Positions 1 to 41,553 of a DNA stretch of 41,553 nt are shown here, in pieces (position 1 is the first letter of the stretch; every line of letters starts with the position of its first letter). A program made the position numbers and the translations under genes. Under the pieces are notes generated by a model that saw nothing but the letters and a program-made list of their open reading frames with translations, was not told the origin of the DNA and did not search any database. The stretch lies in assembly GCA_022825725.1 (NCBI GenBank), contig JAJDWE010000049.1, positions 1 through 41,553 on the forward strand, in the 5' to 3' direction. Source of the DNA: Gemmatimonadota bacterium. Its GTDB lineage: Bacteria > Gemmatimonadota > Gemmatimonadetes > Palauibacterales > Palauibacteraceae.

Positions 1-1
1 G

Positions 2-232
2 GGGGCCGAGGAGCTGAGGGTGAAGCTCCGCGAGGCCCGCGCCGGCCGAAAAGTTCAGATCATGGCCATGATCGACCGGCTGGAGCGCAAGTACGACGGG
101 GCGAAGACGCGCCTCGAGGAGCTTTCGGATTCCGAGGAAGACGGCAACAGCCAGGCCCTCGGCGTGCTCCACCAGAAGGTGGTCTCCGAACTCTCGGACA
201 TGAAGCGGACGATCCAGACCCGAATCCGCTGA
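2..232 (+). CDS. C-terminal part of a coiled-coil protein (5' end outside window)
   Basis: The reading frame is open from the left edge to a TGA at 230-232, so I read it as the 3' end of a gene that begins before the window; a GTG at 20 could be an internal start. About 76 residues are visible. They are strongly charged, alternate Lys/Arg and Glu/Asp, and have heptad-like hydrophobics (IMAMIDRLERKY, LHQKVVSELSDMKRTI), so the segment is probably a long helix or coiled coil. There is no signal peptide or catalytic motif in the visible part. I do not recognise the family; some small stress-induced coiled-coil proteins look like this, but that is only a resemblance. The next possible gene starts 2 nt after the stop. 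Confidence 0.55.
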   Translation, partial: GAEELRVKLREARAGRKVQIMAMIDRLERKYDGAKTRLEELSDSEEDGNSQALGVLHQKVVSELSDMKRTIQTRIR

Positions 233-234
233 CC

Positions 235-465
235 ATGGTGCGCGAGATTCCTGGCGAGGCGCTCGGTCGCGACGCCGGCCCCGACGCGCCGAGTTGCCTC
301 GAACTTGCCGGGGACCTCGCCGGGTGCTTCGATAGCGGTCGTCCCGATGCCGCGACGAACCGACTCTTGCTCGAAGAGGCCATGCTCGTCGACGCAGACT
401 ACGTTGCCGCTGCGCGCGACCGCGAAAAAAGGTCTTCGTCGCGAGGGACCGCCGACGGCGGTTAG
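235..465 (+). CDS. possible small hypothetical protein, 76 aa
   Basis: An ATG lies 2 nt after the stop of the preceding coiled-coil gene, which would allow translational coupling. The frame runs 76 codons to a TAG at 463-465 and overlaps the 3' end of the convergent protease gene by 4 nt. Third codon positions are mostly G or C, but that also happens by chance at this base composition. The product has two Cys (in PSCLEL and AGCFD), a run of acidic residues and a basic tail. No family is recognised and there is no signal peptide. It is listed because otherwise about 230 bases would be empty; it may be spurious. Confidence 0.3.
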   Translation: MVREIPGEALGRDAGPDAPSCLELAGDLAGCFDSGRPDAATNRLLLEEAMLVDADYVAAARDREKRSSSRGTADGG

Positions 466-1526
466 AAGCGCCTGAACGCGCGGTCGGGAATCAGGGGTTC
501 ACCCGCCTCCTGCTTTCGCGCGATCTCGAGGTGGACCTCCTCCAGGAAGAGGAAACGCTCCGGATAGGCGGGGTGCGTGGCGTCCCCACGGTCCCGGATC
601 CCGGCGGCATCTTCCGCCGCCATTCGCCGCCAGAAGCGTGACACGCCGCGCGTGTCGATACCCGCCCTGGCGAGGTAGTACATGCCCACGTAGTCGGCTT
701 CGCGCTCCTGGGTCTGGCTGAACTCTCCGGGCGGCGCGATGCCGCCGGTCGCCGCCGCGGCGGCATCGCGAACGGCGCCGCGCATGCCCCGCAGCCGATC
801 GTACTCGCGGTCCTGCGCGGAGTGGCCGATGGTGTTGTGCGCCATCTCATGGGCGATGACGAGCTGCAGTTCCTCGTCCGATTCCAGGAACCGCAGGAGG
901 CCCGCGTTCACCTCGATCCAGCGGCCGTCGGCGGAGGCGTTGATCTCATCGCTCGGCGACAAGTGGATGGGGAAATCGCAGCCTCGATCCGCGGTGATCT
1001 CCAGCGTCAAGCTCTCCCGGCCCCGGCGCACGACCACCGGCAGCGGCTCGCCCGCCCGCCGCCGAACGAGTTGAAACGCGATCTCGACGGACCCCTGCGC
1101 GCCGGACGGCACTTCAACGCCGCCCAGTTCGACGATCGCGTCGCCGGGCGCGAGGCCGGCCCGCTGCGCCGCGCCGCCGCTCGTCACACCGATGATCGCG
1201 GGCCGCTCTCCGACGCCGAACAGCTCGCGATACGCGTCGCGTTCCGCCTCGTCCTCGACCTCCTCCAGCGCGAGGTATCGAAATCCGAAGTGGCTCACCT
1301 CGTGCCCGCAAAGGGCCGGTCCCTGCCGGAGAAGCGGAAGCGAGACGTCGTCCAGCCGCTGGAGGCGCGCCTCGCGGGTGCGAACGGCCGCCTCCGTCTG
1401 CAAGGCGCGCTCGCCGGCGACTGAAGGGATGCCGGCCGGCGAGGGATCCGAGGCTACGGTGGAGGGCTTGGCGCAGGCGGCGATGGCCGCCAGGAAGATG
1501 AATCCCGGAATCAACGAATCTCTCAT
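462..1526 (-). CDS. lipoprotein M48-type metalloprotease with PDZ domain
   Basis: A 354-residue predicted zinc peptidase at the cell envelope. The N-terminus is a short lipoprotein signal with lipobox IAAC (Cys18). A PDZ domain spans about residues 108-170 (IIGVTSGGAAQRAGLAPGDAIVELGG). The peptidase domain carries HEMAH at 226-230 as the zinc-binding/catalytic site, EREADY at 274-279 supplying the third ligand, and THPAYPER at 317-324, which is typical of M48 proteins. ATG at 1526 is chosen because it gives the signal peptide directly and is preceded by a G-rich Shine-Dalgarno (GAGGGGGG); the frame stays open upstream but without protein-like sequence. M48/PDZ lipoproteins resemble BepA/LoiP-type envelope quality-control proteases; that role is inferred. 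The gene is divergent from the Sel1 lipoprotein gene, with a 136-nt shared promoter region. Confidence 0.87.
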   Translation of the reverse strand: MRDSLIPGFIFLAAIAACAKPSTVASDPSPAGIPSVAGERALQTEAAVRTREARLQRLDDVSLPLLRQGPALCGHEVSHFGFRYLALEEVEDEAERDAYRELFGVGERPAIIGVTSGGAAQRAGLAPGDAIVELGGVEVPSGAQGSVEIAFQLVRRRAGEPLPVVVRRGRESLTLEITADRGCDFPIHLSPSDEINASADGRWIEVNAGLLRFLESDEELQLVIAHEMAHNTIGHSAQDREYDRLRGMRGAVRDAAAAATGGIAPPGEFSQTQEREADYVGMYYLARAGIDTRGVSRFWRRMAAEDAAGIRDRGDATHPAYPERFLFLEEVHLEIARKQEAGEPLIPDRAFRRF

Positions 1527-1662
1527 GGACGCCCCCCTCGACACCGCCCCACGCGCCGACACCGGTCTCCCGGAGACGGCTTCGCAGTACCTTAGCGTGT
1601 GCTTATCGGGGTCGAAAGCGACGGGAGGGCGTGGATCCTTGGAGGAGGTTGGGGAGTGGAGA

Positions 1663-2761
1663 GTGAGTGAAGGCCTGTTGCGCGCCCGCGCCGCGGCGGC
1701 GCTTCTGGTGGCTCTGGCCGCCGCCGCGTGCGACCGGTCGCCGGAGCCCTTCCACGAAACCCTCCGGCAGAGGGCGGGTGCGGGGGACGCCGAGGCGCTG
1801 GCGTGGCTGGTCAGTGCGGCGGAACAGGGCCACGGCGAGGCCCAGGCGAGCCTCGGCCTGCTGTACCTGGGAGGCGAGGGAGTCGAGAAGGACGCGCCGG
1901 CGGCCGCGCGCGGGCTGTGCGCGGCCGCCGGGCGGGGTAGCGGCGAGGCGCTGGCGGCGATCACCGGTGGCGCGGAGGCCGGCGATCCCGGGTTGCAGAA
2001 CACGCTGGGTCTGATGCACCTGCACGGGTACGGCGTTCCACGGAACACGGCGGTCGCGGTGAGATGGGTCGATGCCGCCGCGGCGCTGGGTCACCCGGAT
2101 GGCCAGTACCACCTGGCCCTCCTGTACGGCGAGGGCCGCGGCGTCGCGAGGAACGACTCGGCGGCCGTCGCGTGGCTTGAGAGGGCGGCTCGCGCGGGAC
2201 ACGCGGGGGCCCGGAACGCGCTCGGCCTGCGGCACCTCGACGGAAACGGCGTGGCGCAGGACAGCGACGCGGCCATCCGTTGGTTTCGGGCCGCCGCCGA
2301 ACAGGGCCACGCCGGGGCGCAGAACCACCTCGGCCAGGCCTATGCGCTGGGGCTGGGCGTGATCCCGGACGACATGGAGGCGATGTACTGGTTCGGGGCG
2401 GCGGCGGAGCAGGGCGGATCCGGTCGCCCAGTACAACCTGAGCTTCCTGTACGCCCGGCACGGCAATACGGCCGAGGCCGTGCGGTGGATGCGCGCAGCG
2501 GCCGAGGGCGGCTACGCGGATGCGCAGTTCTCCCTCGCGACCGAGTACATGTCACGCGATGCGTATGCCTACGCCTGGCTGCACCTCGCCGCCGAGCAAG
2601 GACACGAGGAAGCGGACCGGCGCAGACAGACCCTCTGGGAGTACATGACGCACGATGACGTGTCGCTGGCCGAAGAGCTGAGCGCCGACCTCACGCGCGG
2701 AACCCGCGACCCCGACCCGGAACGAGAGGCGTGCGGGCCGCGTTCGGCGCCGGGCCGGTGA
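1663..2761 (+). pseudogene. Sel1-repeat (SLR/TPR-like) lipoprotein, frameshifted
   Basis: Start GTG at 1663, with GGGGAG 7 nt upstream. A lipoprotein signal (LVALAAAAC) is followed by Sel1-like repeats of about 36 residues with the usual A-x-x-G-x-x-x-A-x-x-x-L-G-x-x-Y/H pattern (for example AAEQGHGEAQASLGLLYLGG, RAGHAGARNALGLRHLDG). Near 2416 the frame breaks. Up to GAG CAG GGC (2407-2415) the repeats are in one frame; after it the protein only makes sense one base later (GAT CCG GTC GCC CAG TAC AAC, i.e. DPVAQYN), continuing with two further repeats and ending at 2761. One extra G in the GGCGG run explains this. Sel1 proteins are protein-interaction scaffolds at the envelope. Either the gene is a recent pseudogene or the extra G is a sequence error; the downstream part is otherwise intact, which favours a very recent change or an error. 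Confidence 0.75.
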
Positions 2762-3014
2762 AGGTCCGTCGGGAGTTCACAGCCTGCATCTCGCCGCGCA
2801 CAGCCTTGATCTCGTTCCGAAGCTCGTCACGCAACTCATGGTGCCTGTTCCTGCACTCTGCCCGAACTTCTCTGCACGCTCTCGCGATCTCCCTGTCAGT
2901 CCGAAGCTCCTCACGCCAAAACCTGATCTCGGCACCGATCCTGAGCGCCTGAACAGCCAAGACGACGCCGAAGACGACAAGCGCCAGGAATATGGCGGCA
3001 AGTCCGATGATCAC
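2691..3014 (-). CDS. small single-pass membrane protein with coiled-coil tail
   Basis: About 107 residues. It starts with one strong hydrophobic helix (IIGLAAIFLALVVFGVVLAVQAL) followed by a highly charged helical region rich in Arg and Glu (FWREELRTDREIARACREVRAECRNRHHELRDELRNEIKAV), probably a coiled coil facing the cytoplasm or periplasm. GTG at 3014 is chosen because AAAGGGG lies about 7 nt upstream; a TTG at 3020 is equally possible. The 3' end overlaps the end of the convergent Sel1 gene by about 70 nt, so the last 20 residues may not be conserved. Codon use is less GC-biased than in most of the window (see the lower-GC block). No family is recognised. Confidence 0.6.
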   Translation of the reverse strand: MIIGLAAIFLALVVFGVVLAVQALRIGAEIRFWREELRTDREIARACREVRAECRNRHHELRDELRNEIKAVRGEMQAVNSRRTFTGPAPNAARTPLVPGRGRGFRA

Positions 3015-3090
3015 GCTCAACCCCTTTCTCTGACGGCTCCCGTTGGAGGCTCCTTGCGGCATGTGGCCCACGGGCCGAAGCCGCGACGCG

Positions 3091-3187
3091 GGCAAGCCCC
3101 CGCCCCGCAATCAAGGTTTAGTCCACCGGCAAGCGCCTTCAAGTGGTATCCCCGCTGTCAGCGCCGCTCGAAGGCAGGGGGCTTGCC
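3091..3187. repeat. spaced inverted repeat, 11-bp perfect arms
   Basis: GGCAAGCCCCC at 3091-3101 is the exact reverse complement of GGGGGCTTGCC at 3177-3187, with further near-complementarity (GCC / GGC) beyond the inner ends. The arms enclose about 75 bases without any gene, between the small membrane protein and the end of the beta-propeller gene. No flanking target duplication or transposase is visible. It could be an RNA stem at the 3' end of the propeller transcript or a remnant of a small mobile repeat. Confidence 0.5.
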
Positions 3188-3195
3188 GCAGCCTG

Positions 3196-4443
3196 TTAGG
3201 GCGCGCAGGTCCGATCGATCAGATACCGGTGAATGTACGGGATGTCGTAATCGCCATACGTGGCGCCGCAGACTTCGTCACGGCTGGCGATGGCAACCGC
3301 GAGACGAGGGTCCCAGGGAACAAACGAAGTGCGACCCTGTCCAATCTCTACCGCGCCTTCCAGCGTGCCGCTCGAATCGTAGACCTCCCACACATCCACG
3401 CGGTCCTCGCGCATCTCTCGAAGCAGCCAGATGGTGCCGTCCGTTCCGGCCACGACCTGCCTCACCGGGGGAAGATACTCCGGAACCCAGAAAACGCGGC
3501 GAGCCGCACGACGTCTACGCTCAAGCGTTGTCTCAGTCAGCTGAAGGCCTGAGGAGGGGTAGTAGTCTCCGGCCCTCCAGCCTGCATACTCGTCCTCGAG
3601 GCGGCGTTCCATCGCACGGGTGACCTCGCGTGGTTCGTACTCGACGGACCGATGCAGGAGCGTGTCTCCACGGATCGATATCACCAAAAGGTCGAAGGTC
3701 GGTGGAGTTGCGTCTTCATGCACTCTCCCGATCCGTACGACCGCAGAGCCGTCCGGCTTGACCGCGGTGAGGTATTCTCGGAGTCCGAGAGGGGGGAGGT
3801 CTCTGAGGGGGTGTGTGCCGGGGAATAACCCGCCGTCCATCTCGTTCTCCACGGCGTTCCCCGGCCATTCCACGGTGGCGATCGTGTCGAGGACTTCACC
3901 GGACCGTGAGAGGCGGCGCAACGCGAGTCCGGGGTTCGCTCCTCGGGACGACAAGGCCAGCCCATCGGTCATGCGACGCCGGCCAATGAGAGTACCATCG
4001 GCGAGCATGCGGCCCGGGGTCAACGTCGACCCCTCCTCGAGTATGCCCCGCGAGAACTGGATGATTTGCTCCGGCCGGCGCTCGTCCGTGGTGAACAGCT
4101 GGATCCGGTTGACGTCGGCTATCCAGAGGGTATCTCCGACCCAGCCGACGGCGACCGCCGCAAGCTGCATTTCACCTGGCCCCTGGCCCGCACGACCGAT
4201 CCGGCGAAGTACCTGGCCATCGAGAGAGAAGACCGTGACCGCGGGCACCATGGCCTGAGCGACATAGAGGGCGCTGTCGGGCCCGATCGCCATTTCCAGG
4301 ACGCTCGACACGAGGTCCGTGCTCTCGAGGGATCCGATCCGGAGCACCTCTTCCAACTGCAAAGGCGTCCGACACGCGGTCTGCCCGCGCAGGGTACCAG
4401 GGGCGCAGACCAGCGAAACAACCAGGAAGGTCAGTAGACGCAC
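3196..4443 (-). CDS. secreted six-bladed beta-propeller protein
   Basis: A 415-residue exported protein. GTG at 4443 has GAGG 5 nt upstream and gives a clean signal peptide (VRLLTFLVVSLVCAPGTLRGQ). The mature part has repeated blade-like stretches: LEMAIGPDSALYVAQ, VTVFSLDGQVLRRIGRAGQGPGEM, WVGDTLWIADVNRIQLF, VAGTDGTIWLLRE and WEVYDSSGTLEG. The segment GRAGQGPGE is characteristic of the NHL/6-bladed propeller proteins common in Bacteroidota and Gemmatimonadota. There are no obvious catalytic residues; a binding or scaffolding role outside the cytoplasm is the most that can be said. Base composition is lower than in the neighbours (about 60% GC in sampled lines against about 78% at the start of sucA), which suggests a different origin. 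It lies alone on its strand, about 110 nt upstream of the sucA stop. Confidence 0.75.
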   Translation of the reverse strand: MRLLTFLVVSLVCAPGTLRGQTACRTPLQLEEVLRIGSLESTDLVSSVLEMAIGPDSALYVAQAMVPAVTVFSLDGQVLRRIGRAGQGPGEMQLAAVAVGWVGDTLWIADVNRIQLFTTDERRPEQIIQFSRGILEEGSTLTPGRMLADGTLIGRRRMTDGLALSSRGANPGLALRRLSRSGEVLDTIATVEWPGNAVENEMDGGLFPGTHPLRDLPPLGLREYLTAVKPDGSAVVRIGRVHEDATPPTFDLLVISIRGDTLLHRSVEYEPREVTRAMERRLEDEYAGWRAGDYYPSSGLQLTETTLERRRRAARRVFWVPEYLPPVRQVVAGTDGTIWLLREMREDRVDVWEVYDSSGTLEGAVEIGQGRTSFVPWDPRLAVAIASRDEVCGATYGDYDIPYIHRYLIDRTCAP

Positions 4444-4555
4444 GCTCGCCTCAGATCTTGCCTTTCGAACTCGGCATCTCCGCAGGCTCAGCGTCGGCGC
4501 TTCCGCCCGCAAGGCCGGCAGCCGCTGCCGACGGCCTGCAGGAGCCTCGGGTGCG

Positions 4556-7384
4556 TCAGTCCAGGCGGAGGGCGGCGCGGAGGAGGCGGCGTTGGCGGCG
4601 GACGTGCCTGCCGAAGTAGCCCTCCGCCGGACTCGCCCGCTCGGGGCGGCCGATGTAGACGGGCTCGCGGCCGATGAGTTCGCGCAGGTGCGGGCGCATG
4701 AACGTCCAGGCGCCCATGTTTTCCGGCTCTTCCTGGACCCAGCAGATCTCCGCTTCGCGGGGATAAGGGGCGAGGGCCGCAGCCAGTTCCTCTGCCGGGA
4801 ACGGGTACGGCTGTTCCACGCGCAGGATCGGGATGTCGTGGGCGGGCGGAGCTTCGGCGAGCAGGTCGAAGTAGACTTTCCCGCTGCAGATGATGACCCG
4901 GTTCACGCGGGACGGATCGGCCCGGAAGTCGGGGTCCGGGAGCACGGGACGGAAGGCGCCGCCGGTGAGGTCGCCGATCGTCGAGCGGGCGCGCGGGTGG
5001 CGCAGCAGACTCTTGGGCGTCATCACGATCAGCGGACGGCAGGTCGCGCGCAGCGCCTGCCAGCGCAGCGCGTGGAAGTACTGCGCGGGCGTCGTGCAGT
5101 TCACGATGCGGATGTTGCCTTCGGCCGCGAGTTGCAGGAAGCGCTCCAGCCGGGCGCTCGAGTGTTCCGGGCCCTGTCCTTCGTAGCCGTGCGGGAGGAG
5201 CAGGACGAGCCGCGACTCCAGGCCCCACTTCGTGCGGCCCGACACGATGAACTGGTCGATGATCGCCTGCCCGACGTTGGCGAAGTCGCCGAACTGCCCC
5301 TCCCACATGACGAGCGCGTTGGCGGCGATCGTGGAGAAGCCGTACTCGAAGCCGAGCGTGGCGATTTCGGACAGGGGGCTGTTCGCGATCCGGAACGCCG
5401 CCTGTCCCTCCTCGAGGTGGGCCATGGGGGTGTACGGACGCCCGTCCTCGGCGTCGTGCAGCACGAGGTGGCGGTGGCTGAACGTGCCGCGCTCGGTGTC
5501 CTCGCCGGTGAGACGCACCGGCACGCCCTCGGTGAGCAGGCCCGCGAGCGCCAATCCTTCCGCGTGGCCCCAGTCGATCCCCTCGTCGAGCGCCGTGCGA
5601 CGGCGTTCCAGCTGGCGCCCGAGCTTGTGGAACGGCTTGAAGTCCTCGGGCCAACGGTGGATCGCCTCGTTGAGCTCCCGCAGCCGCCCCTCCGGGATGC
5701 CGGTCGGCCGCGCCGGTTCCGCCGGATCCAGCAGCCGCTTCGGGTCCGGCGCCGCGCCCGTCCGTTCGTCCGCGGCCTTGTGCGCGGCGATCGCCCCCCT
5801 CGCCGCATCGAGTTCCGCCTCCACATCCGCGACCATGTCGTCGACTTCCTCGCGGGAGATGAGCCCCCGCTCGACGACGACCTCCGCGAACTGCGCGCGG
5901 ACGCGGGGGTGCGAGGCGATCCGCTCGTACATCATGGGCTGGGTGTACGAGGGTTCATCCCCCTCGTTGTGCCCGTAGCGCCGGTAACCCACGAGATCGA
6001 TGACCAGGTCCTCCCCGAACTCGAACCGGTAGTCGATGGCGAGCCGCACCGCGGCCATGCACGCCTCCGGGTCGTCGGCGTTCACATGCACGACGGGGAG
6101 CCGGAAGCCGAGCGCCAGGTCGCTCGCGTACCGCGTGGAGCGGCTGTCGCCGGGAAGGGTCGTGAAGCCGAGCTGGTTGTTCGTGATGATGTGGAGGGTG
6201 CCCCCGGTCTCGTAGGCATGCAGCCGGCACAGGTTCAGCGTCTCCGCCACGACGCCCTGCCCCGCGAAGGAGGCGTCGCCGTGGATGATGATGGGGAGAA
6301 TCGCCGAGGAGTCGGAGGCCTCGCCGGTGAAGCGCGCGGCCCGGGCCATGCCGAGGACGACGGGGTTCACGTGCTCGAGGTGGCTCGGGTTGGGGGCGAG
6401 CCGCACGTCCAGCTCGACCTCGTCCTCCGCGACCTGCGACCGGCCTCCGACGTGGTACTTGACGTCGCCGGAGCCGTGCTCCGGGAGCGCGGTCATGATG
6501 CCGCGCGCGGCCTGCTCCTCGAATTCGGCCACGATCGACTCGTAGGACAGTCCCATGACGTGGGCCAGCACGTTCAGACGCCCGCGGTGCGCCATCCCCA
6601 CGAACACCTGTCGCGCCCCGCGCCGCCCCGCGCTCCCGATGATCCCCCGCATCATCGGCACGAGCATGTCGAGTCCCTCGACGGAGAACCGCTTCTTCCC
6701 GAGGTAGGTGCGGTGCAGGAACGTCTCGAGCCCCTCCACGCGGGTCAGCCACTCGAGGCACGCCTTCGCCCGCACGCGGCTCATCAGAAGCCGGTGGCGG
6801 TGCGACTCGATGTAGTCCACGAGCCAGTCGCGCTGGGTCGGATTCTCCACCTGGTCGAGTTCGTAGCCGATCGGGCCGCAGTAGATCTCCTCGAGGCGAT
6901 CCACGACCTCGGCCGCGTTGTCGCCGAAGTGTTTGAGCCAGACGGCGGAGGCGGGCACGCGCGCGAGTTCCTCGCGGCGGATGCCGTGATATTCGGGTTC
7001 CAGCAGCGGGTGCCTCGGAGGCTCCGAGCCGAGCGGGTCGATGCGCGCCCCCAGGTGTCCGTACGCGCGGTAGGCCTCGACGAGGGCCCCGGCGATGGCG
7101 GCGAGCCGCAGGTCCTCCGTCGCCACGACCTCCGCCTCGGCGGGCGTGGGCGCGGGTGGCGGAGGAGCGGGGGGAGGAGGAGGAAGGGCGGTCCTCGGTG
7201 GCGCTTCGAGGACCGCCTCCGCCGATGGGTCCCAGCCCGCCAGCGGGGGCGGGATCACACCCCGGTCGCGCAGCGCCCGTTCGACCAGCCCCTCGGCATA
7301 GCCCGCGTTGTAGCCGTCCGCGACCCAGCCGCGGTCGGCGGCGGAGCGGCTCCCGTCGGCGGAGCGGTTTCCGTCGTCGCTCAC
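4556..7384 (-). CDS. sucA: 2-oxoglutarate dehydrogenase E1 component
   Basis: A 942-residue thiamine-diphosphate enzyme that decarboxylates 2-oxoglutarate and transfers the succinyl group to the lipoyl E2 in the TCA cycle. The N-terminal E2-binding-like segment (GWVADGYNAGYAEGLVERAL) is followed by an unusual Pro/Ala-rich linker, about residues 60-85. The catalytic core includes AYRAYGHLGARIDPLG, GMAHRGRLNVLAHVMG, GDASFAGQGVVAETLNL and ITNNQLGFTT, the ThDP/Mg-binding and substrate segments of this family. The C-terminal domain ends with the typical YIGRPERASPAEGYFGRH. Length is close to E. coli SucA. The start is GTG at 7384, 15 nt after the stop of the metallo-beta-lactamase-fold gene, so the two are probably cotranscribed. 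The Shine-Dalgarno is weak (GGCGAG). The E2 (sucB) and E3 genes are not in this window. Confidence 0.96.
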   Translation of the reverse strand: MSDDGNRSADGSRSAADRGWVADGYNAGYAEGLVERALRDRGVIPPPLAGWDPSAEAVLEAPPRTALPPPPPAPPPPAPTPAEAEVVATEDLRLAAIAGALVEAYRAYGHLGARIDPLGSEPPRHPLLEPEYHGIRREELARVPASAVWLKHFGDNAAEVVDRLEEIYCGPIGYELDQVENPTQRDWLVDYIESHRHRLLMSRVRAKACLEWLTRVEGLETFLHRTYLGKKRFSVEGLDMLVPMMRGIIGSAGRRGARQVFVGMAHRGRLNVLAHVMGLSYESIVAEFEEQAARGIMTALPEHGSGDVKYHVGGRSQVAEDEVELDVRLAPNPSHLEHVNPVVLGMARAARFTGEASDSSAILPIIIHGDASFAGQGVVAETLNLCRLHAYETGGTLHIITNNQLGFTTLPGDSRSTRYASDLALGFRLPVVHVNADDPEACMAAVRLAIDYRFEFGEDLVIDLVGYRRYGHNEGDEPSYTQPMMYERIASHPRVRAQFAEVVVERGLISREEVDDMVADVEAELDAARGAIAAHKAADERTGAAPDPKRLLDPAEPARPTGIPEGRLRELNEAIHRWPEDFKPFHKLGRQLERRRTALDEGIDWGHAEGLALAGLLTEGVPVRLTGEDTERGTFSHRHLVLHDAEDGRPYTPMAHLEEGQAAFRIANSPLSEIATLGFEYGFSTIAANALVMWEGQFGDFANVGQAIIDQFIVSGRTKWGLESRLVLLLPHGYEGQGPEHSSARLERFLQLAAEGNIRIVNCTTPAQYFHALRWQALRATCRPLIVMTPKSLLRHPRARSTIGDLTGGAFRPVLPDPDFRADPSRVNRVIICSGKVYFDLLAEAPPAHDIPILRVEQPYPFPAEELAAALAPYPREAEICWVQEEPENMGAWTFMRPHLRELIGREPVYIGRPERASPAEGYFGRHVRRQRRLLRAALRLD

Positions 7385-7399
7385 CTGATCGTCGCTCGC

Positions 7400-8332
7400 C
7401 TAGTGGTGGCCATGGCCCTGGCCGTGGCCGTGGCCGTGTTCAACGTTCTCGGCGCCCGCCGCTCCGGAAAGGCTGCGGTGCACGGTGTCGAGCCAGCGTT
7501 CCGCCGAGATGAACTGCCAACCCCAGTCGGCCCACTCCTCGCCGACACCCTCGCTCTGTACTTCTTCGCTGCTCATCCCGGCTTCGATCTTCCCGCGGAC
7601 CATCTCGATCGTCTCGTTGATCATGCGGTGGTACGTCCGCAGGTCGTCCACGGACGAGAGCGGGCCGTGCCCGGGGATGATGTGGATATCGTCGGGCACG
7701 TTGGCCAACACCTCCGAGATCCCTTTCGAGAGCCCCTCCACGTCCCCGCCGTTGTCGATGTCCACGAAGGGGAAGCGGCCGGAGAAGAAATCGTCGCCCA
7801 TGTGGAGGACGTTCGAGCCGGTGAAGTGGATGAGCGCATCTCCGTCGGTATGTCCGTGCGGGATGTGGAACGCCCGGATCTCCTCGCCGTTGAAGTGGAT
7901 GGAGAGGGCGTCGTCGAAGGTGACGACGGGCAGCGCCACGTCGGGCGATCCGCCCGACTTCAGCCTCGAGCGCACGTTCGTGTGCGCAACGATCGTGGAG
8001 GCGTCGCCAAACTCGGCGTTGCCGCCCGTGTGGTCACCGTGGAAATGGGTGTTGAGGATGAACTGCGGCTGCGCCGCCTCCTCCGACTGTCCCACCTCGC
8101 GCAGCGCGTCACGGATCTTGTCCGCCAGCGGCGCGAACTGGTCGTCGACCATCACGACGCCATCGGGCCCTGAGGACACCCCGATGTTGCCGCCGCTCCC
8201 CACCAGCATCCAGACGGTGCCGGCGACGTGCGTCGCCTCGATCTGGACGGCCGAGAAGTCACGCTGCGCGAGGACGGGGGCGGAGAAGAAAACGGTGAAG
8301 AGGGCTGCAAGAAACAACGATCGGGTTTTCAT
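7400..8332 (-). CDS. secreted metallo-beta-lactamase-fold hydrolase with His-rich tail
   Basis: A 310-residue exported protein; ATG at 8332 is preceded by AAGGAG at 9-nt spacing. The signal peptide ends around VLAQ (residue 23). The metal-binding motif HFHGDH is at 96-101; H161 (PHGHTDGD), D180 (HMGDDFF) and H222 (IIPGHG) complete the two-metal site. This pattern is shared by subclass B MBL-fold enzymes, including true beta-lactamases, lactonases and periplasmic quinoprotein-relay proteins; the substrate cannot be assigned. The C-terminus is GHGHGQGHGHH, a run of His that could buffer or deliver zinc. The gene sits 15 nt upstream of sucA on the same strand and is divergent from the acyltransferase, with about 174 nt between starts. 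Confidence 0.88.
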   Translation of the reverse strand: MKTRSLFLAALFTVFFSAPVLAQRDFSAVQIEATHVAGTVWMLVGSGGNIGVSSGPDGVVMVDDQFAPLADKIRDALREVGQSEEAAQPQFILNTHFHGDHTGGNAEFGDASTIVAHTNVRSRLKSGGSPDVALPVVTFDDALSIHFNGEEIRAFHIPHGHTDGDALIHFTGSNVLHMGDDFFSGRFPFVDIDNGGDVEGLSKGISEVLANVPDDIHIIPGHGPLSSVDDLRTYHRMINETIEMVRGKIEAGMSSEEVQSEGVGEEWADWGWQFISAERWLDTVHRSLSGAAGAENVEHGHGHGQGHGHH

Positions 8333-8506
8333 GGAATCTACTCCTTGACGACGGACGACGTGTAGCGCCGGACGGGTAGCACCGGACGGGCACCGCCGGG
8401 CGCCCGAAGATGGGGCAGGGTCCGCGCCAACGCCAACCTTGGCTTCCCCCGACCGAAGCGCCGGAACCCTTGACCGCTCTGCAATGCCTGAGGCACACTG
8501 CGCAAA

Positions 8507-9196
8507 ATGCGCAGCTATATCGTCTTTCTTCTTCTCTTTTCGATCAAGATCGCGGCGAAGGCTCTCTGCCAGGTGCGGCTGGAGTGGCTCCGCGAAGACG
8601 ACGATCCCTGGGCGGATCTGCGCGTGCTCGCCCTGCTCAATCACACGAGTCTCTTCGAACCGGTCTTCCTTGCCGCGGTGCCCAGCCGCGTGCTCTGGCA
8701 ACTCGCGACGCACGGGGTCGTGCCGCTCGCGGACAAGACGGCGGCTCGACCGATACTGGGGCGCCTCTTCCTGCTCCTCGCCAAACACGTGGTGCCGGTG
8801 ACGCGCGAGAAGGACGACACCTGGGAGGAAGTGCTCCGGCAGGTCCGCGATCCGGAGGCCGTGCTCCTCATCCTGCCGGAAGGGCGGATGATGCGTCGCA
8901 CCGGGCTGGACGTTCAGGGGAATCCCATGACGATCCGCGGGGGGATCGCGGACATTCTCAACGCGATGCCGGACGGCCGGCTGTTCATCGCCTACAGCGG
9001 CGGGCTTCATCACATTCAGGCGCCCGGCGAACGCTTCCCGCGACCCTTTCGGAGCGCATGGCTGGGGGCCGAAGTCGTGGACATCCCGACGTACCGGGAC
9101 CGACTCGCCCGGGGGCGCGACCCCGACGCCTTCAAGGCCGCGGTCATCGAGGATCTCACCCGACGACGCGACGCGTACTGTTATCGCAACGGATGA
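8507..9196 (+). CDS. PlsC-like lysophospholipid acyltransferase
   Basis: A 229-residue predicted acyltransferase that would add a fatty acid to a lysophospholipid or a related acceptor at the inner membrane. It starts with an N-terminal hydrophobic helix (SYIVFLLLFSIKIAAKAL). The acyltransferase motif I is NHTSLFEP, so the usual H-x4-D is H-x4-E here; motif III is LPEGRMMRRTG, matching the PEG glycerol-phosphate-binding motif. NHTS(L/Y)(F/Y)EP is, as far as I remember, a recurring variant in one PlsC subgroup, so the Glu is probably functional. Start ATG at 8507, with GAGG about 12 nt upstream. Downstream, a 6-bp hairpin separates it from the convergent amidohydrolase-like gene. The acceptor and true pathway cannot be read from the sequence. 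Confidence 0.8.
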   Translation: MRSYIVFLLLFSIKIAAKALCQVRLEWLREDDDPWADLRVLALLNHTSLFEPVFLAAVPSRVLWQLATHGVVPLADKTAARPILGRLFLLLAKHVVPVTREKDDTWEEVLRQVRDPEAVLLILPEGRMMRRTGLDVQGNPMTIRGGIADILNAMPDGRLFIAYSGGLHHIQAPGERFPRPFRSAWLGAEVVDIPTYRDRLARGRDPDAFKAAVIEDLTRRRDAYCYRNG

Positions 9197-9201
9197 AGCC
9201 G

Positions 9202-9216
9202 GACGGGCGTCCCGTC
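9202..9216. terminator. short GC hairpin between convergent genes
   Basis: GACGGG (9202-9207), loop CGT, CCCGTC (9211-9216) forms a perfect 6-bp stem between the ends of the acyltransferase and the amidohydrolase-like gene and overlaps the latter's stop codon. There is no U-tract on either strand, so it may only be a weak bidirectional terminator or a 3'-end stabiliser. Confidence 0.3.
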
Positions 9217-10564
9217 AGTTGAAGCGGACGCGCCTCCAGGCGTCATCGGGACCGAAGGCCCACGCACGCCCGTCGATCACGACGAGCGAGATGCGGCGTG
9301 CGTTCCGGATGTCGGCCACGGGGTTCGCCTCCAGGACGAGGAAGTCCGCGCGCTTCCCGATCTCGATCGTCCCCCGTTCGTGCAGTTGGCCGAGTTCAAT
9401 GGCGCCATTCCTCGTAGCCATTCCGAGAACTTCGAGGGGGGGAATGCCCGCCTCCACGAGCAGCTGCATCTCACGGTGGAAACCTTCTCCCATGGGAGTC
9501 GTCCGCGGAGCATCGGATCCCACGAGCAGGCGGACTCCCTGGGCGTGGAAGGTCCGGACCAGCGCTTCGGCCTTGGGCCAGACGGCCTGAAGCGCGGTCC
9601 ATTCGTCGTCGGAGAGCGGCGTGCAGGGGATGGCTTCGGCCGGACAGTCGACGGGGGCGGACGCGCTGGCCAGCAGCGGCAGGAGGGCCGAGTCGTTCGA
9701 AAGGAGCGCGGTGACGGCGCGGTCGACGTCGGGTCCGGCCGGCTCCACCCGCTCCAGCCAGGGGATCCGGACCGGGAGCCGCCCCGCCTCCGCAAGGGCC
9801 TCGAAGGATCCGCGTTCGCTCTCCGGCAACAACTCGGAGTCGCCGGAGACCAGGGGACTCGCGACGGCGGACCCGGCACGGAGGGCCAGCAGCCAGCCAC
9901 TGCCCCGGCGGTCGGCCCACAGGGGCACCTCCGCCCGGCGCGCGGCGCGCGCGATCCCGATCAGCCACGACGGGGGCACGCTGGAGGCGACGGAGACGAA
10001 GCCGGCCTCATCCGAGGCCTGCCGCGCCACCTCGGCGACGGCGGCAGCTTCCGATCCCAGCACCACGCCGTGCGACGCGCTCCCGGCCTCGAGGACGGGA
10101 CCACCGACGTAGACGGCGGGAACGGGATCCTCGCCGAAGCTCCCGCGGCCCCGCTCCTCGAATGCGGCCAGCGATGTGGATCCGTCGCGCACCCCGGTGA
10201 TCCCGGCGGCCAGGAGCGCCCGCAGGTCCTGCGTCGTCTGCGGCGAGGCGTGTGCGTCGATGAACCCGGGGATGAGGTAGGCGCCCGAGAGGTCCACGAC
10301 GACGGTTCCATCCGGCGCAGCCACGGAGCCCCGGGCACCGATGTCCCGGATTTGACCACCCCACACGAGGACCGAGGAAGAAGGTCGGGGCGGCCCTCCG
10401 CGGCCGTCGATCACGGTCACATTCGTGAACAGCTCCGACTGCTGCGTGATGAACGTGTCCTGGCCGGCACCGGCCAATCCGTCGGGGAGACCCGCCCCCG
10501 CCAGTATCGCCGAGACCGCTGGCGCGAGGAAGGGGCGGCGGACGGGGGTGCCGGTGCGTCGCAA
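9215..10564 (-). CDS. exported amidohydrolase-fold protein with degenerate metal site
   Basis: 449 residues with clear family landmarks of metal-dependent amidohydrolases (imidazolonepropionase/dihydroorotase type): the N-terminal beta-sandwich start VTVIDGRGGPPRP, GAYLIPGFIDAHAS, LLVGSDAPRT, a C-terminal EVLGMATRNGAIELG and GTIEIGKRADFLVLEANP. The metal ligands are eroded: the usual H-x-H after the first strand is HAS, and the expected HA in the middle strand is PLWADRRGSG. Only the Asp in GSDAP is clearly kept. The N-terminus VRRPFLAPAVSAILAGAGL matches a Tat-type signal (RRxFL). The start is TTG at 10564, 1 nt after the stop of the MscS gene, so translation is likely coupled. It may be a non-catalytic binding protein or use a different chemistry. 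Confidence 0.78.
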   Translation of the reverse strand: MRRTGTPVRRPFLAPAVSAILAGAGLPDGLAGAGQDTFITQQSELFTNVTVIDGRGGPPRPSSSVLVWGGQIRDIGARGSVAAPDGTVVVDLSGAYLIPGFIDAHASPQTTQDLRALLAAGITGVRDGSTSLAAFEERGRGSFGEDPVPAVYVGGPVLEAGSASHGVVLGSEAAAVAEVARQASDEAGFVSVASSVPPSWLIGIARAARRAEVPLWADRRGSGWLLALRAGSAVASPLVSGDSELLPESERGSFEALAEAGRLPVRIPWLERVEPAGPDVDRAVTALLSNDSALLPLLASASAPVDCPAEAIPCTPLSDDEWTALQAVWPKAEALVRTFHAQGVRLLVGSDAPRTTPMGEGFHREMQLLVEAGIPPLEVLGMATRNGAIELGQLHERGTIEIGKRADFLVLEANPVADIRNARRISLVVIDGRAWAFGPDDAWRRVRFN

Positions 10565-10565
10565 C

Positions 10566-11657
10566 TCAGACCCCGCCAGCCTGCGACCCGTCCGCGGACC
10601 GGATGTAGAGTTCCCGCTTCGGATAGGGGATCTCCACGCCGGCTTCCTCGAAGGCGGGGAGCGCTCTCTCGCTGATATCGTCGGCGATGCGGCGCCTCGC
10701 CCTCGCCTCCAGAATCCAGACGCGCAGCTCGAGGTTGACCTCCGACGGACCGAAACTCCGGGCGATGACGACCGGCGCGGGATCGTCCTTCACCCCCTCG
10801 ACGCTCAGGGCAATGTCCGCCAGCAGCGACTTGGCCCGCTCGATGTCCGATTCGTAGGCGACCGAGAACGGGATTCGGAGCCGGATGTCCTGGCCGGACA
10901 TCGTGTAGTTGACGATGTCGCGCTGCATGAGCTGACTGTTCGGGACGACGACGACGAGATTGTCGGGATTCCGGATCTTCGTGGCCCGGAGCCCGATCTC
11001 GATCACGTCGCCCCAGGATCCCGTCTCGTTGGGCGCGGTCCAGAGTTCGATCCGGTCCCCGACCTGAAAGGGGCGGTCGACGATGAGGAGCACGCCCGCG
11101 ATCACGTTGGAGAGCGTGTCCTTGGCGGCGAGCGACAGGGCGAGGCCCATGACGCCGGCACCGGCGAGGAGGGGCGCGATGTTGATGCCCAGCTCCGCCA
11201 GCGCGAGGACGACGCCGAGCGCGACGACCGCGAAGCGGATCGCCTTGTTGATCATCGGGAGCGCCGTCTTGTCGAGCGGCGTCGAGGTGCGCGAGACGAC
11301 CTCGGCTTCCACGGCGGTCAGCAGGTCCCCGATGAAGCGGCTCAACGGGAAGAAGAGGAGGCCGATCCAGATGGCGTAGACCCACTGGGCCGCGGTGGGC
11401 AGGGCCCAGATGTCCAGCAGGCGCCAGACGGCCAGGGCCCCGCTCGAGAGCAGCAGGACCTGGCGGAGCAGCCGCACGGCCAAGTCGTCGAGCTGCGTCT
11501 CGGTTCGCGTGACCCAATGCCTCTGCGCGCGGCCCAGGACCATCAGCGCGATGAGGTAGACGAGGCCGGCGACCGCGATCACGATGAGGCTGGGCAGCCA
11601 GCGCGGAGCCATGAAGGCGACCGCTTCGCTCCAAAGTTGTGAGAGTCTCTCCATCAC
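10566..11657 (-). CDS. MscS-family mechanosensitive ion channel
   Basis: About 363 residues. Several membrane helices (PSLIVIAVAGLVYLIALMVL, a second around 70-90, a third around 95-115) precede the pore helix AGAGVMGLALSLAAKDTLSNVIAG, rich in Ala and Gly as in MscS TM3. The beta domain follows (VDRPFQVGDRIELW, GDVIEIGLRATKIRNPDNLVVVVPNSQLM), then a C-terminal mixed domain. Such channels release solutes on osmotic downshock; some members carry specific ions. GTG at 11657 and ATG at 11654 are both plausible; GAGAGG and GAGG precede them. It overlaps by coupling with the amidohydrolase-like gene downstream, and its start faces the DUF411 gene across about 160 nt. Confidence 0.92.
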   Translation of the reverse strand: MMERLSQLWSEAVAFMAPRWLPSLIVIAVAGLVYLIALMVLGRAQRHWVTRTETQLDDLAVRLLRQVLLLSSGALAVWRLLDIWALPTAAQWVYAIWIGLLFFPLSRFIGDLLTAVEAEVVSRTSTPLDKTALPMINKAIRFAVVALGVVLALAELGINIAPLLAGAGVMGLALSLAAKDTLSNVIAGVLLIVDRPFQVGDRIELWTAPNETGSWGDVIEIGLRATKIRNPDNLVVVVPNSQLMQRDIVNYTMSGQDIRLRIPFSVAYESDIERAKSLLADIALSVEGVKDDPAPVVIARSFGPSEVNLELRVWILEARARRRIADDISERALPAFEEAGVEIPYPKRELYIRSADGSQAGGV

Positions 11658-11820
11658 GCCTCGCCTCTCTCAGGGTTTGTCCGCCACCCGCGTGACGCCC
11701 CGCATCCCCGCCGATGATCGCCGCATGATCCCGCGCAGGATGGTATCGTAACGGTACCGTGGCAGCCTCCTCGCGGATAACTTGGGGGATCGAGCGGCAG
11801 GAATCGAACCGGGAGCGATG

Positions 11821-12360
11821 ATGTTGAACGGAAAGTTCGGAAGGATGGGCATCGGAGCGGCCTCGATCGGCGTGACGCTGCTTGCCGGCGGGTGCGCGCC
11901 GGAGGCGTCGGCGGAAGACGGACGGACGACGGCCTCGACTCCCGCAAACGCCATGGTCGATGCGACGCTCGCCGCGACCATCGCCGAGACCCCGACGATC
12001 AAGGTCTACAAGTCTCCCACCTGCGGGTGCTGCGCCCTCTGGGTGGACCACATGCGGGAGGCCGGGTTCGAACTCGACGTCGAGGATACCGACGCCATGA
12101 TCGACGTCAAGGTCGACGCGGGCCTGCCGCTGCAACTGCAGTCGTGCCACACGGCGCTTGTGGACGGCTACGTGTTCGAGGGACACATCCCCGCGGAGGT
12201 CATCGCCCGGTTCCTCGCCGAGAAGCCCTCCGCGAGCGGGCTCGCGGTGCCCGGGATGCCGATCGGTTCCCCCGGCATGGAGTTCGGCGACCGCGTCGAT
12301 CCGTACGACGTGCTCCAGTTCGACGCCGCGGGCAACACGTCAATCTACGAAAGCCGCTGA
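11821..12360 (+). CDS. DUF411 metal-binding lipoprotein
   Basis: About 179 residues. The N-terminus is a lipoprotein or signal sequence (GVTLLAGGC), then a low-complexity spacer, then a DUF411 domain: IKVYKSPTCGCCALWVDHMREAGF with the C-x-CC motif, LPLQLQSCHTALVDGYVFEGHIPAEVI, and GLAVPGMPIGSPGMEFG. DUF411 proteins are usually found in copper or heavy-metal resistance clusters and bind metal through these Cys and Met residues. ATG 11821 is preferred over ATG 11818 because GGAG is 5 nt upstream of it. The ZIP-like membrane protein gene follows 86 nt later on the same strand, which fits a metal-homeostasis pair. Confidence 0.87.
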   Translation: MLNGKFGRMGIGAASIGVTLLAGGCAPEASAEDGRTTASTPANAMVDATLAATIAETPTIKVYKSPTCGCCALWVDHMREAGFELDVEDTDAMIDVKVDAGLPLQLQSCHTALVDGYVFEGHIPAEVIARFLAEKPSASGLAVPGMPIGSPGMEFGDRVDPYDVLQFDAAGNTSIYESR

Positions 12361-12446
12361 CTTCGGTGACCCGCCGAGCGGCGAGGCGGGGCACGGGAGA
12401 TCGCTAGCAACGGGTTCAACCTGCAGCACGTCACGGTCCAGGTGGT

Positions 12447-13046
12447 GTGACCGCGTTCATCGCTGCGCTCGTGGCGCCGGTGGCCGGAGTCCTCCTCTAC
12501 ATCTGGCTGCACAACCGGCCGCAGACCATGAAGCTGGTCGACACGATCGTCTTCGTGGCGCTGCCGTTGCTCGTCGGCTGGCAGGTCCTGCCGCATGTCT
12601 GGGGCGAGCGGCAGATCACGCCTCTGCTCGCCGTCATCGCGGGCGCGGGCGTCCTTTACCTGATCGAGAAGATCTCCCACCGACTCGCACGCCACACGGA
12701 CGACCTCGCGATCCTGCTCGCTGTTGCGTCGATGGCGCTGCACGCCCTCCTGGAGGGCGGCGCCCTGATGCCGGCCACCGCGAGCGCCCCGTTCGCCTTC
12801 GCCGTCATCCTGCATCGCGTCGCCGTCGGGCTGCTCATCTGGTGGCTGCTCGAGCCTCGGCACGGCGTCGCCGCCGCAGTCGCCGGCGTGGGGGTGATCC
12901 TGGCGGCGACGGCGATCGGATTCGCGGCGGGAACGGAGTTGCTTCCGGATGGGCACGCGGCCATCGAACTCTACCAGGCCTTCGTCGCGGGTTCCCTGCT
13001 CCACGTCGTGTTCCATCAGGGGCGCCGCGACCACGTTCACGACTGA
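12447..13046 (+). CDS. ZIP-like polytopic membrane protein
   Basis: 199 residues with about seven hydrophobic helices. The order of conserved-looking segments follows ZIP metal permeases: TM2 VALPLLVGWQVLPHVWGE (compare LHLLPEA), TM3 VLYLIEKISHR, TM4 LAVASMALHALLEGGALM in place of HNxxDG, TM5 FAVILHRVAVGLLIWWLL in place of HExPHE, and a last helix with LLHVVFHQGRRDH. His and Glu are kept in the two central helices, so metal binding is possible, but the exact signature is not present. The protein is shorter than most ZIPs (about 250 residues or more). The start is GTG at 12447 with a weak AGG upstream. It follows the DUF411 gene and converges with the PBP gene. The ZIP call is an inference from pattern, not a firm family assignment. 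Confidence 0.62.
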   Translation: MTAFIAALVAPVAGVLLYIWLHNRPQTMKLVDTIVFVALPLLVGWQVLPHVWGERQITPLLAVIAGAGVLYLIEKISHRLARHTDDLAILLAVASMALHALLEGGALMPATASAPFAFAVILHRVAVGLLIWWLLEPRHGVAAAVAGVGVILAATAIGFAAGTELLPDGHAAIELYQAFVAGSLLHVVFHQGRRDHVHD

Positions 13047-13052
13047 GGGCAC

Positions 13053-13069
13053 CCCGGCGCGATGCCGGG
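13053..13069. terminator. GC hairpin between convergent genes
   Basis: CCCGGC (13053-13058), loop GCGAT, GCCGGG (13064-13069) lies in the 29-nt gap between the ZIP-like gene and the PBP gene, which converge. There is no T-run, so it is only a candidate bidirectional terminator. Confidence 0.35.
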
Positions 13070-13075
13070 CAACGC

Positions 13076-15355
13076 TCATCGCCTCGGTAGCGTGCGCAAC
13101 GGCCTCCCCCGGCCCCACCTGCGGATCGGATACCCGCACGAAGCGTCGGGCGCGGTGCCGGCGAGGAAGAGTTCGGGCTCCCCGCGGCAGCCCCAGCCCG
13201 CGCGCAGGCCGGTCTCCGGCTGGATGTCTATCCACTCCACTCCCGCCGGCGCACGGAATCCGCGGCCTCCGCGGGAGCCGAGAACGCGGATCATGAAATC
13301 CGCGAAGATCGGGAGCGCGGCCCGGGAGCCGGAGAGGCCGACCGGCGTCCCGTCGTCGAACCCCACCCACACCCCCACCGCCAATTCCGGCGTGTAGCCC
13401 ACGAACCAGGCGTCGCGGGAGCCGTTCGTCGTCCCGGACTTCGCCGCCAGGGGACCGCGGTATCCGGCCTCGCGGACACCGCGTCCGGTCCCGCGCTCGA
13501 CCACGCCGCGCAGCGCGGACGTGATCAGGTACGCCTCCGCCGGGCTGATGACTGCGTCGCTACGGCCCGCGGCCATCTCCCGTATGGCGCCGTCCCGGCC
13601 GAACACGGCGATCGCCGAACGCGGCGGGGTGCGCCGACCCTCCGCCGCCAGCACCGCGTAGGCCGCCGTCAACTCGAGCAGCGTGACCTCGGAGGCGCCG
13701 AGCGCCAGACTCGGATACGGCGCGAGGGGGCCCTCGATCCCCAGGCGGCGCGCGCTCTCGATGATTCTCTCGGGACCGACCGCCAGCCCCAGGCGCGCAA
13801 ACGGCACGTTGCGCGACCCCTCCAGCGCCTCGCGCAGCCTGATGGGTCCAAGGAACGCTCGGTCGGCGTTGGCCGGCTTCCACATGCCCGCCGGCGTATC
13901 GAGCGCGAGCGGTTCGTCCTTCAGCACCGATGCCAGGGTGAAGGAAGGATCCGCTCCCGGTGACAGGGCGGCCAGCGCCACAACGGGCTTGAAGGCGCTC
14001 CCCGGTTGACGTCGGGCGTCCGCGGCTCGATTGAACTGCGACTCGCCGTAGGACCGACCGCCGACCATCGCCAGGATGTCGCCGGTCCGCGGGTCCAGGG
14101 CCACGAGCGCCCCCTGGAGCGGCGCGGCCTGTTCCGTCAGACGGGGACGCCGACGCTCCATGCTGCGGATCCCGCCTGATACGGCGGTCTCGGCCGCGCG
14201 TTGAAGCTCGGGGACGAGCGAGGAAATCACCGCCGGGCCACCACCGTCCGGGTTCAGCGAAGCATCGCCGGCAGCCAGTTCCCGCCGCAGAAAATCCAGG
14301 TACCAGCGCGCATCGAAGTTCCGCTGCGGAGGACGTTGAATCTCCGGATCGGCTTCGAGTTCGGCGTCGCGGCGGGCGTCGTCCAGGTGCCCGACGGCGT
14401 GCATCTGCCGCAGCACCACGTCCCGCCGGGCCCGGGCACGCTCCGGGTGGCGGTGGGGCGAGTACACGTTCGGTCCCCTGACGATCCCGACCAGCATCGC
14501 CGACTGGCCCAGCGTCAACTCGGAGATGTCGCGGCCGAAGTAGAACTGCGCGGCGCGCCCGAAACCGTGGATGGCGGTCCCCCCGTGCTGCCCGAGATAG
14601 ATGTGGTTCACATACGCCTCGAGCAGGCGCTGCTTGGAGAAGCGCCTCTCCAGCGCCACCGCGATCGCCGCCTCGCGCACCTTCCGGAGCACGGTGCGAT
14701 CGATGGACAGGAAGAGCGTGCGGGCGAGCTGCTGCGTGATCGTGCTTCCCCCCTCCGCGACCCGCCGCTGCCGGAGGTTGGAGAGCGCGGCGCCGGCGAT
14801 GCGGCGAAAGTCCAGTGCGCCGTGCTCATGGAAGCGGCGATCCTCCACCGTCAACAACGCGTCGACCAGGTGTTCCGGCACCTCGTCGAGCCGCACGGGC
14901 ACCCGGTCCCGGCTGCGCTCGCCGAGGGACGTCCCGACCACCTCGGGATCGAGCAGAAGCTGGGCGAGGTCGCTTCCCTCGGCGTCCCGGATCGCGGCGA
15001 TGCGCCCGCTGCTCCGGAAGCGCACCCGCGCCTGAACGCCCGGGTCGACGAGGCCGCCGAGACGAAGCGTGCGGCGGCCCACGAGAAGATCACGGCCGCG
15101 CGCGCGGAACTCCCCGGTCTGCGGCGTTCTGCCGGAGACCGATCGGTAGCCGACCTTCTCCAGGTGGTCGATAACGCGTCGCGGATCCACCCGATCGCCG
15201 GCGCGGAGGGTCCACGGTCGCGCGAGGATGCGCGCCGGGGAGGAAGAGTCGAGCGCGTCGAACTCGCGTGCGACCCGGGCTTCAAAGACCAGATAGCCGA
15301 CGCCGGCGGCGAGAATCGCCCCGGCGAGGAGCATGAGCCGCCGCCCCCTGCGCAT
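13076..15355 (-). CDS. bifunctional penicillin-binding protein, PBP1b type
   Basis: About 759 residues; a peptidoglycan synthase that polymerises glycan strands and cross-links peptides in the periplasm. An Arg-rich cytoplasmic start and one membrane helix (LMLLAGAILAAGVGYLVF) are followed by a UB2H-like domain (ARILARPWTLRAGDRVD, DHLEKVGYRSVS), which is diagnostic for PBP1b rather than PBP1a. The glycosyltransferase domain has VEDRRFHEHGALD with its catalytic Glu and EGGSTITQQLARTLFL. The transpeptidase domain has SAFK (SxxK), SRN (SxN) and KSGTTNGSRDAWFVGYTPE (KTG-type box). ATG 15355 has GAGAGGG 5 nt upstream; a GTG at 15403 would add an Arg-rich cytoplasmic tail, also common in PBPs. It is divergent from the TonB receptor gene. 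Confidence 0.92.
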   Translation of the reverse strand: MRRGRRLMLLAGAILAAGVGYLVFEARVAREFDALDSSSPARILARPWTLRAGDRVDPRRVIDHLEKVGYRSVSGRTPQTGEFRARGRDLLVGRRTLRLGGLVDPGVQARVRFRSSGRIAAIRDAEGSDLAQLLLDPEVVGTSLGERSRDRVPVRLDEVPEHLVDALLTVEDRRFHEHGALDFRRIAGAALSNLRQRRVAEGGSTITQQLARTLFLSIDRTVLRKVREAAIAVALERRFSKQRLLEAYVNHIYLGQHGGTAIHGFGRAAQFYFGRDISELTLGQSAMLVGIVRGPNVYSPHRHPERARARRDVVLRQMHAVGHLDDARRDAELEADPEIQRPPQRNFDARWYLDFLRRELAAGDASLNPDGGGPAVISSLVPELQRAAETAVSGGIRSMERRRPRLTEQAAPLQGALVALDPRTGDILAMVGGRSYGESQFNRAADARRQPGSAFKPVVALAALSPGADPSFTLASVLKDEPLALDTPAGMWKPANADRAFLGPIRLREALEGSRNVPFARLGLAVGPERIIESARRLGIEGPLAPYPSLALGASEVTLLELTAAYAVLAAEGRRTPPRSAIAVFGRDGAIREMAAGRSDAVISPAEAYLITSALRGVVERGTGRGVREAGYRGPLAAKSGTTNGSRDAWFVGYTPELAVGVWVGFDDGTPVGLSGSRAALPIFADFMIRVLGSRGGRGFRAPAGVEWIDIQPETGLRAGWGCRGEPELFLAGTAPDASCGYPIRRWGRGRPLRTLPRR

Positions 15356-15568
15356 CTTCCCTCTCGGCGAGCGCCGCCGCCGAGCCCTTCCTCCGTTTCT
15401 CACACCGTCTTTGACGCCTCGGGAGGACCAAAGGGTTTCCACGGCGGCATCAGGTTGCCCGCAACCGTCGCGAACGCCTAACGTCCGATGCCCCCGATTC
15501 GGCCTGTGGTTTTGCTGCGGACCGCCATGGCCCTTGACCCGCCCGGACACGCGGGAGTGGGAGGAAAC

Positions 15569-17857
15569 TTGCCTTCAGCGTACCCCGTCGAGCGTCCCAT
15601 CGGGCGGCTCCGCCTGCTGGCGTCGGCGCTTGCGGCGGTTGGCCTCGCGTGGCCTGCCCTTGCCGATATCGGGGACCTCTCCGCGCAGGAGCCGGGACAG
15701 GGGTATGTGTTCGAGGGCAACGTGCGCGACGCGGGTACCGGCGAACCGCTGGCCGGGGCGCAGGTATCGGTGTTGGAGAGGGGCACTCGTGCAGTGACCC
15801 GCGGGGACGGAACCTTCCACCTGACCGGACTCGCCGCGGGCGTCTACACCCTTCGAGCCGACCGTCTGGGCTACCGGGGCACCACCGTGGTCGTCACCGT
15901 CGGAGGCGTGCGCGCGCGCCGAGCGGTGGCGGAGGCTGCGGAGGTCGTGATCCTGCTGGCGCCATCTCCCATTGCGATGGCGGACCTGGTGGTGACGGCG
16001 ACGATCAGCGAGCGCGCGGCGTCCGAAGCGCTCCGGCCCGTCGGCGTCATGACCGGCGATGACCTGCAGCGCCAGATGTCGGCGACCGTGGCGGGGACGC
16101 TGGCGTCGATGCCGGGGCTGGCCGCCACGAGGATGGGGCCAACGGTGGCGCAGCCCGTGATCCGGGGATTGAGCGGGGATCGGGTGCAGATGCTCGAGGA
16201 CGGGACTCCGGTCGGGGATGCCTCCAACTCGGGCTCGGACCACACCACCGCACTCGATCCATCGTCGGCACGGCGGATCGAGGTCGTGCGGGGTCCGGGT
16301 GCGCTGCTCTACGGAGGGAACGCGCTGGGCGGGGTCATCAACGTCATCCGCGACGAGATTCCGACCGCCGTGCCGCACCGCCTGACGGGCGCCGCGACGC
16401 TCCAGACGCAGACCGTGTCCGGTTCGCTGGCGGGCAGCGCGACGGCTGCCCTCGCCGTCGTGGAGCGCGTGCCGCTGCGCGTGGAGGTGGCCGCACGGAC
16501 GTCGGGAGACTTGAATACGCCCGCCGGGACGCTTCTCAACACCGATGGGGAGCTGTTGAGCGGCGGCGCGGGGACGGCCTATGTGGCCGATTGGGGTCGC
16601 CTGGGGGCGTCCGTCCGCGGCTACCGCAACTACTACGGCATCCCGGGCGGTTTCGTGGGTGGGCACGCGGAGGGAGTGCGCATCGAAATGGAGCGGGCCG
16701 CATCGAAGTTCCGGACCGTGGTCGATGAGCCGGTCGGGCCCTTCCACAACTTCCGCTTCGAGGCCACGTACAACTGGTACACGCACCGCGAGCTCGAAGC
16801 ACCGGACATCCTGGGCACCCTCTTCGACCAGGAGGGCGCGAGCGCGGACTTTCTGGGGCGGCATGGGAGGTTGGGCCCGTTTACGGCGGGTGCGATGGGC
16901 GGCCGTGCGTCCCGGGTGGACTTCGCCTACGGGGGGTCCCTGCACACGCCGGACACGCGTCGGCTCCGGGCAGCCCTGTACCTGCTCGAGGAGGTCAGCC
17001 TGGGCTCCGTCAAGATCGAGTCGGGGCTTCGGTACGACTGGACCCTGGCCGATCCGGCGGAAGACCGGGTCTCGGACATCGGCGAGATCCGCAACCGCGA
17101 ATTCCACTCCCTGTCGGGGTCGCTGGGTGTCCTTTACAGATCCGCGTCGGGGCTCGTGCTCGGCGCGAGCGCCGTCCGGGCGTTCCGCGCACCCGACATC
17201 ACCGAACTCTATTCGGAGGGGCCGCACCTGGCGGCGTACGTCTTCGAAGTCGGCAACCCGTCTCTGGAAGGCGAGGTCGGGCGGGGGCTCGACGTCTTCC
17301 TCCGCTTCGAGTCCGACCGGCTCAGAGCCGACGTGACCGGCTTCCATAACGACATCAGGAACTACATCTACGGGGAGGACACGGGCCGTCTGAGCCGCGT
17401 GCGCCTCCCCATCTATCAGTTCCGGGGCAACGACGCCGTGTTCAGCGGTTTCGAGGGCAGCGTGGACGTCGACGCCGGGCGGGGGTTGGTGCTCGAGGGA
17501 GTGGCCTCATCGGTGAGGGGCAGTCTCACGGGGACCGATCAGCCTCTGCCTCTCGTTCCTCCGCTGAAGGGTCATGTGGCCCTGAAGTACGAGAGGCCGT
17601 CGTGGTATGTGCGGGCGGAGGCCGAGATGGCGGACCGGCAGGACCGGGTGGGCCAATTCGAGACGCCGACGAGCGGGTACACCGTCTTCAACGCCACGGC
17701 GGGCGTGCGGTTCACGTTCGGCGGACGCCTGAACGTCCTGACCATGAGCCTCGCCAACGCCGGTAATGCGGAATATCGCAACCACCTCTCCCGGGTGAAG
17801 GAGATCATGCCGGAGGCCGGGCGGAGCCTGAACCTCAGCTACCGGGTGGTGTTCTGA
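15569..17857 (+). CDS. TonB-dependent outer-membrane receptor, possibly for metal
   Basis: About 762 residues. TTG at 15569 is chosen because GGGAGGAAAC places an ideal Shine-Dalgarno before it; it gives the signal peptide LRLLASALAAVGLAWPALA. A carboxypeptidase-regulatory-like domain comes first (YVFEGNVRDAGTGEPLAGAQVSV, DGTFHLTGLAAGVYTLRADRLGY). The plug has QPVIRGLSGDRVQMLEDG and RRIEVVRGPGALLYGGNALGGVINV. The beta-barrel ends in an aromatic residue (YRVVF). The plug text DGTPVGDASNSGSDHTTALDP and the barrel segment YYGIPGGFVGGHAEGVRI resemble ZnuD-type zinc receptors, so a metal substrate is plausible but not shown. TonB/ExbBD genes are not in the window. Confidence 0.9.
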   Translation: MPSAYPVERPIGRLRLLASALAAVGLAWPALADIGDLSAQEPGQGYVFEGNVRDAGTGEPLAGAQVSVLERGTRAVTRGDGTFHLTGLAAGVYTLRADRLGYRGTTVVVTVGGVRARRAVAEAAEVVILLAPSPIAMADLVVTATISERAASEALRPVGVMTGDDLQRQMSATVAGTLASMPGLAATRMGPTVAQPVIRGLSGDRVQMLEDGTPVGDASNSGSDHTTALDPSSARRIEVVRGPGALLYGGNALGGVINVIRDEIPTAVPHRLTGAATLQTQTVSGSLAGSATAALAVVERVPLRVEVAARTSGDLNTPAGTLLNTDGELLSGGAGTAYVADWGRLGASVRGYRNYYGIPGGFVGGHAEGVRIEMERAASKFRTVVDEPVGPFHNFRFEATYNWYTHRELEAPDILGTLFDQEGASADFLGRHGRLGPFTAGAMGGRASRVDFAYGGSLHTPDTRRLRAALYLLEEVSLGSVKIESGLRYDWTLADPAEDRVSDIGEIRNREFHSLSGSLGVLYRSASGLVLGASAVRAFRAPDITELYSEGPHLAAYVFEVGNPSLEGEVGRGLDVFLRFESDRLRADVTGFHNDIRNYIYGEDTGRLSRVRLPIYQFRGNDAVFSGFEGSVDVDAGRGLVLEGVASSVRGSLTGTDQPLPLVPPLKGHVALKYERPSWYVRAEAEMADRQDRVGQFETPTSGYTVFNATAGVRFTFGGRLNVLTMSLANAGNAEYRNHLSRVKEIMPEAGRSLNLSYRVVF

Positions 17858-17884
17858 CGCGCACGTACACGAGCCTGGGCGTTC

Positions 17885-18991
17885 CTAGCGTGTGAGCCAG
17901 GCGCTGAAGCGCTCGTTCAGTTCATCCTGGTAGTCGACCCAGAATGCCCAGTCGTAACGAAGCGCGCGATCCACGTTGCCCTCGCCGGCCGGCATGTGGG
18001 GCGCCATCTCGATCCCGGCGACCACATGCGTCGTCACCAGTGGCATGGCCGATCTGCGTGACGGGGAATAGGAGATGCGGCGGGAGATCCGGGCCAGAGT
18101 CTCGGCGCTGGTCTTGAATGCCACGTATCTCAGGGCCTCTTCCAGCCTCCGGGTACCCGCGACGATCCCGATCTGGCCCACGTCCAGCAACTGCCCGTCC
18201 CACACGATCGTGAACGGCTGGTTCTCCAGGATCTGGGCGTTGAAGACGCGGCCGTTGTACGCCGTGCTCATGACCACTTCGCGATCGGCCAGCATCTGCG
18301 GCGGCTGAGCGCCCGCCTCCCACCAGACCACCTCATCCTTGATCGTTTCAAGCTTGGCAAAGGCCCGGTCGAGGCCCTCCGGGGTCCTCAGCGTGGCGTA
18401 CACTTCGTCGAGCGGCACGCCATCGGCGATCAGGGCGAACTCCAGGTTCACCTGCGGTACCCGTCGCATCCCGCGGCGGCCCGGGAACTTCTCGAGGTCG
18501 AAGAAGTCGGCCATGGTGGCGGGCTTCTCGCCCTGGAAGTTCTCGTCGTTGTACGCGTACACGGTCGACCAGTACAGATTGCTCACGCCGCACTCGGTCT
18601 GGCTCTCGGCCACGAAGTCGTCGGCCGCGGGAGTGCCGTCGGGTCCGGGAGGCAGGTCGTCGATGTCGATCGGCTCGAGCAGCCCCTCGTCGCAACCGCG
18701 CACGGCATCGGCGATCTCCAGGTCGACCACATCCCAATAGACGCTGCCGATATCCACCTGGGCCCGGATCTGGGCGAGGCCGCCGTTGTAGGCTTCCAGG
18801 CGGACGGGGATGCCGGTCGCCTCCGTGAAGGGAAGGTTGGCGGCCTCGTCGACGGCGCGTGCGTAGGAGCCTCCCCATGACACGACGGTGATCGCCTGCC
18901 CGGCGACGGGGAGGAGCGGGACGCCGGAAAGGAGCGCGGCGAGTCCGAGGGCGGTCACCGCCGGAAAACGTCTCACGACTCCTTCTCTCAT
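17885..18991 (-). CDS. PotD-like ABC transporter substrate-binding protein
   Basis: 368 residues. ATG 18991 is preceded by AAGGAG with 7-nt spacing and starts a signal peptide ending near VAGQ. The mature N-terminus ITVVSWGGSYARAVDEAANLPFTEATGIPV is typical of periplasmic binding proteins of the spermidine/putrescine group. Later segments YWDVVDLEIADAV, NLYWSTVYAYNDENF and PATMADFFDLEKFPGRRGM also fit this family. The likely ligand is a polyamine or another small cationic or organic compound. The odd feature is the absence of any permease or ATPase gene next to it. It lies 46 nt downstream of the threonine/serine dehydratase gene on the same strand and is probably in one transcript with it. 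Confidence 0.88.
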   Translation of the reverse strand: MREGVVRRFPAVTALGLAALLSGVPLLPVAGQAITVVSWGGSYARAVDEAANLPFTEATGIPVRLEAYNGGLAQIRAQVDIGSVYWDVVDLEIADAVRGCDEGLLEPIDIDDLPPGPDGTPAADDFVAESQTECGVSNLYWSTVYAYNDENFQGEKPATMADFFDLEKFPGRRGMRRVPQVNLEFALIADGVPLDEVYATLRTPEGLDRAFAKLETIKDEVVWWEAGAQPPQMLADREVVMSTAYNGRVFNAQILENQPFTIVWDGQLLDVGQIGIVAGTRRLEEALRYVAFKTSAETLARISRRISYSPSRRSAMPLVTTHVVAGIEMAPHMPAGEGNVDRALRYDWAFWVDYQDELNERFSAWLTR

Positions 18992-19037
18992 TCTGTTTCT
19001 CCTTGCGTTCTTCGAGCCAGCCGGCGTCGGAGTGCCG

Positions 19038-20039
19038 TCACCCGGCCGCTCGAAAATGTACGGCGAAGGTGTCCAGGTCGATGTTCGATCCGGAGAGGAT
19101 GAGGCCGACGCGACAGCCCTCCAGCCTCTCCCGGAGGGGACCGCACGAGGCAGCGAGCGGAGCGGCGGAGGCGGGTTCGGCGACGAGCTTCGCGTCGACG
19201 AACAACGCCTTGAGGGCGGCGCGCATCGCGTGGTCATCGACGAGCACGACGTCGTCCACGTAGCGCTGCACGAGCCCGAAGCTGTACGGCGCCGCGTGGG
19301 GGGCGCCGAGGCTGTCCGCGATCGTGTCGATGCGATCGAGCGCCACCGGCTCGCCCGCATCGAGGCTGCGTCGCATGGAGTCGGCGCCCACGGGCTCCAC
19401 CCCGTAGACCCTGCAGGCGGGCATGAGCTGTTTCACGATGCTCGCCGTGCCGGAGATGAGACCTCCGCCCCCGATGGGGACGACGATCGCATCGAGGTCT
19501 GGAAGTTGTTCCGCGATCTCGAGGCCCACGGTCGAGGTGCCGAAGACGGTCGCCTCTCCCTCGAACGGATGGATCGCGAGCCGGCCCTCCTGCCCGGCGA
19601 TCTCTTCCATGCGCGCGAATCCGCTCGCCCCGTCGTCCGCGAACTCGATTTCCGCCCCGAAGTTCCGGCAGCGCGCGACGCGGGCCGGATTCGCGGATGA
19701 CAGCATCACGACTCTGGCGGTCGTGCCGGCGGCGCGAGCCGCGTACGCCACGGAGATCGCATGGTTGCCGGCGCTCACGGCCGTAACCCCTCTCTTCAGC
19801 GTCCCCGCGTCCGCGCGGAGGACGTTGTTCAGAGCGCCCCGGACCTTGTAGGAACCCGTGCGCTGGAAGAGTTCCAGCTTGAGAAAGATGTCCGACCCTG
19901 CGGGGAGCGGAGCGATTCCGGGGTCGGGCACCCACCGCCGCACCGGCGTGCGTTCGATCCACGGCGCCACGCGCGCCCGGGTTTCTCGACTCTGTTCGGG
20001 CGTCGGCCCCTGCAACTCGCCCGCCATCGAATCGGCCAT
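19038..20039 (-). CDS. PLP-dependent threonine/serine dehydratase
   Basis: About 333 residues of fold-type II PLP enzyme. Lys65 in QRTGSYKVRGALNN is the PLP-binding lysine, SAGNHAISVAYAA is the substrate-binding loop, and PIGGGGLISG binds the cofactor phosphate. These are the landmarks of biodegradative threonine dehydratases and serine racemase/dehydratase-like enzymes, which deaminate Thr or Ser to 2-oxo acids. There is no C-terminal regulatory ACT domain, so it is unlikely to be the feedback-controlled biosynthetic form. ATG 20039 is used although no clear Shine-Dalgarno precedes it; an in-frame ATG at 20027 is the alternative. The gene is divergent from the his leader region. Alternative activities such as hydroxyaspartate dehydratase cannot be excluded. 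Confidence 0.87.
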   Translation of the reverse strand: MADSMAGELQGPTPEQSRETRARVAPWIERTPVRRWVPDPGIAPLPAGSDIFLKLELFQRTGSYKVRGALNNVLRADAGTLKRGVTAVSAGNHAISVAYAARAAGTTARVVMLSSANPARVARCRNFGAEIEFADDGASGFARMEEIAGQEGRLAIHPFEGEATVFGTSTVGLEIAEQLPDLDAIVVPIGGGGLISGTASIVKQLMPACRVYGVEPVGADSMRRSLDAGEPVALDRIDTIADSLGAPHAAPYSFGLVQRYVDDVVLVDDHAMRAALKALFVDAKLVAEPASAAPLAASCGPLRERLEGCRVGLILSGSNIDLDTFAVHFRAAG

Positions 20040-20105
20040 CGTACGTCCGCAGTCAACGTGGTCGGGATCCGGCACGAGCCGGCGCGAAGCCACTAGCATA
20101 CACAC

Positions 20106-20111
20106 TTGACA
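20106..20111 (+). promoter_or_regulatory. candidate -35 box of the his operon
   Basis: TTGACA is a perfect sigma-70-type -35 hexamer. With 17-bp spacing the -10 would be GATCCT (20129-20134), a poor match, and transcription would begin near 20141, only a base or two before the leader peptide ATG. An alternative -10-like TAGCAT lies at 20094-20099. The exact start of transcription is open. Confidence 0.3.
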
Positions 20112-20142
20112 GGCAAGCGGCAGAGTGCGATCCTCCGCGGCC

Positions 20143-20205
20143 ATGACGAACACCCATGCGTTTTTTCGCCATTATTACTACCATCGCCCGAGCGGAGGCC
20201 GGTGA
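20143..20205 (+). CDS. hisL: his operon leader peptide (attenuator peptide)
   Basis: A 20-codon reading frame, ATG at 20143 to TGA at 20203-20205, too short for normal gene finding. The peptide contains THAFFRHYYYHR: three His (codons at 20155, 20170 and 20182), three Tyr and two Phe in 20 residues. All three His codons are CAT and both Phe codons TTT, which are uncommon choices in this GC-rich genome and create a visibly AT-rich patch. It is followed by mutually exclusive RNA structures ending in an intrinsic terminator, then by hisG. This is the layout of translation-coupled attenuation: a ribosome stalling at the His codons when charged His-tRNA is scarce leaves the end of the leader free to form the anti-terminator. 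There is no clear Shine-Dalgarno; if the TTGACA promoter is used the transcript would be nearly leaderless. Confidence 0.8.
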   Translation: MTNTHAFFRHYYYHRPSGGR

Positions 20206-20253
20206 TCGTCTAGCTTTGTCCTGAACCAAGGTTGCGAACGATCGACGCCGGCC
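20197..20253 (+). promoter_or_regulatory. anti-terminator pairing of the his attenuator
   Basis: GGCCGG at 20197-20202 is complementary to CCGGCC at 20248-20253, and GATCGT at 20204-20209 is complementary to ACGATC at 20238-20243. Both pairs are collinear, giving a 12-bp helix with a small internal loop, extendable by GG 20194-20195 with CC 20254-20255 past a bulged A. The 5' half covers the last codons and the stop of the leader peptide; the 3' half uses the 5' arm of the terminator, so the two structures exclude each other. A ribosome at the leader stop codon would block this helix and permit termination. Confidence 0.72.
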
Positions 20254-20275
20254 CCGAGGGGGTCGGCTTTTTTTT
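20247..20275 (+). terminator. intrinsic terminator of the his attenuator
   Basis: A 9-bp stem GCCGGCCCC (20247-20255) with GGGGTCGGC (20259-20267), one G-U pair, closed by the 3-nt loop GAG and followed at once by eight T (20268-20275). It ends 39 nt before the hisG start and 42 nt after the leader peptide stop, so its purpose is control of the operon rather than ending an upstream gene; the upstream gene runs the other way. Confidence 0.88.
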
Positions 20276-20293
20276 CGCTGCCTCCCCGCCGGT

Positions 20294-20310
20294 GTCGGCC
20301 AAGAGCCGAC
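20294..20310 (+). promoter_or_regulatory. hairpin just upstream of hisG start
   Basis: GTCGGC (20294-20299), loop CCAAG/A, GCCGAC (20305-20310) forms a 6-bp stem ending 4 nt before the hisG ATG. The same GCCGAC can also pair with the 3' arm of the terminator (GTCGGC at 20262-20267). It covers the position where a Shine-Dalgarno would lie; none is visible for hisG. It may add a translational control step. Confidence 0.4.
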
Positions 20311-20314
20311 GACA

Positions 20315-21178
20315 ATGACCCACGAAACGACAAGACTCGCCCTTCCGAAGGGACGCATGCAGGCCGGCGTACTCGACCTGTTGACCGCCGCCGGCGTGCG
20401 CGTGGACCTGGGAGAGCGCCGTTACCGTCCGTCCATCTCCGTGGCCGGATTCAGCGCCAAGCTGCTCAAGCCGCAGAACGTGGTGGAGATGCTCCACGCC
20501 GGCTCGCGCGACGTGGGGTTCGCGGGAGCGGACTGGGTTGCGGAACTGGACGGAGCGCTCGTTGAACTGCTCGATACCGGCCTCGATCCGGTGCGGGTCG
20601 TGGCGGCGGCGCCCGTCTCCGTGGCGCAGCGAGGGCTGACGCCGGGAGTGCCCCTCACCGTGGCCTCCGAGTACCGGCGTCTCACGTCGCGCTGGATCGA
20701 GGCGCGCGGACTCGACGCCACCTTCGTTCGATCCTACGGCGCCACGGAAGTGTTCCCGCCCGAAGACGCCGACGTGATCGTCGACAACACCGCCACCGGC
20801 GCCACGCTGGAGGCCAACGGCCTCGAGATCGTGGACGAGGTCATGCGTTCCTCGACTCGATTCTATGCGAACCCGCGTGCCCTCGACGACGCGCGGCACC
20901 GGGAGCGGATCGAAGACCTCGTTCTGGTGCTCGAATCCGTGATCGAGGCCCGGCGGCGGGTGATGCTCGAACTCAATGTGGACGCCGGGGGGCTGGACGA
21001 TCTCGTGGCGGTCCTTCCGTGCATGCGCAGGCCGACGGTATCGCGTCTGCACGGGGACGGGGGGTACGCGATTCGCGTTGCGGTGCTCCGGGACGCCCTG
21101 CCGACGTTGATTCCGCTGGTGAAGGCGCGCGGGGGCACGGATCTCGTCGTGACCGCACCGGGGCAGATCGTCGCATGA
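20315..21178 (+). CDS. hisG: ATP phosphoribosyltransferase, long form
   Basis: 287 residues; catalyses the first and feedback-regulated step of histidine synthesis, joining ATP and PRPP. The N-terminus RLALPKGRM and the segments DVGFAGADWV, SYGATEVFPPEDADVIVDNTATGATLEANGL match HisG; the D-x-x-x-D-x-x-x-T-G-x-T/A-L motif binds the PRPP phosphate. The C-terminal part (about 215-287: MLELNVDAGGLDDLVAVLPCMRRPTVSRL) is the regulatory ACT-like domain of long-form HisG, so no separate hisZ is needed. It is the first structural gene after the attenuator. Start ATG 20315 lacks a clear Shine-Dalgarno. The stop TGA (21176-21178) overlaps the hisC start by ATGA. Confidence 0.95.
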   Translation: MTHETTRLALPKGRMQAGVLDLLTAAGVRVDLGERRYRPSISVAGFSAKLLKPQNVVEMLHAGSRDVGFAGADWVAELDGALVELLDTGLDPVRVVAAAPVSVAQRGLTPGVPLTVASEYRRLTSRWIEARGLDATFVRSYGATEVFPPEDADVIVDNTATGATLEANGLEIVDEVMRSSTRFYANPRALDDARHRERIEDLVLVLESVIEARRRVMLELNVDAGGLDDLVAVLPCMRRPTVSRLHGDGGYAIRVAVLRDALPTLIPLVKARGGTDLVVTAPGQIVA

Positions 21179-22218
21179 GCCGCGCGGCGGTTAAGGTCCG
21201 GGCCGACGAGTTGCTGAGACTCGACCACAACGAGCGTCTCTTCCCGGCGCCCGAACTCGTCCCTCTCCTCGCCCGCGTGCCGGCGACGGCGCTGACGCGA
21301 TACCCGGACGCCGGTGGGCTGGAGCGACGTCTGGCCCGCCGTTGGGGCGTCGGAGCCGATCGCGTCCTCGTCACCGGCGGCGCGGACGACGCCATCGACC
21401 GCATCTGCAGGCGATGGCTCGCCGGCGGCAGGGAGATGGTCACCGTGGTGCCGACGTTCCAGATGATGCCGGCCTGCGCCCGGCTCGCGGGCGGACGCGT
21501 GCGCGAGATCCCCACGCTGGACGATCCCGCCCCGCTGGAACCGACGCTCGACCGGCTCGGCGAGCGGACCGGACTCGTGACGGTGATCTCCCCTCACAAT
21601 CCCACGGGCCGGGTCGCTTCCGCCGCGCGGATGCTGCAAATCGCGGAGCGACTGCCGAACGGCGCGATGCTGCTCGCCGACCTCGCGTACGTGGAGTTCG
21701 CCGATCGCGATCCGACGGCGGCGCTCCTGGAGCGCGACAACATCCTCGTGGTGCGGACGCTCTCGAAGGCGTGGGGGCTCGCGGGGCTTCGCGTGGGCTA
21801 CGTGGTGGGGTCGCGGACGGCGATCGCCGCGGTGCGGGCCTCGGGATCCCCGTTTCCGCTCTCGAGCCCGTCGGTCTGGCTCGCGGAAAGGGCGCTGGAA
21901 CTCGGCGACCGGATCACGGCGGACTACGTGGCGGCGGTCCGATCCGAACGGGATCGGCTTTACGCGGCGCTCTGCGAAGCGGGGACGGCGCCGTTGGCCT
22001 CGGAGGCGAACTTCATCCTCGCCTCCACGGAACATGCGGCGGCGCTGGAGCGCCGATTCCGACGGTCCGGGATCGCGGTACGCCTCTTCGCGGACCGGCG
22101 GGATCTGGTCCGCATCACCCTTCCCGGGGACGAGGGTGTGTTCCAACGCCTTCTTTCGGTAATCGCCGCGGACGCCCCGGCCGCGGCTTCGACCATCAAC
22201 GGAAGAGGAGTTCGATGA
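21175..22218 (+). CDS. hisC: histidinol-phosphate aminotransferase
   Basis: 347 residues, class I/II PLP aminotransferase that converts imidazole-acetol phosphate to histidinol phosphate. The short N-terminus with LDHNERLFPAP is typical of HisC; HNPTG (141-145), D169 in LLADLAYVEF, the PLP lysine K198 in RTLSKAWGLAGLRVGY and R346-equivalent LVRITLPGDE follow. The start overlaps the hisG stop by 4 nt (ATGA) and its end overlaps hisB in the same way. HisC enzymes can often also transaminate aromatic 2-oxo acids; the presence of Tyr and Phe codons in the operon leader makes that worth noting here. Confidence 0.94.
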   Translation: MSRAAVKVRADELLRLDHNERLFPAPELVPLLARVPATALTRYPDAGGLERRLARRWGVGADRVLVTGGADDAIDRICRRWLAGGREMVTVVPTFQMMPACARLAGGRVREIPTLDDPAPLEPTLDRLGERTGLVTVISPHNPTGRVASAARMLQIAERLPNGAMLLADLAYVEFADRDPTAALLERDNILVVRTLSKAWGLAGLRVGYVVGSRTAIAAVRASGSPFPLSSPSVWLAERALELGDRITADYVAAVRSERDRLYAALCEAGTAPLASEANFILASTEHAAALERRFRRSGIAVRLFADRRDLVRITLPGDEGVFQRLLSVIAADAPAAASTINGRGVR

Positions 22219-22889
22219 GCGCCGACGATGGTGCCCCCCGTACGGGGGAACGAACGCGGGAGACGCTCGAGACCCGCGTGGAGGCACGAGTGAACGTGGA
22301 CAGCCGCGGACCGAGTCGCGTGCAGACGGGTTTGCCCTTCCTCGATCACATGATCGGAGCCGCCGCCTTCCACGGCGGGATGACGCTGGACCTCCGCGCC
22401 CGCGGAGACCTGGACGTCGACGATCACCACACGGTGGAGGACTGCGGACTCGTCTTCGGCTCCGCGCTGAGGGACGCGCTGGGGGAGAGGCGGGGGATCC
22501 GGCGTTTCGGCTACGCCTACGCGCCTCTCGACGAGGCGCTCGCGCGAGCGGTGGTGGATCTCTCCGGCCGGCCGTTCGCCGCCGTGGATCTGGGACTTCG
22601 GCGGGAGATGCTGGGAACCGTGGCGACGGAGAATCTGAGCCATTTCTTCATGTCGTTCGCGACCGCGGCACGCCTCACGCTGCACCTCGACGTGATCCGG
22701 GGAGACAACGACCACCACCGCGCCGAGGCCGCGTTCAAGGCCTTCGGGCTGGCCCTCGCCGAGGCGGTCGGTCGACGCGCCGCGACCGGGATCCCGAGTA
22801 CGAAGGGGATCCTGGATTCGGGTGAGGACCCCGATGCGCAGGCCGGGAAGGACTCGAGGGTGGAGATCCTCGAGACGGTGTCGCCATGA
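22215..22889 (+). CDS. hisB: imidazoleglycerol-phosphate dehydratase (monofunctional)
   Basis: 224 residues. The manganese-binding repeats are clear: FLDHM (42-46) with DDHHTVED (69-76), and again DNDHHRAEAAFKA (164-176), plus the C-terminal STKGIL. It lacks the N-terminal histidinol-phosphatase domain found in E. coli HisB, so the phosphatase step must be supplied elsewhere. A strong Shine-Dalgarno (GAAGAGGAG) lies 6-8 nt upstream inside hisC. Start and stop both use ATGA overlaps with neighbours. Confidence 0.95.
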   Translation: MSADDGAPRTGERTRETLETRVEARVNVDSRGPSRVQTGLPFLDHMIGAAAFHGGMTLDLRARGDLDVDDHHTVEDCGLVFGSALRDALGERRGIRRFGYAYAPLDEALARAVVDLSGRPFAAVDLGLRREMLGTVATENLSHFFMSFATAARLTLHLDVIRGDNDHHRAEAAFKAFGLALAEAVGRRAATGIPSTKGILDSGEDPDAQAGKDSRVEILETVSP

Positions 22890-23566
22890 CTGCCGCCCGC
22901 ATCGGAACGGGAGGGGAAGTCGGCATCGTCCCCACCGGCGTGGCGAATCTCGAAGCCGTCCGGTCGGCCTTCAGGCGGCTCGGGCGGACGCCGCGGGTCC
23001 TGGATTCGGCGGTCGACATCGAGCGTGCGGAGTACGTCGTCCTGCCCGGCGTCGGGTCGTTCGCCGACGGCATGGCCGAGTTGCGGCGCCGGGGCTGGGA
23101 GGAGGCGCTGCGCCGCCGTGTCGAATCGCTCCGGCCCACGCTGGGAATCTGTCTCGGGTTGCAGTTGTTGTGCGACGCGAGCGACGAGGCTCCCGGCACT
23201 CCCGGGCTCGGCTGCGTTTCGGGGCGGGCGGTGCGGCTCGCCGGCGCCGGCCGCGTACCCCAGTTGGGGTGGAACCGTATTGCGGCCCCGACCGCGGCCG
23301 TCTTCCTGCGCCCGGGCATCGTCTACTTCGCCAACTCCTATCGGCTGGAAGAGGTTCCGGCGGGCTGGACGGGGGCGACCGGCCGCCACGGGACCCGCTT
23401 CGTCGCCGGGTTCGAGCGCGGCGGGGTCCTCGCGTGCCAGTTCCATCCGGAGTTGTCGGGACGGATCGGCGCTGCCTTGCTGAACCGCTGGCTCGAGGAG
23501 GCTCCGGCGGCGGCGGAGGCCTCGGAGGGGATGACGGATCGGGCCCGCATGGCGGCCGCGTGCTGA
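22886..23566 (+). CDS. hisH: imidazole glycerol phosphate synthase, glutaminase subunit
   Basis: 226 residues. It releases ammonia from glutamine for HisF. The class I amidotransferase triad is present: C89 in LGICLGLQLL, H187 and E189 in ACQFHPELSG. PGVGSFADGM forms the oxyanion-side loop. The usual YFVHSY is YFANSY here (about 147-152), a substitution near the active site that is not part of the triad. The start overlaps the hisB stop by ATGA; the hisF start lies 7 nt inside its 3' end. The last 20 residues are low-complexity and probably a free tail. Confidence 0.94.
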   Translation: MTAARIGTGGEVGIVPTGVANLEAVRSAFRRLGRTPRVLDSAVDIERAEYVVLPGVGSFADGMAELRRRGWEEALRRRVESLRPTLGICLGLQLLCDASDEAPGTPGLGCVSGRAVRLAGAGRVPQLGWNRIAAPTAAVFLRPGIVYFANSYRLEEVPAGWTGATGRHGTRFVAGFERGGVLACQFHPELSGRIGAALLNRWLEEAPAAAEASEGMTDRARMAAAC

Positions 23567-24327
23567 ACGTCCGCGTCATCCCGTGCCTCGACGTGAAGGA
23601 CGGCCGGGTCGTGAAGGGGATCCGCTTCGCGAATCTCGCGGACCAGGGCGATCCGGCGGCTCTGGCTCGGCGCTACGAGCGGCAGGGCGCGGATGAGATC
23701 GTCATCCTCGATGTGTCGGCGACGGCGGACGGACGGCTGGCGCGGTTCGAGACGATCGGCCGCGTGCGGGACGAGATCTCGATCCCGCTCACGGTCGGGG
23801 GCGGCGTGCGGACGGTGGAGGACGGGGGCGCCCTGCTGCAGGCGGGCGCGGACCGGGTGTCGGTGAACACCGCGGCCGTCGAGCAGCCCGAGCTTCTCGC
23901 GGGACTGTCGTCGCGCTTCGGTGCCCAGTGCGCGGTTCTCGCGCTGGATGCCGCGCGGGCGCCCTCCAACGGCTTTCCGAGCGGCTTCGAGGTCCTGACC
24001 CACTCGGGGAGCAACCGCACCGGGCTCGACGCGGCGGAATGGGCCCGGAAGGCGACGGAGAGGGGGGCCGGAGAGATCCTGCTCACGAGCTTCGACCGCG
24101 ACGGGACGCGCAGCGGCTACGACCTGGCGCTGATCGGGGCGATCCGCGAGGCCGTGCCGGTGCCGATCGTGGCCTCCGGAGGTGGTGCGCACCCCGGCCA
24201 CATGCGCGCCGCGGTGGACGCGGGTGCTGACGCGGTGCTCGCGGCGTCGATCTTCCACCAGGGCGACTGGTCGATCGGCAGGCTCAAGGATCGACTTCAG
24301 CAGCTCGGCGTCGCGGTGCGTCGATGA
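23560..24327 (+). CDS. hisF: imidazole glycerol phosphate synthase, cyclase subunit
   Basis: 255 residues, TIM barrel. It uses ammonia from HisH to form imidazole glycerol phosphate and AICAR. Catalytic D11 (RVIPCLDVKDGRVVKG) and D130 (AVLALDAAR) are present, with the phosphate-binding TVGGGVRT and the second-half LLTSFDRDGTRSGYD and ASGGGAHP. GTG 23560 is chosen because it is the only start codon in frame just before the conserved N-terminus; it overlaps hisH by 7 nt. The stop overlaps the start of the fused gene by ATGA. Confidence 0.95.
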   Translation: MLNVRVIPCLDVKDGRVVKGIRFANLADQGDPAALARRYERQGADEIVILDVSATADGRLARFETIGRVRDEISIPLTVGGGVRTVEDGGALLQAGADRVSVNTAAVEQPELLAGLSSRFGAQCAVLALDAARAPSNGFPSGFEVLTHSGSNRTGLDAAEWARKATERGAGEILLTSFDRDGTRSGYDLALIGAIREAVPVPIVASGGGAHPGHMRAAVDAGADAVLAASIFHQGDWSIGRLKDRLQQLGVAVRR

Positions 24328-26918
24328 TCATCCCATCCATCGACCTCATGGGCGGGCGGGCCGTACAGCTTCGGCAGGGCGCCACGCTTGAAATCGACGC
24401 GGGCGATCCGCGCCCTCTCGCGGAGAGGTTCGCGGTCGCGGGGGAAGTCGCGATCATCGATCTCGATGCCGCTCTCGGCCGCGGAGACAACGCCGCCCTC
24501 ATCAGGGAACTGCTGCCGCTCGCACCGTGTCGGGTAGGCGGCGGCATTCGGTCCCGCGAGGCGGCGCTCGATTGGCTCGACGCGGGGGCGCGGCGGGTGA
24601 TCCTGGGCACGGCGGCGAATCCCGAGCTCCTCGGCGGACTTCCGGCCCAGCGCGTGATCGCCGCGCTCGACGCGCGCGATGGCGAGGTCGTCGTCGAGGG
24701 CTGGCGGCGCGGAACGGGTCGCGGCGTCATCGGGCGGATGGAGGAGCTCGATGGTCTCGCGGGCGGCTACCTGGTCACCTTCGTGGAGGTCGAAGGCACG
24801 CTGGGCGGGATCCCGCTGGATCGCGTCCCCGCCCTCGTCGCGGCTGCGGGATCCGCCCGCGTCACGGTGGCGGGGGGCGTCCGCGAGGTTTCGGAGATCG
24901 CGGCGCTCGACCGAATGGGCGCGGACGCGCAGGTGGGGATGGCGATCTACAGCGGACGCATGGAGCTGGGCGACGCGATCGCGGCTCCGCTGAACTCCGA
25001 CCGGGCCGACGGACTTTGGGCGACGGTGGTCGAGGACACGGGCGGGCGCGCGCTCGGGCTCGCATGGTCGAGCGCGGAGAGCCTCCGCACCGCGGTCAGG
25101 GAACGGCGCGGCGTCTACCAGAGCCGCTCACGGGGGCTGTGGAGGAAGGGTGAGACGTCCGGCGCCACACAGGAACTCGTCCGGGTGGCGGCGGACTGTG
25201 ACCGCGACACGCTGCGCTTCACGGTGCGACAGCACGGGACCGGCTTCTGTCACACGGGCACCCGGACGTGTTTCGACGATCCGGCCGACCTCGAGGCCCG
25301 CCTGCGCGAGCGGCTTGCCGACCCCGAGCCGGGCTCGCTCACCGCACGGCTCGCCGGGGATCCGGAACTGTTGCGGGGGAAACTCGTCGAGGAAGCGCAG
25401 GAACTGGCCGAAGCCGGATCGAAGGCGGACGCGGTGGCGGAGTTCGCGGACCTCTACTACTTCGCCCTCACGCGGCTCCTGAAGGCTGGCGGCTCCCTCG
25501 AAGATGTACGTCTCGAACTCGACCGGCGCGCCCTCAAGGTGCGTCGTCGAGCCCCGAGGCCGCCGGGGGGGGCGACCGGTCGGACGGCTTCGGCTCCCGC
25601 CGCCGTGGCGGGCGGGATCCTGCCGCCGATCGGCCTCGATGAGGCGGTGCGGGCGGTGCGCTCGCCGGCGCTCGATCGGGCGGCCCTCGAGGTCGCGCGG
25701 ACGATCCTGGACGATGTCGAGCGGCGCGGGGAGCCGGCGCTCCGCGAGCACGCCGAGCGGTTCGGCGACCTCGAGCCGGGCGACGATCTGCTCCTCGACC
25801 GGCCGGCTCTCGAGCGCGCGGCGGAAGCACTGCATGCCGACGACCGCGAGCTGCTGCACCGCGTAGCGGACCGGATCCGCGCGTTCGCGGAGGCCCAGCG
25901 GGCATCCGCGACCGACCTTGAGACGCCGGTCGCGGGCGGTCGCGGCGGCCATCGGCTCGTGCCCGTCGGAGCGGCGGGCTGCTACGCGCCCGGCGGCCGC
26001 TTCCCCCTCCCGTCCTCGGTCCTCATGACCGCCATCCCCGCGAGGGTGGCGGGCGTGGACGACGTGTGGGCCGCATCGCCGCGCCCGACCGCGGCGGTCC
26101 AAGCCGCGGCCTTCATCGCCGGCGCGGACGGCCTGCTGGCCATCGGCGGCGCGCAGGCGATCGGCGCGCTCGCCTTCGGCGTCGGAGGCGTCTCCCGCTG
26201 CGAGAAGATCGTGGGGCCGGGCAACCGGTTCGTCACCGCGGCCAAGCGCCTCCTCTACGGCCGGGTCGGCCTCGACACCATCGCCGGCCCATCCGAACTG
26301 CTCGTCGTCGCCTCGCCGGATGCGGAGCCGGCGCGCGTCGCGGCCGACCTGCTCGCCCAGGCCGAGCACGACCCCGACGCCGTCCCGCTTCTGTGCGCCT
26401 TCAACGAAGCGACCGTCGAGGCCGTGCGCGAAGAGACCGAGCGGCAGCTGGCCGCGCTCCCGACCGCACCGATCGCGCGTCAGGCCCTGGCGGCCGGCGG
26501 CGCCCTCCTCGCGGCCGGCCCCGACGAGGCCGCCGCCATCTGCGACGCGGTGGCCCCGGAACACCTGCACCTGCACGGCGAGCGGGCCGAGGCGCTGGCT
26601 CCGCGCGTGCACCGCTACGGATCGCTCTTCATGGGAGCGGCCACACCCGAGGCGGCCGGCGACTACGGAGCCGGACCGAACCATACGCTTCCCACCTCGG
26701 GCGCCGCGGCGTTCGACTCGGGACTCTCCGTGTTCTCGTTCCTGCGCCGGCCGACGTGGCTGTCGCTTTCGTCCGACGATGACGCCTACGAGGACCTGCT
26801 GCGGGACACCGCCGCGCTCGCCCGACTGGAGGGACTGGAAGCGCACGCGCTTTCGGCGGAACTCCGGCTCACGGCGGCGGTCCGGGGAGATCGCCGTCGG
26901 AGGGTCCGCGCCTCGTAA
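24324..26918 (+). CDS. hisAIED: four-domain histidine enzyme: HisA-HisI-HisE-HisD fusion
   Basis: 864 residues in one uninterrupted frame. HisA isomerase, about 1-222: IPSIDLMGG with D7, RVGGGIR, ALDARDG with D116, and TFVEVEGTLGGI in place of the common TDIxxDGT. HisI cyclohydrolase, about 225-320: YQSRSRGLWRKGETSGATQE, DCDRDT (291-296), GFCHTGTRTCF. HisE pyrophosphohydrolase, about 323-407: KLVEEAQEL and EFADLYYFAL, the Mg-binding Glu/Asp helices. HisD dehydrogenase, about 430-855: GGAQAIGALAFG, GPGN, Q679 and H682 in AQAEHD, APEHLHL with E746/H747, GDYGAGPNHTLPT with D780, and H841. All four active sites look intact. The HisI-HisE-HisD order, joined directly, is that of fungal HIS4, and the text is strikingly like it. 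It is the last gene of the operon and overlaps the convergent small membrane protein gene by 50 nt. Confidence 0.93.
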   Translation: MIIPSIDLMGGRAVQLRQGATLEIDAGDPRPLAERFAVAGEVAIIDLDAALGRGDNAALIRELLPLAPCRVGGGIRSREAALDWLDAGARRVILGTAANPELLGGLPAQRVIAALDARDGEVVVEGWRRGTGRGVIGRMEELDGLAGGYLVTFVEVEGTLGGIPLDRVPALVAAAGSARVTVAGGVREVSEIAALDRMGADAQVGMAIYSGRMELGDAIAAPLNSDRADGLWATVVEDTGGRALGLAWSSAESLRTAVRERRGVYQSRSRGLWRKGETSGATQELVRVAADCDRDTLRFTVRQHGTGFCHTGTRTCFDDPADLEARLRERLADPEPGSLTARLAGDPELLRGKLVEEAQELAEAGSKADAVAEFADLYYFALTRLLKAGGSLEDVRLELDRRALKVRRRAPRPPGGATGRTASAPAAVAGGILPPIGLDEAVRAVRSPALDRAALEVARTILDDVERRGEPALREHAERFGDLEPGDDLLLDRPALERAAEALHADDRELLHRVADRIRAFAEAQRASATDLETPVAGGRGGHRLVPVGAAGCYAPGGRFPLPSSVLMTAIPARVAGVDDVWAASPRPTAAVQAAAFIAGADGLLAIGGAQAIGALAFGVGGVSRCEKIVGPGNRFVTAAKRLLYGRVGLDTIAGPSELLVVASPDAEPARVAADLLAQAEHDPDAVPLLCAFNEATVEAVREETERQLAALPTAPIARQALAAGGALLAAGPDEAAAICDAVAPEHLHLHGERAEALAPRVHRYGSLFMGAATPEAAGDYGAGPNHTLPTSGAAAFDSGLSVFSFLRRPTWLSLSSDDDAYEDLLRDTAALARLEGLEAHALSAELRLTAAVRGDRRRRVRAS

Positions 26919-27318
26919 GGTGGTCGAGGGCACGGTCCACGGCATCCTTCGTCGAGGCCGTGATCCCTCCCCTCTCATACTCCTGTACCGCCAGCCGCTC
27001 CAGGCGGTCGACGAGCGCATCGACGCCGGGCCGCGGGGCCGATGTCAGGGGACGAACGTGATCCGTGGCACCGAACAGGTTGATCCAGTACTCCGTCCGG
27101 CGCCCCCACTCCAGCAGATCGTAGAACTGCCGGCCCGCCCGGGGCCCGACTCCGAGTACGTCGAGGAGGGCGACGAAGAGCGAGATCGGCAGCAGCAGCG
27201 CATCCCTCAGACCATCGAGGAGCAGCTTCAGCTGAAAGACGGCCACGTCGCGGATGAGCGTCCAGCGCGAGGGAACGATTTCGGGCTGCAGGGTTGCTCC
27301 GACCGGGAACTCGCTCAT
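26869..27318 (-). CDS. hypothetical membrane-associated protein, 149 aa
   Basis: ATG 27318 is preceded by GAGAGACAGG. The product has a hydrophobic stretch around residues 30-60 (LLLDGLRDALLLPISLFVALLDVLGV), which could be one or two short membrane helices or a membrane hairpin, then a charged helical part (FYDLLEWGRRTEYWINLFG) and a C-terminal helix with acidic residues (VDALVDRLERLAVQEYERGG). There is no signal peptide and no known motif. Its 3' end overlaps the end of the his fusion gene, so the last 16 residues are unlikely to be conserved. It is divergent from the sigma factor gene (112 nt apart) and could share its control. No family is recognised. Confidence 0.65.
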   Translation of the reverse strand: MSEFPVGATLQPEIVPSRWTLIRDVAVFQLKLLLDGLRDALLLPISLFVALLDVLGVGPRAGRQFYDLLEWGRRTEYWINLFGATDHVRPLTSAPRPGVDALVDRLERLAVQEYERGGITASTKDAVDRALDHLTRRGPSDGDLPGPPP

Positions 27319-27363
27319 CCTGTCTCTCGATTCCTTGATCCGTGAATAAACTTCGCGGCCTCG

Positions 27364-27388
27364 TGTAACCCTCGCGTAGCGAACAGTC
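27364..27388 (+). promoter_or_regulatory. candidate ECF-type promoter
   Basis: TGTAACC (27364-27370) and AGTC (27385-27388) are spaced like the -35 and -10 elements of ECF sigma promoters and lie 43 nt upstream of the sigma factor start, where an autoregulated promoter would be expected. The match is by eye and short. Confidence 0.28.
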
Positions 27389-27430
27389 ACCACAGATCCA
27401 CAGCGGTGCCCGCGACCATGGGAGCCACAA

Positions 27431-28033
27431 TTGAACAGCTCGGAGGCAACCGACCGGATGCTCGTTCTTCGCGCGCAGCGTGGCGAGCGTGCGGCCTTCG
27501 GCGAACTCGTCACACGATACATGCAGCGTGCCTACTATACCGCGCTCGGCCTCGTCGGGAACCACGACGACGCCCTGGACCTCTCTCAGGAGGCCTTCGC
27601 CAGGGCATTCCGCGCGCGCGCCAGGATCGACCCCGAACGTCCCTTCTTCCCCTGGCTGTACCAGATCATCCGACGACTCTGTTTCAACCATACGCGGGAC
27701 CAGCGCTCACGCCGACTGAAGCTCGAGAAGGCCGGCAGCTGGCTTACGGACACGACGATGGGGCGGCGCCCTCTCAGCCCCGATCAGGCGGTCATCCGCA
27801 CCGAACTGCGCGAACAGGTCGGCGCGGCCATCGAACGCCTGCCGGAACGGGAACGGGAGACGCTCGTCCTGCGCGAGTTCGAGGAACTGCGTTACCGGGA
27901 GATCGCCGAGTTGCTGGGGATCCCCATCGGCACGGTGATGTCGCGCCTCTATCGGGCGCGGCGGTCCCTCGCGCGCGAGATCGAAACGGCGGGAACCCGT
28001 CCCGGCCGGGAGGGAGGTTCGGGCGATGAGTGA
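27431..28033 (+). CDS. ECF-type RNA polymerase sigma factor (RpoE-like)
   Basis: 200 residues. Region 2 spans about 18-85 (RAAFGELVTRYMQRAYYTALGLVGNHDDALDLSQEAFARAF), region 4 about 125-180, with a helix-turn-helix YREIAELLGIPIGTVMSRLYRARRSL. It would direct RNA polymerase to a specific stress or envelope regulon. The start is TTG 27431, with GGGAG 6 nt upstream. The anti-sigma-like gene overlaps its 3' end by 8 nt, and YbjQ-like and hydrolase genes follow with further overlaps, so the four are an operon. Confidence 0.92.
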   Translation: MNSSEATDRMLVLRAQRGERAAFGELVTRYMQRAYYTALGLVGNHDDALDLSQEAFARAFRARARIDPERPFFPWLYQIIRRLCFNHTRDQRSRRLKLEKAGSWLTDTTMGRRPLSPDQAVIRTELREQVGAAIERLPERERETLVLREFEELRYREIAELLGIPIGTVMSRLYRARRSLAREIETAGTRPGREGGSGDE

Positions 28034-28496
28034 GAGAAACGTGAATCCGCCCGGCGACGAGCGGGTGCGCCATCTGATGATGGCCGAACTGGATCAGGAG
28101 ATTTCGGGGGAGGGACGCCTCGAACTCGAGTCCGCGCTCGGGGAGGACCCGGGTCTTCGCGACGAACTGGCCACGTACCAGCGCCTGAAGGAGGTCACCG
28201 ACACCATGACTCCGCTGAAGCCGCCGGAGGAAACCTGGGACAGCTACTGGGAACACGTCTATCGCCGGCTTGAACGCGGCATCGGCTGGGTTCTGGTCTC
28301 GCTGGGGACGATCGTCGTCGGGACGTGGGCGCTGTGGACGGCCGTGGCCGAGCTGATTCGGGACACGACGATGCCCGCGTACATTCGCTGGGGCATGCTC
28401 GCGCTGATCGCGGGCTTCGTGGTCCTCTTCGTCTCCGTCGTTCGCGAGCGCCTGTTCATGCAGAAGAAAGACCCCTACAAGGACGTGATCCGATGA
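28026..28496 (+). CDS. anti-sigma-like membrane protein without zinc motif
   Basis: 156 residues. The N-terminal part (RVRHLMMAELDQEISGEGRLELESALGEDPGLRDELATYQRLKEV) has the helical layout and the D-x-E-(I/L)-(S/P)-x-x-x-x-x-x-L-E-x-H/A pattern of anti-sigma domains, but the zinc-binding H-x3-C-x2-C is absent. Two transmembrane helices follow (IGWVLVSLGTIVVGTWALW, and YIRWGMLALIAGFVVLFVSVV) and a short basic tail. It overlaps the sigma gene by 8 nt. Anti-sigma function is inferred from position and this domain layout; a sensor role across the inner membrane would fit two helices. The next gene starts inside its stop codon. Confidence 0.72.
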   Translation: MSERNVNPPGDERVRHLMMAELDQEISGEGRLELESALGEDPGLRDELATYQRLKEVTDTMTPLKPPEETWDSYWEHVYRRLERGIGWVLVSLGTIVVGTWALWTAVAELIRDTTMPAYIRWGMLALIAGFVVLFVSVVRERLFMQKKDPYKDVIR

Positions 28497-28813
28497 TCAT
28501 CACCTCCCGAAACGACCTCGCCGGATACCGGATCCTCGAGGAATACGGCCTCGTCCGCGGCAGCACGATCCGGGCGCGCCACCTGGGCCGCGACATCCTC
28601 GCCGGCCTCAAGACCATCGTGGGGGGCGAGATCCAGGAGTACACGAAGATGATGGCCGAAGCGCGGGAGCAGGCGGTCGATCGGATGGAGGCGGAGGCGG
28701 AGGCGGCCGGCGCGAACGCGATCCTCTGCGTCCGCTTTTCCACCTCCTATATCCTGGGAGGGACCGCCGAGATCGTGGTCTACGGCTCCGCCGTCCGGGT
28801 CGAGGAGAGTTGA
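28493..28813 (+). CDS. YbjQ-family (UPF0145, DUF74) protein
   Basis: 106 residues, the usual length of the family. Characteristic text: GYRILEEYGLVRGSTIRARHLGRDILAGLKTIVGGEIQEYTKMMAEAREQAVDRMEAEAEAAGANAILCVRFSTS. The family folds as a pentameric ferredoxin-like assembly and is often annotated as heavy-metal binding; the real role is not settled. It overlaps the anti-sigma-like gene by ATGA and the hydrolase by TTGA, so it is translated as part of the sigma operon. Confidence 0.9.
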   Translation: MIITSRNDLAGYRILEEYGLVRGSTIRARHLGRDILAGLKTIVGGEIQEYTKMMAEAREQAVDRMEAEAEAAGANAILCVRFSTSYILGGTAEIVVYGSAVRVEES

Positions 28814-28815
28814 CC

Positions 28816-30234
28816 GTGGCTCTGAGAATGCTGGTCGCGGCCGGGTATGTGCTCTCCTCCCCGGTGCTGGCGCAGGAGCCGGATCCCGACCCGGCGGAAG
28901 GAGCCGGCGTCGAGGGCCGGTGGGCGGGATCCGTCGTTCTCCTCACGGGCGAGTTGCCCTTCGCGGTCACCTTCGAGCGCGCCGATGGCGTACTCTCCGC
29001 CACGATGGACATCCCCGCTCAGGGCGCGCTGGGTCTTCCACTGACGGCCGTGTCCTACGATGACGGCCGCGTGCATTTCGAACTCGATGCCCCCATCGGT
29101 CTCGCCGTGTGGGATGGAGCCCTTGAAGGAGACACGATCGAGGGCGAGTTCGCGCAGGGGGTCTTGACGACGAGCTTCTCCGTCACGCGGGCCGACCGCG
29201 TCGAGCCGGAGCCTGAAGAGCCCGCACCCTACCGGTCGGAAGAGGTGTCGTTCGAGAACGGCGACGTCCGCCTGGCGGGCACGCTGACGGTGCCCGAGGG
29301 GACGGGGCCGTTCCCGGGCGTCGTCCTGATCACCGGATCGGGGCCCCAGGACCGGGACGAGGTGGTGGCCGGCTTTCCCATCTTTCGGGTGCTCTCGGAT
29401 CACCTCACCCGGCAAGGCATCGCGGTCCTCCGGTATGACGATCGTGGCGTCGGCGGCTCGTCGGGGAGCGTCTCGACCTCGACCTCGGCCGACTTCGCGG
29501 GCGACGCGCTCGCCGGTCTCGCGCGCCTGTCGGAGCATCCCGATGTCGACCCGGCCCGGGTCGGCCTCGTGGGGCACAGCGAAGGCGGCATCGTGGCGCC
29601 CATCGCGGCCTCGCGCTCCGAAGCGGTCCGCTTCGCCGTGCTGCTGGCCGGCTCGACCGTGCCCGGCACCGAGATCCTGTACGAGCAGTCCGCGGCCATC
29701 CAACGCGCGAGCGGCGTGCCTGAAGATCGCATCGCATGGAACACCGACTTCCAGCGCCGTCTGTTCGCGGCTCTGGAGGCCGGGGAGAGCCTCGAGGCGT
29801 ATCGCGAGGAGCTTGGGGCCGAGATCCGCGAGGGCATCGAGAACCTGCCCGAGGCGCAGCGCGCGGCGATCTCCGATGTCGACATCTACGTGGAGACGCA
29901 GATCGAGGGGCAGATCGACCGTGTCGAAACCCCGTGGTTCCGCTTCTTTCTCACGTACGACCCGACCGAGGGGATCCGGGGAACGCGGGTGCCGGTGCTC
30001 GCGCTCTTCGGCGGGCTCGACCTTCAGGTCCTCGTCGACCAGAACCGGCCGCCCCTGGAAGATGCGCTGGCGGGGAACCCGGACGCGACCGTCCAGGTGC
30101 TCCCCGGCGCCAACCACCTCTTCCACGCCGCGACGACCGGGTCCCCGGCCGAGTACGCGACGCTGGAGCGGGATTTCGTCGACGGCTTCCTCGACACGAT
30201 CTCCGACTGGATCCTCGCCCGCTTCGGCAACTGA
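28816..30234 (+). CDS. exported alpha/beta hydrolase with N-terminal beta domain
   Basis: About 472 residues. GTG 28816 is preferred over TTG 28810 because GAGGAG lies 8 nt before it. The signal peptide ends at VLAQ. Residues about 30-135 form a beta-rich, lipocalin-like domain (GRWAGSVVLLTGELPFAVTF). The hydrolase domain has GSGPQDRDE, YDDRGVGGSSG, the nucleophile elbow GHSEGG, an acidic residue in FGGLDLQV and the His in ANHLFH. This arrangement is common among periplasmic esterase or peptidase-like hydrolases of the S9/dienelactone hydrolase group; substrate unknown. It is the fourth gene of the sigma-factor operon. A 131-nt gap separates it from the peptidase gene. Confidence 0.87.
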   Translation: MALRMLVAAGYVLSSPVLAQEPDPDPAEGAGVEGRWAGSVVLLTGELPFAVTFERADGVLSATMDIPAQGALGLPLTAVSYDDGRVHFELDAPIGLAVWDGALEGDTIEGEFAQGVLTTSFSVTRADRVEPEPEEPAPYRSEEVSFENGDVRLAGTLTVPEGTGPFPGVVLITGSGPQDRDEVVAGFPIFRVLSDHLTRQGIAVLRYDDRGVGGSSGSVSTSTSADFAGDALAGLARLSEHPDVDPARVGLVGHSEGGIVAPIAASRSEAVRFAVLLAGSTVPGTEILYEQSAAIQRASGVPEDRIAWNTDFQRRLFAALEAGESLEAYREELGAEIREGIENLPEAQRAAISDVDIYVETQIEGQIDRVETPWFRFFLTYDPTEGIRGTRVPVLALFGGLDLQVLVDQNRPPLEDALAGNPDATVQVLPGANHLFHAATTGSPAEYATLERDFVDGFLDTISDWILARFGN

Positions 30235-30365
30235 GCCCCAGCAGCCTCGCGCCCGGATCTGGCGCGGGGCGCGGCGTCCGGTAGCTTCGCGGAGACCGAC
30301 AGCTTGCGTCCCGGGCGGCGGACGGCACGGCCGCGCGGATCCACCATCGGGGAGGCCTGGAATCC

Positions 30366-31706
30366 ATGCACGCACCACATGCCCGGATCGTTGCCGGATC
30401 CGCCGTCTCGCTCCTCGCCGGCATCGCCCTCTTCGCGGGTGGCGCTTCCGGGCTGACCGGCCAGACGCCGGGTGACGACGTTCGGCGCCTCGCCGAACAT
30501 CCCGCCGTGCAGAGCGCCTTCGGGATCATCGAGGAACTCGAGCCGAGGACGATTCGCGAACTCATCGAACTCACGCAGGTTCCGGCGCCCCCCTTCACGG
30601 AGGACGAACGTGCCCGGGTCTACGCGGAGTGGCTCCGCGAGGCCGGCGCCGACTCCGTGTTCATCGACGAAGAGGGCAACGCGATCGGGATCCGGTACGG
30701 CCGGGGCGGCGCCAGGGGGTCGACGCCGGAGGGGGAGCGGCGGACCGTGGCGCTGTCGGGGCACCTCGACACTGTGTTCCCCGAGTTCGTCGACGTGACG
30801 GTCGAGCAGCGCGGAGACACGCTGTTCGCCCCCGGCATCGGCGACGATACGCGCGGCCTCATTGCGGTCCTCACGGTGCTGCGGGCGCTCGAGGCCGCCG
30901 GCATCGAGACGGAGGCGGACGTTCAGTTCATCGGGACGGTCGGAGAGGAAGGGCTCGGCGACCTGCGCGGGATGAAACACCTGTTTCGCGAGGGGGCGGA
31001 TCCCATCCACACCTGGATCGACGTCGACGGCACGGGACTCGGGAGAATCGTGAACAAGGGGCTGGGCTCCCATCGTTTCCGCGTCATCTTCCGGGGTCCG
31101 GGCGGCCATTCGTGGGGGGCGTTCGGACTCGCGAACCCGGCCCACGCGCTGGGACGCGGGGTTCGCCACTTTCAGGACGTGGCGGACACACTCACCCGCT
31201 CGGGGCCTCGCACGAGCTACAACGTGGGCCGGATCGGAGGCGGGACCTCGGTGAACGCGATCCCCTTCGAGGCGTGGATGGAGGTCGACATGCGTTCGGA
31301 GAGCGCGGAGAGCCTCGAGCGCATCGACGCCGCCTTCCGGGGGGCAATGCGCCGGGCGCTGGACGAGGAAAACGCCCTGCGCCGAGCCGGACCCGAGATC
31401 GAACTCGAACTGGACCAGATCGGAGACCGTCCCTCGGGGGAGGTCGCGGACGACCATCCCCTTGTCGAGCGGGCGATCGAGGTCATGCGGATCTTCGGGA
31501 CCGAGCCCGAACTCACGCGCTCTTCCACCGACTCGAACATCCCGATCGCACTCGGCATCCCCGCGGTGACGATCGGAAGCGGCGGCGTGGGAGGCGGCGC
31601 CCACTCACCCGCCGAATGGTGGATCAACCGCGACGGCCACCTCGGGATCCAGGCGAACCTCCTCCTGCTGGTGAGCGAGGCGGGCCTGGCCGAGACCATC
31701 CCCTGA
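30366..31706 (+). CDS. exported M20-family metallopeptidase
   Basis: 446 residues. ATG 30366 is preceded by GGGGAGG and starts a signal peptide (LLAGIALFAGGASG). The dinuclear zinc site can be read: H133 in SGHLDTV, D160 in GIGDDTRG, E194/E195 in GTVGEEGLGD, D219 in TWIDVDG, and the late His in GGAHSPAEWW. A dimerisation domain sits in the middle (FRGPGGHSWGAFG). M20 enzymes are carboxypeptidases, dipeptidases or tripeptidases (PepT-like); the exact substrate is open. Its stop overlaps the start of an amino-acid permease gene, suggesting peptide cleavage outside the cytoplasm followed by uptake. Confidence 0.92.
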   Translation: MHAPHARIVAGSAVSLLAGIALFAGGASGLTGQTPGDDVRRLAEHPAVQSAFGIIEELEPRTIRELIELTQVPAPPFTEDERARVYAEWLREAGADSVFIDEEGNAIGIRYGRGGARGSTPEGERRTVALSGHLDTVFPEFVDVTVEQRGDTLFAPGIGDDTRGLIAVLTVLRALEAAGIETEADVQFIGTVGEEGLGDLRGMKHLFREGADPIHTWIDVDGTGLGRIVNKGLGSHRFRVIFRGPGGHSWGAFGLANPAHALGRGVRHFQDVADTLTRSGPRTSYNVGRIGGGTSVNAIPFEAWMEVDMRSESAESLERIDAAFRGAMRRALDEENALRRAGPEIELELDQIGDRPSGEVADDHPLVERAIEVMRIFGTEPELTRSSTDSNIPIALGIPAVTIGSGGVGGGAHSPAEWWINRDGHLGIQANLLLLVSEAGLAETIP

Positions 31707-33076
31707 ACGCCCCCCGGCGGGCCGCCGGCGCCGGGTTCGGCCTCCACACGGCGGCGGCGGTCGTCGTCGCCAACATGATCGGAACCGGCGTCTTCACGAG
31801 CCTCGGATTCCAGCTCGAGTCTCTGAGGTCCGGGTTCGCCCTCCTCATGCTGTGGGTCGTGGGCGGGGTCGCGGCCGTGTGCGGCGCCCTCACCTACGCC
31901 GAGCTGGGATCGACGATCCGGCGCTCGGGCGGGGAATACACCTTCCTCTCGCACATCTACCACCCGGCGGCCGGCTTCGTCTCGGGCTGGATCTCGGCCA
32001 CGATCGGGTTCGCGGCCCCCACGGCGCTGGCCGCGATCACGTTCGGGACATACCTCTCGTCCGTCTTTCCGGTCCTGCCCGCCCGATGGCTCGCCGTCGG
32101 GCTCGTCGTGCTCCTCTCCGTCGTCCATGGACGTACGCACCGCACCTCGGGCGGCTTTCAGCGCTGGTCGACGACGGCCAAGGTCGCGCTGATCCTCGCC
32201 TTCGTCGCGGCCGGGCTGTCTCTCGTCGCGGAACCCCGGGAGGTCGGCGTGCTCCCCTCGGCGGACGGCGTGTCGAACGTGTTCTCCGCCGGGTTCGCCG
32301 TGTCTCTCATCTTCGTGTCGTACTCGTATTCCGGGTGGAACGCCGCGACGTACGTGACGGGCGAACTCCGCGACCCGCGGCGGACGCTCCCCCGCGCGCT
32401 GGCCGCCGGGACGCTGCTCGTGATGCTGCTCTACGTCGGACTCAACTACGTGTTCCTGCGGGCGGCCCCCGCGGAGGAAATGGTGGGACGGCTGGAGGTG
32501 GGATACATCGCGGCGGGGTATATATTCGGGCCGGTGGGCGCCGACCTGATGGGGATCACCCTCGCGCTCCTCCTCGTCTCCACGGTGAGCGCCATGGTGC
32601 TCGCGGGCCCGCGCGTCCTCCACGCGATCGGCGAGGACTACCCGACCTTCCGGTTCCTGAGTTCGATCAACGCGCGCGGGACGCCCGGGGCGGCCATCTT
32701 CACGCAGGCCGCGATCAGCCTCCTCTTCATCCTCACGGAGTCCTTCGAAACGATCCTCGTCTTCTCCGGCTTCACGATGGGCCTCAACACGTTCCTGGCG
32801 GCGGGCGGAGTGTTCCTCCTGCGACGGCGGCAGGCCTCGGGCCGACGGCAGGCCTCGGGCGGACAGTCCGCGACGGGTGATGGAGCCGCCGGCGAACCGT
32901 ACCGGACCTGGGGCTATCCCGTCACGCCGCTCATCTTCCTGGCGGTGACGGGTTGGACGCTCGCCTACATCCTCCGCGACCGACCCCTCGAAGCGGGGCT
33001 GGGACTGGGGCTCATCGCCGTCGGCCTCGGCATCTACGCCGTGACGCGGGCCCGCGACCGAAGGACCCGCGCTTGA
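31703..33076 (+). CDS. APC-superfamily amino-acid permease
   Basis: About 457 residues with 12 hydrophobic segments. TM1 ANMIGTGVFTSLGF is the substrate-binding G-x-G helix of the APC family; TM2 CGALTYAELGSTIRRSGGEYTFL and TM6 SYSYSGWNAATYVTGELRDPRRTLPRAL are also typical of amino acid/polyamine/organocation transporters. No ATG, GTG or TTG lies at a sensible place: the only in-frame ATG near the start is inside TM1 (31778). CTG at 31703, overlapping the M20 stop (CTGA), is the best placed start. A short cytoplasmic linker near the end carries an 18-bp tandem duplication. Its stop overlaps the exporter gene by TTGA. Confidence 0.88.
   Translation: MNAPRRAAGAGFGLHTAAAVVVANMIGTGVFTSLGFQLESLRSGFALLMLWVVGGVAAVCGALTYAELGSTIRRSGGEYTFLSHIYHPAAGFVSGWISATIGFAAPTALAAITFGTYLSSVFPVLPARWLAVGLVVLLSVVHGRTHRTSGGFQRWSTTAKVALILAFVAAGLSLVAEPREVGVLPSADGVSNVFSAGFAVSLIFVSYSYSGWNAATYVTGELRDPRRTLPRALAAGTLLVMLLYVGLNYVFLRAAPAEEMVGRLEVGYIAAGYIFGPVGADLMGITLALLLVSTVSAMVLAGPRVLHAIGEDYPTFRFLSSINARGTPGAAIFTQAAISLLFILTESFETILVFSGFTMGLNTFLAAGGVFLLRRRQASGRRQASGGQSATGDGAAGEPYRTWGYPVTPLIFLAVTGWTLAYILRDRPLEAGLGLGLIAVGLGIYAVTRARDRRTRA
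32828..32863. repeat. two-copy 18-bp tandem repeat inside the permease gene
   Basis: CGGCAGGCCTCGGGC occurs at 32828-32842 and again at 32846-32860, period 18 bp, one mismatch in the unit. It encodes RQASGR-RQASGG in a loop between membrane helices and keeps the frame, so it is a neutral length variant of a linker. Confidence 0.6.
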
Positions 33077-34041
33077 ACCCGAGCCCGCAGGCGGCTTCCC
33101 CGAAGGCCCTGCTGCTCGCGTTCGCGGCGGTGTACCTGGTCTGGGGATCGACCTATCTGGCCATCCGTTTCGGCGTGGAAACGATCCCGCCCTTCCTCCT
33201 CGGGGGAACGCGCTTCCTGGCGGCGGGCGTGATCCTCGCCGTCGTGTCCCGCCGTCGGGGCGCGCCGGTCCCGAAACCCTCGGAATGGAGGGCTGCCACC
33301 ATCTCGGGCGTGTTCATGGTCGTGGGCGGCAACGGACTCGTGTGCTGGGCGGCGCAGTTCGTGCCCTCGGGGCTCACGGCTCTGCTCGTGGCCACGGTAC
33401 CGCTGTGGCTCGTCGCGATCGCGCGCCTGGGCCCGGACCGGGAGACGGCGAGCCCCATGGAAATCGCGGGACTCGTGCTGGGCCTCGGGGGCGTGGCGCT
33501 CCTCGTGGGGACCTCCGGGGCGGAAGTCGGCATTCGCGGGGCGAGCGCGAACCAGGTCGCGGCCGGAGCGCTCGTCGTCGTGGGGGCATCGATCTGCTGG
33601 GCGATCGGCTCCATGTACAACCGGCGGGCCGCCCTGCCGCAGCCGCCGCTCTACGGGACGGCGCTGACGATGGCCGCCGGGGGCCTGATCCTCGTGCTCA
33701 TCGGACTGGCGGCGGGAGAGTTCGGCCGCCTGTCGCTCGACGACGTATCCCTGAGATCGTGGCTGTCGCTCGCCTACCTGGCGGCCATGGGGTCGATCGT
33801 GGCCTTCTCGGCCTACATGTGGCTCCTGCGCACGGTGCGGCCGGCGGCCGCGGGCACGTATGCGTACGTGAACCCGGTCGTGGCGCTCTTTCTGGGCTGG
33901 TGGCTCGCGGGCGAGGCGTTCACGCTGCCGATGCTGGCGGGCACCGTGATCATCGTGGCGGGGGTCGTGCTGGTCCAGCGGGGGCGGGCGCCGAAGGGCG
34001 GCCCAAGGCCGGCAACCGTGCGGGCGCCAGCCTCGAGGTAG
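33073..34041 (+). CDS. EamA-family (DMT superfamily) transporter
   Basis: 322 residues, about 10 helices in two EamA repeats. AAVYLVWGSTYLAIRFGVETIPPFLLGGTRFLAAG is the first repeat's signature and VRPAAAGTYAYVNPVVALFLGWWLAGE the second's. It resembles YedA/RhtA-like exporters of amino acids or metabolites. The start is TTG 33073, overlapping the permease stop by TTGA. With the M20 peptidase and APC permease it forms a three-gene unit; importing amino acids and exporting surplus would fit, but the substrate is inferred. Confidence 0.9.
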   Translation: MNPSPQAASPKALLLAFAAVYLVWGSTYLAIRFGVETIPPFLLGGTRFLAAGVILAVVSRRRGAPVPKPSEWRAATISGVFMVVGGNGLVCWAAQFVPSGLTALLVATVPLWLVAIARLGPDRETASPMEIAGLVLGLGGVALLVGTSGAEVGIRGASANQVAAGALVVVGASICWAIGSMYNRRAALPQPPLYGTALTMAAGGLILVLIGLAAGEFGRLSLDDVSLRSWLSLAYLAAMGSIVAFSAYMWLLRTVRPAAAGTYAYVNPVVALFLGWWLAGEAFTLPMLAGTVIIVAGVVLVQRGRAPKGGPRPATVRAPASR

Positions 34042-34053
34042 CCCCCCACGCGG

Positions 34054-34440
34054 TCAGAGGGAGAGCGGAGGCCGACGCCCCTGCTGCTGCTCGGCCACGT
34101 ATTCCCGGTACTTCTCCAACTGCTCTTCGCTCAGCACCTCGGCGAGCTTCGTCTCCGTCTCCTGCTGGAACTCCTGCATCATCTGCATCATGGCGTTCCG
34201 GTCCATCGAGCCCCGCGCGGCCTGGAAGCGCTCGCGGCGGCTCTCCGCCTGGGTCTCGAGGATTTCCCGGACCTTCACGACCTGCTCCTCATCCAGCGCG
34301 AGCTGCTCCGTGAGGGCGGTCATCTGGTCGTCGAGACTCATGCCGAAGCCACGGGCGCCCCGCTGAGCCTGCGCCTCGAGCGGCGCCGCGGCGGCGAGTG
34401 CGACCAATACGAGAGCGAACGCTCCGATCGTCTTTCTCAT
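34054..34440 (-). CDS. Spy/CpxP-like periplasmic protein
   Basis: 128 residues. ATG 34440 has GGAGG 6 nt upstream and begins a signal peptide ending near LEAQA. The mature protein is helical and Met/Gln/Glu-rich: MTALTEQLALDEEQVVKVREILETQAESRRERF and MMQMMQEFQQETETKLAEVLSEEQLEKYREYV. The L-x-L-x-x-x-Q pattern repeated twice is that of Spy/CpxP-type LTXXQ proteins, which are periplasmic chaperones or stress sensors. It is convergent with the EamA gene (12-nt gap) and divergent from the serine hydrolases. Confidence 0.75.
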   Translation of the reverse strand: MRKTIGAFALVLVALAAAAPLEAQAQRGARGFGMSLDDQMTALTEQLALDEEQVVKVREILETQAESRRERFQAARGSMDRNAMMQMMQEFQQETETKLAEVLSEEQLEKYREYVAEQQQGRRPPLSL

Positions 34441-34456
34441 CGATATCCTCCCTTTT

Positions 34457-34505
34457 CCTGCCTTCTTCCTTGCCCGTTCCCTGCCTTCTTCCCCTGCCTG
34501 CTTCC
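34457..34505. repeat. three copies of a 13-bp pyrimidine/purine repeat
   Basis: CCTGCCTTCTTCC is at 34457-34469 and 34480-34492, and CCTGCCTGCTTCC (one mismatch) at 34493-34505. On the minus strand this is a purine-rich GGAAGAAGGCAGG series just ahead of the GGAGG ribosome-binding site of the Spy-like gene, so it is probably in that transcript's 5' leader. Confidence 0.6.
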
Positions 34506-34530
34506 CTTTGCGTCGGGTGCAGCCCCTTCA

Positions 34531-34560
34531 CCCGAAACGACACGGATCCCTCCCGAAACG
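34531..34560. promoter_or_regulatory. direct repeat CCCGAAACG, 21-bp period
   Basis: CCCGAAACG occurs at 34531-34539 and 34552-34560. The 21-bp distance is two helical turns, so both copies face the same side of DNA. They lie between two divergent transcription units, where a dimeric regulator or two sigma/activator contacts could bind. No regulator gene is adjacent. Confidence 0.35.
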
Positions 34561-34649
34561 TTATGGACCCTTGCGCCAAGCGCTCTGGATGCGCTCAGCT
34601 ACGAACGGGGCCGACGACCGGTCGCCTGAACGAGGCAATGGGGGTTCGC

Positions 34650-36122
34650 ATGAGGATTCGGTCGGGGATCCGTTACCGTTTTCGAGTCTGCGCTGCCGTG
34701 GGCGGCATGCTCCTGGTCACCGGTTGTGCGGGAGAACGCAGCGTGCCCGCGGAAGACGAGGCGGCCCACGAGCGGTCGCACATCGCGGGGATGGCGGCGC
34801 ACCATATTTGCGCGGGCGTCTTCGTCGTGGGACGCGACTACGAGCGTTCCGTAGACGAGGTCGTGGCGCAGGACATCCGGCGTTTCCCGTTGTTCAACTG
34901 GCAGGATGACTTCGAGTACGGGGTGAACTTCGAGACGCGCACCGCCTCCGTGTCGGCAGCCGATTTCGGCACGCGCTCCGCAGAGTACAACGGGGACCAG
35001 GGGTGCACGATCCTGCCGGCCGACCTCGACGACGTGACGTACGAACCGCAGGTCGTCGAGCGGCTCATTCCCGATCCCGACGCCACCGCGTGGCCGACGG
35101 GCGATGTCGGCGCCTACCACGACCCGCCGCCGCCGGAGGTCGACATGGAGGCGCTCGAGGCGGCCCTCGACTGGACGATGGCCCAGAGCGAGCACAACAC
35201 GCGGGCGCTCGTCGTCATCTACGCGGGCAAGGTCCTCGGCGAGCGCTACGCACCCGGCTTCACGCGCAATACGCCGCAGATCTCGTGGTCCCAGGGGAAG
35301 AGCATCGCGAGCGCCCTCGTCGGCGCGGCGATCCAGGCCGGCCACCTCGACGCCGGACTCGACGACCCGGTGCCCGTGCCCGAATGGCAGGGGGACGACG
35401 ACCCGCGCAGGGAGATCCGCATCCGGGACATCCTGAACATGAGTTCGGGCCTCGATTTTCTGAATCTGGGCCTGGCGGACTCGCTGTCGTGGACGCACGC
35501 GAACGAACACTTCCAGATCTACTTCGAGGGGATCGATGTGTTCGAGCATGCGATCGACCAGCCGATGGACACCCTGCCGGGCGCGATCTTCCGCTACCGC
35601 AACTCCGACCCGCTCACGGCGAACCGGATCGTGCGACATGCGGCCGAGGCGCGGGGGGAGGACTGGCTCACGTATCCCCAGCGCATCCTGTTCGACCGCA
35701 TCGGGGCGCGGAACTACGTCCTCGAGACGGACGCGTGGGGCAACTTCATCATCTCCGGCTACGACTACGGGAGCGCCTGGGACTGGGCCCGGTTCGGCCT
35801 CCTCCACCTGTGGGATGGCGTGTGGCCGACGCCCGACGGCGGAAGCGACCGCATCCTGCCCGAGGGCTGGGTGGACTTCGTGAGCACACCGGCTCCCGGC
35901 GCCGAAGCGCTCCAGTACGGCGGGCTGTTCTGGCTCAACCGAGGCGGCTCGCTGCCCCGGGCGCCGGAGGACGCATACTGGGCGGCCGGTTTCATGGGAC
36001 AGTACACGGCCATCATCCCTTCGTACGATCTCGTGATCGTCCGCCTGGGCCCGAGCCCCGGAGACACCGGCGCGTACCTGTCGGACATCATCGGCGAGGT
36101 GACCGATGCGATCGAACGCTAG
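34650..36122 (+). CDS. serine hydrolase lipoprotein (class C beta-lactamase fold), copy 1
   Basis: 490 residues from ATG 34650 (ATG 34638 is an alternative). The lipoprotein signal ends with LLVTGC. An N-terminal domain of about 160 residues (HHICAGVFVVGRDYERSVDEVVAQDI) precedes the hydrolase core. In the core, S214-K217 (WSQGKS) is the SxxK nucleophile motif, FRYRNSDP gives the Y-x-N box, and YWAAGFMGQYTAIIP occupies the place of the KTG/HTG strand. This fold covers beta-lactamases, esterases, DD-peptidases and amide hydrolases; the substrate is unknown. The downstream gene is a close paralogue and starts within its last 17 nt. Confidence 0.88.
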   Translation: MRIRSGIRYRFRVCAAVGGMLLVTGCAGERSVPAEDEAAHERSHIAGMAAHHICAGVFVVGRDYERSVDEVVAQDIRRFPLFNWQDDFEYGVNFETRTASVSAADFGTRSAEYNGDQGCTILPADLDDVTYEPQVVERLIPDPDATAWPTGDVGAYHDPPPPEVDMEALEAALDWTMAQSEHNTRALVVIYAGKVLGERYAPGFTRNTPQISWSQGKSIASALVGAAIQAGHLDAGLDDPVPVPEWQGDDDPRREIRIRDILNMSSGLDFLNLGLADSLSWTHANEHFQIYFEGIDVFEHAIDQPMDTLPGAIFRYRNSDPLTANRIVRHAAEARGEDWLTYPQRILFDRIGARNYVLETDAWGNFIISGYDYGSAWDWARFGLLHLWDGVWPTPDGGSDRILPEGWVDFVSTPAPGAEALQYGGLFWLNRGGSLPRAPEDAYWAAGFMGQYTAIIPSYDLVIVRLGPSPGDTGAYLSDIIGEVTDAIER

Positions 36123-37611
36123 CCCGTCCGCCCTTCTGCGCGGCGGCGTCGGCACCCTGGTCGCGGCGGTCTCCTTCCTGGTGCCCGGCTGTGCGCCACA
36201 GCCGGATTCGCCGGAATCGGACGCACGGGGCGAAACGGAGGTGGAAGACGAGGCCCATATCCGCGGGCACGTCGCCGGGATGTCGGTGCACCACCTCTGC
36301 GCCGGCGTGTTCGTCGTGGGCCGGGATTACGAACGCTCCGTCGAGGAAGTCGTAGCGCAGGACATCCGCCCCTTCGACCGGTTCGACTGGCAGGACGACT
36401 TCGAGTACGCGGTGGATTTCGAGACGCGGACGGCCTCGGTCTCGGGAGATGGAGTCCCGACGCAGTACGCGGAGTACAACGGAGACCAGGGGTGTACGAT
36501 CCTCCCGGACGGGTTCGAGGATGTGACCTTCGAGCCCGTGGTCGTCGAGCGCCTGAGCCGGGATCCCGAGGCGACGGCGTGGCCTACGGGGGATGTCGGC
36601 GCGTACCACGACCCGCCGCCCGCCGAGGTCGACATGGCCGCTCTGGAGGCGGCTCTCGACTGGGCGATGGCTCAGAGCGAACACAACACGCGGGCGGTCG
36701 TCGTCATCTACGCCGGGAAGATCCTCGGCGAGCGCTACGCCCCGGGCTTCACGCGCAACACACCGCAGATCTCGTGGTCACAGGGGAAGAGCATCGCGAG
36801 CGCCCTCGTCGGCGCGGCGATCGAGGCCGGTCACCTCGACGTCGGACTCGACGACCCGGCACCGGTGCCCGAATGGCAGGGGGACGACGACCCCCGACGG
36901 GAGATCCGCATCCGCGACCTCCTGAACATGAGTTCCGGGCTCGATTTCCTGAACCTGGGCTCGGATCCGGTGCTCCGCTGGACGCATGCGCACGAACACT
37001 CCCGGATCTATTTCGAGGGGATCGACGTGTTCGAGCACGCCATCGACCAGCCCATGGACCGCGCACCGGGGGAAGTCTTCCGCTACCGGAACTCGGACCC
37101 GCTCACGGCGACGCGCATCGTGCGGCAGGCCGTCGAGGCGCGCGGCGACGACTGGCTCACCTACCCGCAGCGCATCCTGTTCGACCGCATCGGGGCGAGG
37201 GACTACGTCCTTGAGACGGACGCGTGGGGCAACTTCATCATCACCGGCTACGACTACGGGAGCGCGTGGGACTGGGCCCGGTTCGGCCTCCTCCACCTGT
37301 GGGACGGCGTGTGGCCGACCCCCGACGGCGGGTCCGACCGCATCCTCCCGAAGGGCTGGGTCGACTTCATCAGCACGCCGGCTCCCGGCGCGGAACTCTT
37401 GAATTACGGCGGGCTGTTCTGGGTGAATCGCGGAGGGGCATTCCCGAGGGCCCCGGACGACGCCTACTGGGCGGCGGGGGCCATGGGGCAGTACACGGCC
37501 ATCATCCCGTCCCAGAACCTGGTGATCGTCCGGCTGGGACCGAGCCCCGGCGACCACGGAGCGTACATGTCCGACATCATCGGTGAGGTCACCGGGGCAA
37601 TCGACCGGTAG
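36106..37611 (+). CDS. serine hydrolase lipoprotein (class C beta-lactamase fold), copy 2
   Basis: 501 residues, lipoprotein signal VSFLVPGC. It is colinear with the upstream copy over nearly the whole length, with long identical blocks (SEHNTRA, ISWSQGKSIASALVGAAI, WARFGLLHLWDGVWPTP). SxxK is S225-K228, Y-x-N is FRYRNSDP, and YWAAGAMGQYTAIIP fills the third motif. Differences concentrate in the signal/spacer region (residues 1-60) and at positions such as EGWVDFV/KGWVDFI. The start overlaps the first gene by 17 nt, so it is translated from the same message. It is a tandem duplication with both copies apparently intact. Confidence 0.9.
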   Translation: MRSNASPSALLRGGVGTLVAAVSFLVPGCAPQPDSPESDARGETEVEDEAHIRGHVAGMSVHHLCAGVFVVGRDYERSVEEVVAQDIRPFDRFDWQDDFEYAVDFETRTASVSGDGVPTQYAEYNGDQGCTILPDGFEDVTFEPVVVERLSRDPEATAWPTGDVGAYHDPPPAEVDMAALEAALDWAMAQSEHNTRAVVVIYAGKILGERYAPGFTRNTPQISWSQGKSIASALVGAAIEAGHLDVGLDDPAPVPEWQGDDDPRREIRIRDLLNMSSGLDFLNLGSDPVLRWTHAHEHSRIYFEGIDVFEHAIDQPMDRAPGEVFRYRNSDPLTATRIVRQAVEARGDDWLTYPQRILFDRIGARDYVLETDAWGNFIITGYDYGSAWDWARFGLLHLWDGVWPTPDGGSDRILPKGWVDFISTPAPGAELLNYGGLFWVNRGGAFPRAPDDAYWAAGAMGQYTAIIPSQNLVIVRLGPSPGDHGAYMSDIIGEVTGAIDR

Positions 37612-37691
37612 CTGTCCGCCATCGTAATGTGTAGGCCTGTTCCCCCTCAGCCCCGGGGGCGTCGTCCACTTCCCCTCTCCAGGAGGATCTC

Positions 37692-40268
37692 GTGTACTCG
37701 GTGACCCGTTTCCGGAAGCTGCTTCCCGTTCTCCTCTTCCTCCTCAGCCCCGGTTCGATCCTGGCGCAGGACCCGGGGGGCGCACTGCCGTCGATCGAAG
37801 ACAAGACGGCCTCGATGCGGGCCATCGACGGCTTCATCCCCATGTACTGGGAAGCCTCGAGCGGCAAGCTGTGGCTCGAGATCTCGCGGTGGGACACGGA
37901 CATCCTCCACTCGACGGGCCTCGCCTCGGGGCTGGGGTCGAACGACATCGGGCTCGACCGCGGGGCGCTCGCCGGCTCGCGCCTCGTGCGTTTCCACCGG
38001 GTCGGGCCGAAGGTGCTGCTGGTCCAGCCGAACCTCGACTTCCGGGCGAGCAGCCCGAACCCGCGCGAAGTGCAGGCGGTGACGGACGCGTTCGCGCCGT
38101 CGACGCTGTGGGGCTTCACGGCGGCCGCGGAGACGGATGGCCGTGTGCTCGTCGACGGGACGGACTTCTTCGTGCGCGACATGATCAACTGGGCGCAGCG
38201 GCTGCGGCCCGGGACGTACCGGTTCGACGCGGGCCGAAGCGCGGTCCACCTGCCGATGACGATGGGGTTCCCGGAGAACACGGAGATCGAGGCGTCGCTC
38301 ACGTTCGTCCGGCAGCCGGGGAGCGGGGGCGGATTCGGCGGTTTCGGGGGCGGGGGCAGCGCGTTCGAGGGAGTCGGGAACGTGGCGGCGACCGGCGAGT
38401 CCGCCACGATCCGCCTGCACCATTCGTTCGTGCAGCTGCCGGCACTGGGCGAGTACACGCCGAGGGCCTTCGATTCGAGGTCGGGATACGGGGCCATGAG
38501 CTTTGACGACTATTCCGCGCCGCTCGGTGAAGACATGACCCAGCGCTTCATCCGGCGGCACCGGCTCGAGAAGCGGGATCCGTCGGCGGCCATGAGCGAG
38601 CCCGTCGAGCCGATCGTCTACTACCTGGATCCGGGGGCGCCGGAGCCGATCCGGACGGCGTTGCTCGAGGGGGCCCGGTGGTGGAACCAGGCGTTCGAGG
38701 CGGCGGGCTTCCGGGACGCGTTTCAGGTGGAGATGCTGCCGGACGGCGTGAGCTCGCACGACGTGCGCTACAACGTGATCAACTGGGTGCACCGCTCGAC
38801 GCGCGGCTGGAGCACGGGCGGTTCCGTCATCGACCCGCGCACGGGCGAGATCCTCAAGGGGGTGGTGACGCTCGGCTCGCTCCGATGGCGGCAGGACTAC
38901 CTGATCGCCGAGGGTCTCCTCTCCCCCTACGCCAACGGCGACGAAGTGCCGGCGGATCTGGCGGAGTGGGCGCTGGCGCGGATCCGGCAGCTGTCGGCGC
39001 ACGAGGTCGGGCACACGCTCGGTCTCGGCCACAACTACTACGACAGCAGCCGCGGCCGGATCTCGGTCATGGACTATCCACACCCGCTCGTCACGCTGGG
39101 CGACGATGGCCGGCTCGACTATTCCGAGGTCTATGACGTGGACATCGGGGAGTGGGACGCGGTCTCGATCGTGTACGGCTACTCGGACTTCCCGGAGGGG
39201 ACGGACGAGGCCGCCGAGTTGCAGCGGATCCTGGACGAGGCCTGGGACGAGGATCTCATCTACTTCACGAACCAGGACGTCAACATCCACGCCCGCGCCG
39301 ACCAGTGGTCGAACGGGGTGGACGCGGCGGCGGAACTCCAGCGGATGATGGACGTGCGGCGGCACTCGCTGGACCGGTTCGGGGAGGCCGCGATCCGCGC
39401 GGGACGGCCGATCGTGATGGTCGAGGAGGCGCTGGTCCCGCTGTACATGCACCATCGCTACCAGGTGGACGCGGCCGCCTCGCTGCTCGGTGGGCAGGAA
39501 TACGTCTACGCCTTCCGCGGAGACGGGCGGACGCCCATGAAGCGGGTCTCCGGGGAGTCGCAGCGGGCGGCGCTGGACGCGCTCGGCCGGACGCTGGCGG
39601 TGCGGGAACTCGCGGTGCCGGCGGGGGTGCTCGACCTGATGCCACCCCGGCCGCCCGGCTTCGGCCGCACGCGGGAGACCTTCCCGCGCTATACGGGACA
39701 GGCCTTCGATGCGGTCACGCCGGCGGTCGTCGCGGCGGACCACACGGTGTCGCGAGTGCTGGAGCCATCGCGCGCGGCGCGGCTCGTGCAGCAGCACGCG
39801 CTCGATCCCGAACTGCCGGGGCTCGCCGAGGTGCTGACGGCGCTGGTCGATGCCGTCCGTCCGGAGCCCGACGAGACGCTCTATCACACCGAACTGCGGC
39901 TCGCCGCCTACCGAGTGCTCGTGGACCGCATCATGGCGCTGGCGGATCAGGCGTCCATGCCGCACGTGCGGGCCCTTGCCACCCGGAAGCTGGCGGAGCT
40001 GAGAGCCGAGATGGCCGCGAACCCGCCGCCCGAGCGCGACGCAGCCTTCGTGCAACTGGTCGACCGGGACATCGAGCGCTTCCTCGAGAAGCCTTCAGCG
40101 CCCTACGAGATGCCTGGGACGCCGAACGCGCCGCCGGGCGCGCCGATCGGGGAGCCGGCCATGGACTGGTTCGCCGGCGACGCCTGGACCGCCGCCGGCC
40201 CCGCTGGCTGGGCGACGGGATGGCTCGGGACGGCGCCTGTCTGTTCGGCCGATCGAGGCAGCTTCTGA
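37692..40268 (+). CDS. large secreted zinc metalloprotease (DUF5117-type, metzincin motif)
   Basis: 858 residues. GTG 37692 has AGGAGG 5 nt upstream and starts a signal peptide (LLPVLLFLLSPGSILAQ). An N-terminal region (IDGFIPMYWEASSGKLWLEI, LVRFHRVGPKVLLVQPNLDF) is the DUF5117-like part, with a Gly-rich loop near 215-235 (GSGGGFGGFGGGG). The protease part has AHEVGHTLGLGHNYY at about residues 436-450, i.e. HExxHxxGxxH, followed by the Met-turn ISVMDYPHP. Such proteins are common in Gemmatimonadota and Bacteroidota and are thought to act outside the cytoplasm; the substrate is unknown. The end faces the YfcC gene across 58 nt that hold a strong hairpin. Confidence 0.9.
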   Translation: MYSVTRFRKLLPVLLFLLSPGSILAQDPGGALPSIEDKTASMRAIDGFIPMYWEASSGKLWLEISRWDTDILHSTGLASGLGSNDIGLDRGALAGSRLVRFHRVGPKVLLVQPNLDFRASSPNPREVQAVTDAFAPSTLWGFTAAAETDGRVLVDGTDFFVRDMINWAQRLRPGTYRFDAGRSAVHLPMTMGFPENTEIEASLTFVRQPGSGGGFGGFGGGGSAFEGVGNVAATGESATIRLHHSFVQLPALGEYTPRAFDSRSGYGAMSFDDYSAPLGEDMTQRFIRRHRLEKRDPSAAMSEPVEPIVYYLDPGAPEPIRTALLEGARWWNQAFEAAGFRDAFQVEMLPDGVSSHDVRYNVINWVHRSTRGWSTGGSVIDPRTGEILKGVVTLGSLRWRQDYLIAEGLLSPYANGDEVPADLAEWALARIRQLSAHEVGHTLGLGHNYYDSSRGRISVMDYPHPLVTLGDDGRLDYSEVYDVDIGEWDAVSIVYGYSDFPEGTDEAAELQRILDEAWDEDLIYFTNQDVNIHARADQWSNGVDAAAELQRMMDVRRHSLDRFGEAAIRAGRPIVMVEEALVPLYMHHRYQVDAAASLLGGQEYVYAFRGDGRTPMKRVSGESQRAALDALGRTLAVRELAVPAGVLDLMPPRPPGFGRTRETFPRYTGQAFDAVTPAVVAADHTVSRVLEPSRAARLVQQHALDPELPGLAEVLTALVDAVRPEPDETLYHTELRLAAYRVLVDRIMALADQASMPHVRALATRKLAELRAEMAANPPPERDAAFVQLVDRDIERFLEKPSAPYEMPGTPNAPPGAPIGEPAMDWFAGDAWTAAGPAGWATGWLGTAPVCSADRGSF

Positions 40269-40287
40269 GGCGAGTTCAGACGAGGGA

Positions 40288-40318
40288 CGTTCCCGCGGGA
40301 GACGTTCCCGCGGGAACG
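40288..40318. terminator. 12-bp perfect hairpin between convergent genes
   Basis: CGTTCCCGCGGG (40288-40299) pairs perfectly with CCCGCGGGAACG (40307-40318) around a 7-nt loop. It results from a tandem duplication of the 15-mer GACGTTCCCGCGGGA (40286-40300 and 40301-40315). It sits between the ends of two convergent genes, so it may act as a bidirectional terminator, but neither strand has a U-tract after it. Confidence 0.5.
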
Positions 40319-40326
40319 CGTGAGGG

Positions 40327-41553
40327 TCAGCTGTAGCCGATCGCGAGGGCGATGACGAGGGCGACGGCTCCGAGCGCCATCAGCATGAGGTAGCGCGGGA
40401 TGACGAAGCGCAGCCACGACTCGTAGCGCACGCCGCTCGCGGCCAGGATCGCCATGAGCGCGCCGTTCGTGGGCGTGATCAGTTCGCACAGCCCGGCCCC
40501 GTACTGGTAGGCGAGGATCGTGATCTGCCGCGAGAGCCCGAGCAGGTCCGAGAGGGGGACGAGGACCGGGAGCGTGAGCACGGCCTGGCCGCTCACGCTG
40601 GGCACGGCGAAGTGCAGCACGCCCTGCGCGGCCGACATGCCGATGGCCGAAAGCGCGAGCGGCAGATCCGCGAGCGGGACGAACAGCCCGTGCACGATCG
40701 TGTCGATGATGCGTCCGTCGACCATGACCACGTAGATCGCGTGCGCGAAGCCGATGAGGAGCGCCGCGTACCCCATCGAACGGAAGCCCTCCGCGTAGGC
40801 CTGTGCCGTACCCGTGACGCCGAGCCGCCCGATGATCCCCACCACGACGCCCATGATGAAGAAGAGCGCGGACATGTGGTCGAAATCCCACCCTTGCGAC
40901 AGCAGCCCCCACACGAGGACGCCGAAGGTCGCGGCGACGATCGCGAAGATGGTCCCGTCCCTCCAGCCGAACGCGGCATCGGGTTCGGAGGCGTCCGCCT
41001 CTTCCGGGGCGACCCGGGTTCGGGCGGCGTAGCGCATCGTCCACCAGATCCACAGACCGAGCGCGATGGCCAGGAACAGCAGGCGGAACCCGCTGCCGGA
41101 GCCCAGCGGCACCTCCGCGACCCTCTGCGCGGTCACGACCTGGAACGGGTTGATGGGACTGAAGGCCGATCCCACGAACGCGGAGCCCGCGCTCACGGCC
41201 ACTCCGACCATCGGAGAGTAGCCGAGCCGTTTCGTGAGAAGCATGAGGGCCGGCACGAGGGGGATGATCTCCTCCTGCATGTTCTCCGTCACGCCGCCCG
41301 CCCCGAAGGCGAGACACACGACGGGGATCGCATAGATTTCATTCCCCCTGAGCACCCGGACCAGCCAGGCGATGCCGCGCCGGAGCGCCCCCGTCGCATC
41401 GAACACGGCGAACGCGCCGCCGATGAGAAAGATCAGGAACACGACATCGGCGCGCTGCGCCATCCCCCGCGGGATCGCGACGATGGCCTCGAACGCCCCG
41501 ATCCGGTTGGCCTCGACTTCGTGATAGGTCCCGGGCACGACGACGCTGCGCCC
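40327..41553 (-). CDS. YfcC-family (C4-dicarboxylate carrier-like) membrane transporter, 5' end outside window
   Basis: The frame is open to the right edge; at least 409 residues are visible. About ten hydrophobic helices. Family landmarks: FLIFLIGGAFAVFDATGALRRGI, CLAFGAGGVTENMQEEIIPLVPALMLL, GSAFVGSAFSPINPFQVVTAQRVAEVPLGSG and QYGAGLCELITPTNGALMAIL. These repeated G-x-G and P-x-x-P-F hairpins are those of YfcC/AbgT-related secondary carriers, whose substrates include C4-dicarboxylates, arginine/ornithine or peptides. The beginning (VVVPGTYHEVE) is the usual first periplasmic loop, so only the first helix is missing. Confidence 0.85.
   Translation of the reverse strand, partial: GRSVVVPGTYHEVEANRIGAFEAIVAIPRGMAQRADVVFLIFLIGGAFAVFDATGALRRGIAWLVRVLRGNEIYAIPVVCLAFGAGGVTENMQEEIIPLVPALMLLTKRLGYSPMVGVAVSAGSAFVGSAFSPINPFQVVTAQRVAEVPLGSGSGFRLLFLAIALGLWIWWTMRYAARTRVAPEEADASEPDAAFGWRDGTIFAIVAATFGVLVWGLLSQGWDFDHMSALFFIMGVVVGIIGRLGVTGTAQAYAEGFRSMGYAALLIGFAHAIYVVMVDGRIIDTIVHGLFVPLADLPLALSAIGMSAAQGVLHFAVPSVSGQAVLTLPVLVPLSDLLGLSRQITILAYQYGAGLCELITPTNGALMAILAASGVRYESWLRFVIPRYLMLMALGAVALVIALAIGYS

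Follow-up and report, generated by a model that had tools for sequence, protein, structure and literature searches.

The DNA analysed here (the window, a whole stretch of 41,553 nucleotides) belongs to an uncultured marine bacterium of the genus Candidatus Palauibacter (Gemmatimonadota), near-identical hisG loci carrying the names Gemmatimonadetes bacterium or Candidatus Palauibacter; the order Palauibacterales has been described previously (PMC10469786). On the forward strand the window encodes a complete his operon, consisting of hisG in its long form with a C-terminal domain (20315-21178; TIGR00070 and TIGR03455, both above cut-off), a hisC-like aminotransferase gene (21175-22218), for which the best NCBIfam model is that of hisC (TIGR01141), at 209 bits and thus below the cut-off of 277, hisB (22218-22889, start approximate), hisH (22886-23566; TIGR01855), hisF (23563-24327; TIGR00735) and, as the last his gene, a fusion of hisA, hisI, hisE and hisD (24324-26918), with four Pfam domains in one frame of 864 amino acids. 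The same single frame is found in five other Palauibacter genomes and is absent from two genomes of other families. Two further HisC-like aminotransferases, with signal-like N-termini, are encoded on other contigs of this genome (C74 and C1; loci L038 and L042). The gene upstream of the operon is divergent, and a short leader with an intrinsic terminator is placed between the two, the terminator ending 39 nt before hisG. A perfect 6-bp hairpin, GTCGGC-CAAGA-GCCGAC (20294-20310), lies downstream of the terminator and ahead of hisG, with a purine-rich stretch in its loop close to the start codon, and its register is not kept among relatives.

The leader contains an open reading frame for a peptide, MTNTHAFFRHYYYHRPSGGR (20143-20205, forward strand), which by direct reading starts with ATG at 20143 and runs for 20 codons to a TGA at 20203-20205. 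Three of these codons, 5, 10 and 14 (20155-20157, 20170-20172 and 20182-20184), specify histidine, as the preliminary description had reported, and all of its coordinates hold. A run of His codons is typical of described his leaders, and the mechanism does not require one. Such a run is not present in the window, where the core of the peptide reads H.FF.HYYYH; within the genus, HH occurs in two loci (G321 and G042), and otherwise consecutive His residues are found only in other genera. A longer frame, from a GTG at 20125, was considered and rejected, as a 1-nt deletion in G042 breaks it and leaves the ATG frame intact. By itself, the frame is modestly improbable, with 5% of shuffled upstream regions yielding a frame with at least three His in 10 residues.

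Downstream of this frame, two alternative hairpins can be drawn. The terminator (20247-20275) that had been described as a hairpin followed by eight T is confirmed: a 9-bp stem with a 3-nt loop (20247-20267) precedes TTTTTTTT (20268-20275), the fold having an energy of -18.8 kcal/mol (z -3.95). The alternative helix that had been placed at 20197-20209/20238-20253 is equally well founded, pairing 20197-20203 with 20247-20253 and 20204-20209 with 20238-20243 (13 bp), with an apical stem continuing beyond these pairs. Folded alone, this antiterminator (20197-20253) reaches -28.0 kcal/mol (z -4.1), a value equaled by none of 200 shuffles, and its start lies 13 nt beyond the last His codon, in agreement with the preliminary description. 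As it shares the 5' arm of the terminator (region 3), the two pairings are mutually exclusive by computation. The other arm of the antiterminator, region 2 (GGCCGGTGATCGTC, 20197-20210), overlaps the leader stop codon. Its positions 20201-20210 also pair, at nine of ten positions, with region 1 (GACGAACACC, 20145-20154), at the beginning of the leader frame, and this helix 1:2 is the minimum free energy (MFE) structure of 20143-20215. Among all windows of the leader, region 1 is the best pairing partner of region 2, a result matched in 2% of shuffles. In these folding models, the protector helix, examined within Palauibacter, completes the classical design of an attenuator. Inner hairpins of the leader are either invariant or not conserved, and no role was assigned to them. 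The MFE of the entire leader was set aside as proof, its z-score of only -1.7 to -1.8 being too weak. The protector helix was absent from the preliminary description, as were the promoter and five Phe/Tyr codons, which are treated below.

The candidate promoter consists of a -35 hexamer, TTGACA (20106-20111), the only such pattern match anywhere in the window and invariant in 14 of 14 Palauibacter loci, and, after a spacer of 17 nt, a weak -10 element, GATCCT (20129-20134), which matches TATAAT at three of six positions and is conserved in 13 Palauibacter loci. In the window, the -35 hexamer lies at -37 from the leader ATG. This distance is kept far beyond the genus: of 100 leaders from across the phylum, 91 possess a TTGACA-like hexamer (at least five of six matches) 30-46 nt before the ATG, and 88% possess one at -35 to -40, versus 1.4% in shuffled sequences, and the same spacing is seen in most other phyla looked at. 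As a standard promoter with its -35 element fixed at this distance would have transcription begin on the ATG or right next to it, the predicted transcription start is at about 20141-20143, and the leader RNA is probably leaderless. The window shows no Shine-Dalgarno sequence ahead of the leader frame. A scan of the genome with one promoter pattern returned 17 places, and a T-run following a short open reading frame was found only at the his leader.

We searched for hisG in all 17 Palauibacter genomes and found it in 14. The remaining three (G089, G324 and G334), at 85-93% completeness, produced no hisG match and may have lost histidine synthesis. The leader is present in all 14 hisG loci, with the leader frame, the His codons and regions 2 and 3 maintained, in part excepting G321, the most divergent Palauibacter locus, which has another leader start and an HLYHH core. 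In 13 of the loci none of the His codons is replaced. The invariant or near-invariant blocks of the alignment are TTGACA, the leader start, the His codons, GGCCGGTGATCGT in region 2, GCGAACGATCGA.GCCGGCC in region 3, and the terminator. Positions 20197-20209 are identical in the 13 aligned sequences, and position 20210 differs only in G321, whose differing leader start nevertheless pairs with region 2, so that helix 1:2 is kept. Variation in the terminator mainly turns G-T into G-C pairs, and G042 has a shifted register. Compensatory changes in the antiterminator, for which an alignment of relatives had been recommended, were not found: all 13 core pairs are the same throughout 13 Palauibacter sequences, a constancy that speaks neither for nor against the helix. 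Conservation in close relatives had also been asked for, and it is seen for the frame of the leader, for its His codons and for the terminator. It is because of conservation, within the genus and beyond it, and not because of the statistics of the open reading frame or of the whole-leader fold, that we judge the arrangement to exceed chance.

Similar leaders are widespread in the phylum. hisG was searched for in 395 Gemmatimonadota genomes; the comparison across the phylum covers 115 upstream regions, of which 100 contain a short open reading frame with at least three His in 10 residues (5% of shuffles), 86 one with at least four (0.3% of shuffles) and 74 one with at least five (none of 2300 shuffles). 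Typical peptides are MNTRTHTPTHHHHGHREAVV or MTNLIHARHHHHHATSTGGERLL, with HHHAHH-type leaders in the other genera of the Palauibacter family, and 92 of the 100 leaders are followed by a terminator 20-43 nt past the leader stop codon. No His-rich leader was recognized in 15 of the 115 loci, among them all five from the phylum's other class; within the class sampled, upstream regions of this kind are those of L173, L174, L177 and L192 (genus g43) and of L058, L066, L083, L190 and L209. Judging from these sequences, his attenuators appear to be close to universal in the Gemmatimonadota class sampled. Leaders with His codons are also found before similar hisG genes in Acidobacteriota, Planctomycetota (Phycisphaerae), Myxococcota and Armatimonadota, and these too appear to be leaderless. 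Among the His-rich leader frames in metagenome-assembled genomes of other phyla (L101-L171; for example L116, L120, L155, L107 and L115), most have a TTGACA-like -35 element at -35 to -38.

The helix had been proposed to be free when a ribosome stalls at the last His codon and covered once the ribosome has reached the stop codon, and folding under a ribosome mask agrees. We measured capture, the share of the terminator 5' arm that pairs with RNA upstream of it while the 3' arm is still missing; the ribosome was taken to mask all RNA up to 12 nt beyond the start of its A-site codon. In the window, with the ribosome at the last His codon (H14), 0.97 of the 5' arm is captured, versus a shuffle mean of 0.57, and with the ribosome at the stop codon capture is 0.49, versus 0.40 in shuffles, the probability of the terminator in the latter state being 0.999. 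For the leaders of the phylum, mean capture with the ribosome at the first and the last His of the cluster is 0.72 and 0.67, respectively, versus 0.59 and 0.57 in shuffles (p 2e-10 and 5e-7), and these effects remain significant without the Palauibacter loci (p 1e-7 and 5e-4), all these p values overstating independence, as the loci are related; with the ribosome at the stop codon, capture (0.39) is not significantly different from that in shuffles (0.41). Capture thus depends on the position of the ribosome, as predicted for a ribosome-mediated attenuator. Equilibrium folding of the full stalled state was also tried as a test; it favours the terminator in most other genera and was replaced by the capture test. 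With the ribosome at H14, it leaves the terminator of the window at 0.74, and antitermination there must therefore rest on the antiterminator helix forming first, that is, on kinetics. In seven of the 13 other Palauibacter loci, terminator probability with the ribosome at the last His codon falls to about 0.07-0.1.

Taken together, we consider it very probable that the his operon is governed by a transcription attenuator of the ribosome-mediated kind. Counted against this model are the only three, non-consecutive, His codons and the weak -10 element, along with modelling in which a high fraction of control codons is stressed as important for sensitivity (PMC1183508). The lack of covariation in the antiterminator core, the terminator value of 0.74 in the window and the 15 loci lacking such a leader also count on that side. 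The stalling of ribosomes and the response to histidine are what we infer from the arrangement of codons and helices, and the sequence of events may be pictured as follows. Transcription would start at or next to the leader ATG, and a ribosome would initiate on the leaderless RNA. With charged tRNA-His plentiful, the ribosome would reach the stop codon and cover region 2, regions 3 and 4 would pair, and RNA polymerase would stop at the T-run. A ribosome stalled at one of codons 5-14 would leave region 2 free to pair with region 3, and the operon would be transcribed as no terminator forms. Were the leader left untranslated, region 1 would pair with region 2 and the terminator would form. In Palauibacter, a shortage of Phe or Tyr may also raise transcription, via the conserved Phe/Tyr codons; this is the least certain step, to which we give somewhat less than an even chance, and the rest of the scheme is independent of it.

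The Phe/Tyr codons are what sets the Palauibacter leaders apart. The stretch of control codons (20155-20184) has the order H5. F7 F8. H10 Y11 Y12 Y13 H14, with three His and five Phe/Tyr codons, all conserved. On the hisG tree, seven nonsynonymous changes were inferred at the Phe/Tyr codons, six of them exchanges between Phe and Tyr and one from Tyr to His, while third positions vary freely and the His codons keep their residue. The chance of all seven changes staying within Phe, Tyr and His is about 1-2e-5, and the Phe/Tyr codons thus look selected as such, in the place of the usual run of His codons. As a full account of this leader, the histidine sensing originally proposed may be too narrow for a set in which five of the control codons specify Phe or Tyr.

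One explanation, to which we assign close to an even probability, is that the attenuator is real and responds to histidine only, the Phe/Tyr codons serving to keep the region A/U-rich and unstructured or to set the speed of the ribosome. These codons are indeed among the A/T-rich ones in a G+C-rich genome, the exchanges between Phe and Tyr retain an A or T in the middle position, and a Tyr codon is one transition away from a His codon (CAY to TAY). In addition, a look at the window genome and three relatives revealed no aromatic-type leader ahead of pheA or the DAHP synthase genes. However, a constraint for A or T alone should yield Ile and Asn equally often, and neither appears in the six exchanges, giving p 0.016 under a stricter null model that allows only A or T at the first two positions; the observed change from Tyr to His breaks the rule of that model altogether. 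Nor does the explanation sit easily with the distribution of these residues, Phe and Tyr together averaging 4.71 in the 10-residue core of the Palauibacter leaders versus 0.09 in the 86 leaders of other genera of the phylum.

The other explanation, which we advance tentatively, is that the his attenuator of Palauibacter has evolved into a joint sensor of His, Phe and Tyr, comparable to the ilv and thr leaders with their several amino acids, in which case the operon would be induced by a lack of amino acids that none of its enzymes is known to make. Purifying selection holding codons 7, 8 and 11-13 within Phe, Tyr and His speaks for such a function, as does the geometry, in which stalling at any of codons 5-14 leaves region 2 free. 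In a published reconstruction, Tyr, Phe and His are among the most common putative auxotrophies of the Palauibacterales (PMC10469786). Loss of Phe/Tyr synthesis as the reason for the codons was considered and rejected, as prephenate dehydratase is encoded in 12 of the 13 leader-bearing genomes searched, and the presence of this enzyme along with DAHP synthases in the window genome counts against joint sensing. The sole exception is G321, without a prephenate dehydratase match, and its leader has no Phe codon, which fits joint sensing in this one case. No direct link between the operon and the aromatic amino acids was found, and the proposal that HisC is the only aromatic aminotransferase, which would explain the sensing of Tyr and Phe, is not supported, several other class I/II aminotransferases being present.

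Two further explanations would do away with the attenuator itself. That the short frame is incidental, the terminator ending an upstream or antisense transcript or the region being an unregulated spacer, could appeal to the frame alone being not very improbable, but we regard this as very unlikely, since conservation extends over 14 Palauibacter loci and about 100 leaders from across the phylum, promoter and ATG keep a fixed distance, ribosome position has its effect on capture, and the divergent upstream gene needs no terminator here. Control by a T-box, a riboswitch or a protein-binding leader, known in the case of the T-box for his genes of some Firmicutes (PMC9413887), can be practically dismissed, as neither the window nor any of 20 related loci scores above the cut-off of any Rfam family, the T-box included, relaxing the threshold to E 10 brings up nothing relevant in the leader, and the open reading frame and the helices account for the whole leader.

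The mechanism that emerges for the his operon is a classical one, and what is new is the lineage, the probably leaderless start and, in Palauibacter, the mixed set of His, Phe and Tyr codons. No report of a his attenuator in Gemmatimonadota was found in the open-access literature searched, in agreement with the preliminary description, which knew of no described case. Its statement that his attenuation is well documented in Proteobacteria is correct and incomplete, as such attenuation has already been reported outside this phylum, in Actinobacteria and Firmicutes (PMC2965389; PMC9413887), the latter including the Bacillus cereus group, Peptostreptococcaceae and Erysipelotrichales (PMC9413887) as well as leaders of hisZ and hisS (PMC2965389), and as the sampled class of Gemmatimonadota and other phyla are added here. 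Translation-coupled his attenuation is therefore not confined to Proteobacteria and some Gram-positives, and about a hundred natural leader variants are now available for studying the evolution of codon sets, with the Palauibacter leaders as a natural case in which the control codons changed amino acid and the switch was kept.

Compared to known systems, the leader most resembles HisL of Escherichia coli and Salmonella (RF00514), with a short His-codon leader before hisG, alternative antiterminator and terminator hairpins and control codons placed in the same way with respect to the antiterminator. The RF00514 covariance model itself detects neither the window sequence nor any of 20 related loci, and even at E up to 10 it does not hit the leader. 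While HisL of E. coli carries seven His codons in a row (PMC10989985), the window leader has three along with the five Phe/Tyr codons, and, unlike the E. coli and Salmonella attenuator, it appears to be leaderless and possesses a simpler set of helices. The his attenuators of Firmicutes likewise combine a His leader peptide with a terminator and an antiterminator outside Proteobacteria, but their peptides contain runs of three to five His codons (PMC9413887), and they differ in phylum and in sequence. The start of the leader RNA at the leader ATG, as predicted for Palauibacter, has a precedent in trpL of Sinorhizobium meliloti (PMC7298713), an alphaproteobacterial leader that serves tryptophan and trpE(G) and whose 5' end has been mapped. 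Mixed sets of control codons likewise have precedents. Among enterobacteria, the ilvGMEDA and thr leaders contain several kinds of control codon each. There the amino acids share the pathway of the operon, whereas His and Phe/Tyr do not, except for a possible overlap at the aminotransferase.
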